64,000 bases of DNA. Origin: Acidimicrobiia bacterium (GTDB lineage Bacteria > Actinomycetota > Acidimicrobiia > Acidimicrobiales > AC-14). Under the pieces are notes generated by a model that worked only from the letters and a program-made list of their open reading frames with translations, made no database searches and was not told the DNA's origin. The stretch spans positions 1 to 64,000 of the forward strand of contig JAHFUP010000011.1 in NCBI GenBank assembly GCA_023265025.1, given 5' to 3'. Both the position numbers and the translations under genes were made by a program. Positions 1-64,000 of this stretch are shown piece by piece (position 1 is the stretch's first letter; every line of letters starts with the position of its first letter).

Positions 1-115
1 AGAACAATGCGTTTTCTTGCCATACAGAAAAATTCGCGGCCGCCCCACGAATCTCCTGCAAGGAATTACAAGTTTCCCATTTTGCCCGAACCGCCGCTAT
101 GTGCGGAACCCGGGA

Positions 116-1000
116 CTAGCGGCCGAGCTCGGGCTGGACCCGCGCCCGGATGCCGGTGAACAGGTCGTCCTCGGGGAAGATCGGCGGGCTCTCGACGAGG
201 GAGCGGGCCAGGATGTAGTCGTCCCACGGGTAGACCGAGGTGACCTCCGGCGGCAGGCCGAACCAGAACGGCGAGTTCGGGTCGATCTGGGTGGCGTGGG
301 CCAGGAGGGCTTCCTTGCGGATGTCGTCGCCGGCGGTGACGTCGACCTGGGTGGTGATCCGGTCGTCGAGCCCCGGACGCTCGAACCACTTGGGGTCGAA
401 CGGCGACTCCATGCCGAGCTCCAGGAACTTCTCGTGGATGGCCACCATGCGGCCCCGGGCCCAGGCGCTGTAGTACAGCTTCAACGGCTGCCAGGGCGGG
501 CCGGCGTCGGGGCAGGCCTCAGGGTCGCCGGCGGCGTCGAAGGCCAGGACGCTGATGTCGTGGACCCGCAGATGGTCGGGGTGCGGGTAGCCCTGCTGGT
601 CGTCGGGATAGGTGACGATCACCTGGGGCCGCTCCCTGCGGATGACGGCCACCAACCGGCCCACCGCTTCCTCCTCGGGCGCGCGGGCGAAGCAGTCCGG
701 ATTGGCATTCGACTCCGCGCCCGCCATGCCCGAGTCGCGGTAGCCCAACATCACGGTCTCGTGGAAGCCGATGATCTCGGTGGCCCGGGCCAGCTCCTCC
801 ATCCGGATGGCGTGGAGGTTCTCGCGGACCTCGGGCCGGTCCATGGCCGGGTTGAGGATGTCGCCCTCCTCGCCACCCGTGCAGCAGACCAGCACGCAGC
901 GGACGCCCTGGGCCGCGTAGTGGTGGATGGTTGCCGCGCCTTTGGAGGACTCGTCGTCCGGATGGGCATGCACGGACAACAGGCACAGCCGCTCGCTCAT
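116..1000 (-). CDS. mca: Mycothiol S-conjugate amidase (PIG-L deacetylase family)
   Basis: The 294-residue product has the PIG-L/LmbE deacetylase signature AHPDDES close to its N-terminus and the continuation SSKGAAT, which is typical of Mca rather than of the biosynthetic deacetylase MshB. A second His cluster (YPHPDHLRVH, about residue 165) fits the zinc site. Mca cleaves mycothiol S-conjugates of electrophiles into a mercapturate and GlcN-Ins, a cytoplasmic detoxification step in actinobacteria. The ATG at 1000 is preferred to the TTG at 1009. It lies 10 bases downstream of the stop of the ion-channel gene, so the two are probably co-transcribed. Family assignment is firm; the choice of Mca over a close paralogue is by motif only. 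Confidence 0.88.
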   Translation of the reverse strand: MSERLCLLSVHAHPDDESSKGAATIHHYAAQGVRCVLVCCTGGEEGDILNPAMDRPEVRENLHAIRMEELARATEIIGFHETVMLGYRDSGMAGAESNANPDCFARAPEEEAVGRLVAVIRRERPQVIVTYPDDQQGYPHPDHLRVHDISVLAFDAAGDPEACPDAGPPWQPLKLYYSAWARGRMVAIHEKFLELGMESPFDPKWFERPGLDDRITTQVDVTAGDDIRKEALLAHATQIDPNSPFWFGLPPEVTSVYPWDDYILARSLVESPPIFPEDDLFTGIRARVQPELGR

Positions 1001-1010
1001 CTGACCCAAG

Positions 1011-2063
1011 CTACCCCTCGCTGCCGGTGTCCTCCGCCGAGTGGCCCCAGAATCCGGCCGGCGCCAGCAGGTAGTCGATGAGGGCCTGGAGCGTCGTCCC
1101 GTAGTTCGACCGGTACTCGTTCAGCAGCGCCCACGCCTCGTCGGGATCGCGGAGCGGAAGGCCCGTCGCCCCCACCCGCTGGTAGGCGATGTCGAACTGC
1201 CAGCGCTCCAGAGGAGCCTGGGCCTCGGGGGCCTGGGGCAACCGGCGCAGGATCTCCTTGAGCGCCCGCCGGCCCCGGCGGTACATGAAGTACGGCTCCC
1301 GCAGCTCGGCGCCCGGCACCACAGCGCACGTCAGCACGGCGGCGTCGAGCACCACGCCGAGGGCGGTGATCCAGGACTGGCCACGGTGCTGTGACCGGAA
1401 CAGGGCCAGCATCGGGTACGACACGTGGCTCTCGAGGATGTCCGCCGTCCAGCCCTCCCACTCCCCGAAGAACTGGTAGAGCCGTTCGGTGTCGCCTCCG
1501 GGCGCCCAGATCCGGATGAGGGCGGTCGGCTCGATCCGCTGGCCGGTGGGGTCGTCGAGGGTCAGCAGCTGCGACTCCCGCCGCCCGTAGGACGCGTAGA
1601 GGACGGGCAGGTAGGAGATGGCCAGGGCCATGGTGGCGACGCCGGACCCGGCCTCGGCGAGGGCGGCGAACCGCAACGGTTGCGTGGTGGCCAGGATGTC
1701 GCCGAAGCCCAGCGTGAAGAGGCAGGTCCCCGAGTAGTACACGAGGCTGCCGAACCCGGTGTCGCCCTTCAACGACGCCTCGGTCGCCGAGTAGATCAGC
1801 GCCCACCCCATCAGCAGGCCGATCAGCCACATACCGAGAAGGGTCAGCAGGGTCAGCGGGGCGTATGCCGACAGGAACCCCTCGCGGTGCTTGCCCAGGT
1901 GGCGGCCGAGCCCCCGCCACAGGCGCCATGTGATCCAGTAGAAGTGGCGGGTCGGCCGCCAGCGGCTGGTCAGCCCCCGTGCCGCGACGAGCGTGCCGAT
2001 GGCATCGGACAGGGTGGCGACCACCAGCCCCAGCCCGCAGACGAGCTGCAGCAGCTTGATCAG
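1011..2063 (-). CDS. Two-pore-helix type potassium channel-like membrane protein
   Basis: The protein has a membrane helix at its very N-terminus, a second around residues 70-95, a pore loop with the selectivity-filter sequence TLGFGD (about residue 115) and a following helix, so it is an Ion_trans_2 (K+ channel pore) type protein with a soluble C-terminal half of about 200 residues that I cannot assign. No ATG is available. One choice is CTG at 2063, which overlaps the TGA of the upstream PsiE gene as CTGA and places the first residue just before the first membrane helix. The other is GTG at 2120, which would give a 61-nt overlap. I favour CTG because two other genes in the window show the same arrangement. 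Confidence 0.8.
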   Translation of the reverse strand: MIKLLQLVCGLGLVVATLSDAIGTLVAARGLTSRWRPTRHFYWITWRLWRGLGRHLGKHREGFLSAYAPLTLLTLLGMWLIGLLMGWALIYSATEASLKGDTGFGSLVYYSGTCLFTLGFGDILATTQPLRFAALAEAGSGVATMALAISYLPVLYASYGRRESQLLTLDDPTGQRIEPTALIRIWAPGGDTERLYQFFGEWEGWTADILESHVSYPMLALFRSQHRGQSWITALGVVLDAAVLTCAVVPGAELREPYFMYRRGRRALKEILRRLPQAPEAQAPLERWQFDIAYQRVGATGLPLRDPDEAWALLNEYRSNYGTTLQALIDYLLAPAGFWGHSAEDTGSEG

Positions 2064-2620
2064 GAGAGGCCGGCGGTGGTGTCGGTCTCCGACTCGCCGG
2101 CGACCCGCTCGCTGCGCCACACCAGGACCAGCCCGAGGACGAGCGCCATCACCACGGCGGCGTTGACGCCGAGCTCCACCTGGGAGTGGCTGAACTCATT
2201 GGGGTTGTGCTCGGCCGCGCCCAACGACGCCTGGGCGCCCACGGTGAGGATGTGCCGTACCGCCGAGATGATGCCGATGATCAGGAAGGGCTTGAGCTGG
2301 AGGCCGGCGTCGTCGAAGTGGGCGACCACGGTGCGGAGGATCTCCATCACGATGATGACGAAGAGGATGCTGTTGATCACGTCGGTCACCAGCTCGGCGA
2401 ACTCCGTGTGGCCCTCGAAGAGGTCCAGCACCGACTTGACCAAGACGACCACGGCCACGCTGACGAGCACGAGGGCGACGGCGTAATGCACCATGTCCTC
2501 GGCCACTTCCACGAGCCCGATCACCCGGCGGCCCTCGTGACGCAGGCCCTTGCGGGCCATCGAGTGCCGGGCCCGCCGACGCTCCACTTCCGCCGAGTCT
2601 CGTGTGCTGTGATGAATCAT
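2060..2620 (-). CDS. PsiE-family membrane protein
   Basis: This 186-residue protein has four predicted membrane helices (about residues 45-67, 80-102, 108-128 and 150-172) and the family-typical stretch KPFLIIGIISAVRHIL between helices, matching the phosphate-starvation-inducible PsiE family, whose biochemical role is not established. The start ATG at 2620 faces the divergently transcribed ThDP-enzyme cluster across about 117 bp. Its stop overlaps the presumed CTG start of the channel gene by four bases, suggesting translational coupling of PsiE, channel and Mca in one transcript. Confidence 0.82.
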   Translation of the reverse strand: MIHHSTRDSAEVERRRARHSMARKGLRHEGRRVIGLVEVAEDMVHYAVALVLVSVAVVVLVKSVLDLFEGHTEFAELVTDVINSILFVIIVMEILRTVVAHFDDAGLQLKPFLIIGIISAVRHILTVGAQASLGAAEHNPNEFSHSQVELGVNAAVVMALVLGLVLVWRSERVAGESETDTTAGLS

Positions 2621-2657
2621 CCGACTCCTCGATTGCCCGGATCCATTCCTCCGGCGA

Positions 2658-2677
2658 AGGGTTAGTATCCCAACCCT
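2658..2677. promoter_or_regulatory. Inverted repeat in a divergent intergenic region
   Basis: AGGGTT and AACCCT face each other across 8 bases (AGTATCCC) between the divergent PsiE gene and the ThDP-enzyme leader frame. The position suits an operator. No matching regulator gene is adjacent and I see no good -35/-10 pair, so this is only a candidate. Confidence 0.25.
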
Positions 2678-2737
2678 GGCGAGGACGCGGAGTGGACGTC
2701 GCTACGCTGCGAGCGAAACACCACGAGAGGGGTTTGA

Positions 2738-2800
2738 ATGAGCGATCACATTCCTGACCCTGCGCTGCCGGGGCTTCTACGCCGACGAGGGGTCAGGTGA
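2738..2800 (+). CDS. 20-codon leader frame upstream of the ThDP enzyme
   Basis: An ATG at 2738 follows a strong Shine-Dalgarno (GAGAGGGG at 2725-2732). It opens a 20-residue frame, MSDHIPDPALPG followed by an Arg-rich tail (LLRRRGVR), whose TGA overlaps the GTG start of the ThDP enzyme as GTGA. The ribosome site and the exact overlap argue that it is translated and couples translation of the enzyme gene. It could be a leader peptide or simply a coupling device; it matches no peptide family I recognise. Alternatively the downstream GTG uses its own GAGGGG at 2787-2792 and the small frame is chance. Confidence 0.45.
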   Translation: MSDHIPDPALPGLLRRRGVR

Positions 2801-4506
2801 CCGCCAAGACCGGTCGATTCGCCATGATCGAGCAGTTCATGGCGGATGGCATCACCTACATGTTCGGGAACCCGGGCACCGTCGAGCAGGGCTTCCTCGA
2901 CGCCCTGAGCGACTACCCCGACCTCGAGTACATCCTCGCCCTGCAGGAGGCTGTGGTCGTCGGCATCGCCGACGGCTACGCCCGCGGCACCCGCAAGCCC
3001 ACCATCGTCCAGCTCCATAGCGGCGTCGGCCTCGGCAACGGGATCGGCATGATGTACCAGGCCAAGCGGGGCCACGCCCCGCTGGTGGTGATCGCCGGCG
3101 AGTCGGGCGTGCAGTACGACGCCATGGAGGCCCAGATGTGGGCCGACCTGGTCGACATGGCCGCGCCGGTCACCAAGTGGGCCACCCGGGTCGTCGATCC
3201 CGGCTCGCTGCTCCGGGTGCTGCGCCGGGCCATGAAGGAGGCGTGCACGCCGCCGATGGGCCCGGTGTTCGTCTCCCTGCCGATGGACGTGCTCGACGCG
3301 GTGAACACCGAGGAGATCGTCCCGACGTCGTTCCTCGACACCCGCACGATGCCGATGCCGACGGAGACCGACCGGGCGGCCAAGCACCTCGTCGGCGCGT
3401 CCCGGCCCATGATCATCGCCGGCGACGGCGTGGCGTTCTCCGGAGCCGAGGCCGAGCTCACCCGCCTCGCCGAGGTGTGGGGCGCCGAGGTGTGGGGGGC
3501 CGACTGGTCCGAGGTGAACATGAGCCACGCCCATCCCCAGTTCAAGGGGATGCTCGGGCACATGTTCGGCGACCACAGCAAGGGCATCGTGTCGCCGGCG
3601 GACGGCGTCCTGATCGTCGGCACCTACGTCTTCCCCGAGGTCTTCCCGGAGCTGGCGGGTATGTTCGGCCCCGGCGTGCCGGTAATCCACGTCGACCTCG
3701 ACGCCCACGAGATCGCCAAGAACTTCCCGGTGACGATGGGCCTGGTAGCCGACCCCAGGCCGACGCTGGCGGCGCTGGCCGACGCCCTTGACGGGATGAT
3801 GGACGACGGGCAGAAGGCGGCGGCGGCCGACCGGGCCCGGGCCATGGGCGAGTCGAAGGCGGCGGACACCGAGACGGCCAAGGCGCGCGACCGGTCGTTC
3901 CACGACGCCCTCCCGTTGCACGCGTCGATGTTCGCCGAGGAGCTGGCCCGCCAGTTGCCGGCGGGCTCGATCATCTTCGACGAGGCGCTCACCACGTCGC
4001 CCGAGCTGACCCGGTACCTCACGCCGACCGAGCCGGGCTCCTACTTCCTGACCCGGGGTGGATCCCTGGGCGTGGGCATCCCGGGCGCGGTGGGCCTCAA
4101 GATCGCCCACCCCGACAAGGTGGTCATCGGCTTCACCGGCGACGGCGGGAGCATGTACACGATCCAGGCCCTCTGGACGGCGGCCCGCCACCACGTGGCC
4201 GCCAAGTTCGTGGTCTGCAACAACCACAGCTACGAGCTCCTCAAGCTCAACATCGAGGAGTACTGGGAGGAGCGGGAGATCCCCGAGCACGGCTTCCCCG
4301 TCGGCTTCAGCCTCACCGACCCCGACATCCACTTCGCCGACCTGGCCAAGTCGCTCGGTGTGCCCGGCGTTCGGGTGGAGACCCCCGAGCAGATCGCACC
4401 CGCCATCACCCAGGCCCTGAGCCACGACGGCCCGTTCCTCATCGACCTGGTGATCGCCAACCAGGTCAAGGGGACCCGCACGATCGCCGGCGCCGACAAG
4501 GCCTGA
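2797..4506 (+). CDS. ThDP-dependent enzyme, benzoylformate decarboxylase/acetolactate synthase-like
   Basis: The 569-residue protein has the three-domain layout of ThDP decarboxylase-type enzymes. The N-terminal PYR domain has the catalytic Glu at residue 51 (LQEAVVVGIADGYAR), a central Rossmann-like domain covers about 190-330, and the C-terminal PP domain has the cofactor motif starting GDGG near residue 448 and ending in NN about 27 residues later. Such enzymes decarboxylate or ligate 2-keto acids in the cytoplasm; the substrate cannot be read from sequence. The GTG start at 2797 follows GAGGGG and overlaps the leader-frame stop. It heads a run with SnoaL, GMC oxidoreductase, DJ-1 and VOC genes, suggesting a shared catabolic or biosynthetic pathway. 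Confidence 0.88.
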   Translation: MTAKTGRFAMIEQFMADGITYMFGNPGTVEQGFLDALSDYPDLEYILALQEAVVVGIADGYARGTRKPTIVQLHSGVGLGNGIGMMYQAKRGHAPLVVIAGESGVQYDAMEAQMWADLVDMAAPVTKWATRVVDPGSLLRVLRRAMKEACTPPMGPVFVSLPMDVLDAVNTEEIVPTSFLDTRTMPMPTETDRAAKHLVGASRPMIIAGDGVAFSGAEAELTRLAEVWGAEVWGADWSEVNMSHAHPQFKGMLGHMFGDHSKGIVSPADGVLIVGTYVFPEVFPELAGMFGPGVPVIHVDLDAHEIAKNFPVTMGLVADPRPTLAALADALDGMMDDGQKAAAADRARAMGESKAADTETAKARDRSFHDALPLHASMFAEELARQLPAGSIIFDEALTTSPELTRYLTPTEPGSYFLTRGGSLGVGIPGAVGLKIAHPDKVVIGFTGDGGSMYTIQALWTAARHHVAAKFVVCNNHSYELLKLNIEEYWEEREIPEHGFPVGFSLTDPDIHFADLAKSLGVPGVRVETPEQIAPAITQALSHDGPFLIDLVIANQVKGTRTIAGADKA

Positions 4507-4576
4507 CCCGACGAGGGTCCAGCAGCGGCCCCGGCCGCAGTCCGACAGTCGAACACTTCGCAGACAAGGAGACTCG

Positions 4577-5410
4577 ATGCCCGATCTCGCCCCTCTCACC
4601 GAGGACGAAGTCAAGCGGTTCATGGAGCGGTGGTACCTGGAATTGCTCGACACCCATGCGCCGGCCGAGGAGCTGGTCGCGTGCGTCGCCGACGACGCCG
4701 AGATGCGCTTCCCCGAGGCCACCGTGGTCGGCGTCGACGCCTTCCGCGACTGGTACGACCGCATTGTGAACACCTTCTTCGACGAGGTCCACGAGATCAC
4801 CCGCAACGACGTCACCGTGGCCGCCGACGGGCAGTCGGCCGAGGTCAAGATCGACCTCAACTGGCAGGCCAAGGTGTGGATACCGCCGGCGGCCAAGAGC
4901 CAGTGGATCGGCTTCGACGCCGGCCAGACGCACGAGGTGCGGCGATCGCCCAAGACGGGCGAGCCCATGATCCAGGTGTACGGCGTGGACACGTTCGTGG
5001 CCATGCCCGGCTCGTCCAACCTGCCGGTGCTGACCCGGGAGATCATCGGCCAGTACTACGGGTTCGTGAACTCCGGCGACTGGGACGGCTGGCTGACGAT
5101 CATGGACGACGACCTCGTGGTCGACGAGCAGATCGACGGCCATGTCGAGGGCAAGTCGAACCTCCTCGGCATCGGCGACCACTTCCGGAAGGTGTATTCG
5201 AAGTTCCTCATGCACCCCCAGCAGATCATCGTGCAGGGTGAGCACGCGGCAGTGATCTGGCAGAACGAATCGGCCAACGCCGCCGGCGTCCCAATCAGCG
5301 CCATCGGCGCCAACTACTTCGAGGTGAAGAACGGGAAGATCACCTACATGCGGACGATCCATGACACCGTCCCCTTCAAGCCCATGACCGACCAGAAGTT
5401 CGAAGACTGA
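4577..5410 (+). CDS. Tandem SnoaL/NTF2-like domain protein
   Basis: Two NTF2-like cone domains are visible in 277 residues. The first (about 10-135) has the helix FMERWYLELLDTHAPAEELVACV and WYDRIV; the second (about 150-270) has IIGQYYGFVNSGDWDGWLTIM. The family includes polyketide cyclases, dehydratases and isomerases, plus members with only a binding role. The start ATG follows AAGGAG. It lies 70 bp after the ThDP gene and one base before the GMC oxidoreductase gene, so it is almost certainly in the same operon. Substrate unknown. Confidence 0.82.
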   Translation: MPDLAPLTEDEVKRFMERWYLELLDTHAPAEELVACVADDAEMRFPEATVVGVDAFRDWYDRIVNTFFDEVHEITRNDVTVAADGQSAEVKIDLNWQAKVWIPPAAKSQWIGFDAGQTHEVRRSPKTGEPMIQVYGVDTFVAMPGSSNLPVLTREIIGQYYGFVNSGDWDGWLTIMDDDLVVDEQIDGHVEGKSNLLGIGDHFRKVYSKFLMHPQQIIVQGEHAAVIWQNESANAAGVPISAIGANYFEVKNGKITYMRTIHDTVPFKPMTDQKFED

Positions 5411-5411
5411 C

Positions 5412-6935
5412 ATGGCCCAAATGGAAGGAACAGAGTACGACTTCATCGTGGTGGGCACCGGCGCCGGCGGCGCCGTCATGGCCAACCGGCTCACCGAGAA
5501 CCCCGACGTCACCGTGCTGGCGCTGGAGGCCGGCGGCGCGGAGGTTCCCGAAATCGTCCACAACGCCCCCGACTGGTACAAGATCTGGGGCACCGAGTGG
5601 GACTGGAACTACAAGAGCACGCCCCAGGCTGCCTGCAACGACCGCCAGACCGACGAGCACCGGGGCAAGCTGCTCGGCGGCAGCAGCGACCTCTACATCA
5701 TGATGCACATCCGGGGGCACCGGTCCGACTTCGACGGCTGGGCGGCCAACGGCTGTCCGGGCTGGACCTACGACGAATGCCTCCCCTGGTTCAAGAAGCA
5801 GGAGGACCAGGAGGACGACACCCACCCCGATGTCGGCAAGGGCGGTCCGCTCGCCGTCACCAACGCCGGCCTGCACGACCCCAACCCGGCGTCGGCCGCC
5901 TTCATCGAGGCGTGCGCCACGCTCGGCTACCCCCGCACCGACGACTTCAACGGCCCCCAGATGGAGGGGGTGGGCTGGCACCACATCAACGTGAAGGACG
6001 GCAAGCGGGTCGGCACCTACGCCGGCTACCTGGCGCCGGCGATGAGCCGCCCCAACCTGACCGTCAGCACCGACTCGTTCGCCTCCCGCCTCGTCCTCAC
6101 CGACGGTCGGTGCACGGGTGTCGAGTACATCAGGAACGGTGAGACCGTCACCGACACCGCCCGTCGGGAGGTGATCGTGTGCGGCGGCGCTCTGGAGTCG
6201 CCCAAACTGCTGATGCTGTCCGGCATCGGTCCGGCCGGTCACCTGCGCGACGTCGGCGTCGAGGTCAAGGTGGACCTGCCCGGCGTGGGCGAGAACTTCC
6301 ACAACCACGTGCTGGTGCCCATCATCCAGCTCGTCGCCGAGGAGCTGCCGGAGCCGAAGCAGAACGCCTCCGAGGTAGCGCTGTTCTACAAGTCGAACCC
6401 CGACAACGTGGGACCCGACATCCAGATCGCATTCGTGCACGTGGTGCCCGGGCTCCCCGGTGCCGTCGTCATCCTGCCCGGCGTCGTCCAGCCGAAGTCG
6501 CGGGGATGGATCCGCCTGGCCAGCGCCGACCCGGCCGATCTGCCCCTCGTCAATCCGAACTACCTCGGCGACCCCGCCGACCGCGACCGGCTGGCCGACG
6601 CGGTGGAGGTGGCCCGCAACATCTTCGCCACCGCGCCGATGTCGAACTTCGTCAAGCAGGAAATCGTCCCGGGGCCCGAGGTGTCCGGTACAGAGGCGCT
6701 GCGAGGCTTCGTGACCGCGGCGGCCGACAGCTACCACCACCAGTCCGGGAGCTGCAAGATGGGCTCCGACGATATGGCGGTGGTCGATCCCCAGCTCAAG
6801 GTCCGCGGCGTCGAAGGCCTGCGGGTCGCCGACGCCAGCGTCATGCCCGCCGTCCCGTCGGGCAACTGCCACGCCGCCATCGTGATGATCGCCGAGCGCC
6901 TGTCGGACATGCTCAAGTCCGAGTACAGCCTGTGA
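5412..6935 (+). CDS. GMC-family FAD-dependent oxidoreductase
   Basis: The 507-residue protein opens with the FAD-binding dinucleotide motif VGTGAGGAVMANRL (about residues 12-25), contains the GMC signature around GKLLGGSSDLYIMMHIRGH and LESPKLLMLSGIGP, and ends with the substrate domain carrying SYHHQSGSCKMG (active-site His region, about residue 441) and GNCHAAIVMIAERL. These enzymes oxidise alcohols to aldehydes or ketones using FAD. The length is typical of the family. The gene overlaps the following DJ-1/PfpI gene by GTGA. The electron acceptor and substrate are unknown. Confidence 0.92.
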   Translation: MAQMEGTEYDFIVVGTGAGGAVMANRLTENPDVTVLALEAGGAEVPEIVHNAPDWYKIWGTEWDWNYKSTPQAACNDRQTDEHRGKLLGGSSDLYIMMHIRGHRSDFDGWAANGCPGWTYDECLPWFKKQEDQEDDTHPDVGKGGPLAVTNAGLHDPNPASAAFIEACATLGYPRTDDFNGPQMEGVGWHHINVKDGKRVGTYAGYLAPAMSRPNLTVSTDSFASRLVLTDGRCTGVEYIRNGETVTDTARREVIVCGGALESPKLLMLSGIGPAGHLRDVGVEVKVDLPGVGENFHNHVLVPIIQLVAEELPEPKQNASEVALFYKSNPDNVGPDIQIAFVHVVPGLPGAVVILPGVVQPKSRGWIRLASADPADLPLVNPNYLGDPADRDRLADAVEVARNIFATAPMSNFVKQEIVPGPEVSGTEALRGFVTAAADSYHHQSGSCKMGSDDMAVVDPQLKVRGVEGLRVADASVMPAVPSGNCHAAIVMIAERLSDMLKSEYSL

Positions 6936-7504
6936 CCCCCCGACTGACCGGCAAGAAGATCGCCGTGCTCATCGAGAGCGACTTCTACGAGCCCGAGATC
7001 CACTACTACCAGCGCCGGTTCCCCGAGGAGGGGGCGGAGATCCACTTCCTCACCAACCTCTGGGGCCAGCCGTCGCTGACGTTCAACGGCCACGAGTTCA
7101 AGGAGCCGTTCCAGGCCAACGAGAGCTTCATCGACGTCGACCCCAAGGACTACGACGCGGTCATCGTGCCCTCCGGCATGGTGTCGGACCGGCTGCGCTA
7201 CACCGACGACTTCTCCAAGCTGCCGCCGGCCACCGACTTCATGAAGCGGGCGTTCGCCGAGCCGTCGGTGCTCAAAGGCATCATCTGCCACGGCATGTGG
7301 CTGATGGCGCCGGTGCCCGAGCTGATCAAGGGCCGGCGGGTGGTGGTGCACAACAACCTGCACGGTGACGCCATCAACATGGGCGCCACCTATGTGGACG
7401 AGGACGTGGTGGTGGACGGCGACCTGATCACCGGGCGCTCCGGTGGCCACTGCCACCTGTTCGCCCGCCGCATCATCGACATCCTGGCCGGCGACGAGAC
7501 GTAA
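6932..7504 (+). CDS. DJ-1/PfpI family protein
   Basis: A GTG start overlapping the GMC stop (GTGA) gives a 190-residue DJ-1/PfpI-superfamily protein. It has the class-I-glutamine-amidotransferase-like elbow GIICHGMWLMA with a nucleophile-type Cys near residue 118 and a conserved acidic residue in the N-terminal strand region (IESDFYEPEI). Relatives act as glyoxalase III or deglycase, chaperone or protease; the exact activity cannot be read here. The operon setting beside an alcohol oxidase and a VOC protein would fit aldehyde handling, which is inference. Confidence 0.85.
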   Translation: MTPRLTGKKIAVLIESDFYEPEIHYYQRRFPEEGAEIHFLTNLWGQPSLTFNGHEFKEPFQANESFIDVDPKDYDAVIVPSGMVSDRLRYTDDFSKLPPATDFMKRAFAEPSVLKGIICHGMWLMAPVPELIKGRRVVVHNNLHGDAINMGATYVDEDVVVDGDLITGRSGGHCHLFARRIIDILAGDET

Positions 7505-7517
7505 CGGAGGAACCGAG

Positions 7518-7946
7518 TTGGCGTATGTACTGCACCACATCGGCATGTCGTGCACGGACCCCATCGCCCTCGAGCGCTGGTACACCAAGCACTTCGGCTT
7601 CACGCGGGGCCGGGTCTACGCGCCGGGCGAGGGCCAGGTCGTGATGATCCAGGCCGGCGGCGTGTACCTCGAGCTGTTCTCCTCCACCGAGGAGCGGCCG
7701 GCGCCGAAAGTCGAAGGCGCCGGCCCCGACTACTCGGGGTTCCGGCACCTCGCCTTCCTCGTCGCCGACCTCGACGAGAAGCTGGCCGAGATGGGCGACG
7801 AGGCCCGCATCACCCTCGGCCCGCTCGACATGAGCCAGTTCATCGAGGGCATGCGGGTGGCGTGGATCGCCGACCCCGAGGGCAACATCGTCGAGCTCAA
7901 CCAGGGCTACATCGACGAGGCCGATCCTCCCCCGCTCCCCGAGTAG
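7518..7946 (+). CDS. VOC-family (glyoxalase/bleomycin-resistance fold) protein
   Basis: The 142-residue product has the paired beta-alpha-beta-beta-beta modules of VOC metalloenzymes, with possible metal ligands in LHHIGMSC, YLELFSS, FRHLAFLV and GNIVELN. The start is TTG at 7518, set by GGAGG at 7506-7510; no ATG lies near. It follows the DJ-1 gene after 13 bases and is the last gene of the ThDP-led run before a hairpin region. Members act as lyases, isomerases, epimerases or dioxygenases; the reaction is unknown. Confidence 0.85.
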   Translation: MAYVLHHIGMSCTDPIALERWYTKHFGFTRGRVYAPGEGQVVMIQAGGVYLELFSSTEERPAPKVEGAGPDYSGFRHLAFLVADLDEKLAEMGDEARITLGPLDMSQFIEGMRVAWIADPEGNIVELNQGYIDEADPPPLPE

Positions 7947-8039
7947 CGCGCCTGGGACAGAACGGGCTTCCCGGCGGCCGCCGACGCCGCCGACAGGCGG
8001 CCTCTGCGGCTGCCGGGCTAAGAAGAACGGCGAGGGAGC

Positions 8040-8094
8040 GCCGGCTCCGCCGGCCGACCGAGCACGACGAACTCGCCGAGGAAGCTTCGCTTCC
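8040..8094. terminator. Hairpin array between convergent genes
   Basis: Two perfect 6-bp stems with 3-nt loops lie here: GCCGGC-TCC-GCCGGC (8040-8054) and GGAAGC-TTC-GCTTCC (8080-8094), in the 158-bp gap between the VOC gene and a convergent SnoaL gene. There is no T-tract, so a bidirectional or factor-assisted terminator is inferred from position. Similar short-loop hairpins recur at 23035, 37901 and 63160. Confidence 0.45.
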
Positions 8095-8104
8095 GATGGC
8101 GAAA

Positions 8105-8506
8105 CTACCCGTGGCCCATGGCCGCGAAGATCTTCGACACCTCGATGTCGTCCTCGTAGATCCACGCCTCCGTGACGAGGCCGTCGGGGCCGACGTCGCA
8201 CACGCTGGCGCCGTACCACTCCACGAGCTTGCCGCCCGGCTCGAAGTGGATACGCGCCGCCCGGACGACGTGGGTGTCGTCGGCGAGGATCCAGAGGGTG
8301 TCCGCCTTCACCGCGCCGTTGCTCATGTCGTACAGGCGCGTGAAGAAGTCGATCAGGCCCGCCCGTCCGTGGTAGACGCCCTGCAGCGGGTTGCGGCAGG
8401 GGTAGTGCCACACGAGGTCCTCGGAGAAGTACTGCGCCGCCGCCTCGTACTCCCGGTTGTTGAACAGCTCCAGCGCAGCGCGAAAGTTCTCTTCGTTCTT
8501 GTGCAT
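8105..8506 (-). CDS. SnoaL-like protein
   Basis: This 133-residue protein has a single NTF2-like domain: helix NFRAALELFNNREYEAAAQYF, then LVWHYP, GRAGLIDFFTRLY and a C-terminal sheet ending EVSKIFAAMGHG. The ATG at 8506 is chosen because the preceding residues of the open frame do not fit the fold. It points toward the ThDP operon and faces away from the SnoaL gene at 8572, leaving about 65 bp for two divergent promoters. Role unknown; it is one of eight SnoaL-type genes in the cluster. Confidence 0.75.
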   Translation of the reverse strand: MHKNEENFRAALELFNNREYEAAAQYFSEDLVWHYPCRNPLQGVYHGRAGLIDFFTRLYDMSNGAVKADTLWILADDTHVVRAARIHFEPGGKLVEWYGASVCDVGPDGLVTEAWIYEDDIEVSKIFAAMGHG

Positions 8507-8571
8507 AGTCGAGCCTAGATCCGCCAACGCGGCGCGGTACGATCGCCGCTCCCCGAAGAGGAGGCGTGCAG

Positions 8572-8925
8572 ATGCTGGACGACAGTCCCAAACGCGGGTT
8601 CTACGAGGCGCAGATCGCGTACCTGGTGGCGGGCGACGTCGAGGGCCTGATCGACAACAACTACACCGACGACGCGACACTCGTGTCGTTCGACAATCAG
8701 ATCCACGGGAACGCCGCCTTGAAGGTGTACTTCAGGGGCTACCTGGAGATGCTCGGCAAGCTCGAGGTGGTGTCCACCGACAAGTTCGTGGAGACCGACG
8801 ACAGCCTCTTCTTCGAGGCCACGGTCAACACCAACTTCGGTCAGGCCAAGGTGTTCGACGCCTGGGTCCTGCGCGACGGCAAGATCTCCCACCACTTCAC
8901 CGGCGTCTACCCACCGCCAGCATGA
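8572..8925 (+). CDS. SnoaL/NTF2-like protein
   Basis: The 117-residue product shows the short NTF2-like pattern (FYEAQIAYLVAGDVEGLIDNNYTDDATLVSF, then GNAALKVYFRGYL and the C-terminal strand WVLRDGKISHHFTGVYP). The ATG at 8572 is spaced 7 bases after GAGGAGG, so it is preferred to the GTG at 8566. Its TGA overlaps the ATG of the next SnoaL gene (ATGA), and the run continues with the same overlap into the NmrA-type gene, a tight three-gene unit. Function unknown. Confidence 0.75.
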   Translation: MLDDSPKRGFYEAQIAYLVAGDVEGLIDNNYTDDATLVSFDNQIHGNAALKVYFRGYLEMLGKLEVVSTDKFVETDDSLFFEATVNTNFGQAKVFDAWVLRDGKISHHFTGVYPPPA

Positions 8926-9335
8926 CGGAGGCCGAGATCCGCGACATCGTCCAGCGGTTCACGGACCAGGCCTGGAACGGTGGCGACCTCGACCTCATCG
9001 ACGAGCTGTTCGCGGCGGACTACGTCGGGCACGACGCGCCGCGGCCCGAGCCCGTCCACGGCCCGGAGGGCATGAAGGACTTCCTGCGGATGTACCACGG
9101 CGCCTTCTCCGACGCCAACATCACCCTCGACGACGTCCTCGTCGTGGGCGACAAGGTCGTCACCCGCTGGACGGGCCGGGGCACCCACGACGGCGACCTG
9201 ATGGGCATCCCGCCGACCAACACGTCCGTCGTCTTCACCGGCATCCGCATCTTCCGGTTGGCCGACGGCAAGATCGTCGAAGGGTGGGTCAACTGGGACA
9301 CCTTCGGCCTGATGCGTCAGCTAGGGAAAGTATGA
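8922..9335 (+). CDS. SnoaL-like ester-cyclase-type protein
   Basis: At 137 residues this matches the SnoaL polyketide-cyclase pattern well: IVQRFTDQAWNGGDLDLIDELFAADYVGHDAP, GPEGMKDFLRMYHGAF, GRGTHDGDLMGIPPTN and a C-terminal LADGKIVEGWVNWD. In this family the conserved polar residues in the cone bind a cyclic or enol substrate; a specific reaction cannot be inferred. It begins ATGA-overlapped with the previous gene and ends ATGA-overlapped with the NmrA-like gene, so all three should be translated together. Confidence 0.82.
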   Translation: MTEAEIRDIVQRFTDQAWNGGDLDLIDELFAADYVGHDAPRPEPVHGPEGMKDFLRMYHGAFSDANITLDDVLVVGDKVVTRWTGRGTHDGDLMGIPPTNTSVVFTGIRIFRLADGKIVEGWVNWDTFGLMRQLGKV

Positions 9336-10213
9336 ATCTGGTCGTCGGGGCCACGGGCTTCCTGGGGAGCAAGATCTGCATTGAGCTGGCCGCCCAGGGC
9401 AAGGCCGTCACCGCCATGGTCCGCGGCGCCGGCGACGTCAAGCTCGCCCCGCTCCGCAACTCCGGCGCCGAGTTCGTGGTGGGCGACCTGAAGGAACCCG
9501 CCTCGCTCGACGCCGCCTGCCAGGGCAAGACCGCGGTCGTCTCCACCGCCTCGGCGTCGCTGTCCCGCCAGGCCGGCGACAACATCCAGTCCGTCGACCT
9601 GGACGGGCAGCGCAGCCTGATCGACGCGGCGAAGACGGCCGGCGTGGCCAAGTTCGTGTACATCTCGTTCTCGTCGAACATGACGACTGACGGGCCGGTG
9701 ACGGCGGCCAAGCGCGTCGTGGAGCAGTACCTGATGAACAGTGGGCTGGACTACACGATCCTGCGCTGCGGCTTCCTTATGGAGATCATGGTCGCCCCGA
9801 TCGTGGGGTTCGACTACGCCAACGCCAAAGCTGTCGTCTACGGCTCGGGCGAGAACCCGCTGAGCCTCCTGTCTATGGACGACGTCGCCAAGATGGTCGT
9901 CCTGTGCCTCGAGAGCCCGGCGGCGTCGAAGGCCGTCATCGAGTTCGGCGGCCCCACGCCGGTCACGCTGCACGAGCTGGTGGCCGCGTTCGAGGAGGTG
10001 AGCGGCCGGCCGTTCGAAATGCAACACGTGCCCGAGGAAGCGCTCGTGGCCGCCTGGGAGGGGTCCGCCGACCCGGTGTCGAAGTCGATCAACGCGCTCA
10101 TGGTGGACTTCGCGCGGGGCGACATGATCCAGATGGACCAGACGCTCGCCACCTTCCCCGTGGAGATGACCAGCGTCCGCGAGTACGCCGCCAAAGTGCT
10201 CTCCAGCCCCTAG
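9332..10213 (+). CDS. NmrA-type NAD(P)-binding atypical SDR
   Basis: The 293-residue protein starts with the Rossmann motif VVGATGFLGSKI and continues with the pattern of NmrA/NAD(P)H-binding atypical short-chain reductases (VVGDLKEPASLDAAC, KFVYISFSSN, LDYTILRCGFLME). The classical catalytic YxxxK is not evident, so it may be a redox sensor or a reductase of unusual type. It overlaps the upstream SnoaL gene by ATGA. A 94-bp gap separates it from the next SnoaL gene. Confidence 0.83.
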   Translation: MNLVVGATGFLGSKICIELAAQGKAVTAMVRGAGDVKLAPLRNSGAEFVVGDLKEPASLDAACQGKTAVVSTASASLSRQAGDNIQSVDLDGQRSLIDAAKTAGVAKFVYISFSSNMTTDGPVTAAKRVVEQYLMNSGLDYTILRCGFLMEIMVAPIVGFDYANAKAVVYGSGENPLSLLSMDDVAKMVVLCLESPAASKAVIEFGGPTPVTLHELVAAFEEVSGRPFEMQHVPEEALVAAWEGSADPVSKSINALMVDFARGDMIQMDQTLATFPVEMTSVREYAAKVLSSP

Positions 10214-10307
10214 GCGAATGAGGGCCTGAGGCGTACACTCGGCACGGCGGCAGGGGCGCGACTCGCGCAGTTTGCCCACATTCCGTTCAAGCACTGGAGG
10301 GACCGAC

Positions 10308-10730
10308 ATGGCAGATTCGATGGCAGTTGTCGACAAGATGTACGAGTGCTTCGGCCGAGGCGACATGGACACGCTGAAGACTGACGTCTTCGCCGAGGAC
10401 ATCGTCTGGCGGCTGCCGGGCCACCACCCGCTCTCGGGCGCCAAGAACGGCGCGGACGAGGTCATCGCCTTCTTCGGCGCCCTCATCGCCACCGGCGTCA
10501 ACGTGGACAACGTGTCCTTCGGCACCATCGGCGACACGATGGTCGTGGAGAAGCACACCGGCCACGGCACGGTGAACGGCCGCGACTACATCTTCCCGAC
10601 GTGCAGCGTCTACACGATCGCCGACGGCAAGATCAAAGAGGTGCAGGTGTACACCGCCGACCAGCACGGGGTCGACGACTACTTCTGGCAGGCCAACCCG
10701 CTCAAGGGTCTCCCGGACCGGCTGGCCTAG
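10308..10730 (+). CDS. SnoaL-like protein
   Basis: A 140-residue NTF2-like protein (VVDKMYECFGRGDMDTLKTDVFAEDIVWRLPGHHPL, GADEVIAFFGALI, IADGKIKEVQVYTADQHGVDDYFW). The sequence around WRLPGHHPLSG resembles the SnoaL protein encoded at 13674-14081 (WLVPGHNQLSG), so these two look like close paralogues. The ATG at 10308 follows CTGGAGGG. The gene is followed by another SnoaL gene after 66 bp. Confidence 0.77.
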   Translation: MADSMAVVDKMYECFGRGDMDTLKTDVFAEDIVWRLPGHHPLSGAKNGADEVIAFFGALIATGVNVDNVSFGTIGDTMVVEKHTGHGTVNGRDYIFPTCSVYTIADGKIKEVQVYTADQHGVDDYFWQANPLKGLPDRLA

Positions 10731-10796
10731 TTCCGACTCTCGCCGGCGGGCGCGCTCCGGCGCGCCTGTTCCGGCGCGCCCATCGACAGGAGGAAG

Positions 10797-11741
10797 ATGT
10801 CCGCTGACGAAGACCTCAACTGGAAGGCAAACCTGCTCGACCGCATCTACGCGTCGAAGAAGGCCACGGAGATTGCCAACAAGGCGGTCATCGCCCGCTA
10901 CGTCGAGGCCACCAACCAGAACGAGCTCGACGTGCTCGACGAGCTCGTGTACCCGGACTACGTGGAGCACGACCCGGTTCCCGGGCAAGAGCCGGGACTC
11001 GAAGGCCTGAAGAAGGCCTACACGATGTTCAACACGCCCTTCCCCGACCTCAAGTTCATCTTCGACGACGTGATCGCCGAAGGCGACATGGTCTTCGGTC
11101 GCGGCATCATCTCCGGCACCCACGAGGGCGAGTTCTTCGGCGTTCCCGGGACCGGCAAGAAGGTGCACTGGACGGGCACCCGGCTCTTCCGCCTGCGTGA
11201 CCTGAAGGTGGTCGAGGGCTGGGTCAACATCGACATGATGAGCCTCATGCAGCAGATGGGCGTGGTGCCCACGCCGCCGGGCCCCGACCCGTCCACGATC
11301 CCGCCCGGCCCGCACATCACCGGGGCGCCGTCAACGGCGGAGGAGAACCGGGCGCTGATGGAGCGGTTCATCGACGAGGTATGGAACAAGGGCAACCTCG
11401 ACGTGGCCGACGAGATCTTCCACCCTCAGCACACCAGCCCGAGCGCACCCACCCTGCCGCCCGGCCCCGACGGCGTGAAGATCATCGCCACCATGTTCCG
11501 CAACGCCTACCCCGACTTCTGGATGACGATCGACCACCTCGTGGCCGAGCCCGACCGCGTGGCGGCGCGCTTCACCGAGGGCGGCACCCACAACGGCGAC
11601 CTCTTCGGTATCCCGCCCACGGGCAAGACGGTGAAGTTCACCGAGATGGGCATTTTGCGTGTCGCCGACGGCAAGGTCGTCGAGAGCTGGTACGACGTCG
11701 ACATGCTCGGCATGATGGGCCAGCTGGGCGTCGGCGGCTGA
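10797..11741 (+). CDS. Tandem SnoaL ester-cyclase-type protein
   Basis: Two SnoaL domains lie in 314 residues, about 25-160 (VIARYVEATNQNELDVLDELVYPDYVEHDP, GTHEGEFFGVPGTGK) and 180-312 (MERFIDEVWNKGNLDVADEIFHPQH, GTHNGDLFGIPPTGK), joined by a Pro-rich linker. The duplicated GTHxGxxFGxPxTGK stretch suggests an internal duplication of an ester-cyclase-type ancestor. Translation starts at ATG 10797 after ACAGGAGGAAG. The gene ends just before a long palindrome at 11752 that separates it from a convergent SnoaL gene. Confidence 0.82.
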   Translation: MSADEDLNWKANLLDRIYASKKATEIANKAVIARYVEATNQNELDVLDELVYPDYVEHDPVPGQEPGLEGLKKAYTMFNTPFPDLKFIFDDVIAEGDMVFGRGIISGTHEGEFFGVPGTGKKVHWTGTRLFRLRDLKVVEGWVNIDMMSLMQQMGVVPTPPGPDPSTIPPGPHITGAPSTAEENRALMERFIDEVWNKGNLDVADEIFHPQHTSPSAPTLPPGPDGVKIIATMFRNAYPDFWMTIDHLVAEPDRVAARFTEGGTHNGDLFGIPPTGKTVKFTEMGILRVADGKVVESWYDVDMLGMMGQLGVGG

Positions 11742-11751
11742 ACCACAGCAA

Positions 11752-11801
11752 CGAATTGGCTGCAGTTGACCGCGTGGGCGCGGCCAACTGCAGCCAGTTC
11801 G
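11752..11801. terminator. Long palindrome between convergent SnoaL genes
   Basis: A near-perfect stem of about 23 bp with the 4-nt loop TGGG occupies most of the 70-bp gap between two convergent genes. The inner 40 nt (11757-11796) have arms TGGCTGCAGTTGACCGCG and CGCGGCCAACTGCAGCCA. It is well placed as a bidirectional terminator. The 40-nt unit resembles another at 34718-34757 with the same tips and loop size, so it may also be a small dispersed palindromic element. Confidence 0.65.
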
Positions 11802-11811
11802 AGAAGGGGGG

Positions 11812-12252
11812 CTAGTGGCCGCCGCCGGGGCCGGGCGGGGGCGGGATGGCGCCGAGCTGGGTCATGAGGCCCATGAGGTCGGGCAGGCCCCAGTGCTCCA
11901 GGATCTTGCCGTCGACGTAGTGGTTAATCCCGAACGCGGCCCACTTGCAATGCCGGCCGGTGGCGGGCACGCCCATGAACGGGCCGTCGTTGGTGCCCTC
12001 GCCGATCACGTACGTGGCGACCCTGTCGCCCTCGGCGACCAGGTCGGTCACGGTGAACACCACGTCGGGGAACGCGGTGCGGAACATGCGGAAGACCATC
12101 TTGATGGTCTCGACGCCGGGGGGCGCGCCCGGAGGGGCGCTGTGCTCGACGTAGTCCGGCGCGAAGAACTCGTCGACGCCGTCGATGTTCCCCTTGTTGA
12201 TCTCGTCGACGAACGCGCGGTAGCGGGCCTTGTTGTCTTCTTCAACCGACAT
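11812..12252 (-). CDS. SnoaL-like ester-cyclase-type protein
   Basis: The 146-residue product has the SnoaL pattern YRAFVDEINKGNIDGVDEFFAPDYVEHSAPPG, IKMVFRMFRTAFPDVVFTVTDLVAEGDRV and GTNDGPFMGVPATGR, with a Gly/Pro-rich tail (PPPPGPGGGH). ATG at 12252. It is the last gene of a minus-strand group running from 14081 and converges on the tandem SnoaL gene across the 11752 palindrome. Substrate unknown. Confidence 0.8.
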   Translation of the reverse strand: MSVEEDNKARYRAFVDEINKGNIDGVDEFFAPDYVEHSAPPGAPPGVETIKMVFRMFRTAFPDVVFTVTDLVAEGDRVATYVIGEGTNDGPFMGVPATGRHCKWAAFGINHYVDGKILEHWGLPDLMGLMTQLGAIPPPPGPGGGH

Positions 12253-12273
12253 GGTGCGTCAGCCCTTTCTCGA

Positions 12274-13197
12274 TCAACTGCCGCCAGGGAGGAGGCCGGT
12301 CTGCTGGAACAGCGTGAGGGTGTCGGCCGACACCCAGCGCTCGATGATCTTGCCGCCGCCGAACCGCACGAAGTCCGTGTGGCTCCACGTGACCGTCTTG
12401 CCGGTTGGGGCGACGCCGAGGAAGTCCCCGGTGTGCGTGCCGGTCAGGAGCGAGTGGACGACCGCCTGGTTGCCCTCGACCGGGACGTTGCGAACATCGA
12501 CGGTGACGGTGAGGTCACCGAACGCGGCCCGTAGGGCGTGGGCGCCGGCAATCACGCCGGCCCAGTCCGTGGTGCCCCACACCGGGTTGTGGTCGACGAA
12601 CGCGGCCTGGTCGACCAGGTCCGCCAGCAGCGCCTCGTCGGGCTTGCCGACGGCCTCGACGAAGCGGATGGCCAGCGTCCGCCAGTCGTCGGCCGTGGCC
12701 TCGGGATTCTCGACCGCCTTGGAGCTGGCCTCTCCCCACTCCGAGGATCGGCCGGTGGCGACGGCCCCGGGGCCGGCGATCGGCATGGCGCCCAGCTGCT
12801 GCATCATGCCGACCATGTCGAGCTCGCCCCAGCCCTCCGACACCTGGCCGTTGATCACCCGGTCCAGGCCGACGGAGGTCACGTGGACCTCCTTGCCGCT
12901 GGGCGGAATCCCGTAGAAGGACTCGTTTTGCGTCCCGTGCCAGGTGTTGCGGATGCCCACGAGGTCGCCCTCGACGATGATGTCGTCGACGGTCATGTGC
13001 CCGTCGGGGAACGCGGTACGCCAGGTCTTGATGAGGTCGATCAGGCCCTCGGGGCCCATGCCCACGGCCTGCCCGCCGGCCCCGTGCACGGTCATGACCG
13101 GGGCGATGATTTCGTGGGCCAGGTCGTAGTTGCCGCCCGACCAGCCCTCGTCATTCCAGCGGCGGACGACCGCCTTTGCTTCCTCCGGTGTGCTCAC
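12274..13197 (-). CDS. Tandem SnoaL domain protein
   Basis: Starting at GTG 13197 (preceded by GGGAG) the 307-residue product has two SnoaL domains. The first (about 1-140: EAKAVVRRWNDEGWSGGNYDLAHEIIAP, GTQNESFYGIPPSGK) and second (about 165-300: LAIRFVEAVGKPDEALLADLVDQAAFVDH, GTHTGDFLGVAPTGK) each carry the GT-x4-GxxP/APxGK-type loop. The gene starts 13 bases after the stop of the tautomerase gene, implying co-transcription. An apparent longer frame extends upstream but would overlap that gene extensively. Confidence 0.8.
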   Translation of the reverse strand: MSTPEEAKAVVRRWNDEGWSGGNYDLAHEIIAPVMTVHGAGGQAVGMGPEGLIDLIKTWRTAFPDGHMTVDDIIVEGDLVGIRNTWHGTQNESFYGIPPSGKEVHVTSVGLDRVINGQVSEGWGELDMVGMMQQLGAMPIAGPGAVATGRSSEWGEASSKAVENPEATADDWRTLAIRFVEAVGKPDEALLADLVDQAAFVDHNPVWGTTDWAGVIAGAHALRAAFGDLTVTVDVRNVPVEGNQAVVHSLLTGTHTGDFLGVAPTGKTVTWSHTDFVRFGGGKIIERWVSADTLTLFQQTGLLPGGS

Positions 13198-13210
13198 GAC
13201 TCCCGCGGGC

Positions 13211-13594
13211 CTATTCGCCCGTGGCCCATTGCGACTGGGCCTTCTGGCTTGCCTCATCGCTGCCGCCGGCCGGGTCGGGATCGCTCGACGCGGTCGCCGC
13301 ACCGCCACCGCCGCCGGCCGACTGCGACTCTACGTACGCCCGCATGACGGCGTTGGCATTGGCGTGCATGGCCGCGTACTCGGGCCCGTACAGGAAAGGC
13401 AGGTCGGGCAGCGGCACGCCGGCGAGGGACCACTCGTAGAGCGGCGTCTCCTGGATGAGGCAGTAGGTGTAGGGGCGGGCGAGCTCGCCGACCACGCTGA
13501 TGAAGGTGTCGGTCATCTTCTTGAGCAGGTCACGCTTCTGCTCGTCACTGGTGAGCACCACGCCTTTGATGGTCTGGATGGTGATGATGGGCAT
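13211..13594 (-). CDS. 4-oxalocrotonate tautomerase-family protein
   Basis: The mature protein would begin with Pro (MPIITIQTIKGVV), the catalytic N-terminal proline of the tautomerase superfamily, followed by the helix SDEQKRDLLKKMTDTFISVVG. The recognised domain covers about residues 1-65; the rest is a Gly/Ala/Ser/Asp-rich tail of low complexity to residue 127. Tautomerases of this kind interconvert enol and keto forms, or act as cis-CAAD- or MSAD-like hydratases. It sits between SnoaL genes on the same strand, consistent with a role in keto-enol chemistry of the cluster. Confidence 0.78.
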   Translation of the reverse strand: MPIITIQTIKGVVLTSDEQKRDLLKKMTDTFISVVGELARPYTYCLIQETPLYEWSLAGVPLPDLPFLYGPEYAAMHANANAVMRAYVESQSAGGGGGAATASSDPDPAGGSDEASQKAQSQWATGE

Positions 13595-13626
13595 CCCGCG
13601 CTCCCTTGCTTTTCGAACGGATGTCT

Positions 13627-13690
13627 TAGGACCAGAACTGCCTAGGACCAGAACTGCCTAGGACCAGAACTGCCTAGGACCAGAACTGGT
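13627..13690. repeat. Four tandem 16-bp repeats at a gene 3' end
   Basis: The unit TAGGACCAGAACTGCC is repeated from 13627, 13643, 13659 and 13675; the last copy ends in GT instead of CC. Read on the minus strand it is the final DQFWS-stop coding stretch of the SnoaL gene at 13674-14081, duplicated three more times downstream of the stop, each copy carrying a TAG (TAA in the most distal). The 16-bp period shifts frame, so the copies are not an extension of the protein. Confidence 0.9.
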
Positions 13691-14081
13691 CGTACTGCGC
13701 CGTACCGTCGCCGAAGATGCCGCCCTTGCCGGCGATCACCTTGCCCTCACGCCAACGCAGGACGTGAGCCACGTCGATGTTCAGCTTCATGCTGGCGTCG
13801 TGCGAACGGGTCCCCTGGTTGTTGGTGACGTCGCAGGAGTAGTCGTCGTTGGTCAGGATCGTGATGACCTGCATGTTGAAGCTGCCGCCGCTGAGCTCGC
13901 CGACCTTGGCCATGAAGGCCAGAAACTCGTCGAGGCCGTACTTCCAGCCCGAGAGCTGGTTGTGGCCCGGCACCAGCCAGACCATGTCCTCGGCCCAGAA
14001 CTCCGAGCACAGCGAACGGTCGCCCGTGCCAAGCACCTTGTAGGCGTTGCCGACGTGTTCGGGCGTGACGTGAACCGTCAT
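13674..14081 (-). CDS. SnoaL-like protein
   Basis: A 135-residue NTF2-like protein (VGNAYKVLGTGDRSLCSEFWAEDMVWLVPGHNQLSG, GLDEFLAFMAKVG, VLRWREGKVIAGKGGIFGDG) related to the one encoded at 10308. The ATG at 14081 heads the minus-strand SnoaL/tautomerase group. The terminal 16 bases, including the stop codon, are the source of the tandem repeat array immediately downstream. Function unknown. Confidence 0.78.
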   Translation of the reverse strand: MTVHVTPEHVGNAYKVLGTGDRSLCSEFWAEDMVWLVPGHNQLSGWKYGLDEFLAFMAKVGELSGGSFNMQVITILTNDDYSCDVTNNQGTRSHDASMKLNIDVAHVLRWREGKVIAGKGGIFGDGTAQYDQFWS

Positions 14082-14224
14082 TGTCGAAACTCCCCGCTAG
14101 GCGGCCTGCGGCCGGTGGTCAGCGGATCCGTTGATACCACCGTTCCGGCGGAATTGCTAGAGGTTGCCGCCTGGTTCGTTCGCACCGTTGACAGCCGGCT
14201 GCGGTGAAGCGCAAGCTCGCGGAA

Positions 14225-14259
14225 GGTGTACACCCGAAACGGCACGCCGTCCGTACAAT
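14225..14259 (+). promoter_or_regulatory. Candidate operator and -10 box in a 230-bp divergent region
   Basis: The perfect palindrome GGTGTACACC (14225-14234) is followed by TACAAT (14254-14259), a plausible -10, inside an inverted repeat CCGTCC/GGACGG. No convincing -35 is seen. The region separates the SnoaL group from the membrane-protein gene at 14312. Confidence 0.25.
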
Positions 14260-14311
14260 GGAGCGGACGGGGCGTGTGTCCGGCCCGGCGCCGAACTGGT
14301 GGGAGGTCGTC

Positions 14312-15181
14312 ATGACGACAGTGAACGCGGGCCCGGCGGCGCCGCCGAAGAAGGCCCAGGCCATCACCGACCGGCACCTCTACCGCATGGGCGTGGTCGG
14401 CGGGACGGTCGGCTCGGTCGTGGCCCTCCCGTTCGTCGCCCTGCATCCCCACCTCCCGCCGGGCAGCGCCGTGGGCGTGATCAAGACGGTCCTCGACTTC
14501 GGGCCCTGGCTGTTCCTGCACTTCGGCCTGATGATGGTGCTGGTCCTGATGCTCGTTGGCATGGCTGCCTACTCCCGGTCCATCCAGGACGACCGGGCCT
14601 CGGCCTGGGGGGCGGTTGCCTTCGTCATCGGTCTCATCGGCACGGTCTTCGCCATCCTCGGCCAGGGGGTCGACGGGCTCGGGCTGAACGTCATCTCCCA
14701 CGTCTGGCAGGCCGCCCCCGAGAACGAGAAGTTCGCCGCGGTGACCGCCGCCGCCGGCGTGATGGGCGTGGCCACCGGCGTCTTCATCCTGGTGCTGTTC
14801 TTCTACTTCGGGCTGACCTCGCTGGTGTACTCCCTGGCCTTCGGCCTCAGCGAGGAGTTTCCCAACTGGCTGGCGGGGATCGCCTTCCTCGGCGGCTCCC
14901 TCGGGTTCAGCGGCGCCCTGTTCACCTACTTCGACGACTTCTCCGACCCCGTCTACTACGGCCTGTTCATCCCGTCCGCCGTCGTGTTCCTGATCTGGGT
15001 GTTCATCGCCGCCATCATCCTGTGGCGGCGGGAGTTGCGGGTCCCGAAAGCCGGCGCGGAGGAGGCCAAGGCGGCGAAGCGGGCGGCGAAGGCCGAGGCC
15101 AAGGCGGCGGCGAAGCCCTCCGCTCCACCGCTCGAGCCGGCCTCAGGGGTCAAGGAGTCGGCCACGAGCGGCGGAGACTGA
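14312..15181 (+). CDS. Multi-pass membrane protein of unknown function
   Basis: The 289-residue protein has about six hydrophobic segments (near residues 25-45, 65-88, 98-120, 138-165, 175-200 and 212-235) and a basic, Ala/Lys-rich cytoplasmic tail (repeats of AKAAKRAAKAEAKAAAK) of about 50 residues. I do not recognise a family. The ATG at 14312 is chosen because GGGAGG lies 6 bases upstream; open frame further upstream has no fitting ribosome site. It converges on the NmrA-type gene at 15190 with only 8 bases between stops. Confidence 0.7.
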   Translation: MTTVNAGPAAPPKKAQAITDRHLYRMGVVGGTVGSVVALPFVALHPHLPPGSAVGVIKTVLDFGPWLFLHFGLMMVLVLMLVGMAAYSRSIQDDRASAWGAVAFVIGLIGTVFAILGQGVDGLGLNVISHVWQAAPENEKFAAVTAAAGVMGVATGVFILVLFFYFGLTSLVYSLAFGLSEEFPNWLAGIAFLGGSLGFSGALFTYFDDFSDPVYYGLFIPSAVVFLIWVFIAAIILWRRELRVPKAGAEEAKAAKRAAKAEAKAAAKPSAPPLEPASGVKESATSGGD

Positions 15182-15189
15182 CCCGCCCA

Positions 15190-16032
15190 TCAGCCGAACA
15201 CCGCGGCGTTCTCCACTGCCCAGTCCCTGAAGGTCCGGCCCGGACGGCCCAGGATGTCGGCCACGGCCGGTGACACATGGGCGAAGTCCCCGACCCGGAC
15301 CATGGCGAAGTACCGCGACAGCGAGTCGATGAGCACCGGCGGGGCGCCGAAGCCGGCCATGGCCTGGCGGAAGGCCTCGTCGGGGATGTCCACGTGGCGC
15401 ACCTCGGTGCCGAGGGCGGCGGAGAGCGCGGCGGCGCAGTCGGCCGACGTGATGGCCTCGGGGCCGGTCAGCTCGTAGGTCTGCCCAACGTGGCCGGGCG
15501 AGGCCAGCACCTCGGCGGCGACCTCCCCGATGTCGGACGGGTGGATCATGGCGTGGGCCCCAGTGCCCGTGGGCTCGTAGAAGGCCCCCTGGGCCTTGAT
15601 GGTGTCGCGCCACTGGGCGGCGTTGGCCATGAAGATGGCCGGGCGCAGGATGGTCCACGACAGCGCGGACGCCCGCAGCCGCTCCTCCCCCGCGGCGTGG
15701 AACGGGCCCGACGCCACGTTGGCGATGACCCCCTGCGACGACAGGAGCACGAGGCGATCGACGCCGGCGGCGGTGGCCGCGTCGATGGCGTTGGTGTCCT
15801 CGCCGGCGATGTCGTTGCCGGCCGAGATCACCAGCGCGGCGTCAACGCCCTCGAACGCGGGTGGCAACGTCTCGGGCCGGTCGAGGTCGCCGGTCACCGC
15901 CTCGACGCCCGGCCACACGCCGGCCATCTTCGCCGGATCGCGGGTGAGCGCCCGCACCACGAGTCCCTTGTCGAGCAGCCGCTGCACGGCTGGGGTCCCG
16001 ACCTTCCCGCCGGCGCCAATCACCAGGATCAC
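15190..16032 (-). CDS. NmrA/NAD(P)H-binding family oxidoreductase
   Basis: The 280-residue protein begins with VIGAGGKVGTPAVQRLL, the glycine-rich NAD(P) motif of NmrA-like atypical SDRs, and continues with VTGDLDRPETLPPAFEGVDAALVIS and RLVLLSSQGV, the usual layout of quinone- or azo-reductase-type members. ATG at 16032. It is divergent from glgX across 231 bp, in which I see no strong promoter. It is a different subfamily from the protein encoded at 9332. Confidence 0.83.
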   Translation of the reverse strand: MILVIGAGGKVGTPAVQRLLDKGLVVRALTRDPAKMAGVWPGVEAVTGDLDRPETLPPAFEGVDAALVISAGNDIAGEDTNAIDAATAAGVDRLVLLSSQGVIANVASGPFHAAGEERLRASALSWTILRPAIFMANAAQWRDTIKAQGAFYEPTGTGAHAMIHPSDIGEVAAEVLASPGHVGQTYELTGPEAITSADCAAALSAALGTEVRHVDIPDEAFRQAMAGFGAPPVLIDSLSRYFAMVRVGDFAHVSPAVADILGRPGRTFRDWAVENAAVFG

Positions 16033-16263
16033 AAGTACTCCTCTCCGGCCGAAGGGGCCGCGCCGTCGGTCCGCGACGCGAGCCTAGCGCCGGCCCTCGG
16101 CCCCTGGCCGAGGCCCGGCGCCGGCGCGGATTCCCCAACGCCGCCCCAATTCGCGCCGACCCTGGCGCTTACGAAAGGACCGGGTGTTATCGTCCACAAA
16201 CGACATGGAGGGCGGGCTGGCGTCCCTGCCGGCTCGGGCGAAATCTTCGAGGGGACGAAACGA

Positions 16264-18360
<2,097 letters not shown>

Positions 18361-18363
18361 GCC

Positions 18364-20535
18364 ATGCCCACGAACGTTGACTTCACTTTCTCCGACACCA
18401 TCGCCGGCTACGTCACCCGCTACGAGGACGAGACCGACTCCTTCGGCCTGCGCACCAGCGACGGCCGCGTGTTCGAGGCCTACCTGACCAAGAACACCTA
18501 CTCCCAGGCCATGCGCAACTTCGGCGAGGCGTACCTCGACACCACGGGCCAGCAACGGGACATGCTGGTCCCCGAGCGCTACCTCTTCGCCTACGGGATC
18601 TTCTACCCCGAAGGGGGCGACCTTCGCTTCGAGGTGAAGTCGATCATCTTCCCGTCCACCCGCGGGAAGGAGCTCATCTTCGAGCAGCCCCGCTGGTGGG
18701 TGAACCAGGCCCGCTTCATCGGCGACTTCTACCTGCGGGGCCAGTTCCCCGACGGCAACTACGACTGGCGCAACTACCGGACGAAGCTGTCCCTCTCGGG
18801 CACGCACACCCCCGACTACATCGCCCCCGACTTCCGGCAGGAGACCGACACCATCTCCCGCCTGGTCTACGGCCTCGCCACCGCCTATCTGCTGACCGGT
18901 GAGGACCGCTTCCTGGAGGCGGCCGAGAGCGGCACCGAGTACCTGCGCGAGCACATGCGGGCCACGAACGACGCCGAGGGCATCGTCTACTGGTACCACG
19001 GCATCGACGTCTCCGGGAACAGCCAGCGCAAGATCTTCACCTCCGAGTTCGGCGACGACTACGACGCCATCCCGATGTACGAGCAGATCTACGCGCTCGC
19101 CGGCCCCACCCAGACGTTCCGGGTCACCGGCGACCCGCGGATCCTGAGCGACATCGAAAAGACGATCATGCTGTTCGACCGCTTCTACCGCGACACCGAG
19201 CTGGGCGGGTTCTTCTCCCACCTCGACCCCGTCACCCTCGACGGGCGGTCCGACAGCCTGCGGTCGAACCGGGCCCGCAAGAACTGGAACTCCGTCGGCG
19301 ACCACGCCCCCGCCTACCTGATCAACGCGGTCATCGCCACCGGGCGCCAGGACCTGGCCGACTTCCTGGTCGAGACCGGCAACACCATCCTCGAGCGCTT
19401 CCCCGACGACGAGCACAGCCCGTTCGTGCAGGAGCGCTTCCACGAGGACTGGACCGCCGACCGCAAGTGGGGCTGGCAGCAGGACAGCGCCGTGGTCGGC
19501 CACAACCTGAAGATCGCCTGGAACCTCATGCGCATCCACCACCTGCGGCCGAACGAGGGTTATGTGCACCTGGCCAACAAGATCGCCGACACCATGCCGG
19601 CGGTGGGCAGCGACCAGCAGCGGGGCGGCTGGTACGACGTGGTCGAGCGGCGCAAGGAGGGCACCCAGGAGTGGCACCGCTTCATCTGGCATGACCGCAA
19701 GGCCTGGTGGCAGCAGGAGCAGGCCATTCTCGCCTACTACATCCTCGCCGGCTCGCTCGGGAGCCACGAGCACGCCCGCCTCGGCCGGGAGTCCGCCGCG
19801 TTCTACAACGCCCACTTCCTCGACCACGACGAGGGCGGCGTCTACTTCAACGTGCTGGCCAGCGGCATCCCCTACCTGGTGGGCAACGAGCGCCTCAAGG
19901 GCAGCCATTCGATGTCGGGCTACCACTCGATGGAGCTCTGCTACCTCTCCGCGGTGTACAGCAACCTTCTCGTGAACGAGGAGGACCTCGAGCTGCACTT
20001 CAAGCCCAAGGCCGTCTCGTTCCCCGACGGGATCCTCCGGGTGGCACCGGACCTCCTGCCGCCCGGCAGCGTCCGCCTCTCCGAGGTGTGGATCGACGAC
20101 GTGCCGTACGCCGACTTCGACGCCGACGCCCTGACCGTCAAGCTGCCGCCCAACCAGGAGTGCCGGGTCAAGGTGCGCATCGTGTCGGCGACCGACAAGT
20201 TCGACTCGCTCTACGCCATCGTCGACGGCAAGGCGCGCGTCACCATGCGGGGCAAGCTCGACCCCGACGAGGTCATCAAGGTCCGGCGCGACCTCGACCG
20301 GGTCCTCGCCGCCAACCCGAGCCGGATCATCCTCGACGTCCGCGCGCTCGAGTCGATCTCCCGGCAGGGCATGAACGAGCTGCTGTTCTTCCGGTCCAAG
20401 GTCGCCATGAACGAGGACGTGTACGTCCTCGGCGCCTGTGAGGGCGTCGCCGAGATGTTCGTCGAGGCGGGCGACGCCGAAGCCGCCGGCGGCGACTTCT
20501 GCCGGGTGGACGACGAGTCCGAGATCCCGGACTGA
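18364..20535 (+). CDS. AGE-type epimerase-fold protein fused to a C-terminal STAS domain
   Basis: Residues about 100-560 form an (alpha/alpha)6-type N-acylglucosamine 2-epimerase/cellobiose-epimerase-like domain (RWWVNQARFIGDFYLRG, ETDTISRLVYGLATAYLLTG, WGWQQDSAVVGHNLKIAWNL, WWQQEQAILAYYILAG). Residues about 615-715 resemble a STAS domain (ARVTMRGKLDPDEVI, RIILDVRALESISRQGMNELLFFRSK). The N-terminal 100 residues are not assigned. STAS domains usually mediate phosphorylation-dependent protein interaction; joined to a sugar epimerase-like domain this is unusual. The gene lies between glgX and a flavoprotein in one strand-wise run. The catalytic activity is uncertain. Confidence 0.72.
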   Translation: MPTNVDFTFSDTIAGYVTRYEDETDSFGLRTSDGRVFEAYLTKNTYSQAMRNFGEAYLDTTGQQRDMLVPERYLFAYGIFYPEGGDLRFEVKSIIFPSTRGKELIFEQPRWWVNQARFIGDFYLRGQFPDGNYDWRNYRTKLSLSGTHTPDYIAPDFRQETDTISRLVYGLATAYLLTGEDRFLEAAESGTEYLREHMRATNDAEGIVYWYHGIDVSGNSQRKIFTSEFGDDYDAIPMYEQIYALAGPTQTFRVTGDPRILSDIEKTIMLFDRFYRDTELGGFFSHLDPVTLDGRSDSLRSNRARKNWNSVGDHAPAYLINAVIATGRQDLADFLVETGNTILERFPDDEHSPFVQERFHEDWTADRKWGWQQDSAVVGHNLKIAWNLMRIHHLRPNEGYVHLANKIADTMPAVGSDQQRGGWYDVVERRKEGTQEWHRFIWHDRKAWWQQEQAILAYYILAGSLGSHEHARLGRESAAFYNAHFLDHDEGGVYFNVLASGIPYLVGNERLKGSHSMSGYHSMELCYLSAVYSNLLVNEEDLELHFKPKAVSFPDGILRVAPDLLPPGSVRLSEVWIDDVPYADFDADALTVKLPPNQECRVKVRIVSATDKFDSLYAIVDGKARVTMRGKLDPDEVIKVRRDLDRVLAANPSRIILDVRALESISRQGMNELLFFRSKVAMNEDVYVLGACEGVAEMFVEAGDAEAAGGDFCRVDDESEIPD

Positions 20536-20548
20536 CCGAACGGCACCA

Positions 20549-21469
20549 GTGGCAAACAAGACCGTCGACTCCATCATCGTGGGGGCCGGCCCGGCCGGCC
20601 TCTCGGCGGCCATCTACCTGGCGCGCTACGACCGCACCGTCGTCGTCTTCGACGCCGGCCACGGCCGCTCCACCCACCACCAGATCAACCACAACTACCT
20701 CGGCTTCCCGGGCGGCGTGCCGGCGGCCAAGCTGCGCGAGCTGGGCCGGGCCCAGCTCGCCGAGTACCCCCAGGTCGACTTCGAGCACCACAAGGTTCTC
20801 GACATGCGGCGCGAGGGCGACCTGTTCGTCGCCGAGGGCCAGTTCGGGTCGTACACCGCCCGCGTCGTCATCATCGCCACCGGCGTCCTCGACCACTACC
20901 CGCACTTCCACGGCTGGGAGTCCTACGTCGGCACGAGCATGTTCTGGTGCATCACGTGCGACGGGTACGCGAGCAAGGGCAAGAACATCCTGGTCATCGG
21001 CCACACCAACGGTGCCGCCGGCGAGGCGGTGCAGCTCAGCCGGTTCTCCAAGCGCCTGACCGTGCTCACCAACAGTCATGTGAACGAGATCGAGCCGAAG
21101 TACATGGACCGCCTGGGCAAGTTCGGCATCCCCGTGATCCACGACAAGATCGAGCGGGCGGTGGGCACCGATGGGCAGCTTCACTCCGTCCTCACCCAGG
21201 GCGGCCTGGAGGTCGAGCTCGACGCACTCTTCTGCACCCAGGGCGCCACGCCCGAGGTGCAGCTCGCGGTCGACCTGGGCGTGAGCCTGTTCTCGAACGG
21301 CTACATCGACACCGACATCGAGCAGAGGACCAACGTTCCCGGGGTCTTCGCCGCCGGCGACGTCACCCGCATACACGGCCACCAGATCACGACCGCCGTC
21401 CACGAGGGCGCCACCGCCGCGTCGGCGGCCAACTACTACCTCTACCCGGCGGACCTCAAGGCGGACTGA
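20549..21469 (+). CDS. Thioredoxin-reductase-like FAD/NAD(P) oxidoreductase
   Basis: The 306-residue protein has the FAD motif VGAGPAGLSAAIYLAR at the N-terminus, a CxxC in WCITCDG (about residue 134) followed by an NAD(P)-binding stretch NILVIGHTNGAAGEA, and the C-terminal FAD motif GVFAAGDVTR. Size and order match low-molecular-weight thioredoxin reductases. The second nucleotide motif (GHTNGAAGEA) departs from GxGxxA, so the pyridine nucleotide preference or partner may differ. GTG 20549 lies 13 bases after the AGE/STAS stop. Confidence 0.87.
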   Translation: MANKTVDSIIVGAGPAGLSAAIYLARYDRTVVVFDAGHGRSTHHQINHNYLGFPGGVPAAKLRELGRAQLAEYPQVDFEHHKVLDMRREGDLFVAEGQFGSYTARVVIIATGVLDHYPHFHGWESYVGTSMFWCITCDGYASKGKNILVIGHTNGAAGEAVQLSRFSKRLTVLTNSHVNEIEPKYMDRLGKFGIPVIHDKIERAVGTDGQLHSVLTQGGLEVELDALFCTQGATPEVQLAVDLGVSLFSNGYIDTDIEQRTNVPGVFAAGDVTRIHGHQITTAVHEGATAASAANYYLYPADLKAD

Positions 21470-21533
21470 CGAAGCCCTCACGGCGGCACCGGGAAGCAAC
21501 GCCGAGGGGTGGGGGAACAGGCACACTGTCGAT

Positions 21534-22076
21534 ATGAAGATCGCGTTCGTCGGCTCGTTCTCGACAGGGAAGACAACCCTGGCCAACCTGTTCGCCCGCG
21601 AATGGGGCTACCCGCTGCTCCCCGAGGTGGCGCGCGAGGTCGTCGCCCTCGGCTTCCCCCTCGACCAGAGCGCCACCGCGGAGACCGAGACCCTGATCTT
21701 CCTCAAGCAGTGGCGGGCCGAGGTCTCCCACGAGCGCTTCGTCGCCGACCGGTCGATCTACGACGTCCTCGCCTACGCCGACTGGGTCATGGAGCACCAG
21801 GACGGCCAGCGCAAGGAGAACCACCTCTGGTACGAGTCGCGTGAACTGGCCACGATGGAGCTCCGGTCACGTTACGACCACGTCTTCTACCTACCGGTCG
21901 AGTTCCCGATCGTGCTCGACGGCCTGCGCCCCGACGACGCGCAGTTCCAGGCCGACATCGATCGTCGCATCACCGACCTGCTGAAGGGCTCCGACGTGGC
22001 CTTCCATACCTTGACGGGATCGATCGCATCCAGGCAGGAGCAGGTCCGCCGGACGGTGCAGATGGCGCCGGCGTGA
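21534..22076 (+). CDS. NadR-like P-loop kinase/ATPase
   Basis: A 180-residue P-loop protein with Walker A GSFSTGKTT at residues 8-16 and ADRSIYDVLAYADW, arranged as in the C-terminal ribosylnicotinamide kinase domain of NadR and related AAA_28 proteins. The substrate may be nicotinamide riboside or another nucleoside, which cannot be decided here. Its TGA overlaps the GTG start of corA (GTGA), so the two are translationally coupled. Confidence 0.75.
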   Translation: MKIAFVGSFSTGKTTLANLFAREWGYPLLPEVAREVVALGFPLDQSATAETETLIFLKQWRAEVSHERFVADRSIYDVLAYADWVMEHQDGQRKENHLWYESRELATMELRSRYDHVFYLPVEFPIVLDGLRPDDAQFQADIDRRITDLLKGSDVAFHTLTGSIASRQEQVRRTVQMAPA

Positions 22077-23026
22077 TCACGGCTCGCTGCTACCCCGACG
22101 GGGCCTACCGGCAGGTCGAGCCCGAAGAGGTCTCGGAGGCGATCAAGGACAAGGACCAGCTCGTCTGGGTCGACGTCGCCGCCCCCGACGAGGACGACCT
22201 GCTGGCGGTGCAGGAGGAGTTCTCGCTCCACGCGTTGGCCATGGAGGACGTCAGGGAGCGCCACCAGCGGCCGAAGCTCGAGCACTACCCCGACCATGCG
22301 TTCATCGTGATGTACACCGCGGAGCGCAAGGAGGTCGACATCTTCATCGGTCCCACGTGGCTCGTCACGGTCAGGGAAGACGACGCGGTCGGCGAACCGT
22401 CGTTCGTCGACGGCGCCCGCAAGCGCTTCGACCGCACCCGGTCCGAGCATGCCACCGTCGGCTTCCTGCTCTACGTGATCCTCGACGAGCTGGTCGACGG
22501 GTATTTCAGCCGCAACGACGAGGTCGAGGACGAGCTGGAGGAGTTGGAGGACCAAATCTTCGCCGAGGGCCACGTGAGTGAGCGGGAGATCCAGCAGAAC
22601 CTCTTCGACGTGCGCCGGCGGCTCGTCACCTACCGGCGTCTGGCCGTGCCGACCCGCGACGTCCTCTCCGCTCTCCTCCGCAGGGAGGTCGAGTGGATCG
22701 ATGAAAACGCCATCACCCACCTGCAGGACGTCTTCGACCATGTACTGCGGGCCATCGACATGGTCGACAATCACCGGGAGCTGATGGGCAACGCGGTGGA
22801 CGCCCACCTGGCCATCATCTCGAACCAGCAGAACCGCGTGATGAAGCGGATGACGTCGTGGGGCGCCATCCTGCTGGGGTCGACGCTCGTGACCGGCATC
22901 TACGGGATGAACTTCACCCACATGCCCGAGCTGACCTGGACGTGGGGGTTCTGGTGGGCGCTGGCGATCATGGCGTTCATCACCATCGCCGGCTATCTCT
23001 GGTTCAAGGCCCGCGATTGGCTTTAG
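22073..23026 (+). CDS. corA: CorA-family magnesium/divalent cation transporter
   Basis: The 317-residue protein ends with two membrane helices, and the first is followed by the family signature YGMNF (about residue 280) and then MPEL. The large N-terminal cytoplasmic domain with long helices (EVEDELEELEDQIF, LFDVRRRLVTYRRL) fits CorA, a pentameric Mg2+ channel of the cytoplasmic membrane. Start GTG 22073 overlaps the kinase stop. It converges on the PhoU/TrkA-C gene across a hairpin-rich 149-bp gap. Confidence 0.93.
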   Translation: MITARCYPDGAYRQVEPEEVSEAIKDKDQLVWVDVAAPDEDDLLAVQEEFSLHALAMEDVRERHQRPKLEHYPDHAFIVMYTAERKEVDIFIGPTWLVTVREDDAVGEPSFVDGARKRFDRTRSEHATVGFLLYVILDELVDGYFSRNDEVEDELEELEDQIFAEGHVSEREIQQNLFDVRRRLVTYRRLAVPTRDVLSALLRREVEWIDENAITHLQDVFDHVLRAIDMVDNHRELMGNAVDAHLAIISNQQNRVMKRMTSWGAILLGSTLVTGIYGMNFTHMPELTWTWGFWWALAIMAFITIAGYLWFKARDWL

Positions 23027-23034
23027 TCGCCTTC

Positions 23035-23146
23035 GCAAGCGGAGCTTGCTCGGCGAGGCAGTTGCGCTCGGCCGGCCGGCAGAGCCGGCCGGCCTCGCAC
23101 TGGAAGGCTCCCTCGCCGCCAGCCTGAAGGGGCCGCCTTCGGCGGC
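23035..23146. terminator. Three-hairpin array between convergent corA and PhoU/TrkA-C genes
   Basis: Three perfect stems with 3-nt loops follow one another: GCAAGC-GGA-GCTTGC (23035-23049), GGCCGGCCGGC-AGA-GCCGGCCGGCC (23070-23094) and GCCGCC-TTC-GGCGGC (23132-23146). The middle one is an 11-bp pure G/C stem. No T-tracts are present. Position between convergent stops supports bidirectional termination. Confidence 0.6.
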
Positions 23147-23175
23147 GCCGGAGGCCGGCAGCCTGAAAGGCAGCG

Positions 23176-24408
23176 TTACCGGTACGACCCTGCCGGCACG
23201 AGCTGGTCCTCGCCGGTGTCCTCGTCCTCTATCAGGACGTAGCCGCACAGTTCGGCGAGGAGGGCATGGCCCTCGTCGGGGCCGGTGGCGATGAGGTCGT
23301 CGCCGGCCTGCAGCACGACGCCGGCCCGGGGCCGGTAGAGGTAGCGGCCGCCACGGCGGATGGCCAGGAGGTAGAAGCCGGTCTCGGTCTCCATGCACAA
23401 GGACTGCAACGACGCCCCGTCGGCCGGCGCCCCGTCCGCGACCGGCACCCGGACCACCACCTCGTCGGCGTGGCCCAGGGCGATGGCGAGGATCGGGTGG
23501 AGCTCCTCGCCCTCCTCCACCAGCCACACCAGCTGCTGGGCGGCGTCGCCGATCTCCTCGGCCGCCTGGGCCAGGTGGAGCAGGCCGCGCAGTGCAGAGG
23601 GGTCGAGGTGCTCCTGGGCGCCCCGAAGGACCCAGAGCTCGAGGCGCTCCTTCATCTCGTCGAGGCGGTCCTCGAGGTGGTTGACCTCGGCGGCGAGGCC
23701 CTGGTCACGGAGCACCAGCGCCGAGTAGGCCAGTCCGACCGCAACCTCGGAGATGTTCTTCATCTCGACCAGCACGTCGATGGCCCGGTCGAGGTCGGAG
23801 ACCTCCGCCTCCTCCGACGGCTTCGGTGGCTCCCAGACCGGAGCGCCGGCGAGGGAGCGCAGCTCGGCGATGCCGGCGGCGGCGCCCTGGAGGAAAAGCA
23901 CGTCGCCCGGCAGCAGGACGAGGTCGCCGTCGACCTCCGTCAGCCAGTCGCGGTCGCGGCGAACGGCCACGACCCGCATGCCCACCTCGACCGGCAGCTC
24001 CAGGTCGGACAGCGGACGGTGGGCCATCTGGGAGTCTTCCCGGATGCGCACCCGGTGGGAGATCTCCTCGGCCGTCGAGAGGTCGGCGACCAATGCCCGG
24101 GGGATCCCCAGCCGGTGGGTGACGATGCGGCCGATGTCGACTGCGGCGTTGCCCAGCCGCTCGATGGCGCCGACGACCTGCAGGACCGACGCCATGGCAT
24201 CGGCGTCACGGGGCGAGCGGGCGGCCAGCACGCAGACGGCCCGCATCTCGTGCACGAGGTCGGACAGGCGCTCCTCGAGCTGGTAGACCTCCTCGGCCAT
24301 GGCGACGTCGCTGAAGTACACCGCCGCGTAGCCCAGGTCGATCATGAGCTCGGAGGTGTCCTTCGCCTCCGACAGCATGGTCTTCAGATTTCGGGGTTTT
24401 TCGTCCAC
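23176..24408 (-). CDS. Duplicated PhoU/TrkA-C domain regulatory protein
   Basis: The 410-residue soluble protein has two repeats of a PhoU-like helical segment followed by a TrkA-C (RCK_C) domain: helices about 1-105 and TrkA-C about 118-190 (MRVVAVRRDRDWLTEVDGDLVLLPGDVL), then helices about 205-310 and TrkA-C about 320-395 (FYLLAIRRGGRYLYRPRAGVVLQAGDDL). TrkA-C domains bind ligands that gate cation transporters. It is the last gene of the run containing the SLC41/MgtE-like transporter, so a regulatory partnership with that transporter is likely but inferred. Confidence 0.82.
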   Translation of the reverse strand: MDEKPRNLKTMLSEAKDTSELMIDLGYAAVYFSDVAMAEEVYQLEERLSDLVHEMRAVCVLAARSPRDADAMASVLQVVGAIERLGNAAVDIGRIVTHRLGIPRALVADLSTAEEISHRVRIREDSQMAHRPLSDLELPVEVGMRVVAVRRDRDWLTEVDGDLVLLPGDVLFLQGAAAGIAELRSLAGAPVWEPPKPSEEAEVSDLDRAIDVLVEMKNISEVAVGLAYSALVLRDQGLAAEVNHLEDRLDEMKERLELWVLRGAQEHLDPSALRGLLHLAQAAEEIGDAAQQLVWLVEEGEELHPILAIALGHADEVVVRVPVADGAPADGASLQSLCMETETGFYLLAIRRGGRYLYRPRAGVVLQAGDDLIATGPDEGHALLAELCGYVLIEDEDTGEDQLVPAGSYR

Positions 24409-24428
24409 CTAGGCCTTCAGCGTACCGG

Positions 24429-25892
24429 TCAGCGGCCCAGCCGTTCGGCCAGGCTGCGGGCCGTTGCCTCGTCGAGGCCGGTCACGATGCCCTTGCTCCC
24501 CGGTAGGGCCTCCAGCCGGGGGGCGGACACCACCCGGCCATCCACCAGGATGGCGAACTGCCCGCCGGCGCCGACCTCCCGGAACAGGTCGCCCATGCGG
24601 TCCACGCCGTGGGGCGTGAGCGTGTATTCCACCGCCCACGTGCCGGTCGTGCGGTCCTCGCGGGCGACGGCCGTGGCGACGTCGGCGGCAGAGAGGAAGG
24701 GGGCGATGACCTGGTAGCAAGCCACCTCCCGGCCGGCGACCGTCTCGGGCAGGATGACGCCCACGCGCATGAGCGAGCACGGCGGCGCCAACGTGGCCCG
24801 AACGGGCACGATGTAGAAGTAGGCGTTCGGGTCGGGCACGACGACGCCCGGGGGAGGCCCGATGTCCGGCGGCAGCCCGATGGCCGCCGGCGGGATGGGC
24901 GTGGGGGCCACCCGGGCGACCAGCTTCGCCCATGCCGCGTCGTCAATCGGGCGGAGGCCCCGCGCCATGGCGGCCACCTCTTGCTCGGACAGTCCGCTGG
25001 CCTGCACCGTCACCGTGATCCCAGGCTGTTCGACCCATGTGAGGTAGCTCTCCTGGCCGCCGAGGTACATCGCCGTGGTGTCCCGCACCTTCTTGGCCCG
25101 GCTGCCGGGAAGCCACAGCGCCAGCTCCTCCACGGTCGCGCCCGGATCCCTGTCGACGATGACCGAGAACATGGCGCCGTCGTCGGCCTGCCAGCGCTGG
25201 AAGGTGGCCAGCGGGAAGCCGTCCTTTCGGCCGGCACCCAGGGGGGCGAAGCCCGTAGGCAGCGCCGGCACCGCGGTGGCGGCATCGTCCCGCAGCAGGC
25301 TCTCGGCCACTGCGATCAGATCCTGCTGCGACAGTCCGAACGTCGTCACCCCGACCGTGGTGCCGTCCGCCTGGGTCCAGCTCAGGATCCTCTGGCCGAA
25401 GGAATCGCCGGCGACGGCGACGTCACGACCGAGGACCCGCAGCGGGGTCGGCTCCGGCATCGTGCCGGCGGTGGCCCGATCGGCCGGCACGATGATCACG
25501 ACGGACGCCTCCACCGCACCGCCGGCGGCGCGGCGACCGAACGCCCGGTAGGCCCACGCCGGAAGCGGGCTGAACGGTGCGGAGTCGGTCGCCTCGGCAA
25601 GACGGAAGCGCGGTTCGACGCCGGTCGGGACGAGGTACAGCCCATCGGTGCCACCGGTGACCTTGAGCGGGCGATCACCTTCGCCGTTCAGCACGACCGC
25701 GAGCATCACGACCACGAGCGCGACGGCTGCGACCGGAGCGAGGACCAGCCACTGCACAGGCAGCCGCCGCCGCACCCGCCCGCCGGCCTCGATCCCCGCC
25801 TGGATCCGCCGCCAGGCCCCGGGCGACGTGGTGGTCGTCTCCGCCTGATCGGCCAGCGCCCGCCTCAGCCGCTCCTCCACAGCACCACTCAT
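24429..25892 (-). CDS. Membrane-anchored anti-sigma-like protein with SecD P1-like C-terminal domain
   Basis: The 487-residue protein has a short cytoplasmic N-terminus, one membrane helix at about residues 46-70 and a long extracytoplasmic part. The last 110 residues (VEYTLTPHGVDRMGDLFREV, GGQFAILVDGRVVSAPRLEA, GIVTGLDEATARSLAERL) resemble the SecDF P1 head subdomain. The ATG overlaps the TGA of the ECF sigma gene (ATGA), the classical placement of an anti-sigma factor; I see no zinc-binding HxxxCxxC motif. Calling it an anti-sigma factor is by context. Confidence 0.68.
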   Translation of the reverse strand: MSGAVEERLRRALADQAETTTTSPGAWRRIQAGIEAGGRVRRRLPVQWLVLAPVAAVALVVVMLAVVLNGEGDRPLKVTGGTDGLYLVPTGVEPRFRLAEATDSAPFSPLPAWAYRAFGRRAAGGAVEASVVIIVPADRATAGTMPEPTPLRVLGRDVAVAGDSFGQRILSWTQADGTTVGVTTFGLSQQDLIAVAESLLRDDAATAVPALPTGFAPLGAGRKDGFPLATFQRWQADDGAMFSVIVDRDPGATVEELALWLPGSRAKKVRDTTAMYLGGQESYLTWVEQPGITVTVQASGLSEQEVAAMARGLRPIDDAAWAKLVARVAPTPIPPAAIGLPPDIGPPPGVVVPDPNAYFYIVPVRATLAPPCSLMRVGVILPETVAGREVACYQVIAPFLSAADVATAVAREDRTTGTWAVEYTLTPHGVDRMGDLFREVGAGGQFAILVDGRVVSAPRLEALPGSKGIVTGLDEATARSLAERLGR

Positions 25893-26389
25893 CGTTCGAT
25901 CATCCCTTCCAGCTGGCGGAGGCCCCGGTGGACGAGCGACTTCACCGTGCCCGGGCGGCAGCCCAGGGCGAGGGCCACATCGGCTTCCGACATGTCGGCG
26001 TAGTACCGGAGAACCAGGGCGGTGCGCTGGCGCAGGCCGAGGCGGGCGAGGGCGTCGAGCAGCTCGCGGGCCTCGGGGTCCACCGCTTCGGCGACGGGCC
26101 GGGGCAGATGCTCACGCTCCAACCGCCGGCGGCGGTGCCAGGAGTTGCACCCGTTCACGACGATCCTCCGGAGGTAGGCGGCCGGCTGGTCGGCCCGGTC
26201 CCAGCTCTTGTACATGCGCACGAACGCCTCCTGGACGACGTCCTCAGCCACCTCGTTCGACCCGGTGATGAGGTGGGCCAGGCGGACCATGGGCAGGTAC
26301 TCCCGCCGGTACAACGCGGCCACGCCGTCGGCCCTGTCCCGCAGACTCTCGAGTCGCTCGGCTTCCTCGATCACCGCGTCCGCCTCCAT
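25889..26389 (-). CDS. ECF sigma factor (SigE-like)
   Basis: The 166-residue protein has sigma-70 region 2 (LYRREYLPMVRLAHLITGSNEVAEDVVQEAFVRMYKSW) and region 4.2 (LGLRQRTALVLRYYADMSEADVALALGCRPGTVKSLVHRGL). It directs RNA polymerase to alternative promoters, presumably released from the co-encoded membrane protein. ATG 26389 has AGGAG about 13 bases upstream. It follows the transporter gene with 40 bases between, so it may be both co-transcribed and independently expressed. Confidence 0.9.
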   Translation of the reverse strand: MEADAVIEEAERLESLRDRADGVAALYRREYLPMVRLAHLITGSNEVAEDVVQEAFVRMYKSWDRADQPAAYLRRIVVNGCNSWHRRRRLEREHLPRPVAEAVDPEARELLDALARLGLRQRTALVLRYYADMSEADVALALGCRPGTVKSLVHRGLRQLEGMIER

Positions 26390-26429
26390 GTCCCAACGAC
26401 TCCTGGGACCGCCGATTCGTTCCCTCGTT

Positions 26430-27761
26430 CTACGCGATCCCCACCGACACAATCACCACGATGAGGGCGACGGCGCCGACGAAGTCGACCGAGGAGGTCA
26501 CGAGGGGGATGCCGTAGGTGTCGGGGTCGGCGCCGAAGCGGACGGCGGCGATGGTGCCGTAGTAGGCGACGACGGTCACGAACGCGACGGCGAACGCCCC
26601 GCCGAGGAGAGAAACCAGCACCATCTGCAGCAAGCCGGGGCTGGCCTGGCCCAGGAGCCGGCCGACGTAGTGGGCGCCGACCGCGTTGAACAGGTACACC
26701 GGCGCGCCGAGGAGGAGGATCAGGTAGCCGTCGGCCCGGGCGTCCCGGCTCGGGAATGTCGCCGGCGCCATGAGGCCGAGGTGCAGCTTGGTGGAGAGGC
26801 GGCTGGACAGTATGCCGCCCAGGGCGCCGGCGCTGCTGATGAACGCCGGGAACAGGATGAGCAGGGCCGGATAGGTCGAGAACGTTCCCAGGCGCTTCTC
26901 GATGGCGATCCCCGCCATGGTGCTGAGGCAGGCGGCGGCGAAGAGGATGGGCAGCGACTCGCGCACCACCCGTCGCAGGACGTCCGCCTTCGAGCGCCAG
27001 GCGACGACGAACAGCACGATCACCGCCACGACCACGACGACGCCGAGCACGTGGGCCACCAGGTCGATGTCGAGGAGGAGGCTGGCGACCCAGAGCGCCG
27101 GCAGGGTGAGGACGTCGCCCAGCGTGGACACGAGCGGCGCAATGAGGTTGTCGAGGTCCCACCCGTAGCGCACGGAGCCGGCGGCCAGCAAGATCGTCGC
27201 CACCAGCACCACGACTGAGGCGATGGCGCCGCCGGCGATGGAGATGACCGCCAGGTCGAGCACCGAAATCGTGTTCATGACGCCCAGGGCCACGGCGACG
27301 GTCTTGGCCACGACGGCCAGCAGGAGCGAGAGCATGAGGGTCAGCACCATCGAGGCGGCGACGTTCTGGCCCATCAAGGTCTGCCGGCGCACGGAGAGCC
27401 GGAAGTTGCCGAGGTGGATGGCGGTGCTCAGCCGGTTGCCGAGCGCGGAGAACACATTGCCCCGCAGGCCGATGGCGGCCGGCACCAGCACCAGCAGGCC
27501 GGGGAACCGCTCGAAGGTGTCGGTGATGGCGCCCAGCACCGCGCCGGCGAGCAGGCTGGTGGAGCTGTTCAGGGTGAGGCTGACCAGGCTCTGGCGGACG
27601 ACGTCGGAGCTGGAACCGAGGAGCGACCGCAGCCGGGCGCCGAGGCGCAGGGGCGACGGCCGGCGGATCGGCTGGGGCCGGGGACGGCTACGGCGCGGGC
27701 GGTCCTCCGGCGCAGGGCCGGGCCGGGCGAGTGCCCTGATCGGACGAACTTGGCGGGCCAT
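26430..27761 (-). CDS. SLC41/MgtE-type divalent cation transporter
   Basis: The 443-residue membrane protein contains two homologous MgtE-type transmembrane units, marked by PAAIGLRGNVFSALGNRLST (about 90-110) and PAFISSAGALGGILSSRLST (about 302-321), each followed by a Leu-His-Leu/Ile-His-Leu turn. No N-terminal CBS or MgtE_N domain is present, which places it with the SLC41-like branch; a basic Pro/Arg-rich tail of about 45 residues precedes the first helix. It presumably carries Mg2+, with the PhoU/TrkA-C protein as a possible regulator. Confidence 0.86.
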   Translation of the reverse strand: MARQVRPIRALARPGPAPEDRPRRSRPRPQPIRRPSPLRLGARLRSLLGSSSDVVRQSLVSLTLNSSTSLLAGAVLGAITDTFERFPGLLVLVPAAIGLRGNVFSALGNRLSTAIHLGNFRLSVRRQTLMGQNVAASMVLTLMLSLLLAVVAKTVAVALGVMNTISVLDLAVISIAGGAIASVVVLVATILLAAGSVRYGWDLDNLIAPLVSTLGDVLTLPALWVASLLLDIDLVAHVLGVVVVVAVIVLFVVAWRSKADVLRRVVRESLPILFAAACLSTMAGIAIEKRLGTFSTYPALLILFPAFISSAGALGGILSSRLSTKLHLGLMAPATFPSRDARADGYLILLLGAPVYLFNAVGAHYVGRLLGQASPGLLQMVLVSLLGGAFAVAFVTVVAYYGTIAAVRFGADPDTYGIPLVTSSVDFVGAVALIVVIVSVGIA

Positions 27762-27778
27762 GACCCGGTGATTCCATC

Positions 27779-28186
27779 TCAGCGGTGCCGGTCAGGGCCG
27801 GCGCGCTCCATGTCGATGCGGACGAGGACGCGGCCCTGGTCCTCCATGGCCCGGCGGTAGTCGTCCCAGTCCGGGTGCTCCCCAGCGACGGCGCGGTACT
27901 GCGCGATCAGGGGCTCCATGGCGTCGGGCAGCGAGAGCACGGTGGCGGTGCCGTCGATCTGGATCCAGCTCCAGAAGTCCTCGGACGTGACGAACAGCGA
28001 CACCCGCGGGTCGGCTCGGATGCGCCGGACCTTGTATGCGTTCTCACGGGTGCTGATCGCCGGCCGGCCCGCCTCGTCGAGCGCCACCGACACCGCCGAC
28101 ATCTGCGGCCGACCGTCGGGGCGGACCGTCGCCAGGATCCCGCGATGGTGCTCGCGGAGGAAGGCGCGGGCCTCGTCGAGTTCCAT
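27779..28186 (-). CDS. PPOX-class (F420- or FMN-dependent) flavoprotein
   Basis: At 135 residues this is a split-barrel pyridoxamine-5'-phosphate-oxidase-like protein (FLREHHRGILATVRPDGRPQMSAVSVALDEAGRPAIST, KVRRIRADPRVSLFVTSEDFWSWIQIDGTATV), the pattern of actinobacterial PPOX-class F420-dependent enzymes. The ATG lies 9 bases after the stop of the dehydrogenase gene. Cofactor choice between F420 and FMN cannot be settled from the sequence alone. Confidence 0.85.
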   Translation of the reverse strand: MELDEARAFLREHHRGILATVRPDGRPQMSAVSVALDEAGRPAISTRENAYKVRRIRADPRVSLFVTSEDFWSWIQIDGTATVLSLPDAMEPLIAQYRAVAGEHPDWDDYRRAMEDQGRVLVRIDMERAGPDRHR

Positions 28187-28195
28187 GGCCGGAGC

Positions 28196-29077
28196 CTACG
28201 TCGGTGCTGCTGGACGGGCGGGGCGGCCGCGGACCTCGGCGATCACCGCCGAGTAGTCGAGGCCGCCGAGGCCCTCGGCGTCCGCCTGCTCGAGCCAGTC
28301 CCGGGCCGCTGGCGCCAGGCGCAGGCGGAGGCCGGCGTCGTGCGCGGCGCCCGTCACCAGGCGCAGGTCCTTGGCCGCCAGGGCCAGCGCGAAGTTCGGC
28401 GGGTACTCCCCCCGCTCGATCATCGTGCGCTTGCTCCTCACCGTCGTCCCGATCGGTGAATCGGCCAGGATGTCGAGCATCACGGCCTCGTCGAGCCCCA
28501 GGGCGTCGCCGACGGCGAGGGCCTCGGCCAGCCCGCACATCAGGGCGCCGAGCGTCGAGTTGGCCACCAGCTTCATCGCCGCGCCGGCGCCGATCGGGCC
28601 GAGGTAGCGGGGCGTGCCCAGCACGTCGAGGACCGGCCGAAGCCGCTCGAACGCCGGCTCGGGGCCGCCGACGAAAATCTTGAGCGTCCCCTCGGTCGCC
28701 TGGGGCACGCTCCCGAGCACCGGGGCATCGAGCATGTCGACACCGGCGGGCAGGCGATGCTCGACCGAGCGGACGGCGTCGGGGCCGACCGTCGACATGT
28801 CGACGAGGGCGGCGTGCCGGGCCATGCCCTCGGCCAGGCCGTCGGGCCCGAACACGACGGCCTCGAGAGCGTCCGGGCCGGCGAGCATGGTCATCACGAC
28901 CTCGGCCCCGCCGGCGGCCTCGGCCGGCGAGCCCGCCTCCGAGGCACCCCGCTCGACGACGGCCGCGGCTGACCCAGGCGTGCGATTCCACACGCAGACG
29001 TCGTGGCCGGCGTCGACGAGCCGTGTCGCCATCGGCACACCCATCCGGCCGAGCCCGCAGAAGGCGATCCCGGTCAG
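28196..29077 (-). CDS. Beta-hydroxyacid (3-hydroxyisobutyrate-type) dehydrogenase
   Basis: The 293-residue protein has the NAD(P) motif IAFCGLGRMGVPMATRL at its very N-terminus, the substrate-loop region MLDAPVLGSVPQATEGTL and the catalytic-Lys helix GAAMKLVANSTLGA of the 3-hydroxyisobutyrate dehydrogenase family. No ATG, GTG or TTG occurs early enough to keep the Rossmann strand. The only suitable start is CTG at 29077, overlapping the glnD stop as CTGA. Substrate unknown; tartronate-semialdehyde or succinic-semialdehyde reductase activity is also possible. Confidence 0.86.
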   Translation of the reverse strand: MTGIAFCGLGRMGVPMATRLVDAGHDVCVWNRTPGSAAAVVERGASEAGSPAEAAGGAEVVMTMLAGPDALEAVVFGPDGLAEGMARHAALVDMSTVGPDAVRSVEHRLPAGVDMLDAPVLGSVPQATEGTLKIFVGGPEPAFERLRPVLDVLGTPRYLGPIGAGAAMKLVANSTLGALMCGLAEALAVGDALGLDEAVMLDILADSPIGTTVRSKRTMIERGEYPPNFALALAAKDLRLVTGAAHDAGLRLRLAPAARDWLEQADAEGLGGLDYSAVIAEVRGRPARPAAPT

Positions 29078-31428
29078 CCGCCGACCTCTACCCCGTCGAG
29101 CACGACCCGCAGCGCGCCCTCGACGACCGGGACGCGGTCGTCGGCCACCTTGGCGCCGCCGGCGTCGACCACGTAGAACGCGTCGACCACCTCGTGGCCC
29201 ACGGTGGCGACCTTGGCCGAGCGGATGTCCAGGCCGAGGTCGGCAAGGCAACGGGTGATCCGGTACAGCGTGCCGATGCGGTCGGGCGCCCGCACGTCGA
29301 CCACGGTGGCGGTGGCCGAGGCGTCGGTGTGGACGGTCACCTGCGTGCGCGCCGGCGTGGCCGCCAGCACCCCGATGCGGCCGGCGTACTGGCGGGCCCG
29401 ATCGGCGAGGCGGGCCTCCAGCGAGATGGCGCCGTCGAGGGCCCGGACCATATCCGCTTCCACCGCCCGCCAGTCGGGCTCGCGCCCGTTCGCCGGCTCG
29501 ACGTGGAAGTGCTCGAGCGCCATGCCATCGTCGCTGGACCAGGCCCGGGCGGCCAGCACGTCGAGGCCGTGCAACGCGAGGACGCCGGCGACACCGCAGA
29601 ACAGGCCCGGGCGGTCGGGGCCCACGACGGTGGCCTGGCGGCCCGCGGCCTCGACGACCAGGCGACCCTCGGCACGCGCCCGGTCGAGGACGGCGAGGTG
29701 GAACGGCCCCGGGAATTCCGCCACCGCGTGGGCGCCGGCCGAGAGGAAGCCGTCCACCCGCGCCACGAGCTCGGACACGAGCCCCGCCTTCCACGGGCTC
29801 CACGCCGCCGGCCCCGTGGCCTCGCTGTCGGCGACGGTCAGGAAGTGGAGCAGGTGGAGCAGGCCCCGGCCGCCGACCTTGGCGGCCACCGACTCGACGG
29901 TGGACGGGTCGTCGAGGTCCCGGCGGGTGGCGACGACGGGCAGCAGCAGATGGTGACGCACCATGTCGACGAGGATGGCGACGTCCGCCGCCGGGAAGCC
30001 CATCCGCGTGGCGATCTCGGTGATGACCGCCTCGCCGGCGACGGTGTGGTCGGGACCTCGATCGGGGACGAAGCCCTTGCCGATGTCGTGCAGCCAGGTC
30101 CCCACGAGAAGGAGGTCGGGACGGTCGACCCCGCCGGTGTCGGCCGCGGCGCCGACGGCCGCCTCGCACAGGTGCCGGTCGACGGTGAAGCGGTGGTAGG
30201 CGTTGCGCTGGGGGCGGCAGCGGACCGCCGCCCACTCGGGCAGCAGGCGCACGAGCAGGCCCTTCTGGTCCAGCGCCTCCAGCACGGGGATCGCCGGCCG
30301 GCCGGCGCCGAGCAGGGCCACCAGGTCGGCACGGGACTCGTCGGTCCAGGCGCCGGCCAGGTCGGCCGGCGCCTCGGCGGCCAGGCGGTCGAGGCTGCGC
30401 CGGCTGAGGGACGTCCTCGCCTTGGCCGCCGCCGCCGCCGCCCGTAGGACGAGCCCCGGGTCGGTCGCCGGGCCGGCGCCGCCGGCCAGCTCCACGAGGC
30501 CCTCCCGCAGCACCAGCCCCTCGCCCAGCGGGCGGTCGGCGGCCGAGACCCGGCCCCTCGGGCCCCGCAGCGACGACCCGATCCGGTCCCAGGCCTCGTC
30601 GCTCGTCCACGCGATCGTGCGGGCCGCAGCCGACAGGCGGCCCATGAGGACGTCGGCGTCGGCATCGCCCAGGGCCGCGGCCACTGCGTCCTGCTCCTGG
30701 AGCAGCAGGCGGTCCTTGGCCTTGCCCGTGCGGCGCTGGAGCTCGATGCGGATCTCCAACAGCGTGGCGTGCGCCGAGTGCAGGGCGTCGTCATCGCCCT
30801 CGAGCAGGATGCGCCGGGCCGCCTCCGCCCAGCGCAGGGCGTGCACGTCGCGCAGCCCGCCCCTGCCCTCCTTCAGATCGGGCTCGAGGAGGAAAGCCAC
30901 CTCGCCGGCCCGGTCGTGGCGCTCGGACACCGACTCCCGGAGGGCGGCCAGCCAGCGCGACGCCGTCGCCCGCCACTGCTCCGCCGCCCGTCGTGCGAGC
31001 TCGGTGGCGAGGTCGGGGTCCCCGACGAGGAGCCGAATGTCGAGCTGGGCGGTGGCGGTGTTGAGATCGGTGCCGGCGAGGGCCAGGGCCTCCTTGACCG
31101 TGCGCACCGCGTGGCCCAGTTTCACCCCCCGGTCCCATACGGGGTACCACAGCTTCTCCGCCAGGCGGGCCAGGTCCGCCCGGTCGCGCCGTCCGCCGCC
31201 CCGGTGCAGGAGGATGAGGTCGAGGTCGCTCCCCGGGCACAGCTCCCGGCGGCCGTACCCGCCGACCGCCACCAGCGCCAGGCCGTCGCCCGCCGCACCG
31301 GGAGCGGCGGCGGAGAAGACCCCGGTCAGCCAGGCGTCGACCGCGTCGGAATAGGCACGGCAGAACTCGAACCCCCGCGGCGCGGGGTCGCCCCGGACGG
31401 CAACCACCCGTTCGTAGGCTCCGTCCAC
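29074..31428 (-). CDS. glnD: [Protein-PII] uridylyltransferase/uridylyl-removing enzyme
   Basis: The protein (784 residues from GTG 31428) has the nucleotidyltransferase motif GGYGRRELCPGSDLDL, a GlnD-type helical linker (FLLEPDLKEGRGGLRDVHAL), an HD domain (LHDIGKGF, MVRHHLLLP) and a C-terminal region with two ACT-like stretches (DRPGLFCGVAGVLALHGLDV, DRIGTLYRITRCLADLGLDI). It is somewhat shorter than the E. coli enzyme. GlnD modifies PII in response to glutamine; here it follows glnK directly. An upstream ATG at 31509 would overlap glnK and is less likely. Confidence 0.93.
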   Translation of the reverse strand: MDGAYERVVAVRGDPAPRGFEFCRAYSDAVDAWLTGVFSAAAPGAAGDGLALVAVGGYGRRELCPGSDLDLILLHRGGGRRDRADLARLAEKLWYPVWDRGVKLGHAVRTVKEALALAGTDLNTATAQLDIRLLVGDPDLATELARRAAEQWRATASRWLAALRESVSERHDRAGEVAFLLEPDLKEGRGGLRDVHALRWAEAARRILLEGDDDALHSAHATLLEIRIELQRRTGKAKDRLLLQEQDAVAAALGDADADVLMGRLSAAARTIAWTSDEAWDRIGSSLRGPRGRVSAADRPLGEGLVLREGLVELAGGAGPATDPGLVLRAAAAAAKARTSLSRRSLDRLAAEAPADLAGAWTDESRADLVALLGAGRPAIPVLEALDQKGLLVRLLPEWAAVRCRPQRNAYHRFTVDRHLCEAAVGAAADTGGVDRPDLLLVGTWLHDIGKGFVPDRGPDHTVAGEAVITEIATRMGFPAADVAILVDMVRHHLLLPVVATRRDLDDPSTVESVAAKVGGRGLLHLLHFLTVADSEATGPAAWSPWKAGLVSELVARVDGFLSAGAHAVAEFPGPFHLAVLDRARAEGRLVVEAAGRQATVVGPDRPGLFCGVAGVLALHGLDVLAARAWSSDDGMALEHFHVEPANGREPDWRAVEADMVRALDGAISLEARLADRARQYAGRIGVLAATPARTQVTVHTDASATATVVDVRAPDRIGTLYRITRCLADLGLDIRSAKVATVGHEVVDAFYVVDAGGAKVADDRVPVVEGALRVVLDGVEVGG

Positions 31429-31429
31429 C

Positions 31430-33042
<1,613 letters not shown>

Positions 33043-33126
33043 CGCGTCTCCTTTGTCCCGTCGAGGCAGGAAACTACTGCGGCGAAGGTGTCGGATCAGT
33101 GTCCGGATGATGAACAGATTGTTTCC

Positions 33127-34458
33127 TCACCGACGGAGCGCTGAGAGGAGCTGCGGCGACGAGATGACGTTGGCGCCGAGGGCCCGCGAACCGTCCTGGA
33201 CCCGGCGGTCGCTGGACGCCACGAGCACCGGGCGGGACGGGTCGAGGTCGCCGACGCGGCCCAGCACCACGTCGTCGGCCTCGACACCGGCCGGCGAGAA
33301 GCTGACCTTGACCAGCCGGGCCGTCCTCGGCACCAGCGCCGGCCAGACGGGCTCGGCCCCGTCGAACACCACCGAGATGTCGGCGCCGGTGCGGGTCGCC
33401 ATCTCGGTGAGGGCGTCGACCAGCCGCCGGCGCTGCTCGGCGATCGGCAGCTCGAACCAGCCGAGCTGGGAGGCGTTGTAGCCGTCCACCAGCACGGCGA
33501 TGCCCGGCACCCGGAAGAGATGGTCGGCGGCCTCCACCGAGTCGTCAAGCACACCCGGCGGCAAGGCGACAGGGGTGCGGCGCGGCGGGCGGGCGGGCCG
33601 GGTCGGGCGGGCCGGCGACGGGGGCGGTTCGGCCGGCGGGTCGGCCGGGGGCGGCCCGCCACCGAGTGAGACCGCGGCCCGGTGGAGCGACGTGGCCATG
33701 GCGGCCGCCGCACCTGCCGCCTCGAACAGGGCGGCGCCGGCCTGGCGCACCGCCTCCGCCGCCCGGGCCTCCGCCCGGTCGGGCTCCGGTGCCGGCGCCA
33801 CCTCGGGCGCCGGCGCGGGCGGGGGGCTCCGGCGCAACTCGTCGAGCGTGTCCTTGAGCTCGGAGGCCTTCTGGACGGCCCGGTTCCCCTCGTCTCGCGC
33901 CCGGTCCCGCTCACCCCGGGCCCGGTCCCGCTCCGCGGTGGTCTGCTCTAGCCGCCGGGCCAGCTCCTCCGCCTCCTGGGCCGCCGCCCGCCGGGCCCGG
34001 CGCTCTTCGGCGAGCGCGGCCGCGGCCCGCGCCGACTCGGCCTGGGCGGCCGCCGCGGCGGCTTCGGCCCGCTGGGTGGCCGCCTCGGCGCCGGCCAGGC
34101 GCCGGCGGGCCTCGTTCTCCGCCCTCCGGTCGGCTGCCGCCTCGCCGGCCTCGGCCACGCCGTTGGCCAGCGACTGCAGGTCGCCCTCCCAACCCGGCGG
34201 GCGGGTCAGCCACAACCAGCCGGCGCGGCCGACGTCGTCCTCGGTCACCGTCTCGGCCACCCTGGCCCGGAACTCGTCGTCGGCGTCGACGGCCCGCTGG
34301 GCCGCCACCACGGCCCGGGTCGGCAGCTTGGCGAAGTGGAGGAACGGGCGCAGCGCCGGCGGGGCGTCAACGGCCGGCGTGTCCTCCTCGCCGGCACGGG
34401 CCACCGCGACGACCGCTTCGATCGCCGGGCGCAGGAGCTTGTCGAGCGCCGGCGTCAG
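33127..34458 (-). CDS. NYN-domain (PIN-like) RNA-binding/nuclease protein with coiled coil
   Basis: The C-terminal 150 residues form a NYN/YacP-like domain (AVLVDGYNASQLGW, ISVVFDGAEPVW, VEADDVVLGRVGDLDPSRPVLVASSDRRVQD) with the acidic residues of a PIN-type metal site. The middle (about 100-240) is an Ala/Glu/Arg-rich coiled coil, followed by a Pro-rich linker. Actinobacterial relatives are thought to act on RNA. The start is uncertain: CTG at 34458 overlaps the zinc-ribbon stop as CTGA, while GTG at 34524 would overlap it by 70 bases. Confidence 0.8.
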   Translation of the reverse strand: MTPALDKLLRPAIEAVVAVARAGEEDTPAVDAPPALRPFLHFAKLPTRAVVAAQRAVDADDEFRARVAETVTEDDVGRAGWLWLTRPPGWEGDLQSLANGVAEAGEAAADRRAENEARRRLAGAEAATQRAEAAAAAAQAESARAAAALAEERRARRAAAQEAEELARRLEQTTAERDRARGERDRARDEGNRAVQKASELKDTLDELRRSPPPAPAPEVAPAPEPDRAEARAAEAVRQAGAALFEAAGAAAAMATSLHRAAVSLGGGPPPADPPAEPPPSPARPTRPARPPRRTPVALPPGVLDDSVEAADHLFRVPGIAVLVDGYNASQLGWFELPIAEQRRRLVDALTEMATRTGADISVVFDGAEPVWPALVPRTARLVKVSFSPAGVEADDVVLGRVGDLDPSRPVLVASSDRRVQDGSRALGANVISSPQLLSALRR

Positions 34459-34682
34459 CTCTCCGTTCCCTGCGGGGCCGCGTCGAGCGTCTCGATCGCC
34501 TTGGTCGAGCCGCACCAGCGGCACGCCACCTCCTCGACCGTCTCAGCCAGCACCTCGTCGTCCTCGACCACCAGATCCCCGCCCAGCGAATAGTGGTGGA
34601 AGGCCTTGGTGCGGCGGGTGACGGTGACGTCGAAGCGGGTCAGGTTGCCACAGGCGGCGCAGCGGTAGCGGGCGGGAGGCAC
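34455..34682 (-). CDS. Small zinc-ribbon protein
   Basis: The 75-residue protein has two CxxC knuckles (YRCAACGN at about 7-12 and ACRWCGS at about 54-58) spaced as a zinc ribbon, with a basic strand region between them. Start GTG 34682. It heads the minus-strand run that includes the NYN protein and the nitrogen genes and is divergent from the DEDD/GIY-YIG gene. Role unknown, probably nucleic-acid or protein binding. Confidence 0.75.
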   Translation of the reverse strand: MPPARYRCAACGNLTRFDVTVTRRTKAFHHYSLGGDLVVEDDEVLAETVEEVACRWCGSTKAIETLDAAPQGTES

Positions 34683-34717
34683 GACATGCCACTCTAACCG
34701 GCGGGTCCTGGCCGTTT

Positions 34718-34757
34718 TGGCTGCACTGGCGTGCCTAGAGGCACGTCACTGCAGCCA
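34718..34757. repeat. 40-nt palindrome in a divergent promoter region
   Basis: Arms TGGCTGCACTGGCGTGCC and GGCACGTCACTGCAGCCA flank the loop TAGA, giving an 18-4-18 hairpin with two imperfect positions. The tips TGGCTGCA/TGCAGCCA and the geometry match the palindrome at 11757-11796. Here it lies between divergent genes, so it is not a terminator for either; an operator or a small dispersed element is possible. Confidence 0.6.
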
Positions 34758-34818
34758 GATCGGACCGGTGGTCGAGGGTGCTTGCCTTCGAACATATGTT
34801 CGCCTAGGGTCCGGGCCG

Positions 34819-36489
34819 GTGCAGCGCAGCTTCGACGACCTGGGCGTCCCTCTCCACCAGGTGACCTTCTGCGTGCTCGACCTGGAGACCACCGGCGCCG
34901 CCCCGCCCCAGTGCGCCATCACCGAGATCGGGGCGGTGAAGCTGCGGGGCGGCGAGTGCCTCGGCACCTTCCAGACGCTGGTCAACCCGGGCGTCGGCAT
35001 CCCGCCGGAGATCACCTTCCTGACCGGAATCACCGAGGCCATGGTCTTGCCGGCGCCGTGGATCGAGGCCGTGCTGCCGGCGTTCCTGGAGTTCCTCGGC
35101 TCCGCAGTGATCGTCGGCCACAACGTCCGGTTCGACATGCGGTTCCTCCAGGCCGCGATGGCGTCGACGGGGCGGCCGCCGATCCCCAACCGGTTCGTCG
35201 ACACCTGCGCGCTGGCCCGCCGGCTGATCCGTGACGAGGTGCCGAACTGCCAGCTCGGCACCCTCGCTGAGCGGCTCCGGCTCCCCCACCGCCCGTCCCA
35301 CCGGGCCCTGGCCGACGCCCTGGCCACCGGCGACCTCCTGCACGCCCTGCTGGAGCGGGCCGGCAACCTCGGCGTGCTCGGCCTCGACGACCTCTACGAG
35401 CTACCCACCATGCGGGCCCATCCGCAGATGGGCAAGCTGAAGCTGACGTCGAGCCTGCCCCGCCGGCCGGGCGTGTACCTCTTCCGAGGCCTGGGGGGGC
35501 GGGTGCTGTACGTCGGCAAGGCCACCAACCTGCGGGCCCGGGTGCGGTCGTACTTCGGGGGCGACGACCGGCGCAAGATCTCCCAACTGCTGCGGGAGAC
35601 CCAGGCCATCGACCACATCGTCTGTCCGGGCACGCTGGAGGCATCGGTGCTCGAGGTGCGGCTGATCCACCGCCACCAGCCGCCCTTCAACCACCGCTCG
35701 AAGCTCTGGAGCCGGTACGCATACCTCAAGCTCACGCTCGACGAGCCCTACCCGCGCCTGTCGGTCGTGCGCGCTCCACGGGCCGGCGACGGCTGTCTCT
35801 ACCTGGGGCCGCTCGGGTCGACGGGCGCCGCCCGCCTGGTGGCCGACGCCATCGAGTCGGCCCTGCCGCTCCGCCGCTGCACGGCCCGCGTCCCCAAGGT
35901 GCCGGTCGCCGGCCCCTGCGCCCCGGCCCAGCTAGGCGTGGCCACCTGCCCCTGCGCCGGCACCGTCTCCCAGTCGGCGTACGGTGACATCGTCGACCGC
36001 CTGGTCAGTGGGCTGACCGGCGAGCCGGCGATCCTGCTCGACCCGCTCCGGGCCCGGATGACGGCCCTCGCCGCCGCCGACCGCTACGAGGAGGCGGCCG
36101 ACATGCGCGACCGGGCCGCAGCCCTGGCCCGGGCTCTCACCCGCGGGCGCCAACTCGACTCGCTGCGCCGGGCCGGCCGCATGGAGATCGAGGTCCTCGG
36201 CGAGCCTGGCGTCCGGTCCCGCCGGGTGGTGCTGACGAACGGGCGGCTGGCCGGCGACGACGGCCAGCTCACCCTGCTCGACGCCGCCGGCGAGCCCGAT
36301 GCCGACCCCAATGACCCGCTCCCCCGCCACCTGGTCGACGAGCTGTCATGTGTGGCCTCCTGGCTGGAGGCCGAATCGCGCTCGGTTCGGGTCGTGCACT
36401 GCGAGGGCGGGTGGAGCGTCCCCATCCCCCGGTTACCCCGGTTCGAGCCGGCCAAGTCGCGGTCTCGGGAACCCTCCGGAGCGCGGTAG
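34819..36489 (+). CDS. DEDD exonuclease fused to a GIY-YIG (UvrC-N-like) nuclease
   Basis: Residues about 15-190 are a DnaQ-type 3'-5' exonuclease with LDLETTG, NVRFDMRFL and HRALADALATGDLL supplying the DEDDh residues. Residues about 210-290 are a GIY-YIG domain (RRPGVYLFRGLGGRVLYVGKATNLRARVRSYF). A UVR-like segment (AADRYEEAADMRDRAAAL) lies near 420. This fusion is known in actinobacteria and is presumed to act in DNA repair. The GTG start at 34819 is the first that precedes the exonuclease strand. Length 556 residues. Confidence 0.88.
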   Translation: MQRSFDDLGVPLHQVTFCVLDLETTGAAPPQCAITEIGAVKLRGGECLGTFQTLVNPGVGIPPEITFLTGITEAMVLPAPWIEAVLPAFLEFLGSAVIVGHNVRFDMRFLQAAMASTGRPPIPNRFVDTCALARRLIRDEVPNCQLGTLAERLRLPHRPSHRALADALATGDLLHALLERAGNLGVLGLDDLYELPTMRAHPQMGKLKLTSSLPRRPGVYLFRGLGGRVLYVGKATNLRARVRSYFGGDDRRKISQLLRETQAIDHIVCPGTLEASVLEVRLIHRHQPPFNHRSKLWSRYAYLKLTLDEPYPRLSVVRAPRAGDGCLYLGPLGSTGAARLVADAIESALPLRRCTARVPKVPVAGPCAPAQLGVATCPCAGTVSQSAYGDIVDRLVSGLTGEPAILLDPLRARMTALAAADRYEEAADMRDRAAALARALTRGRQLDSLRRAGRMEIEVLGEPGVRSRRVVLTNGRLAGDDGQLTLLDAAGEPDADPNDPLPRHLVDELSCVASWLEAESRSVRVVHCEGGWSVPIPRLPRFEPAKSRSREPSGAR

Positions 36490-36590
36490 ATGCGGACGAC
36501 AGCCATTGCCGGAAGCCGGAGGACCGTCGACACTTGCCCACGGCATTCGACGGCGTGACATCGCGCCTGTGGCGCGGAACGGGGGACCAA

Positions 36591-37829
36591 TTGAAGGCAC
36601 AGCGGACAAGGGTCAGTCGGCGGATTGCCGTGCTCGGGTCGACCGTGGCGGTCGCTGCCGCAGGCCTCGCATGGGGGACGACCGGCGCCGGTGCCGCCTT
36701 CCCCGGCGGCAACGGCGTGATCGCCTGCCAGACGAACCGCACGGGCAACAACGAGATCTTCACCTTCAACGCCAACGGCACCGAGCTCGGGGCCACCAAC
36801 ATCACCAACAACCCGGCGTCGGACTCCCGGCCGCGGTACTCCCCCGACGGGCGCACGATCGTGTTCGAGAGCAACCGGGACGGGCCCACCGAGCTCTACC
36901 TGATGAACTCCGACGGGACCAACGTGCGGCGCCTCACCTTCAGCCCGGCGGCCGGCCACGGCAACGGCGCGGCCAACTTCAGCCCCGGCGGCGACCAGAT
37001 CGTCTACCAGACGACCCGGAACGGGAACTTCGACATCTACCGGATCGACGTCGACGGCACCAACGACACCCCGCTTGTCACCAGTCCGGTGGAGGACTCC
37101 CTGCCGGCGTGGTCACCCAACGGCGACAAGATCGCCATCAGCACCCGCCAGGTCGACGCCGCCACCGACGTCCACCTGATGAACCCGGACGGCACCGGCC
37201 TGGTGGACGTCACCAACTCACCGGGCGAGGACTCGTGGCCGGTCTGGTCGCCGGACGGTTCGATGCTGGCCTTCCACAGCCGCCTCGACGACCCGGCCGG
37301 CGAGGAGATCTACCGGATCAACGCCAACGGCACCGGCCGCACGAAGCTCACGAACAACCCCGGGCCGGTCCAGGGCAGCTTCGACATCTTCCCGTTCTGG
37401 TCGCCCGACGGCTTTAGGATCGGGTGGAACAGCGGCCGAGCGGGAGGCTCCGACGGCTTCGGCGAGATCTACACCATGAGCGCATCGGACGGCAGCGGCG
37501 TCACGAGGCTCACGAACAACGCCGCCACCGACCAGCGCTGCGACTGGCAGCCCCTCTGCACGATCTACGGCAGCGGCCGGATCGTCGGGACGCCGGGGGA
37601 CGACATCATCTGCGGGTCCGGGGGCGCCGACCAGATCATCGGCAACGGGGGCAACGACCGGATCCTGGGCATGGGCGGCGCCGACCAGATCATCGGCGGC
37701 CCCGGGAACGACAAGCTCTTCGGCGGCGCGGGCACCGACACCGTCTACGGCGGGGGCGGCACCGACATCGGTGACGGAGGCACCGGGCGCGACATCTGCC
37801 ACGACGTCACCAAGCCGCAGAGTTGCTGA
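36591..37829 (+). CDS. Secreted TolB-type beta-propeller with C-terminal RTX-like repeats
   Basis: A TTG start at 36591 with GGGGGA upstream gives a 412-residue protein with an N-terminal signal peptide (basic RTRVSRRI, hydrophobic core, cleavage near AGAAFPGG). Blades of a TolB/WD40-like propeller follow, with repeated YSPDGRTIVFESNRDG-like and WSPDG motifs. The last 70 residues contain glycine-rich calcium-binding-type repeats (GGADQIIGNGGND, GGPGNDKLFGGAGTD). It is probably exported and may bind Ca2+. It lies next to repeat copy A; a related gene starts at 63464 next to copy B. Confidence 0.83.
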   Translation: MKAQRTRVSRRIAVLGSTVAVAAAGLAWGTTGAGAAFPGGNGVIACQTNRTGNNEIFTFNANGTELGATNITNNPASDSRPRYSPDGRTIVFESNRDGPTELYLMNSDGTNVRRLTFSPAAGHGNGAANFSPGGDQIVYQTTRNGNFDIYRIDVDGTNDTPLVTSPVEDSLPAWSPNGDKIAISTRQVDAATDVHLMNPDGTGLVDVTNSPGEDSWPVWSPDGSMLAFHSRLDDPAGEEIYRINANGTGRTKLTNNPGPVQGSFDIFPFWSPDGFRIGWNSGRAGGSDGFGEIYTMSASDGSGVTRLTNNAATDQRCDWQPLCTIYGSGRIVGTPGDDIICGSGGADQIIGNGGNDRILGMGGADQIIGGPGNDKLFGGAGTDTVYGGGGTDIGDGGTGRDICHDVTKPQSC

Positions 37830-38024
37830 CCCCCTAGTGCCTCGACCTCATTCGTTCGCTTCGCTCACTCCATTCGGTCGAAGTGATCGTGCTCCGGCGG
37901 GCGAGCGGAGCTCGCGCCGCCTCCGCCCTGTCCCTCCCTCGTGTCCGCGGCCGGAGGCCTTCGGCGGCGACGGCGGCCACGGACGGGAAACCCCACGAAC
38001 GCGGCGAACGTTTGTGGTCAGGGC
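37830..38024. repeat. 195-bp dispersed non-coding repeat, copy A
   Basis: From CCCCCTAG to GGTCAGGGC this segment matches 63108-63303 along its whole length, with only scattered substitutions and short gaps. It lies between the stop of the TolB/RTX gene and the convergent stop of trpD. It contains the hairpin GCGAGC-GGA-GCTCGC (37901-37915), flanked by near-complementary G/C arms. In copy B the hairpin keeps pairing through a G-T pair. No frame is conserved, so it is not coding; a transcription terminator or small mobile element fits. Confidence 0.85.
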
Positions 38025-38026
38025 AC

Positions 38027-39067
38027 TTAGGCGCCTTCGTTCGAGACGGCCGCCAGCCGGTCGAGCACCGCCGCGGCCCGACCCTCATCGACCGAGGCGG
38101 TGGCGGCGGCCAGGCCCTCGGCCAGGTCGTCGGCCACGCCGGCCGCCACCAGGCCGGCGGCCGCGTTGAGCAGGACGAACTCCCGGCGCGGCCCCGGCTC
38201 GCCGTCGAGGACCCGGCGGGCCAGGTCGGCGTTCAAGGCCGGGTCGCCACCCTGGATGTCCGCCAGCGTCGCCGGCTTGAGGCCGAGGGCGGCGGGGTCG
38301 ACATCGTAGGTCCGCACCTCCCCGTCACGGAGCTCCAGCACGGTGGACGTGGTGATGGTCGACAGCTCGTCGAGGCCGTCGTGGCCGTACACGACGAGCG
38401 ACCGCGTCGCCCCCTGGGTCCGGAGGAGCCCGATCAGCTTGGCGGCCATGTTGGCGTCGCTGACCCCGAGGACCTGGCGGCGGACGCGCGCAGGGTTGGC
38501 GACTGGGCCGAGGAAGTTGAACACCGTCGGCACGCCCAGCTCCCGGCGGGTGGGGCCGACGTGGCGGAAGGCGGGGTGGTACTTCGGCGCGAAGCAGAAC
38601 CCCATCCCGGCCCGCTCCACGCAGTCGGCCACGGTGGCCGGGGCGACGTCGATGGCGACGCCGAGGGCCTCCAGGAGGTCCGCCGACCCGCACTGGGAGG
38701 ACTGCGACCGGTTCCCGTGCTTGCACACCTTGGCGCCGGCGCCGGCAACGACGAGCGCGCCCACTGTCGACGCATTGATCGTGCACGCCCGGTCGCCGCC
38801 GGTGCCGCACGTGTCGACCGCGTCGGTGCCGGCGGCCAGGTCCACCCGCTCACCGAAGGCCCGCATGACGTCGAGCAGGGCAGCCAGCTCCTCGACGGTC
38901 TCGCCCTTCATGCGCAGGCCGACCGCGAAGGCGGCGATCTGGGCCGGCGTGGCCCCACCCTGCAGGATCTCGGTCACCGCGGCCGTCACCTCGGCCGCGC
39001 CAAGGTCGCGGCCGGCGGTCAGGGGGCCGAGGACGGCGGGCCATCCTCCCAGCTCAGCGAGGTTCAC
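38027..39067 (-). CDS. trpD: Anthranilate phosphoribosyltransferase
   Basis: The 346-residue protein has the PRPP-binding GTGGD (VDTCGTGGDRACTINAS), the anthranilate-site stretch KHGNRSQSSQCGSADLLEALG and FAPKYHPAFRHVGPTRRELGVPTVFNFLGP, all diagnostic for TrpD. It transfers the phosphoribosyl group to anthranilate in tryptophan biosynthesis. GTG 39067 is the start nearest the first conserved strand. It stands alone, without other trp genes, between repeat copy A and whiB. Confidence 0.96.
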   Translation of the reverse strand: MNLAELGGWPAVLGPLTAGRDLGAAEVTAAVTEILQGGATPAQIAAFAVGLRMKGETVEELAALLDVMRAFGERVDLAAGTDAVDTCGTGGDRACTINASTVGALVVAGAGAKVCKHGNRSQSSQCGSADLLEALGVAIDVAPATVADCVERAGMGFCFAPKYHPAFRHVGPTRRELGVPTVFNFLGPVANPARVRRQVLGVSDANMAAKLIGLLRTQGATRSLVVYGHDGLDELSTITTSTVLELRDGEVRTYDVDPAALGLKPATLADIQGGDPALNADLARRVLDGEPGPRREFVLLNAAAGLVAAGVADDLAEGLAAATASVDEGRAAAVLDRLAAVSNEGA

Positions 39068-39114
39068 GGCGCGGAACCGTAGCGGGCCGGGGCCCGTCCA
39101 CGCCGGGGAATGGA

Positions 39115-39354
39115 TCAGGCGGCTGCGGTCTTGCGGCGCTGGCGCAGGATGCGGCGGCGCTCCTTCTCGGTGGCCCCGCCCCAGATCCCCTCGGATTCGC
39201 GGTTCGCCAGGGCGAATTCCAGGCACTGCTGCTGTACTGCGCACGTGTTGCAGACCTGCTTGGCCCGGTCGACACCCTCGTCCTCGGACGCGGTGTAGAA
39301 GATCTCGGGGTCCAGCCCGCGGCACGCGCCTCGAAGACGCCACGACAGATCCAT
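39115..39354 (-). CDS. WhiB-family iron-sulfur transcriptional regulator
   Basis: The 79-residue protein has the four cluster-binding cysteines (Cys11, Cys35, Cys38, Cys44) in the WhiB spacing, the turn motif GIWGG and a basic C-terminus (EKERRRILRQRRKTAAA). WhiB proteins bind a [4Fe-4S] cluster and partner with the primary sigma factor. The gene is divergent from the exchanger gene at 39528 and has a good candidate promoter at 39427-39456. Confidence 0.95.
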   Translation of the reverse strand: MDLSWRLRGACRGLDPEIFYTASEDEGVDRAKQVCNTCAVQQQCLEFALANRESEGIWGGATEKERRRILRQRRKTAAA

Positions 39355-39426
39355 TGCGGTTCACCTTCCTCTCCCGGCTCGGTTCCAAACCTGGCTGCGA
39401 CCCAACCGGTGGACACGACCGGATGA

Positions 39427-39456
39427 ATTATCCAACGAAAGAGTTGCAAAACACAA
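39427..39456 (-). promoter_or_regulatory. Candidate whiB promoter
   Basis: On the minus strand TTGTGT (39456-39451) and GATAAT (39432-39427) are separated by 18 bases, in an unusually AT-rich stretch of the whiB-exchanger intergenic region. Transcription would begin about 65 bases before the whiB ATG. The -35 overlaps an inverted repeat AGTTG...CAACT (about 39442-39458), which could be an operator. Confidence 0.5.
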
Positions 39457-39527
39457 CTTTTTTGGCTCCGGGCACCCCGGTGTCACCGCGCGCCGGGACA
39501 CGGGAGCGGTCACCCTAGGATGCCCCG

Positions 39528-40862
39528 ATGACCACGGCCGCCCACGACGAGCGGGACGTCCGGCCGGGCCGCCAACGCACGTCGCTGGGGTTGGCGTTCG
39601 CCCTGACCATGCCCGGGGTGGTGTCCCGGCTCGCCGGCCTCCACGGCGACCCCGCCGTCATGGCCGTCGTCTACGGCCTGGCCATCGTCGGCGCCGCATT
39701 CATGCTGTCGTGGGCTGCCGAGGTCGCCCAGCTGGACATCTCCGCCGGCCTGGCCATCGCCCTCCTGGCCTTCATCGCCGTACTTCCCGAGTACGCCGTC
39801 GACATGGTGTTCGCCTGGAAAGGCGGGAACGCCTTCGAGGAGTTCGGGCGGACCTGCCTCGGGCCCGGCGACACTGGCGAGTCCCCGTGCTCGCTGGCGC
39901 TGGCCAACATGACCGGCGCCAACCGGCTGCTGATCGGCATCGGGTGGTCACTCGTCATCTTCCTGGCCTGGTACGCCATGCGCCGGAAGAACGCGGCCAG
40001 CGCCACGCCGGGACCGTCCCTGAAGGAGGTCACCCTCGATCGCACCCACTCGGTCGAGCTGGCGTTCCTCACCATCGCAAGCGCCTACTCCCTGACGCTC
40101 CCGCTCAAGAGCTCGATCACCCTCCTCGACGCCGCCATCCTGGTGAGCTTGTTCGTGGTCTACACCGTTCGGATCTCCCGGGCGCCGGCCGAGGAGCCGC
40201 ACCTGGTCGGCCCCGCCCTCTACATCGGGGGCTTCGACCAGGCCAAGCGCCGGGCCACGGTGCTGGCGCTGTTCATTTTCGCGGCGACGGTGATCCTCCT
40301 GTGCGCCGAGCACTTCGCCGAGGCACTCGTCGAGACGGGGGCGGAGTTCGGGATCAGCGAGTTCCTGCTGGTTCAGTGGCTGGCGCCGCTGGCGTCGGAG
40401 GCGCCCGAGCTGCTCGTGGCCGGCCTCTACGCGTGGCGCCTGAACACCAATGGCGGCCTGGGCACGCTGGTGTCGTCGAAGGTGAACCAGTGGACCCTGC
40501 TGGTCGGCACCCTCCCCGTCGTCTTCGCCCTCGCCTCCGGCAGCCTGCACGGCCTGCCCATCGTCGCCCAGCAGCGCGAGGAGCTGTTTCTCACGGCCGC
40601 GCAGTCGATCTTCGCCGTCGCCATCTTGACCAACCTGTCGATCAGCCTCCGTGAGGCAGGGATGCTGTTCGGGCTGTTCTGGGCCCAGTTCGTGCTCGGC
40701 GCGATCGTGCCCGACCGATGGCACGGCGCCGAGTTGGTGGTGGTGGGCGTCGTCTACCTGCTGCTGGCCGCCACGTACTTCGTGCGCCAGCGCCACGACG
40801 TGCCCCGCCTGATGCGAGACGGCCTGCGCACCAAGTACGCCGAGCTCACCCAGCAGGCGTGA
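39528..40862 (+). CDS. CaCA-type sodium/calcium exchanger-like membrane protein
   Basis: The 444-residue protein has about 11 hydrophobic segments. Two pseudo-symmetric acidic motifs resemble the alpha repeats of the cation/Ca2+ exchanger superfamily: FIAVLPEYAVDMVFAW (about residue 85) and LAPLASEAPELLVAGLYAW (about 288), each with an E/PE within a helix. It presumably exchanges a cation across the cytoplasmic membrane; the ion is not determinable. ATG 39528 follows the whiB divergent region. Confidence 0.8.
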   Translation: MTTAAHDERDVRPGRQRTSLGLAFALTMPGVVSRLAGLHGDPAVMAVVYGLAIVGAAFMLSWAAEVAQLDISAGLAIALLAFIAVLPEYAVDMVFAWKGGNAFEEFGRTCLGPGDTGESPCSLALANMTGANRLLIGIGWSLVIFLAWYAMRRKNAASATPGPSLKEVTLDRTHSVELAFLTIASAYSLTLPLKSSITLLDAAILVSLFVVYTVRISRAPAEEPHLVGPALYIGGFDQAKRRATVLALFIFAATVILLCAEHFAEALVETGAEFGISEFLLVQWLAPLASEAPELLVAGLYAWRLNTNGGLGTLVSSKVNQWTLLVGTLPVVFALASGSLHGLPIVAQQREELFLTAAQSIFAVAILTNLSISLREAGMLFGLFWAQFVLGAIVPDRWHGAELVVVGVVYLLLAATYFVRQRHDVPRLMRDGLRTKYAELTQQA

Positions 40863-40878
40863 CCTGCGGGCGGGCGGG

Positions 40879-42444
40879 GTGACGTTCGACCGGGACACCG
40901 CCCTCGAACGGCTCGGCTCGGAGACGTTCGACGTGCTCGTCGTGGGCGGAGGGATCACCGGCGCCGGCGTGGCGTTGGACGCCGCTTCACGGGGACTGCG
41001 CACCGCCCTGGTCGAGCGCGTGGACTTCGGCTCGGGCACCTCGTCGCGGTCGTCCAAGCTGGTCCACGGCGGGCTCCGCTACCTCAGCCAGGGCGACTAC
41101 CGGCTCGTGGCCCAGGCCCTGGCCGAGCGGCAGCGCCTGCTCGGCAACGCCCCCCACCTGGTCCGTCCGCTCCCCTTCCTCTACCCCTCCTACGGGAGCC
41201 GGACGAAGATGCGGGCGGTCTCCTCCGCTTTGTGGCTGTACGACCTGACCGGCGGCTTCCGCATCGGTCAACTCCACCGACGCCTGTCGACCGCCGACGC
41301 CCTGGCCCACACGTCGGCGCTGCGTCGCGACGGCCTCGTCGGCGCCCACCTCTACCTGGACGCCCAGGCCGACGACGCCCGTCTCACGCTGGCCGTCGTC
41401 CGCACCGCGGTACTGGACCACCGGGCCGTCGCCGCCAACCGGGTGACCGTCACCGGCCTGCTGCGACACACCGGCGGGCACGTGGCCGGGGTGTCGGTGG
41501 AGGCCGACGGTCGTTCGCTCGAGGTTCGGGCATCGGTCGTCGTGAACGCGGCCGGCGTCTGGGCCGACGGGCTGACCGGTGCCGGCGGGCCGGCGTCGAT
41601 CCGGCCGGCCAAGGGCGTCCATGTCACCGTGCCCGCCGACCGGATCCCCACCGACGTCGCGGTGGTGCTGGCCGTACCATCCGACGGCCGGTCGATCTTC
41701 GTCATCCCGTGGCCCGGGGCGGCGCGGGTCTACGTCGGTACGACCGACACCGACTACGACGGCCCCCTCGACAGCCCGACGTGCACCGCCGGCGACGTCG
41801 CCTACCTCCTGGACGCCGTGAACGCCGCCCTCACCACCTCACTGACCCAGGCCGACGTGGTCGGCACATGGGCCGGGCTTCGGCCACTGGCTGCAGGGGC
41901 GCCCAACCAGCGCAGCGCCGACCTCTCCCGCCGCCACCGGGTGAGCCGGAGCCCCGAGGGCGTCGTCACCGTCGCCGGGGGCAAGCTCACCACCTACCGG
42001 GCCATGGCCGCTGACACCGTCGACGCGGTGGAGGCCGCGCTGGGACGGAGGCATTCGCCATCCCGGACCGGGACGCTGCTGCTTCGTGGAGCGACCCGCG
42101 CCGCCGGCGACCATCTCGTCTCGCGGTACGGGACCGAGGCACGCGTCCTCGGTGCGCTGTGTGACGCCGACCGGTCGCTCGGCCTGCCCCTCGTCCCCGG
42201 CCTCCCCTACCTCCGGGCCGAAGCCGTCTACGCCGCCCGCTACGAGATGGCCCGCACGGTCGACGACGTCCTCGCCCGCCGGACCCGCGCCCTGATCCTC
42301 GACCGGGAGGCGTCGGTAACCGCCGCTGCCGATGTCGCCGGCCTCCTCGCCCCCGAGCTCGGTTGGACCGACGCCGAGGCAGCCGCGCAGGTCGAGACGT
42401 ACCAGGCCGGCGCCGAAGCCGAGCGGCTGGCTGCGACGGCGTGA
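40879..42444 (+). CDS. glpD: FAD-dependent glycerol-3-phosphate dehydrogenase
   Basis: The 521-residue protein has the FAD motif DVLVVGGGITGAGVALDAASRGLRTALVE, then the GlpD signature GTSSRSSKLVHGGLRYL and a C-terminal domain with GGKLTTYRAMA. It oxidises sn-glycerol-3-phosphate to dihydroxyacetone phosphate and feeds electrons to the quinone pool at the membrane. GTG 40879 precedes the first strand. With glpK downstream it forms a glycerol-use operon. Confidence 0.94.
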   Translation: MTFDRDTALERLGSETFDVLVVGGGITGAGVALDAASRGLRTALVERVDFGSGTSSRSSKLVHGGLRYLSQGDYRLVAQALAERQRLLGNAPHLVRPLPFLYPSYGSRTKMRAVSSALWLYDLTGGFRIGQLHRRLSTADALAHTSALRRDGLVGAHLYLDAQADDARLTLAVVRTAVLDHRAVAANRVTVTGLLRHTGGHVAGVSVEADGRSLEVRASVVVNAAGVWADGLTGAGGPASIRPAKGVHVTVPADRIPTDVAVVLAVPSDGRSIFVIPWPGAARVYVGTTDTDYDGPLDSPTCTAGDVAYLLDAVNAALTTSLTQADVVGTWAGLRPLAAGAPNQRSADLSRRHRVSRSPEGVVTVAGGKLTTYRAMAADTVDAVEAALGRRHSPSRTGTLLLRGATRAAGDHLVSRYGTEARVLGALCDADRSLGLPLVPGLPYLRAEAVYAARYEMARTVDDVLARRTRALILDREASVTAAADVAGLLAPELGWTDAEAAAQVETYQAGAEAERLAATA

Positions 42445-42493
42445 ACCATCCGTGCCGCGATACTGGCCCGGTGCTCCCCCGCCGCCGGCCGCT

Positions 42494-42874
42494 GTGAACG
42501 TCGACCGCCGAGCGGTGCTGGCCGGCGCCCAGCTGGCCGTGCTCGTGGCCGCCGGCGCCATCGTCCTGGCCCAGACGATCACGTCCTTCACCGACACCGA
42601 CGCCAACCTGCCGCTCTACCTGGTCCTCCTCGGCGGCCTCGGCGCCGGCGGGCGGGTGGCGGCGCGGCGGCAGCCTGACTCGCCGCTGACCCACGGCGCG
42701 CTCGCCGCGCTGTCGGCCTACGTCGTGCTCATCGTGGCGATCACGGTCGTCCGCCTCGCCCTCGACCGCGAGGTCGCCGACCCGGTCTCCCTGGTCTTCA
42801 ACGGCCTCATGGCCGCATCGGCGGGCATCTTCGGCGGCTACCTGGCCGTCATGCGCCCGGGACGCTCGGCGTGA
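42494..42874 (+). CDS. Small four-helix membrane protein in the glp operon
   Basis: From GTG 42494 the product is 126 residues with four predicted helices (about 6-27, 36-52, 66-88 and 98-120). A longer start at GTG 42452 would add a Pro-rich stretch (PRYWPGAPPPPAA). I do not recognise the family; it is not an aquaporin-type glycerol facilitator, as the NPA motifs are missing. It is overlapped by the glpK start (GTGA), so it belongs to the operon. Confidence 0.65.
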   Translation: MNVDRRAVLAGAQLAVLVAAGAIVLAQTITSFTDTDANLPLYLVLLGGLGAGGRVAARRQPDSPLTHGALAALSAYVVLIVAITVVRLALDREVADPVSLVFNGLMAASAGIFGGYLAVMRPGRSA

Positions 42875-44313
42875 GCCTGCTCGTCATCGACGTGGGGACG
42901 AGCAGCGTCCGGGCGTCGATCGTCGCCCCCGACGCCACCGTCACCCACATCCACCGGCGGGCGGTGCTTCCCTCGACGCCGGCGCCCGGCTTCGTCGAGC
43001 TCGACGCATCCGCGCTGGCCGCCGCCGTGCTGGACGTGTCGCGCGCCGCTCTGGCCCAGGGCGGGCCGGTCGACGCGGTCGGCATCACCAACCAGCGCTC
43101 GACGACCATCGTCTGGGACCGCCAGACCGGCGAGCCGGTCGGCCCGGGGATCGGCTGGCAGGACCAGCGCACCGTGATGATGTGCCTGGCCCTCCAGGCC
43201 CAGGGCCTGCGCCTATCGCCCAGCAGCTCGGCCACCAAGCTGGCCTTCCTGCTCGACACCGCCGACCCCGACCGGAGCCGGGACCTCTGCTTCGGCACCG
43301 TCGACACGTGGGTGACCTGGACCCTCTCGGCCGGCGCCCTGCACGTCACCGACCTCTCCAACGCCGGCGTCACCGGCCTGATGCGCCTCGACGGCGCCGG
43401 CTGGGACGAGGCGGTGCTCGCCACGCTCAACATCCCGCCCGGCGTGCTGCCGAGCATCGTGGACTCCTCCGGCCCCGTGGGCCTGGCCCGGGCCCTGCCG
43501 GGAACGCCGCTCATCGCCGGCATCGCCGGCGACCAGCAGGCGTCGCTCATCGGCCAGGGCTGCACCCGGCCAGGCCTGGCCAAGATGACCTTCGGGACCG
43601 GCGGCATGCTCGACCTGTGCCTCGGCCCGGACCGTCCGGCCTTCACCGAGCGGGGTCCGCACGGGACGTTCCCAATCGTGGCCTGGCGCCGGCGGGGACG
43701 GGTCACCTGGGGCATCGAGGCGTTCATGCTGACCGCCGGCCAGGCCGTCGAGTGGCTCCGGGACGACCTCGGGATCATCGACGACGCGGCCGACTCCGAG
43801 GCGATCGCCGCCGCCTGCGACACGACGGGCGACGTCTGGTTCGTGCCCGCCCTGCTGGGCATGGCCACGCCGGCGTGGGACTTCGGCGCCCGGGGCACGC
43901 TCGTCGGCCTCACCGGTGGCACCGGCCGGCCCGAAGTGGTCCGGGCCGTCCTGGAGGGCGTCGCCCACCGGGGCGCCGACCTCCTGGAGGCGGCCGAGGC
44001 CGACGGAGCCTGCGAGATCCCGATCCTCAGGGTCGACGGGGGGATGAGCGCCAACGCGGTGTTCGTGCAGGCGCTGGCCGACGCCTGCCAGCGGCCCGTC
44101 GAGGTGTCGCCCATCCTGGAGGCGACGACGCTCGGCGCCGCCTTCCTGGCCGGCATGGCCGTCGGGGTGTGGGCCGGCGAGGACGAAGTGGCCGCCACCT
44201 GGTCGCCCCGGGCGACCGTGGAGCCGCTCGACGAGCCCGACCGTGACCGCTGGCGTGACGCCTGCGGACGGGCCCGGGCGTGGATCCCCGAACTATCCGC
44301 CCTCGACTTCTGA
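42871..44313 (+). CDS. glpK: FGGY-family kinase, probably glycerol kinase
   Basis: The 480-residue protein has the FGGY kinase layout: LLVIDVGTSSVRASIV at the N-terminus, AVGITNQRSTTIVWDRQTGEPVGPGIGWQDQRT, GIAGDQQASLIGQG and the C-terminal FGGY_C stretch LRVDGGMSANAVFVQALAD. The operon with glpD and the ITNQR/WQDQRT motifs make glycerol the likely substrate. GTG start overlapping the membrane-protein stop. It ends 78 bases before rnpB. Confidence 0.88.
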   Translation: MSLLVIDVGTSSVRASIVAPDATVTHIHRRAVLPSTPAPGFVELDASALAAAVLDVSRAALAQGGPVDAVGITNQRSTTIVWDRQTGEPVGPGIGWQDQRTVMMCLALQAQGLRLSPSSSATKLAFLLDTADPDRSRDLCFGTVDTWVTWTLSAGALHVTDLSNAGVTGLMRLDGAGWDEAVLATLNIPPGVLPSIVDSSGPVGLARALPGTPLIAGIAGDQQASLIGQGCTRPGLAKMTFGTGGMLDLCLGPDRPAFTERGPHGTFPIVAWRRRGRVTWGIEAFMLTAGQAVEWLRDDLGIIDDAADSEAIAAACDTTGDVWFVPALLGMATPAWDFGARGTLVGLTGGTGRPEVVRAVLEGVAHRGADLLEAAEADGACEIPILRVDGGMSANAVFVQALADACQRPVEVSPILEATTLGAAFLAGMAVGVWAGEDEVAATWSPRATVEPLDEPDRDRWRDACGRARAWIPELSALDF

Positions 44314-44314
44314 G

Positions 44315-44358
44315 CTGGTGACGATCGGACACGCCAGGACCGGTCGAACCGTCACCAG
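44315..44358 (+). terminator. Hairpin after glpK
   Basis: CTGGTGACG and CGTCACCAG (44315-44323 and 44350-44358) can pair across 26 bases immediately after the glpK stop. The right arm can alternatively pair with ACTGGTG at about 44383. This may end the glp transcript or form part of the rnpB upstream region; there is no T-tract. Confidence 0.35.
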
Positions 44359-44391
44359 TTGCCGGGGTCGCGAGTGCGCGAGACTGGTGCC

Positions 44392-44755
44392 GACGGTGAG
44401 TCGGCCGGGTGGCCGCGGCCCGGCGTTGACCGGGTCGAGGAAGGTCGGGGCTCCACAGGGCAGGGTGCTGGCTAGCGGCCAGTCGGGGTGACCCGCAGGA
44501 AAGTGCCACAGAGAACAGACCGCCGATGGCCCGCAAGGGCACAGGTAAGGGTGAAACGGTGCGGCAAGAGCGCACCAGCGCCCGGGGCGACCCGGGCGGC
44601 TCGGCAAACCCCACCCGGAGCAAGGCCGAACAGGGGACGGATGCCCGTCCAGTGCCCTCTTCGGAGGCACACTCCCCAGGTAGGCCGCATAGATGGATGG
44701 CCACCGCATCGCCTCGGCAATGCACAGAACCCCGCCTACAGGCCGACTCACCGTC
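44392..44755 (+). ncRNA. rnpB: RNase P RNA (type A)
   Basis: The segment has the conserved bacterial RNase P RNA core: GAGGAAGGTCGGGGCTCCAC (5' CR region), GGGCAGGGTGCTGGCTA, AAGTGCCACAGAGAACAGAC, AAGGGTGAAACGGTGCGGC and AGAGCGCACCAGC, and near the 3' end AGATGGATGGCC, ACAGAACCCCGCCTACAGGCC. The ends pair as helix P1: GACGGTGAGTCGGCC (from 44392) with GGCCGACTCACCGTC (to 44755). The predicted RNA is about 364 nt. It is the catalytic subunit that matures tRNA 5' ends. Several short open frames across it are not genes. Confidence 0.95.
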
Positions 44756-44873
44756 ACCACGCAGCGTGAACCCGCGAAAATAGCCTCTGAACTGCGGTTT
44801 TAGGTGTCCAGACCTGACCGCTAGTCACCGAGAGTGACCACCTTTCGTCCTCAGAACTGGGGCCGGCCCCCAG

Positions 44874-45723
44874 AAGGTCCGCCACTTCGCCCGCAAGCGC
44901 GACGCCGAGCAGTTCCTCGACGCCATCCGGGGCGACCTGGCCCACGGAATGTACGTCGACCCCCGCCGGCGGCCGAACGCTGTTCCAGTACGCCGAGCGC
45001 TGGCGGTCGGTCCAGGTCCACCGCACCGGGACCACCACGCAGGTCGAGACCTACCTCCGCCTCCACGCCTACCCGCAGCTCGGGACCCGCCAGCTCGGGG
45101 CCATCCGCCGCAGCGACGTGCAGGCGTGGGTGAAGGGGCTCACGGCGGTGGTGGCACCCCGCTCGGTCGAGCTGGCCTACTGGTGGGTGGCGACGATCTT
45201 CAAGGCCGCCGTCGGCGTCCGCCTCATCGCCCTGCATCGGGATCACCCTGCCGAAGTGCAACGACGCCGAGGTCGTCCCCTTGTCGGTGAGCGAGGTGGA
45301 GGCGATGGTCGACGCCGTACCCGACCGCTACCGGGCCCTGATCGTGTTCGCCGCGGGGATGGGCCTCCGGCAGGGCGAGTGCTTCGGCCTGACCGTGGAC
45401 CGGGTCGACTTCCTCCGCCGCCAAGTACGAGTTGACCGCCAGCTGGTCGGTGCGCCGTGTGGCGTACCACGCTCGGCTCGATGTGGCACCGGGCCCGCCC
45501 GATCGCCGGCATGCCTGACTGGGCGACGTTCCACGACCTGCGGCATTTCTACGCCTCATTGCTGATCGCCACGGGCTGCTCCGTCACGTCCGTCCAGCGC
45601 CGCCTCGGCCACCAGTCGGCCACCGAGACGCTCGACACCTACGGCCACCTCTGGCACGACAACGACGACGAGACCCGCAACGCCGTGGACCTCGTCCTTG
45701 GTGGCATCGCCAACGGGGGCTGA
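44874..45723 (+). pseudogene. Decayed tyrosine recombinase (phage-type integrase)
   Basis: Integrase-like sequence is spread over three frames: VRHFARKRDAEQFLDAIRGD (from 44874), then TLFQYAERWRSVQVHRTGTT and VELAYWWVATIFKAAV (frame shift near 44965), then VSEVEAMVDAVPDRYRALIV with the catalytic-Arg region GMGLRQGECFGL (shift near 45235). A jump near 45455, with part of the catalytic domain missing, leads into HDLRHFYASLLIATGCSVTSV and LGHQSATETLDTYGHL (HxxR and His/Tyr boxes). No intact start exists. It is a relic of an integrative element just downstream of rnpB; I found no flanking att repeat. Confidence 0.88.
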
Positions 45724-45947
45724 GCAGGAGTCGCGTAGTGGCAGCGGGCGGGCGGAGAAACGCCCCATCCCGTGACCCTCGGCCGGCGTTGTGGGCGCCC
45801 TACCGAAACCCGGCGCTCGTCCCTAGGGGCCACACCGGTGCTTGCCAGCGCAAGCCCGGCAATTCGAGCGAGTTTCTCCCCGAAGCGCGTCAGTGAACGG
45901 GAGGACGTTTGTCGGGTGACGTGTCCGCCGCTGATGTGGACCATGGA

Positions 45948-46944
45948 CTACGAGGCCAGGACGCGGTCCACGATCGCCTGCAGGTCGATGTGCGCGTAGG
46001 CGTCCACCCAGGCGCGGTCGTCGTAACTGTTGCAGCCCCACGTGCCTAGGTCCAGCTGCTCGCTCAGGGCGCGAACGACGTCGCCGTAGCGCTCGAGGGG
46101 GACGAAGACCGGCTCGCCCCATGGCGTGCGATCGGGCTCCGGGCGGGGAACGGTCGGCAGCCGGACACCGAGTCGTTCCAGCGCCTCGACAACCGCCGGC
46201 CCAGTGGTGCCCCACCGCTCCAGCTGCAAGGCCGACAGCCCTTCATCGCCCCAGAGGAACGCGATGAGCCCGTGTTGTGAACCGACGTCGCCGGTCCCGC
46301 CGGCCAACCCCTCGGCCTGACCGATCAGCTCGCGGCTGTGAGGATTGGGACCGGCGGATGTGACCCCGGCCTGCGGTGGGCACGGGGGCAGCCCGCCCGT
46401 CCAGCTCCCGAGCACCTTCGACGCCACCGAGTCGTGATCGAGCCCGCAGGCCCTCAGCGCCCGACCAGCCAGGTCATCGGGCTGGCCGGTCAGCAGGGCG
46501 AGCACGACATGTTCGGCGCCGAAGAAGGGGTAGCCCATCGCCACGGTGTTGCCGCTCGGCCGGCTCCACCAGGGGGTTGGGAGGCAACGGCGCCGCCGTG
46601 GCGTCGGAGCGGTCCAGCAAAGACGCAGGCAAGCCTCGCGGATCCCAGAGCAAAGCTCGCAGCATGTGACGAGCCTCGGGCGCCGCGATCCCTTCCGACA
46701 GCGCCAGGCCCTCCGCCCGTCCGCGGACCATGTGGTAGGAGGGAGCAGACATGCAGCCCTCGCCGACCTTCGGCGCGGGCGGCCCGTTCCGTTCGAGGTG
46801 GTCGGCCAGTGCGGTGACCAGGTCGTCGCGGTCGCGGCCCGCTTCGTCGGCTACGGCCAGCAGGAGGTGCTCCTCGCCCACCCAGTGGTGACCTAGGGCC
46901 TGCGCCTCGCGTGTGGCCGCCCACTCGACCGCCGTCGTGGTCAT
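45948..46944 (-). pseudogene. Frameshifted double Clp N-terminal-domain protein
   Basis: The 5' part (46944 to about 46550) encodes MTTTAVEWAATREAQALGHHWVGEEHLLLAVADE, a Clp_N repeat. The 3' part (46550 to 45948), in another frame, resumes with VAMGYPFFGAEHVVLALLTG, a second such repeat in the right register. Deleting one C in the run CACCGTG near 46552 would join them as AERQHVAMGYPFF. So either the gene is broken or the base is a sequencing error. Without an AAA module it would be a stand-alone ClpC/ClpS-like adaptor-type domain protein of unknown role. Confidence 0.7.
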
Positions 46945-47179
46945 GAAGGCAACGTACCCCTCCGGGTCAACGGAGCGGACGGAGTCGTCGCCACGGGCAA
47001 TCCTTCCAGCCGGGCGGCTGCAGACGCCGCGCGTGCCCGGCCCAAAACGTCCCCCACCATGCCGGCGGTCGGGGGGCTGGTCCGGGCTCCGGCGGTTGCA
47101 AGTAGTGGGCACCTCGCGGCGGACGAGCTCGCAATACTGATCGGCTGGAGGCATCTCCCCGCCCGGAGGCGGGCCGGGC

Positions 47180-47201
47180 TGGCGCCTGGGAACAGGCGCC
47201 A
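47180..47201. terminator. Hairpin in a 400-bp gene-free region
   Basis: TGGCGCCTG-GGAA-CAGGCGCCA is a perfect 9-bp stem with a 4-nt loop. It is located 146 bp beyond the stop of the minus-strand VOC gene (47347) and upstream of the Clp_N gene. It is probably a terminator for the dioxygenase operon. The rest of 46945-47346 shows no gene I can support. Confidence 0.5.
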
Positions 47202-47346
47202 ACTCCTGCTCGCCCGGGTGAACGACCACCGCCTGGACGGGATGTGCGGTATCGCCACGCCCCACCGGCTCCCAGGGGACAGGCGACCTATGCAGATGAG
47301 GCGCGGACGTTCTTCTCCACCCGGGAGTGCCCGGCGGGTGAAACGG

Positions 47347-47802
47347 CTAGAGCTGCAGCGGCTTGATCGGCGAATAGATGGCGGTAGGGTCGTCCTGCCA
47401 GACTTCGGGCTGTACGTCGATGTACAGCTCGACCTCGTTGCCATCGGGATCCAGGATGTACAGGCTGTGGGTGACCGTGTGGTCGGAGGCACCGACCACA
47501 CGTACGCCCGCCTCAATGATCCGATCCCGCGCTTCTCGGAGTTCCTCGTCGGACTCGCCGACCTTGAGGCCGAAGTGATACATCCCGACCCGACGTCCCT
47601 CCGGGATAGGCGCCGCGTCGGGACCTACTTCGATCAGAAACAGCTCGTGGTGCGTACGGCCCGACGTGAAGGCGGCGGCTGGGAGGCGAGTGGGCGTGTC
47701 ACCCCGTATTTCCTTCAAACCCAGTACGTCGCCGTAGAACCGGCGTGACCGATCGAGGTCGCTGACGTACAGCACCACATGGCCGAGCCACTTGACCTCC
47801 AC
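47347..47802 (-). CDS. VOC-family protein (extradiol dioxygenase/glyoxalase-like)
   Basis: The 151-residue protein has two VOC modules with likely metal ligands in LGHVVLYVSDLDRSRRFYGDVLGL, YHFGLKVG and DPDGNEVELYIDV. This resembles the catechol-2,3-dioxygenase-like group, but single-domain members also catalyse other reactions. GTG 47802 lies 7 bases after the stop of the second VOC gene, so both belong with the intradiol dioxygenase operon. Confidence 0.85.
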   Translation of the reverse strand: MEVKWLGHVVLYVSDLDRSRRFYGDVLGLKEIRGDTPTRLPAAAFTSGRTHHELFLIEVGPDAAPIPEGRRVGMYHFGLKVGESDEELREARDRIIEAGVRVVGASDHTVTHSLYILDPDGNEVELYIDVQPEVWQDDPTAIYSPIKPLQL

Positions 47803-47809
47803 CGTCGCC

Positions 47810-48205
47810 CTAGCCCTGCGCTGCCGCGAAGAACTCGATGGCGATCCCGTCGGGATCCTTCACGTGGAGGTGCAGCCCGAACGGGCTCTCCACGATGGCC
47901 GAGCTCTCGACGCCGATCTCGCCGAGGTGGGCCACCCACTTCTCGAGCTCGTCCCTGCTCTCGACGTGCACGCCCATGTGATCGAGCCCGACGCGCGAGA
48001 ACAGGAACGAGTCGTCGTCCGCCGTCTGCTCCCACTTGCGGAGCCCGACCATGAAACCCGGCCCCATGCAGACGATGAACGGTCCGAGCTCGTCTTCGGA
48101 GGCCAGCGCGGTCTGTGACCCCAACAGCCGGTTGTAGAAATCGGCGCTCCGCTCGAGGTCGGTGACCGTGAGCGTCAGGTGGCCGAAGCCTTGATGCTGC
48201 GGCAT
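47810..48205 (-). CDS. VOC-family protein
   Basis: The 131-residue product has a VOC fold with FGHLTLTVTDLERSADFYNRLLG, VGLDHMGVHVESRDELEKWV and DPDGIAIEFFAA, including His/Glu positions of the metal site. The ATG at 48205 has GGAGAGGG just upstream. It lies between the intradiol dioxygenase gene and another VOC gene. A role in degradation of a ring-cleavage intermediate or in protection from electrophiles is plausible but inferred. Confidence 0.86.
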   Translation of the reverse strand: MPQHQGFGHLTLTVTDLERSADFYNRLLGSQTALASEDELGPFIVCMGPGFMVGLRKWEQTADDDSFLFSRVGLDHMGVHVESRDELEKWVAHLGEIGVESSAIVESPFGLHLHVKDPDGIAIEFFAAAQG

Positions 48206-48350
48206 TTCCCTCTCCTTTCCCTGTGGTAGGTGATGGTTGCATTCGAACACGACGCCCTGCGTCGGTAAACACCGCTCCTCCACTGTCAGCGCGGCGCTGT
48301 GTTGGACACTACGGAAATTTCGGTCCGCTGTCGTCAGCGCTGGCAGGCTC

Positions 48351-49142
48351 TCAAAGCTTGTCGTTCGGGGTGAGGACGAAGTCGTAGGAGCACCGCGTTT
48401 CGGCCTCGCCGTTGCGCACGAGGCCGATGACGAGGGAGTCCTTGACCGCACCGACCACGTCGGAGTCGATGAAAGGATCGCCCTCGAAGTAGATCTGGGT
48501 CGTCAGCGCCCGGCACGCGGGGTGACTGACCTTGAAGTGAATGTGACCCGGCCGGATGAGGTGCCGCCCCAAAGCCTTGAGGAGCTGGGCGGTAGCGCCG
48601 CCGTCGGGGATCGCGTAGGGCGGAGGCACGATGGTCTCGAAGTCGAACCGCCCGCTGGCATCGGTCGTCATGCGCCCGCGGAGGTTGCCCTCGGGGACCG
48701 TGGGGTGGATGTTCGAGTACTCACCCGCGGCGCTCGCCTGCCACACGTCCACCAAGGCGCCGGCCAGGGCCGATCCGTCGGTCGAGCGCACGGTGCCCGA
48801 GAACACGAGGTGCTCGCCCGGCTCAGCCTCGCGCTGGGGCAGGACGTAGGGCCGCTCCAGCAGCTGGGCGTCGGGGACATAGAACGGCCCTTCGACGTTG
48901 CACTCGGTGCCGCCCTGGGCGGCGAAGTTGACGTCGTCGACGGTCGTCGACAGGAAGACATCGAGCATCAGGGGGATCTCGTAGCCCTGGTTGCCGGCCT
49001 GGGTCAGCCACTCGGTGGCGACGCGGTACTCCTCCCAGGTGACCTGGTGCTTCCGGATGATGCCAAGCAGGGAGTCGAGGACGTCGGTGAAGATGGCCTG
49101 GACGCGGGTATCGGTGGTCGTCTCGGAAGCGGTCACGGTCAT
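48351..49142 (-). CDS. Intradiol ring-cleavage dioxygenase (catechol/hydroxyquinol 1,2-type)
   Basis: The 263-residue protein has an N-terminal helical dioxygenase domain (VQAIFTDVLDSLLGIIRKHQVTWEEY) and the iron site of intradiol enzymes: Tyr in GEYSN, Tyr in PPPYAIP, and two His in RPGHIHFKV, after the family sequence GPFYVP. It uses non-haem Fe(III) to cleave catechol-type rings between the hydroxyls to a muconate. Hydroxyquinol or a substituted catechol is likely, given the N-terminal domain. It heads an operon with two VOC genes. Confidence 0.92.
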   Translation of the reverse strand: MTVTASETTTDTRVQAIFTDVLDSLLGIIRKHQVTWEEYRVATEWLTQAGNQGYEIPLMLDVFLSTTVDDVNFAAQGGTECNVEGPFYVPDAQLLERPYVLPQREAEPGEHLVFSGTVRSTDGSALAGALVDVWQASAAGEYSNIHPTVPEGNLRGRMTTDASGRFDFETIVPPPYAIPDGGATAQLLKALGRHLIRPGHIHFKVSHPACRALTTQIYFEGDPFIDSDVVGAVKDSLVIGLVRNGEAETRCSYDFVLTPNDKL

Positions 49143-49266
49143 TCGGGTCTCCTCTCGCACGGGAACGACGCCATCCTGCGCCGGAGAGCGTCGCCCGCAC
49201 ATCGGGGACAACCGACACTTTCCGCCTTCGTGCCCCCACATAGCGGCGCGGGGACCGAGGCCGGTG

Positions 49267-52158
49267 CTAGGAGGACCGAGCCGCGAAAGCGATGAGCTCG
49301 GACCGCATCCGCACGCCGGCCTTGACCGTGAGGTTGGCGATGTGGCGTTCGACGGTCCGCGGTGAAAGGTAGAGCCGTTCGGCGATCTCGCGGTTGGGTA
49401 ACCCCTCGGCCAGGAGGGTGAGCACCTCGGATTCACGCGCCGTCACCCCGAGGCGGCGCAGACCGGTCGGGATGCCCGACGTGTTCCCCCGGCGGGGAAC
49501 GGGCGCCCCGGCGCGGCGCAGCAGCGAGCGGCACGCGGCAGCGATCTCGTCGTGGCCGTGGTCCTCGAAGACCGGGAGAGCGTTCTGCATCCACTCCGCC
49601 GGCTCTCCCCAGCCGTCGGCGATGGCCGCGTCGGCGACGAGGCGGCGGCCGAAGTGGCGGTGCCAGGCGATCGGGGCCAGCGCAGCGTCGCCGGAGGCAA
49701 ACGCCTCCTCGGCCTGCACCCTTTGACCGGTGCGTCCGAGGAGGACGGCGTCGGCCAGGTGGAGGTAGCCGCGAATGAGGAAGTTCACGGTCACGCCTGA
49801 CGCCCGCACCTCGGCGCACGCCGCCGCCCCGTCCATGTCCTCGACCGCTCGCAGGAGCGCCCAGAGCGCCCTGCCGATGACCACCGGCGCGGTTGCCAGG
49901 CTGCGGAAGTACTGCATCGCGGTGTCGAGCTCCTGCATTGCCCGCCGGCGGTTCTCCTGGATGAGCGAGTTCCGGGCACGGACATGAGCCCAGACCATCG
50001 CACACACCTCGGGATCGTCTCCCCGGAGCGCGAACGCCTGCTGGAGCTGCTTCTCCATGTCGTCGCGCCGCCCCAACCGGGCCAGCCCGTCCGCTTCGAA
50101 GATCAGCGACATCGCCAGCAGTTGTTGCATCCCGAACTTGCGAGCTGTGTCTCCGCAACGTCGCGCCGCTTCAACCACTTTGTCGCCATCGAGCCGCATC
50201 GCGTACCAGCCCCCGATGTAGAGATCCACCTGGGCGGCGACGGCTAGGGCGCCGGTCGCAAGGGCGGCCTCTCGGGCGGCCAAGAGCCGGTCCACCTCCC
50301 GACCGGCTAGAACGTCCAGCGTTCCCAGCTCGAACAGGCCCCGGACGCGCCACAGGCCGAGTCCGTGCTCCGTCGCGACATCAAGAGCTCGGGCGAAAGC
50401 CGCCTCCGCCCGGTCGAGGTCGGTGAGACGCTCGGCTCGTCCCACCACCTCCAGCGCCTCGCAGGCGACTTCAGGGAGGCCAGCGCGCTCGGCCACGTCC
50501 AGCGCCGAGCGCGCTGCGGCGGCGGCCCTCTTCGGGTCATCTCTGCCCATGAGGACGTGCGCGCCGATCGCCTCGGCGCATGCCGTGAGGGATTTGTCGG
50601 GACCAGCGAGCGCGGAAGCACGAGCGAGGTGGGTATCGGCGACGTCCCAATGGCATGCGGCAGCGGCCACTCTTGCCAGGCGCAGGTGCACCTGGCAGAG
50701 CCTTTCCGTCGGACCCGACGCGGACTGAAGCTGGGCCACCACCTCGCTCCCAACCTCCAGGGCACGGTCGACCTTGCCTGCCGATGACAGCGTCTCGCTC
50801 AGCGCGTCCTTCACGTCGAGGGCGAGCTCGGGGCTGTCGGCCGCCGCCGCCAGCGCGCTCTCCAACGTCGTCTCCGCCGTGGCCAGCGCCCCACGAGCCA
50901 GCGAACGCCGGCCCGCCTGCAGGAGAAGCGCGGCGGCGCGGCCACGGTCGCCCGCCTGGTCGGCGAGTTGTGCAGCCAGATCGCACCAGTCGCCCTCGAG
51001 CTCCGGGTGTGACCCTTCGACGGCGGTCAGGGCGGACCGGGCCAGGAGGGCTCGCTCGCCCGGCAGCAGCTGGCCGACGACGGCGTCGCGGGTGAGCGCG
51101 TGGCGAAATCGGAACGAGCCGGACCCTCGTTGCTCGCACACGAGCAGCTGCGCCGCCGTGGCCCGCCCGAGCGCGGCCACGATCTCCTGCTCACTCAGCT
51201 CCGTCATGCTCGGAAGGAGCGTCCAGTCGAACCGTCTACCGAGGACGGCGGCCGCGACAAGCGCGGCGCGAGCCGTCGGACCCAGGGTGCCGAGGCGCTC
51301 GACCACGGTGGCGACGAAGGTCCGGGGAACGGCTGGCTCGAATCCGGACTTCACCGTCCATCCTTGATCGGCCTGGACGACGACGCCGGCCCCAGCCGCG
51401 CCTGCGAGCAGCTCCTCGACGAGGAACGGCAGCCCGTCGCAACATTCCTGGAGGATCGCATCGAACTCTCGGGGAAGGCTGGCCAGGTCGAGGCAGGCCC
51501 GAGCCATCGCCGATACTGCGGAGCCCGAGAGGGGTGACAATTCGATGGCGGACGCGGCACGCCGGGCGGTGAGGCTGGCGGCCACCCCAAACGCCGAGCT
51601 GGACTCCTCGGACCGGAGGGTGCACAAGCAGGCGACCGGCTCGGACACGAGGTTGTCCGTGAGGTACTCGAGGACGGCCATGGTGTCGGGATCTGCCCAA
51701 TGAAGGTCTTCGAGCACGAGCAGGCAGCCGTGCGCACGGCCGAGGACGCGGAGGACCCGCAGCACAGCCTCGGCGAGGAGCACGATCGACTCGTCCGCCC
51801 GCTCACTGGTATTCCCCCGCCACTCAGGCACGAGGCGGGCCATGATCGGTCTGAAGGGCTCGAGTTCTGGATCTTCGGGTGGTCCTGTGTCCCGGAACTG
51901 CGAGAGGAGCGCCTCGGTCAGTGGACGGAAGGCCACTTGGCTGGCTGAGGGTGTGGCGCGACCCCAGAGGACGCTGAACTGGCGACGGCGCGCCATGTCG
52001 AGCGCTTCTCGGGCGAGCCGGGACTTGCCGACACCTGCCTCACCGATCAAGAAGAGGGTCCTGCCGCGGCGCTCCTCGGCAACGGCGGTCACGGCGGCGT
52101 GGAGCTCGCTGACCTCACTGCTGCGGCCCACGAGCACAGGGCAGAGCACCGATGGCAT
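49267..52158 (-). CDS. LuxR-type ATPase transcriptional regulator (LAL family)
   Basis: The 963-residue protein has an N-terminal AAA ATPase with Walker A GEAGVGKS (residues 40-47) and Walker B LLVLEDLHWAD, a long TPR-like helical middle, and a C-terminal LuxR helix-turn-helix (LTARESEVLTLLAEGLPNRE, SPRTVERHIANL). This is the MalT/LAL layout, which activates transcription on binding a ligand and ATP. ATG 52158 is the first start that precedes the ATPase. It is 124 bp upstream of the intradiol dioxygenase gene on the same strand, making that operon its likely target. Confidence 0.9.
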   Translation of the reverse strand: MPSVLCPVLVGRSSEVSELHAAVTAVAEERRGRTLFLIGEAGVGKSRLAREALDMARRRQFSVLWGRATPSASQVAFRPLTEALLSQFRDTGPPEDPELEPFRPIMARLVPEWRGNTSERADESIVLLAEAVLRVLRVLGRAHGCLLVLEDLHWADPDTMAVLEYLTDNLVSEPVACLCTLRSEESSSAFGVAASLTARRAASAIELSPLSGSAVSAMARACLDLASLPREFDAILQECCDGLPFLVEELLAGAAGAGVVVQADQGWTVKSGFEPAVPRTFVATVVERLGTLGPTARAALVAAAVLGRRFDWTLLPSMTELSEQEIVAALGRATAAQLLVCEQRGSGSFRFRHALTRDAVVGQLLPGERALLARSALTAVEGSHPELEGDWCDLAAQLADQAGDRGRAAALLLQAGRRSLARGALATAETTLESALAAAADSPELALDVKDALSETLSSAGKVDRALEVGSEVVAQLQSASGPTERLCQVHLRLARVAAAACHWDVADTHLARASALAGPDKSLTACAEAIGAHVLMGRDDPKRAAAAARSALDVAERAGLPEVACEALEVVGRAERLTDLDRAEAAFARALDVATEHGLGLWRVRGLFELGTLDVLAGREVDRLLAAREAALATGALAVAAQVDLYIGGWYAMRLDGDKVVEAARRCGDTARKFGMQQLLAMSLIFEADGLARLGRRDDMEKQLQQAFALRGDDPEVCAMVWAHVRARNSLIQENRRRAMQELDTAMQYFRSLATAPVVIGRALWALLRAVEDMDGAAACAEVRASGVTVNFLIRGYLHLADAVLLGRTGQRVQAEEAFASGDAALAPIAWHRHFGRRLVADAAIADGWGEPAEWMQNALPVFEDHGHDEIAAACRSLLRRAGAPVPRRGNTSGIPTGLRRLGVTARESEVLTLLAEGLPNREIAERLYLSPRTVERHIANLTVKAGVRMRSELIAFAARSS

Positions 52159-52360
52159 CGCACGAGTATCGCGGCAACTGAAGCGGCGTGCAGGCTTCGG
52201 CCGTACCGGGCCAGGCGCCCGAACCGCCGGCCGAGGACGACATCCGACGCCCAACCTTCACGAGGTGGAAGGCATCGGCGCACACCACGCTGCCTCTGGA
52301 CGGGATCAGAGGTCTTGGATCTCGGCCCGGCCTTCCTCACGCGCGTGACCGCCGAGGGCC

Positions 52361-52735
52361 ATGCTCCCCAGGCTGGTGAGCGAGGCCCTCGACGCGGTTC
52401 GCCGGGAGCTGTGGAACGACCGCTGGGCCAAGGACATCGCGGTGGGCGCTGCTCAAGAACCCCGAGGACTTGACCGAGACCTAGGCCGCCCAGCTCGGGC
52501 GCATCCGGCGCCGCCGGGGCGGCATCTGGCGGGCCTACGAGATGAAGGAGCAGTTCCGGGCCATCCTGGCCGGCGACCTCACCCGCGTCGAGGCCGCCGT
52601 ACTCCTCGACCCCTGGTGCACCCGGCCCAGCCGGTCTCGCATGGCGCGCTTCGTCAAGGTGGCCAGGACGATGCGCCAGCGCCTGGACATGACCTCAACG
52701 CCATCGAACACGGCATCTCGACTACCGCTCTAGGC
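52361..52735 (+). mobile_element. ISL3-type transposase fragment (decayed)
   Basis: Pieces in different frames match the C-terminal half of an ISL3-family DDE transposase: LVSEALDAVRRELWNDRWAKDI, then WALLKNPEDLTET (interrupted by TAG near 52482) with QLGRIRRRGGIWRAYEMKEQF, FRAILAGDLTRVEAAVLLDPW and SRSRMARFVKVARTMRQRLD, then LNAIEHGIS in a third frame. No inverted repeats or intact ends were found. It sits at the left edge of the RiPP cluster and may mark a past insertion of that cluster. Confidence 0.8.
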
Positions 52736-52852
52736 TGAGCGTTAGGGCCCCATGGGACTGGAGCGAAGGCGCCGCCTCCTTGGAGCTTCGGATCCGCGGG
52801 CTCGACTGGACCGGCTGTTCACTGGTTCTGAGAGCAAGACACGGAGGCACCG

Positions 52853-52948
52853 ATGGCCACAGAATCGCAGCATCAGGCGACGCCTGAGGCTCTTGACGCG
52901 TCGTCCCCAGCGGAACAGCGGACCGCATTTGAGCGGACCCCGCGATGA
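52853..52948 (+). CDS. 31-residue peptide preceding the RiPP nucleotidyltransferase
   Basis: An ATG at 52853 behind ACGGAGGC opens a 31-residue hydrophilic frame (begins MATESQHQATPEALDASS, ends RTAFERTPR) whose TGA overlaps the nucleotidyltransferase ATG as ATGA. It has no Cys and no YxxPxLxxxG leader motif, so I do not call it a lasso precursor. It could be a coupling frame or the relic of a precursor. Confidence 0.42.
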   Translation: MATESQHQATPEALDASSPAEQRTAFERTPR

Positions 52949-53913
52949 CGCCGTGGGCCGGCGCCTCCGCTCATACCGTGGACGCGAGACGCCTCACGGC
53001 CCTCGCCCTCGGGACCGATCGCGTCGCCGGTGAGGTCGTCGGGGCCTTCCAAGGAGCCGGCGTGCGCGCTGTGCTCCTGAAAGGAGCGGCCATCTCGACG
53101 TGGCTCTACGGCGACGGCGCGCCGCGCGGCTACAACGACGTCGACCTCTTGGTGGCACCCGATCGGTGGCCCGCCGCGGAAGCCGTGCTTCGCGACCTCG
53201 GCTTCGACCTCGCGATGCCTGGGACATCGCCACTGGAGGAGGCGCCGCATGCCAGGGCATGGGCGCGGGGCGCAGAGGTCGTTGACCTCCACCACACAGT
53301 CTGGGGCGTGGGCGTCCCGCCGGCCCGAGCCTGGGAGCTCCTGTCAGCGGAGACCCAGACGCTGGCGCTCGGCGGCGGGCACGTAGAGGTGCTCGACTTC
53401 CCCGCCCGCGCCCTCCACGTCGCGCTGCACGCCGCCCACAACGGCGCTGGCGGGCGCGGGCGGAAGTCGCTCCGGGACCTTGCCCGCGCCGCTGATCGGG
53501 TGCCGGTCGACGTCTGGCGGCAGGCCGCGTCGCTCGCCCGCGACCTTGACGCGGACGGCGCCATGGCCGTGGGGCTCCGGCTGCACCCCGCGACGGCACA
53601 TCTGGCCGACACGCTCTCGCTGCCCAGCCGGGCGCCGGTGGCCGTCACGCTGCAGTCCACCGGCGCCCCGACGTTGGCTGTCGGCCTACTGATCGCAGCC
53701 CGCGCCCCGGGCGTGAAGGCAAAGGTTGCGACGGCGGCGCGCCGGATCGTCCCGACGCCCGCCTGCATGCGGGCCCGCTACCCGATCGCGGCGAGAGGTT
53801 GGCCGGGGATGGCCATCGCGCACGTTCTTCGCTGGGCGTCCCTCGCCCGCCAGGTCCCGGCCTCGGTGCTGGCCATCGGCCGGGCCCTCTGGTCACGGGC
53901 CCGATGGGCGTGA
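52945..53913 (+). CDS. Nucleotidyltransferase-family protein of a lasso-type RiPP cluster
   Basis: The 322-residue protein matches the NTP_transf_5 family: VLLKGAAISTWLYGDGAPRGYNDVDLLV (the NDVDLLV strand holds the two metal-binding aspartates) and EVVDLHHTVWG (third acidic strand). Members recur in lasso-peptide clusters that also encode an HPr-kinase-like protein, and are thought to modify the peptide, though most are uncharacterised. ATG 52945 overlaps the small upstream frame. Its C-terminus is basic and hydrophobic. Confidence 0.8.
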   Translation: MTPWAGASAHTVDARRLTALALGTDRVAGEVVGAFQGAGVRAVLLKGAAISTWLYGDGAPRGYNDVDLLVAPDRWPAAEAVLRDLGFDLAMPGTSPLEEAPHARAWARGAEVVDLHHTVWGVGVPPARAWELLSAETQTLALGGGHVEVLDFPARALHVALHAAHNGAGGRGRKSLRDLARAADRVPVDVWRQAASLARDLDADGAMAVGLRLHPATAHLADTLSLPSRAPVAVTLQSTGAPTLAVGLLIAARAPGVKAKVATAARRIVPTPACMRARYPIAARGWPGMAIAHVLRWASLARQVPASVLAIGRALWSRARWA

Positions 53914-54075
53914 CCCCCGGGCGGTGGCCGCTTGGCGATCGTCGGTTGCAAGCTCTACAACGTTCAACCGGAAGAGTCGTCCGCACCCTGTCAACCGTCC
54001 CAACATCCCGTCGCCATCCGCTGCTCGAGATGTGAGCACGGTCTGCGGCGTGGTCCACCGCGCCCGCGACCCATC
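53910..54075 (+). pseudogene. Remnant of a second PqqD/cyclase junction
   Basis: A GTG overlapping the nucleotidyltransferase stop opens a 41-residue frame ending LLEM-stop. At 54021-54064 the DNA matches 56643-56686, the junction where the intact PqqD-like gene (ending GLLEM-stop) overlaps the cyclase start (GTGAGC... CTGCGGCGTGGTCCAC). After GTG 54032 the cyclase-like start VSTVCGVVHRARD is followed by unrelated sequence. So a second copy of the B1/cyclase pair once lay here and was deleted. Confidence 0.7.
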
Positions 54076-54194
54076 GACGCCACCCTCTCGCTCTGCTGGA
54101 CACGCCCCGCTGCTTTCGGCCCCGGCGTGGGTGGGGTCTGCACCAGTTGCGGCGGGGCTCGTTCACCGGCACAAGGTGGGCCTATCCTCCGCGC

Positions 54195-54560
54195 ATGCGT
54201 TGCCCCTCACCGGCCGAGGCCCGGGCCGCGCTCTGGACGGTTCGTGCCGTGGTGCAGGCCCGACGCGAGGCGCGGCGGACTCCGATCGACCGCATTCGGC
54301 TGTCGCCGCCGCCGGCCCTGCCCGACGAGGCGATCGTCGGCGTGGCTGGCGTCCTCCGTCGCTGGCCGCAGACGTGCCTGATCCAGGCCCTCGTCTGCCA
54401 GCGCTGGTACGCGTCCCACGGGCGGCCGCGAGATCTCGTCATCGGCGTGACCATGCCGAGCGCTGGCTTCCGCGCCCACGCCTGGCTGGTCGACGACGAC
54501 CGCTGCCATCGCGGAGAGTTCACCGAGCTGCTGCGCAGCCCGGCGCCATCGAGCGCCTGA
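54195..54560 (+). CDS. Lasso peptide biosynthesis B2 protein (leader peptidase)
   Basis: The 121-residue protein has the transglutaminase-like cysteine protease pattern of lasso B2 proteins: WPQTCLIQALVCQRWYASHG with the nucleophile Cys61, then LVIGVTMPSAGFRAHAWLVDD with His95. B2 removes the leader peptide from the precursor after recognition by B1, just before ring closure by the cyclase. The ATG at 54195 is chosen from the family length. It converges with the kinase gene at 54567, separated by 6 bases. Confidence 0.87.
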   Translation: MRCPSPAEARAALWTVRAVVQARREARRTPIDRIRLSPPPALPDEAIVGVAGVLRRWPQTCLIQALVCQRWYASHGRPRDLVIGVTMPSAGFRAHAWLVDDDRCHRGEFTELLRSPAPSSA

Positions 54561-54566
54561 CGCGGC

Positions 54567-55430
54567 TTACGCGATCGCCGCCGCCGCCAGCGTGACGAGC
54601 AGCAGGCCCGTGGCCGCCTCGAAGGTGTCCCAACGCTGGGGTCGGATCAGCTCCCATGCCGGCAGGGTGGCCAAGTCGAGCATCACCTCGCCGTGGGCCT
54701 TGCAATACGGAAGCGACCGGGCGCCCATGAGTCGCCGGAGCCGCTCGTCGATGGCCAAGGGCGTAATGCCGAGGTCGTAACCCCACACTAGGTGCACGAA
54801 GCCGCCGAGAGGAGCTTGCCCGCGCGTCGGGGGCAGGTTGACGCGGTCGCGCGTGTCGGCGCGCGCCCGTTCCGTCGGCTCGCGCAGCCCGAGGCGGGCG
54901 CGGACGCCGTCGCGCAGGTCGACACACCGCGGTCCTGCGAATGCGCTCTTACCGTCGACGACGAGGACGTCATCGACGAAGACCTCGTGGCCGGCGGCCA
55001 GCAGCGCACCCGCCAAGGTGCTCTTTCCCTGCTCCCTTTTCCCCACCAGGCCCCATGCCCGCCCTCCGAGCACGACGCCCGCAGCGTGGACCGCCTCCCT
55101 CCCGGCCCAGTGCGCGAAAAGGGCGGCGGGAAGAGCCAAGTACGGGTGGGCCAGGGAGCGGGTGTCGAGAACCTCGACACTCGAGATCTCCACCCGGCGC
55201 CGAGGCCTGTCGACGTGCACCTGCACCGACTCATACCCAGCGGTGGCGCCCTGCTCGTGGAACGAGATCCGAATGTTGACGACCCGCGGCGTCGTCAGGG
55301 CAACCTCGACGGGATACCAGTCGTCTGCGCCGTAGAGGGCGAGCGTCGGCGACGGGTCGAGGCCGACGAACCGCAGCCCGTAGGCGGCACCCTGGGTCGC
55401 CTTGCTGGCGTCGATTCCCAAGGTTTCCAC
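54567..55430 (-). CDS. HPr-kinase-like protein of a lasso-type RiPP cluster
   Basis: The 287-residue protein has a P-loop of HPr(Ser) kinase type, WGLVGKREQGKSTLAGALLAAG (about residue 128), followed by FVDDVLVVDG, as in the kinases of phosphorylated lasso-peptide clusters such as that of paeninodin, where the kinase modifies the C-terminal Ser of the precursor. An alternative is a serine-kinase-like regulator. GTG 55430 is divergent from the first precursor copy with 73 bp between. Confidence 0.75.
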   Translation of the reverse strand: METLGIDASKATQGAAYGLRFVGLDPSPTLALYGADDWYPVEVALTTPRVVNIRISFHEQGATAGYESVQVHVDRPRRRVEISSVEVLDTRSLAHPYLALPAALFAHWAGREAVHAAGVVLGGRAWGLVGKREQGKSTLAGALLAAGHEVFVDDVLVVDGKSAFAGPRCVDLRDGVRARLGLREPTERARADTRDRVNLPPTRGQAPLGGFVHLVWGYDLGITPLAIDERLRRLMGARSLPYCKAHGEVMLDLATLPAWELIRPQRWDTFEAATGLLLVTLAAAAIA

Positions 55431-55503
55431 GGCCAGTGAAGCCTAAGGCGAGCACACGGCGGCGGGTAAGATCGGGCCGGACCCAGCGCGCAAGGAGGGA
55501 TCC

Positions 55504-55913
55504 ATGCCGGAGGAGCCCGTGCCCCGGATGGCGCGTGTCTAGAGCCCCCGGCCCTCGTATGGCTCGGCCGTCTGGCCGATCGCACGGCCGCGGGTCTGGG
55601 CATTGGTGGGGACATGCAGGATGGACCAGACGTCAGCCCATCGGACCGCGCCCTCAAGGAGGTTTTCACTCCGGTTGACACCGCCGACGTCCTCGCCGGC
55701 GTTGTCGGCCTGCCCATCGAGCGCTGGCGCTACCGCGGCGACGGCGCCCCCCACATCGGGCCGATGGCCCAGGACTTCGCCGCCGCCTTCGGCGTGGGCG
55801 ACGACGACCGCGTCATCCACAACGTCGACGCCTCGGGCGTGGCCTTGGCCGCCATCCAGGCCTTAGCCGCGGAAGTGTCCGAGCTGCGTGCGCAGCTGAA
55901 GCGTCTGTCGTGA
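55504..55913 (+). pseudogene. Lasso leader/Peptidase_S74 fusion precursor, copy 1 (frameshifted)
   Basis: ATG 55504 follows a strong GGAGGG and starts MPEEPVPRMARV, then hits TAG at 55540 exactly where copy 2 has the leader Tyr codon (TAC). One missing base between 55541 and 55542 restores (Y)EPPALVWLGRLADRT, a good lasso leader motif. Next come core residues AAGLGIGGDMQDGPDVSP, where the second Ala is position 1 and Asp is position 8, and from 55641 SDRALKEVF and the full S74 domain to 55913. The S74 part is very similar to copy 2. The frame starting at 55614 is therefore only the tail of this gene. It could be an inactive copy or a sequencing error. Confidence 0.72.
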
Positions 55914-55980
55914 TCGGCACTGCCGCACGAGACCGCGGCGGCTAGTCTCGACCGACCTCTGCGTGTGTCGAGGAGGAGCG

Positions 55981-56403
55981 ATGCCGGACGAGTCTGCCCC
56001 AAGGGAGTCGAGCGCCAACGAGGCGCGTGACTACGAGCCTCCGTCCCTGGTCTGGCTGGGCCCGCTGGTCGATCTCACGCGCTTTGGTGGCACCGTCGAC
56101 GCGGACGGTGTCACACAGGCCGACAGCCCATCGGACCGCGCTCTCAAGGAGGACTTCGGCCCGGTTGACACCGCCGACGTCCTCGCCGGCGTTGTCAAGA
56201 TGCCCATCGAGCGGTGGCGGTACCGCGGCGACCGCGCCACCCACATCGGGCCGATGGCCCAGGACTTCGCCGCCGTCTTCGGCGTGGGCGGCGACGACCG
56301 TGTCATCCACAACCTCGACGCCTCCGGTGTGGCCTTGGCCGCCATCCAGGCCCTGGCCGCCGAGGTGTCCGAGCTGCGCGCGCAGCTGAAGCGGCTGTCG
56401 TGA
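55981..56403 (+). CDS. Lasso leader/Peptidase_S74 fusion precursor, copy 2
   Basis: ATG 55981 follows GAGGAGGAG. Residues 18-33 are YEPPSLVWLGPLVDLT, the lasso leader signature YxxPxLxxxGxxxxLT. If Thr33 is at -2, the core runs from Phe35 to about Pro50 with Asp42 at position 8, a possible 8-residue isopeptide ring. Residues 51-140 (SDRALKEDF, HIGPMAQDFAAVFG, ASGVALAAIQALAAEVSELRAQ) match the Peptidase_S74 chaperone domain of phage tail spikes, which trimerises and cleaves itself at its N-terminal Ser. The stop overlaps the PqqD-like gene (GTGA). Domain calls are firm; the maturation route is inference. Confidence 0.8.
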   Translation: MPDESAPRESSANEARDYEPPSLVWLGPLVDLTRFGGTVDADGVTQADSPSDRALKEDFGPVDTADVLAGVVKMPIERWRYRGDRATHIGPMAQDFAAVFGVGGDDRVIHNLDASGVALAAIQALAAEVSELRAQLKRLS

Positions 56404-56657
56404 TCCGGCTCAACGCCAGATCGGTGGCGTGGCGCGGCGTCAATGGCGAGGTCGTCGGCCTGTCCATCGAAGACAGCGAGTACTTCACCACGAACGAGAC
56501 GGCCACCGAGCTGTGGCCGTTGCTGGCGGAGGGGACGACCGAGGACAACCTGGCCGCCCGGATCGTCGATCGCTACGGCATCGACACGGTGACCGCCAGC
56601 ACGGACGTGCGCGCCTTCCTCGGCACGCTCGCCGATCGGGGTTTGCTCGAGATGTGA
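56400..56657 (+). CDS. PqqD-like/lasso B1 leader-binding protein
   Basis: The 85-residue protein has the PqqD fold pattern (VAWRGVNGEVVGLSIEDSEYFTTNETATELWPLLAEGTTEDNLAARIVDRYGI, then DVRAFLGTLADRGLLEM), a RiPP recognition element that binds the YxxP region of the leader and delivers it to the B2 protease. GTG 56400 overlaps the precursor stop, and its own TGA overlaps the cyclase GTG, so precursor, B1 and cyclase are translated as one coupled unit. Confidence 0.88.
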   Translation: MIRLNARSVAWRGVNGEVVGLSIEDSEYFTTNETATELWPLLAEGTTEDNLAARIVDRYGIDTVTASTDVRAFLGTLADRGLLEM

Positions 56658-58597
56658 GCGCCATCTGCGGCGTGGTCCACTGCGCCGGGCGACCCGTCGA
56701 CACCGTCGTTTTCGCGTCGGTCCTCGACACGCTTCGTGGCTTGGGCCCTGACGGCGGCGGTACCTGGTCGGGGCCCGCCGGCCACTGCGACGTGGCGATA
56801 GGCGCCGCCCTGCGCATCCGGACGCCCGAGGACGGCAACGACCGCCAGCCCCTCGTGAGCGACGACGGCAGCCTCGTCATGGTCGCCGACGCCCGCCTCG
56901 ACAACCGGCTCGACCTGCTCCCGGCGCTAAGCGTGGAATCGACCGAGCCCGACAGCCGTCTCATCGCCGCGACGTACGAGCGATGGGGCCGGGCGTGTGT
57001 CGAACGACTCGTCGGCGTCTTCGCCTTCGCCCTCGTCGACCGCCGGAGAGGGGGTGTCCTCCTCGCCCGCGACCACATCGGGAGTCGTCCGCTCGTGACA
57101 TACGAGGGCAACGGCATCGTCGCATTCGCCTCCACCGCGCTGGCCCTGACCGCCCTACCCGCGGTGGGCCATGATCTCGACGAGCAGTGGGTGCGGGAGA
57201 TCCTCGCCCTGACCTACTCGGACCGAACCTACGTCGACGGCGTGCGTTGGGTGCCCCCAGGCCACGCCGTGTGGATCGACGCCGACGGCGTGCGCCGGTG
57301 GGCGTGGTGGGACCCCGATCCCGAGCACGTTGTCGACCGCGGCGGCCCTGAGGCCCATGCCGCCCGCCTGCGGAACGCCTTCGACGAAGCTGTCGCCGGT
57401 CAGCTGCACGGCGCGGGGACGGTCGGCGCCTTCGTGAGCGGGGGACTCGACTCACCGTCGGTGGCGGCCACCGTGGCAGGCCAGATCGCCCCCCGACGCC
57501 TGCGCACGTACACGTCAGCGCCGCCACCGGAGTGGGACGGACCGACACCTCCCAACTGGGACGCCGACGAGTCGGCGCTCGTGCGCGACCTCGCGGCGCG
57601 CTACCCCAACATGGAGCCGACCTTTCTTCACGTGCCCGCGGCGCCGCTGTTCGACGGCCGCTATGAACGCTACTGGGCGCTCGGCGCCGGCCCGCCGCGC
57701 AACCCGTGCAACATGCTGTGGACCGATGCCATCTACGAGCAGGCGGCGGCGGACGGCGTGGCGGCCGTTTTCTGCGGGGACCTCGGCAATCTGGCGTTCA
57801 GCGCCGACGGACCGGACTGGCTGGTGGCCTTGCTGCGGCGGGGGCAGCTCGGCGAGGTGGCACGCGAGGCCCTGGCCTTCCGGGCGCACAAGCCCTTGGC
57901 GTCGACGCTCAGGGGCGACCTCCTCGGCCGCTTCCAGCCGTCGTGGCTCCGGCAGGCACGGACACGTCGTGGCTTGCGAGCCGACATCCAGCAGGACTGG
58001 CTGTCCGCCACGGCGCTTCAGCCACAGCTGCACTCAACGGTCGACCTGGTGGCGGCCATGCCACAACTGGACGTCGGCCGTCCTGTCTCCGCACGGGTGT
58101 CGCTGTTCGCCATGCGGGCTGTCGTCGCCGGGCAAGCCGACCTGATGGCCGCCACGCAAGCCGTGTGGCGCGTCGACCGCCGAGACCCGACGGCGGACCG
58201 ACGGGTGCTCGACGTGGCCATGACCCAGCCGGAATGGGTGCGCCGCCGCCGGGGCGTGAACCGAGCGGCGGCTCGGGAAGCCATGCGCGATCGGCTGCCC
58301 CCCTCCATCCTGTGGCGAACGCGGCGGGGTTCGCAGCTGCCCGACTGGCTGGACCACATGAGCAAAGCGCGCGCCGAGATCGAGGCCGAGCTCGACGCCC
58401 TCCGGGACCATCCGATGTCGCGGCGTGTGATCGACGTGGAGCGGCTCACCGCCCTCGTCCGCCAGTGGCCCCAGCCGGCGCACGCCGCCGACACCCGCAC
58501 GGTGTACGACTACCGGTTCGCCCTCCTGCGCGCCCTGGTGGTCAGCCGCTACCTCCGCTGGTTCGAAGAGCACGCCCGCCAGAAGCGCACGCCGTAG
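56654..58597 (+). CDS. Asparagine-synthetase-like lasso cyclase
   Basis: The 647-residue protein has an N-terminal class-II glutamine-amidotransferase-like domain (SAICGVVHCAG, Cys at position 5, then ADARLDNR, RDHIGSRPL) and a C-terminal synthetase domain with the ATP-pyrophosphatase loop SGGLDS (residues 262-267). In lasso clusters this enzyme adenylates the Asp/Glu side chain and closes the ring on the new N-terminus. The Cys is internal rather than second, as in other lasso cyclases, so glutaminase activity is doubtful. GTG 56654 overlaps the B1 stop. Confidence 0.9.
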   Translation: MSAICGVVHCAGRPVDTVVFASVLDTLRGLGPDGGGTWSGPAGHCDVAIGAALRIRTPEDGNDRQPLVSDDGSLVMVADARLDNRLDLLPALSVESTEPDSRLIAATYERWGRACVERLVGVFAFALVDRRRGGVLLARDHIGSRPLVTYEGNGIVAFASTALALTALPAVGHDLDEQWVREILALTYSDRTYVDGVRWVPPGHAVWIDADGVRRWAWWDPDPEHVVDRGGPEAHAARLRNAFDEAVAGQLHGAGTVGAFVSGGLDSPSVAATVAGQIAPRRLRTYTSAPPPEWDGPTPPNWDADESALVRDLAARYPNMEPTFLHVPAAPLFDGRYERYWALGAGPPRNPCNMLWTDAIYEQAAADGVAAVFCGDLGNLAFSADGPDWLVALLRRGQLGEVAREALAFRAHKPLASTLRGDLLGRFQPSWLRQARTRRGLRADIQQDWLSATALQPQLHSTVDLVAAMPQLDVGRPVSARVSLFAMRAVVAGQADLMAATQAVWRVDRRDPTADRRVLDVAMTQPEWVRRRRGVNRAAAREAMRDRLPPSILWRTRRGSQLPDWLDHMSKARAEIEAELDALRDHPMSRRVIDVERLTALVRQWPQPAHAADTRTVYDYRFALLRALVVSRYLRWFEEHARQKRTP

Positions 58598-58639
58598 AGG
58601 ACGACGAACGCCGACGCGATCCTGTCGCCGCGCGGAAGT

Positions 58640-59400
58640 TGCCATCGGCCTTCGGAGTCAGCAGCCACTCCGATGGGGGGAATCCATTTGTGGCGAGCGC
58701 CGACGAGGGGTTCGCGGTGTGCCCCACGCGACGGGCGGCCCGGCGAGCCCCCGCCCGGTGGAATCCTGACCGACTGCCCCCTGGGATCGGGTCGTCCATG
58801 GCGTCGGTCATGGACGCGTGCAGCACGTCATGGTCGACGCTGTAGTCGAACGTGTCACCCCCGACATGGCTGGCCGGCTCCCGCCAGCCGGCGAAGGTGA
58901 ATTGCCCGGTGGCGCAGGTGAACGCCGATGGGTGGAGCCAGCGCTGGATCTCGGCGGCCAGGGAGAAGGAGGCGTCTCGCTGCAAAGACTCGAAGAGGTC
59001 GGTGTGGCGCCGGTTGGCGATCGCCACGGGCCGCGGCCACGTCGGCCTGGTTCAGCGCACCCTCGTCTGTCCTGAGCAGGTTGAGGGCGCCGATGGTCAC
59101 GTCGCGGAGCCGCATCGGCAGCGCGTGCACCGATCGGAAGCCAGCTTCCACGGCGCGCGGCTCGAACCGCGGCCGCGGGCCTCCTGCGGCGGCAAGGCAA
59201 TGGTTCACGATCGGCTGGCCGCCTGGTGCACGACGCACTGGAAGTCCCCGCCGGTCTCCAGCTCCTGGGCGAGCCGGCCGGGCTCGGCATTGGCCTGCAT
59301 CGCCACGACGGCCTGGGCGGCCCCTCACCCCCGCCACCTCGGCACAGACCTGGCAAAGCCGTCTGGTCTCGGCCCTGGGGTTGTGCCCGCGGCGAGCATG
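58640..59400 (-). pseudogene. Decayed GAF/SpoIIE (PP2C) phosphatase
   Basis: On the minus strand, pieces of a RsbU-like regulator occur in different frames. A GAF domain is recognisable in EPGRLAQELETGGDFQCVVHQA and RFEPRAVEAGFRSVHALPM, followed by RLRDVTIGALNLL. Then the PP2C domain LHPSAFTCATGQFTFAGW, REPASHVGGDTFDYSVDHDV continues to a truncated DAMD. Frames change near 59215 and 59020, and the C-terminal phosphatase half is missing. No intact start was found. Confidence 0.72.
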
Positions 59401-59595
59401 TTCAGGATGCGTATGCGCCTCTCACCGGCCCCGTTCAGAGACCACCGCCTCCGGCGACATGTCGCGTAACGCTGGCGCGGCCGCCGATCAGAGCCCCGAG
59501 GGATGGGTGTGGGGCGTTCATTTCGACGTGTCACTCCTCACGCTTCGGCCGGCTTCTCGACCTCTACGTCACCGGGGTCCGGAGCGACGCTCAAC

Positions 59596-59656
59596 AGATT
59601 TCCGTCAGATTCGAAGTGCTGCCTTCTGATCCACGACTCTGAATCTGAGGAAATCT
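59596..59656. repeat. Long AT-richer inverted repeat
   Basis: AGATTTCCGTCAGATTC (59596-59612) and GAATCTGAGGAAATCT (59641-59656) are complementary except for one extra G, with a 28-nt loop that itself holds GAAG...CTTC. It lies in the 400-bp stretch without genes between the decayed phosphatase and the secreted-protein gene. It could be a terminator, or an end or site left by a mobile element. The rest of the stretch shows nothing I can assign. Confidence 0.6.
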
Positions 59657-59824
59657 ACATCGCCCATCCTGGTAGGAAAGCACCCGGGCCGGGGGTGTCA
59701 CTCGGACAGACAAACGTGCTGGTCAGAGCGGCGGTCCTCGTCCCGACCTCCGGCGAATGCTCGACCTGCCGGGCTAACGTGGCACGCCTGAGCTTGGCTT
59801 TGACGTCCACGACTGGAGGTCCTC

Positions 59825-61195
59825 GTGCCCTGGTTCGAACACCCTGCCCGTCGTGCGACTTCCTCCTCGCCGGCCGACTTCCGGGCTCGCAGTGGCGGCC
59901 CGCCACTGTCGCGCCCGTCGATCGCAAAAATGACGCTCTTGGCACTGGCGCTGACAATCGTGCCGTTGGTGACCGCCGGCCCGGCCCAGGCGTCGACCAG
60001 CTGCAATGCGCTGAACGACCCGTCGGGCGATGGCTTCTACTACCAGGGCCGCTTCCTGGCCGGCTTCCTACAGGCCGGCGATGTCATCACCATTTCGGCC
60101 GGATTCCCCATCGGCACGGCACCCAAGCCGTTCGTGCCGACCGCGTTCTTCCTGGGGATCGGTTCCTTCGACGCTCCGCCAAGCGTGCCCGGAGTCAATT
60201 TCCCGGGCACCCTCGTCTACACCGTTCCGCAAGACATCATGAACGTCCATCTCAACTGGGTGACGGGCCCGTCGATCCCAGACGGCTACACCGTCAGTGT
60301 GACCTGGCAGGTCAGCTGCCAGAACGCTCCGAAGTCCAGCCCGACGCTGAGCACCCAGGCTTCACCGTCCGCCCTTCTCGGCGGGCCGGTCTACGACACC
60401 GCGACCCTCGCCGGCGGGAACGCTCCCACCGGCACCATCGCCTTCCGCCTCTACGGGCCCGACGACGCCAACTGCAACGGGCCCGTCGTCTTCACGACCT
60501 CGACGACGGTGGCGGGCAACGGCAGTTACCAGTCTGCCGCCTTCACTCCTTCGGCGGCGGGAACGTACAGGTGGACAGCTGACTACTCGGGCGACGGCAA
60601 GAACAACGCCGCCTTGTCAGCGTGCAATGCCGCCAGCGAATCGGTGCTGATCAAGCCGTTCGCACCGCCCCCGCCCACGTCCACCCTCAGCGGCAACGTG
60701 TCCGGGCCGGTAACCGTGGCGTCGGGACAGAGCGTCGTCGTCACCGACGGCCAGGTGGTCGGGCCCATCACGATCCAGGCCGGTGGAGCGCTGCAACTGG
60801 TGAACACGAAGGTGACGAACGGCGTCGTTGCCACCGACCCCTCGTTCCTGAGCATCTGCAACTCCCAAGTCTCCGCCCCCTCCGACGCTCCCACCCAGGG
60901 TGTCGTCGCGAGCGGGGCCAGCACACCCCTCAGGATCGGTGACCCAACCAATGGCTGCGCCGGCAACCGGATCGCGGGCGACGTCATGCTCACAAGCAAC
61001 ACCGGAGGCCTGACGCTGGGCGGCAACGTGATCTCGGGCAACGTGACCGTGGACACCAACACGGTCGGTACGGCCATCGTGAAGGCCAACACCGTGTTCA
61101 AGGCCCTGGGCTGTGCCGGGAACAATCCTCCGCCTGTCAACAACGGCCAGGTGAACAGCGCCGCCAGCAAGACGGGTCAATGCAGCGGCCTGTGA
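59825..61195 (+). CDS. Secreted Ig-like domain protein
   Basis: GTG 59825 with GGAGGT 5 bases upstream gives 456 residues. A long basic N-region precedes the hydrophobic signal core (MTLLALALTIVPLVTAGPAQA), so export is likely. Residues about 160-265 resemble a bacterial Ig-like domain (TGTIAFRLYGPDDANCNGPV, SAAGTYRWTADYSGDG). The C-terminal 180 residues are rich in Gly/Asn/Val/Thr with repeat-like strands (VSGPVTVASGQSVVVTDG, GNVISGNVTVDTN), suggesting a beta-solenoid. Function unknown; an inner ATG at about residue 36 could be the true start. Confidence 0.75.
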   Translation: MPWFEHPARRATSSSPADFRARSGGPPLSRPSIAKMTLLALALTIVPLVTAGPAQASTSCNALNDPSGDGFYYQGRFLAGFLQAGDVITISAGFPIGTAPKPFVPTAFFLGIGSFDAPPSVPGVNFPGTLVYTVPQDIMNVHLNWVTGPSIPDGYTVSVTWQVSCQNAPKSSPTLSTQASPSALLGGPVYDTATLAGGNAPTGTIAFRLYGPDDANCNGPVVFTTSTTVAGNGSYQSAAFTPSAAGTYRWTADYSGDGKNNAALSACNAASESVLIKPFAPPPPTSTLSGNVSGPVTVASGQSVVVTDGQVVGPITIQAGGALQLVNTKVTNGVVATDPSFLSICNSQVSAPSDAPTQGVVASGASTPLRIGDPTNGCAGNRIAGDVMLTSNTGGLTLGGNVISGNVTVDTNTVGTAIVKANTVFKALGCAGNNPPPVNNGQVNSAASKTGQCSGL

Positions 61196-61248
61196 GCGGA
61201 ACCACAGGAGGTCCTCACCGGCGGTAGTGACTCGGTCACTTGACGATA

Positions 61249-61263
61249 TATCAGAATATGATA
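61249..61263. promoter_or_regulatory. Candidate PadR operator
   Basis: TATCA-GAATA-TGATA is a 5-5-5 palindrome in the only AT-rich stretch before the PadR gene and 12 bases upstream of its GTG. PadR regulators often repress themselves from such dyads. TTGACG at 61240-61245 could be a -35, but no -10 is correctly spaced. Confidence 0.45.
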
Positions 61264-61274
61264 GAGTTGGGGTT

Positions 61275-61625
61275 GTGGCCGATGTCAATCCTTCGTCCTT
61301 CCTCCCGATTCCGCAGGCGCAGTTCCACGTGCTCGTGGCCCTCACTGAAGGCGAGAAGCACGGGTACGCCATCATGCAGGCCGTCGAAGGATCGTCGGGC
61401 GGCATCGTGCGCATGGGCCCCGCCAGCCTCTACGGCACTCTCAAACGCCTCGTCGATCAGGGCTTGGCCGAAGAGTTGCCCCACCGTCCTGGGCCCGACG
61501 ACGATCAGCGTCGTCGGTACTACCGGCTGAGCGGGCTCGGCCGGCGCGTGTGCGCAGCCGAAGCTGATCGCCTCGCCAGTCTCGTGCGAATCACTCGCGC
61601 CAACCTGCGCCCGGGGATGGCCTGA
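61275..61625 (+). CDS. PadR-family transcriptional regulator
   Basis: From GTG 61275 the 116-residue product has the PadR winged helix (AQFHVLVALTEGEKHGYAIMQAVEGSSGG, GPASLYGTLKRLVDQGLAEE, RRYYRLSGLGRRVCAAEADRLASL). It is followed two bases later by a membrane-protein gene, the usual PadR pairing with a permease-like target. An upstream in-frame ATG at 61227 would place the palindrome inside the coding region and is less likely. Confidence 0.9.
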   Translation: MADVNPSSFLPIPQAQFHVLVALTEGEKHGYAIMQAVEGSSGGIVRMGPASLYGTLKRLVDQGLAEELPHRPGPDDDQRRRYYRLSGLGRRVCAAEADRLASLVRITRANLRPGMA

Positions 61626-61627
61626 GA

Positions 61628-62212
61628 GTGTCCGCCCCCCACTCCGTGTACCGATCCCTTCTCCGCCTCTACCCAAGGGGCTTTCGCCGTCATTACGGCG
61701 ACGATCTGGTGCAGCACTTCACCGACCTCATCGCCGACCGGGGCGTGCGGGCGGCGTGGGCCCGAACGGGCGTTGACCTGATCGTCACCGTTCCCCGCTA
61801 CCGACTGGAGAGCATCGTGAACGAACGCCTGAGCGCCACGTACATCAATGTCGGCATCGTGCTCCTCGCCGCGGGCGGCGTGCTGAGCCTGCTCGCCGGC
61901 CTCTATCCCGGGCTGGTGCTGCTTCTCGCCGGTCTCGGCCTGGCCGTCGCGCAACGGAGCACCCTCGCCGTCGCCATTCGCACTCCGAACACGAACCGCC
62001 GGCGCCGTCGGCTGACCATCGGCGCCGTCCTCGCCGGGGTGTTCGTGTCCACTTTCACCGCGTACTTGGCCCTGATCGGTGACACGTGGACCGTTCGTGA
62101 AACTGTGCTCGCCGCAATCGGGACCATCGCCATGTTCGCTGCCCCTGTCTTTCTCGTCGCCGGGTTGCTCACCCCGAAGTCACTCGACGGGGTTGCCCGC
62201 CCGATGGCGTGA
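61628..62212 (+). CDS. Membrane protein partnered with PadR
   Basis: The 194-residue protein starts with a short amphipathic N-region (SVYRSLLRLYPRGFRRHYGDDLVQHFTDLIADRG) that resembles the permease-prefix/PadR-associated sequence, followed by four membrane helices (about 73-90, 92-108, 128-148 and 160-180). GTG 61628 is two bases after the PadR stop. No transporter signature is evident; it is probably a regulated membrane protein of unknown role. Confidence 0.75.
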   Translation: MSAPHSVYRSLLRLYPRGFRRHYGDDLVQHFTDLIADRGVRAAWARTGVDLIVTVPRYRLESIVNERLSATYINVGIVLLAAGGVLSLLAGLYPGLVLLLAGLGLAVAQRSTLAVAIRTPNTNRRRRRLTIGAVLAGVFVSTFTAYLALIGDTWTVRETVLAAIGTIAMFAAPVFLVAGLLTPKSLDGVARPMA

Positions 62213-62276
62213 CGGCCTGCCATCGCGCTACGGGAGCGGATGGAGGTCCGCCCCGGCCCGGCCTTCTCGGCCTGAC

Positions 62277-62516
62277 CTAGTAGGCACCGCCGGAGCCGAC
62301 GAGTGTGTGGGTACGGGTGTCCCAGGTAAGGCAGCTCCAGCTTCGGTTGTCGGAGTCGACCGAGCAGGACTGCGTGACCACACAACCCTGGGTCGCGTTC
62401 CACTCGACGCAGCCGGAAGACCGCTGGATCAACGCGGAGGCGGGTCCCACACCGATGCCGAAAGCCGCCAAGGCGAGCGAGCCGGCGACGACGATCTGAC
62501 ATGCACGCTTCTTCAT
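62277..62516 (-). CDS. Small secreted protein with four cysteines
   Basis: From ATG 62516 the 79-residue product has a signal peptide (KKRACQIVVAGSLALAAFGIGVGPASA) and a mature part of about 50 residues with SGCVEWNATQGCVVTQSC and SWSCLTW. The Cys pattern suggests two disulfides. I do not recognise a family. It is divergent from another small secreted-protein gene at 62819 across 302 bp. Confidence 0.68.
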   Translation of the reverse strand: MKKRACQIVVAGSLALAAFGIGVGPASALIQRSSGCVEWNATQGCVVTQSCSVDSDNRSWSCLTWDTRTHTLVGSGGAY

Positions 62517-62770
62517 TCCCTTGCGCTCCTGCTCGGTTCCGATGGCCATTCCCGTTCCTTTCGACTGGTTCGTGCGGTCGGAGCATCCGACTGGGCGCAT
62601 CGTGGACGGCATCGCTTGCCAAGCCCTTGCCCAGCGCTTGCCGCTCTTGGCCAGCGAGGCCGTGACACCGGCTCTCGTTTCCGGCTACCGCCCGAGGCGA
62701 TGAACCTCTCGGGCACTCCGTCCGTATGCACGACCGGCGACGAGGCGCGGCAACCTCCTCGCCTACGCCG

Positions 62771-62791
62771 GGACAGGAAACGACCCTGTCC
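62771..62791. promoter_or_regulatory. Hairpin in the leader of the 62819 gene
   Basis: GGACAGG-AAACGAC-CCTGTCC, a 7-bp stem with a 7-nt loop, ends 27 bases before the ATG at 62819. It may be an operator or an RNA leader structure. The remaining part of the 302-bp divergent region shows no clear promoter. Confidence 0.3.
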
Positions 62792-62818
62792 GGAACCGAC
62801 GACGGAAGGTAGATCGCC

Positions 62819-63115
62819 ATGGCTCGACACAGTCTCAGCAAGCTGTCCGCGGCGGTCGCCGCATCCGCTCTCCTCGCGCTGGGCCTGGGAACTGGCCCCG
62901 CTCACGCACAGCAGGCGAGCACCGGGCGCTACGTCCTGCAGCTACAGGGCTACACCTGCACGAGGTTTGTCGGCACCGACGCCTGGGTTTGTACCAAGCC
63001 TGGCGCGCCGACCTACGACTGCGTCGGCTATGTGTGCCAACCGGTGGTCTCCACCCTCGTCGCCGCACCGTACGCGGCGCCGGCGAACCAGCCACCCGTC
63101 GCCACTGCCCCCTAG
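62819..63115 (+). CDS. Small secreted protein with four cysteines
   Basis: The 98-residue protein has a signal peptide (LSKLSAAVAASALLALGLGTGPAHA) and a mature part with YTCTRFVGTDAWVCTKPG and YDCVGYVCQPV, four cysteines, then a Pro/Ala-rich tail. ATG 62819 has GGAAGG about 10 bases upstream. The TAG stop lies inside the first bases of repeat copy B, and the tail-coding sequence is duplicated on the far side of that repeat. Function unknown. Confidence 0.7.
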   Translation: MARHSLSKLSAAVAASALLALGLGTGPAHAQQASTGRYVLQLQGYTCTRFVGTDAWVCTKPGAPTYDCVGYVCQPVVSTLVAAPYAAPANQPPVATAP

Positions 63116-63303
63116 CGTGTCGACCTCATTCGTTCGCTTCGCTCACCCCATTCGGTCGAAGTGATCGTGCTCCGGCGGGCGGGCGGAGCTCGCGCCGCCT
63201 CCGCCCTGTCCCTCCCTGTCCGCAGCCGGAGGGGCCGCCTGCGGCGGCGACGGCGGCCACGGACTGGAACCCCACGAACGTGGCGAACGTCTGCGGTCAG
63301 GGC
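63108..63303. repeat. 195-bp dispersed non-coding repeat, copy B
   Basis: This segment matches copy A (37830-38024) from CCCCCTAG through GGTCAGGGC, with short indels near the middle. It contains GCGGGC-GGA-GCTCGC and GCCGCC-TGC-GGCGGC hairpins. It starts inside the last codons of the small secreted-protein gene and ends about 160 bp before the second TolB-like gene. Unlike copy A it is not between convergent genes. Confidence 0.85.
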
Positions 63304-63347
63304 GCCGGCCAACCAGCCACCCGTCGCCACTGCGCTCTATCGTGTCG
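63302..63347. repeat. Direct repeat flanking copy B
   Basis: GCGCCGGCCAACCAGCCACC and what follows to GTGTCG repeat 63077-63122 with about four mismatches in 46 bases. The left copy encodes the end of the secreted protein (PANQPPVATAP-stop). The two copies bracket repeat copy B, as a target duplication or an unequal crossover would leave. Confidence 0.8.
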
Positions 63348-63463
63348 CCGGCTCGGCGCGTGCTGTGCGGTGCGTCTCTCGAACTGATCCGCGTACTGAA
63401 CCGAACGGGGTTGCTCGTCCGTATGGGGACCGAGACCGCGCCGCGACGGAGGAGGAGCCAGCC

Positions 63464-64000
63464 ATGAGGACCAACCCCGTCACCACCGGCACGGGCGCCG
63501 GCCGTGGCCGTCGCATCCGACTCGTCGCCGCCACGCTCGTCGCAGCCCTAGGTATCGGAGCGAGCCCGTCGGTTGCCGGGGCCGTCGTCCCGTGCGGCTG
63601 CACGGTCAACGACCCTCCGATCACCTATGCACGCCAAGTTGCCGACGAGGGCGGGGTCGAGGTCTTCACGATGTCCGCCAAAGGCACCGGCCAGACGCGG
63701 GTCACCAACTTCCCCGGGTTCGACGGGATGCCGTCGTACTCGCCCGACCGGTCGAAGATCGTCTATGCCACGACCCGCCACTCGAGCCAGTCGTCGCTCG
63801 ACTACGAGCTGCACGTCATCGATGCCACCGGCGCCAACGACCGCCGGCTCACCGTCCACCCGGCCGTCGACTGGGAGCCGGCGTGGTCGCCCGCCGGCGA
63901 CAAGATCGCGTTCGCGTCGAACCGCGACGGCAACTCCGAGATCTATGTCGTCAACGCCGACGGCACCGGCCTGCAAAACCTCACCAAGTCACCCGGGTCT
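63464..64000 (+). CDS. Secreted TolB-type beta-propeller protein (cut by the window end)
   Basis: The first 179 residues are present. ATG 63464 follows GGAGGAG, a signal peptide (RIRLVAATLVAALGIGASPSVAGA) precedes CGCTVNDPP, and then propeller blades with SYSPDRSKIVYATTRHS and AWSPAGDKIAFASNRDGNSEIYVVNADGTG follow. It is related in layout to the TolB/RTX protein encoded at 36591-37829. The 3' end and any RTX part lie outside the window. Confidence 0.82.
   Translation, partial: MRTNPVTTGTGAGRGRRIRLVAATLVAALGIGASPSVAGAVVPCGCTVNDPPITYARQVADEGGVEVFTMSAKGTGQTRVTNFPGFDGMPSYSPDRSKIVYATTRHSSQSSLDYELHVIDATGANDRRLTVHPAVDWEPAWSPAGDKIAFASNRDGNSEIYVVNADGTGLQNLTKSPGS

Follow-up and report, generated by a model that had tools for sequence, protein, structure and literature searches.

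The window, the whole 64-kb stretch of DNA analysed here, belongs to a 5.45-Mb draft genome of 185 contigs and carries a set of lasso peptide genes (Table 1) in which the predicted precursor continues past its core into a Peptidase_S74 domain. Judged by sequence, the locus is a genuine lasso cluster that holds a real fusion under constraint, while its chemistry is predicted. Of the neighbouring genes named in the original prediction, B1, cyclase, B2 and nucleotidyltransferase were recognised by Pfam and NCBIfam profiles, and the kinase gave a weak HprK-like match (E 2e-4). B1 and cyclase reached NCBIfam family membership and missed the exception-level cut-offs. The Cys, His and Asp residues of B2 are visible in TCLIQAL, HAWL and DDDR; homologues of the kinase adjoin B1/B2 in the related clusters L063, L064, L066 and L069. 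No transporter was recognised adjoining the cluster, and no close homologue of the cyclase was found at E 1e-40 in 395 genomes of the class.

Table 1. Features of the lasso peptide locus, with positions counted in the 64-kb window
Feature	Position	Strand	Evidence
NTP_transf_5 nucleotidyltransferase	52945-53913	+	PF14907 E 9.9e-26
B1-end/cyclase-start junction remnant, 60 bp	54022-54081	+	87% identity to 56644-56704; just upstream of B2
B2 leader protease, transglutaminase-like	54147-54560	+	NF033537 43 bits (cut-off 33); PF13471 E 5.8e-13
HprK-like kinase	54567-55430	-	weak match TIGR04352 E 2.1e-4; Walker A GKREQGKST visible
Precursor 1 (frameshifted tandem sister)	55504-55914	+	S74 frame intact; PF13884 E 5e-9 over 55614-55913
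Precursor 2 (intact fusion, 140 aa)	55981-56403	+	open frame, GC3 0.87; PF13884 E 6.7e-11; NF033521 16 bits
Lasso leader signature YEPPSLVWLGPLVDLT	56032-56079	+	exact Y..P.L...G.....T match
Peptidase_S74 domain, precursor 2	56131-56400	+	SDRALK dyad S51/K56; GPMAQDF; C-terminal coiled-coil helix
B1, PqqD-type RRE	56400-56657	+	PF05402 E 4.7e-17; TbiB1 5v1u E 7.8e-8; NF033530 43 bits
Lasso cyclase, asparagine-synthetase-like	56654-58597	+	NF033535 E 1.8e-72; PF00733 E 1.4e-26; SGGLDS PPi loop

The stop codon of precursor 2 overlaps the GTG start of B1 in the tetranucleotide GTGA, and the stop codon of B1 overlaps the GTG start of the cyclase in the same way. Because of these overlaps we consider that a tightly coupled lasso operon begins with precursor 2. 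An identical GTGATC stands at the end of precursor 1, and a few codons of a would-be B1 come after it, so the tandem duplication must have extended into B1. The junction remnant upstream of B2 is a sign that the cluster was duplicated earlier.

A gene for a large AAA_16/LuxR-type regulator (49267-52254, minus strand) adjoins the cluster and is a possible controller. A 47-bp direct repeat with 91% identity (63076-63122 and 63301-63347) was seen at 63076-63347. Two further B2 loci in the same genome, L047 (G000:C86) and L061 (G000:C163), probably mark more lasso clusters; no precursors were identified at them by motif.

It had been predicted that two tandem genes each encode an exact lasso leader, a short core and an S74 domain. 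Both genes are present and one is frameshifted; the exact signature holds for the second copy only, because in precursor 1 the motif is in frame only after its Tyr. Precursor 2 has an ATG start with the ribosome site GAGGAG and reads MPDESAPRESSANEARD-YEPPSLVWLGPLVDLT-R, then the core FGGTVDADGVTQADSP, then SDRALKEDFG...LKRLS; its parts are a leader (residues 1-34, with the signature at 18-33), a predicted core (F35-P50) and the S74 domain (S51-S140). Precursor 1 starts with ATG and the ribosome site AAGGAGG. Its frameshift is located around 55537-55541, with a TAG stop at 55540 in the starting frame; past this site a single open frame, EPPALVWLGRLADRTA...KRLS, continues to the end of the gene. 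From the residue after the frameshift the order is EPPALVWLGRLADRT-A, core AGLGIGGDMQDGPDVSP, then SDRALKEVF....

Across all six frames of the window the leader motif occurs once, against 0.05 occurrences expected from simulation. By profile, the predicted lasso leader comes close without passing: the curated model NF033521 scored the precursor just below its cut-off of 19 bits (E 0.009). Because the penultimate residue of a lasso leader is by rule a Thr, the core of precursor 2 was taken to start at F35. The predicted cores have 16 residues (copy 2) and 17 residues (copy 1), both with Asp at position 8 as counted from the residue after T-x. The related short precursors L049, L063 and L065 likewise have Asp8, with cores of 17-19 residues, a length that the segments before S51 fit. 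Phe is unusual as the first core residue of a lasso peptide, and predicted core 2 would begin with Phe.

The original prediction of a complete S74-like domain was borne out by profile and by fold. PF13884 scores of the two copies, 42.8 and 36.8 bits, are significant (gathering cut-off 22), and these fused copies are the only S74 matches in the whole genome. The profile spans the first half of the domain; the remainder, DRVIHNLDASGVALAAIQALAAEVSELRAQLKRL, corresponds to the C-terminal helix seen in other S74 domains. In the AlphaFold model, for which the input was 54 homologous rows (53 of them viral), pLDDT was 92-99 from residue 51 on and <50 for residues 1-34. The best structural neighbours of the model were four solved ICA domains, MYRF 7dc3, K1F 3gw6, T5 4uw8 and GA-1 3gud, with MYRF giving Z 7.2 and rmsd 1.7 Å over 81 residues against Z ≤2.5 for unrelated rows. 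A profile search of PDB sequences returned 3gud, 8jov and 7dc3; phmmer with the single precursor gave no match in the PDB. Ser51 and Lys56 fall on the positions of the Ser-Lys dyad (Ser-x4-Lys) in the alignment, are equivalent in numbering to MYRF S587/K592, and match in 48 of 49 and 53 of 53 homologues, respectively, that have a residue there. Pro50-Ser51 is placed identically in both copies. No triple beta-helix precedes the domain, as just 50 residues, the first 34 of them poorly modelled, stand before the cleavage Ser; an obvious oxyanion Arg as in T5/K1F is absent from the precursor.

The domain had been described as a phage one. While its S74 identity was confirmed, its closest relatives are compact bacterial and viral domains. 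When 68 S74 domains were placed in a tree, both copies from the window fell into a supported group (98/88) made up of all sampled bacterial S74 domains and some viral ones; within it the tree resolved neither closer kin nor a donor, and the copies grouped with no phage lineage. On this placement the domain is of the compact bacterial/viral S74 type, with relatives in bacterial proteins and viral contigs.

Other small S74 proteins were encountered along the way of this comparison. Those of L073, L074, L076, L154, L015, L016, L081 and L082 form a supported group (96/95) without the catalytic dyad, drawn from genomes of the phylum and from Streptomyces and Rhodococcus plasmids. On a Streptomyces plasmid (L015:7495-8396) the S74 region is apparently divided between two ORFs that overlap, the upstream one stopping shortly past SDRGLKTDV and the next restarting with the remaining domain. 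In two further genomes from the phylum, a small S74 protein without SDRxLK adjoins a gene for an M50-type membrane protease-like protein (L070:7251-9009, minus strand; L077:6783-9770, plus strand). These proteases share 31% identity over 413 residues and, by eye, an apparent PqqD-type N-terminus; the M50 profile match of the L070 protease is below the cut-off. Tandem small basic ORFs with RVNRRW..RSDQRIKR repeats (L070:8991-9530, minus strand) are located upstream of the small S74 gene.

The tandem copies are 83% identical in DNA and were compared codon by codon (Nei-Gojobori). We observed dN 0.14, dS 0.52 and dN/dS 0.27 in the leader, and dN 0.06, dS 0.24 and dN/dS 0.26 in the S74 domain, with conservation between copies at its strongest in the coiled-coil half (dN/dS 0.07). 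In the core dN was 1.08 and dS 1.02 (ratio 1.05), a dN figure to be read as 'saturated' and no more because the core alignment is loose, the pair is single and sites are treated as independent. In tests on this one sequence pair, with sites likewise taken as independent, nonsynonymous change in S74 was lower than synonymous change (p=0.0016), and nonsynonymous change in the core was higher than that in S74 (p=8e-13) and higher than the pooled synonymous rate of leader and S74 (p=3e-4). The constraint on S74 is, if anything, understated, because any drift after the frameshift would push ratios towards 1. We read from these rates that leader and S74 domain are under purifying selection and the core is scrambled, which is the RiPP pattern of a leader, a variable core and a conserved follower. 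This selection profile is our best evidence for S74 as a maintained follower. Thus, the proposed RiPP precursor with an S74 follower is backed by significant domain scores, by operon coupling to B1 and cyclase and by the way leader, core and follower have evolved, while self-cleavage and chaperoning are inferred from the dyad, the fold and the position of the site.

Mining for further leader and S74 fusions, an idea that came with the original prediction, yielded none, either in about 1,300 genomes by protein query (overlapping sets of 148 relatives, 395 class, 396 phylum and 397 order genomes) or in 84,980 genomes by a stricter pattern. The pattern required T mid-codon at S74 position 55 and GPM/GPV, and because of these demands its estimated sensitivity for divergent S74 domains is only about 40%. 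Its single match, L017, was rejected as a glycosidase on inspection, and the same pattern gave zero matches in viral contigs. In these genome sets, and likewise in plasmids, phages and viral contigs, all matches to the precursor were S74 domains lacking a lasso leader, matches in phage records being limited to the S74 domain. Matches over nearly the whole precursor on Roseovarius and Tateyamaria plasmids were rejected as well; they are the ends of 400-residue S74 proteins adjoining type II secretion genes, with no lasso genes. In the open literature, a scope that leaves subscription papers and preprints largely outside, we found no report joining lasso with S74 or endosialidase, in agreement with the earlier statement that no description of such a fusion was known to its author. 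Lasso clusters with B1, B2, kinase and nucleotidyltransferase are common in the order; the precursors of these related clusters are of the ordinary short kind. A lasso precursor normally consists of leader and core, its C-terminus being set by the stop codon.

Paeninodin/pseudomycoidin-type clusters combine separate B1 and B2, a cyclase, an HprK-like kinase and an NTP_transf_5 protein (PMC9266682), and the enzyme set here is of this type. Precursors of the paeninodin type end at the core, with a phosphorylated C-terminal Ser, whereas here a 90-residue S74 domain comes after the core. With the S74/ICA domains of K1F endosialidase, T5 pb1, the GA-1 appendage and animal MYRF the precursor has in common the fold, the Ser-Lys dyad and the C-terminal coiled-coil helix, 7dc3 being the closest structure. 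Unlike these systems it has no tentacle insertion, and its passenger is a 50-residue disordered leader and core instead of a triple beta-helix fibre or a transcription factor.

It is known that in phage fibres the cut requires an Arg from the correctly folded upstream triple beta-helix (PMC4690869). Activation of the phage type cannot apply here because both that helix and an obvious oxyanion Arg are missing. In MYRF the same dyad cuts between P586 and S587, in a trimer-dependent manner and with no trigger from an upstream stalk (PMC8326128). By analogy, the predicted cut P50|S51 is at the same P|S bond, and the cores left by it would be of lasso size.

The fusion, the operon coupling, the dyad and the selection pattern are seen in the sequence and the fold in the model; trimerisation, autoproteolysis and lasso formation of the precursor we infer. 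We give about an even chance to a lasso cluster whose precursor has as its follower an S74 domain, an autocleaving intramolecular chaperone, all biochemical steps being predictions. B1 would bind the leader and present it to B2, which would cut after R34 (Thr33 at -2). The cyclase would link the new N-terminus F35 to Asp42, making an 8-residue ring around the tail. S74 would fold at once, trimerise via its C-terminal helix and hold three precursors; bulky as it is, at the tail end it may stop the tail from slipping during ring closure. Ser51/Lys56 of the trimer would then cut P50|S51 in the manner of MYRF, and the lasso peptide set free would have a defined C-terminus and 16 residues (copy 2) or 17 (copy 1 if intact). 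The kinase and nucleotidyltransferase may afterwards decorate the lasso peptide; their presence suggests phosphorylation and glycosylation by analogy with pseudomycoidin (PMC9266682). Candidates for the modified Ser are S49, S51 and C-terminal S140: the core ends in ...DSP|S and the precursor in ...KRLS, and the kinase has only weak HprK matches.

In its specific form, a self-excising trimeric follower that would fold, bring three precursors together as a trimer, protect the tail in ring closure and cut itself off to set the C-terminus, the mechanism is tentative, its probability falling somewhat short of even. We favour a self-releasing follower because no stalk is present here and the MYRF cut needs none, because Pro50-Ser51 is found in both copies, and because the cores have 16 and 17 residues. 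Counted against such a follower are the missing upstream helix and oxyanion Arg, the occurrence in one genome with no orthologous fusion found, the frameshifted sister copy, the sub-cut-off NF033521 score, the Phe start of the core and a copy comparison based on a single sequence pair.

It is considerably less probable that S74 stays attached, in which case a stable S74 trimer would present three lasso rings as a protein-tethered product and no free peptide. We rank such permanent display second because engineered fusions show that a fusion to the tail permits maturation: according to a review (PMC8498205, covering Zong et al. 2016), GFP or a leucine zipper fused at the C-terminus is tolerated by engineered lasso peptides. 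In these astexin-1 or pandonodin fusions a protein is carried on the lasso tail, as here; they are laboratory constructs, whereas the precursor here is natural, with a potential self-release site at the junction. Display would also agree with the strong conservation of the coiled-coil half and with the absence of the stalk that triggers autoproteolysis in phages. Still, both copies have kept an intact catalytic dyad, which other small S74 proteins of the phylum have lost.

Rather unlikely, and ranked below display, is a lineage-specific accident: through recombination or read-through an ordinary lasso precursor would have become linked with an S74 gene already resident in the genome, and the domain would be tolerated, and trimmed by general proteases, in a decaying locus. 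The lack of orthologues, the frameshift in one copy and the past rearrangement evident from the junction remnant are in line with such an event. An accident, however, does not sit well with nonsynonymous change in S74 well below synonymous change, or with the survival of the reading frame in both copies.

We consider it improbable that there is no lasso precursor at all, and that an S74 protein with a leader-like N-terminus merely recruits B1. The leader score just below the cut-off would allow such a protein, but the exact motif is unique in the window, Asp8 is present in both cores, GTGA overlaps couple the gene to B1 and cyclase, and hypervariability is specific to the core. An assembly chimera of two unrelated genes, conceivable in a 185-contig draft with one broken copy, is hardly credible given two diverged tandem copies with the same junction and the same GTGA context at their ends.

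The fusion is of high interest, weakened by its being known from one genome with one broken copy. If the self-releasing follower is real, a folded and potentially self-releasing domain would be a new way of setting the tail end of a lasso peptide, and it would perhaps keep the tail in place while threading, a step that is poorly understood, goes on. The precursor would then be a natural counterpart of engineered lasso fusions that has its release site built in, and S74 chaperones would extend past fibres and MYRF into small-peptide biosynthesis. RiPP mining restricted to short precursors can miss those annotated as 'tail fiber domain' proteins.
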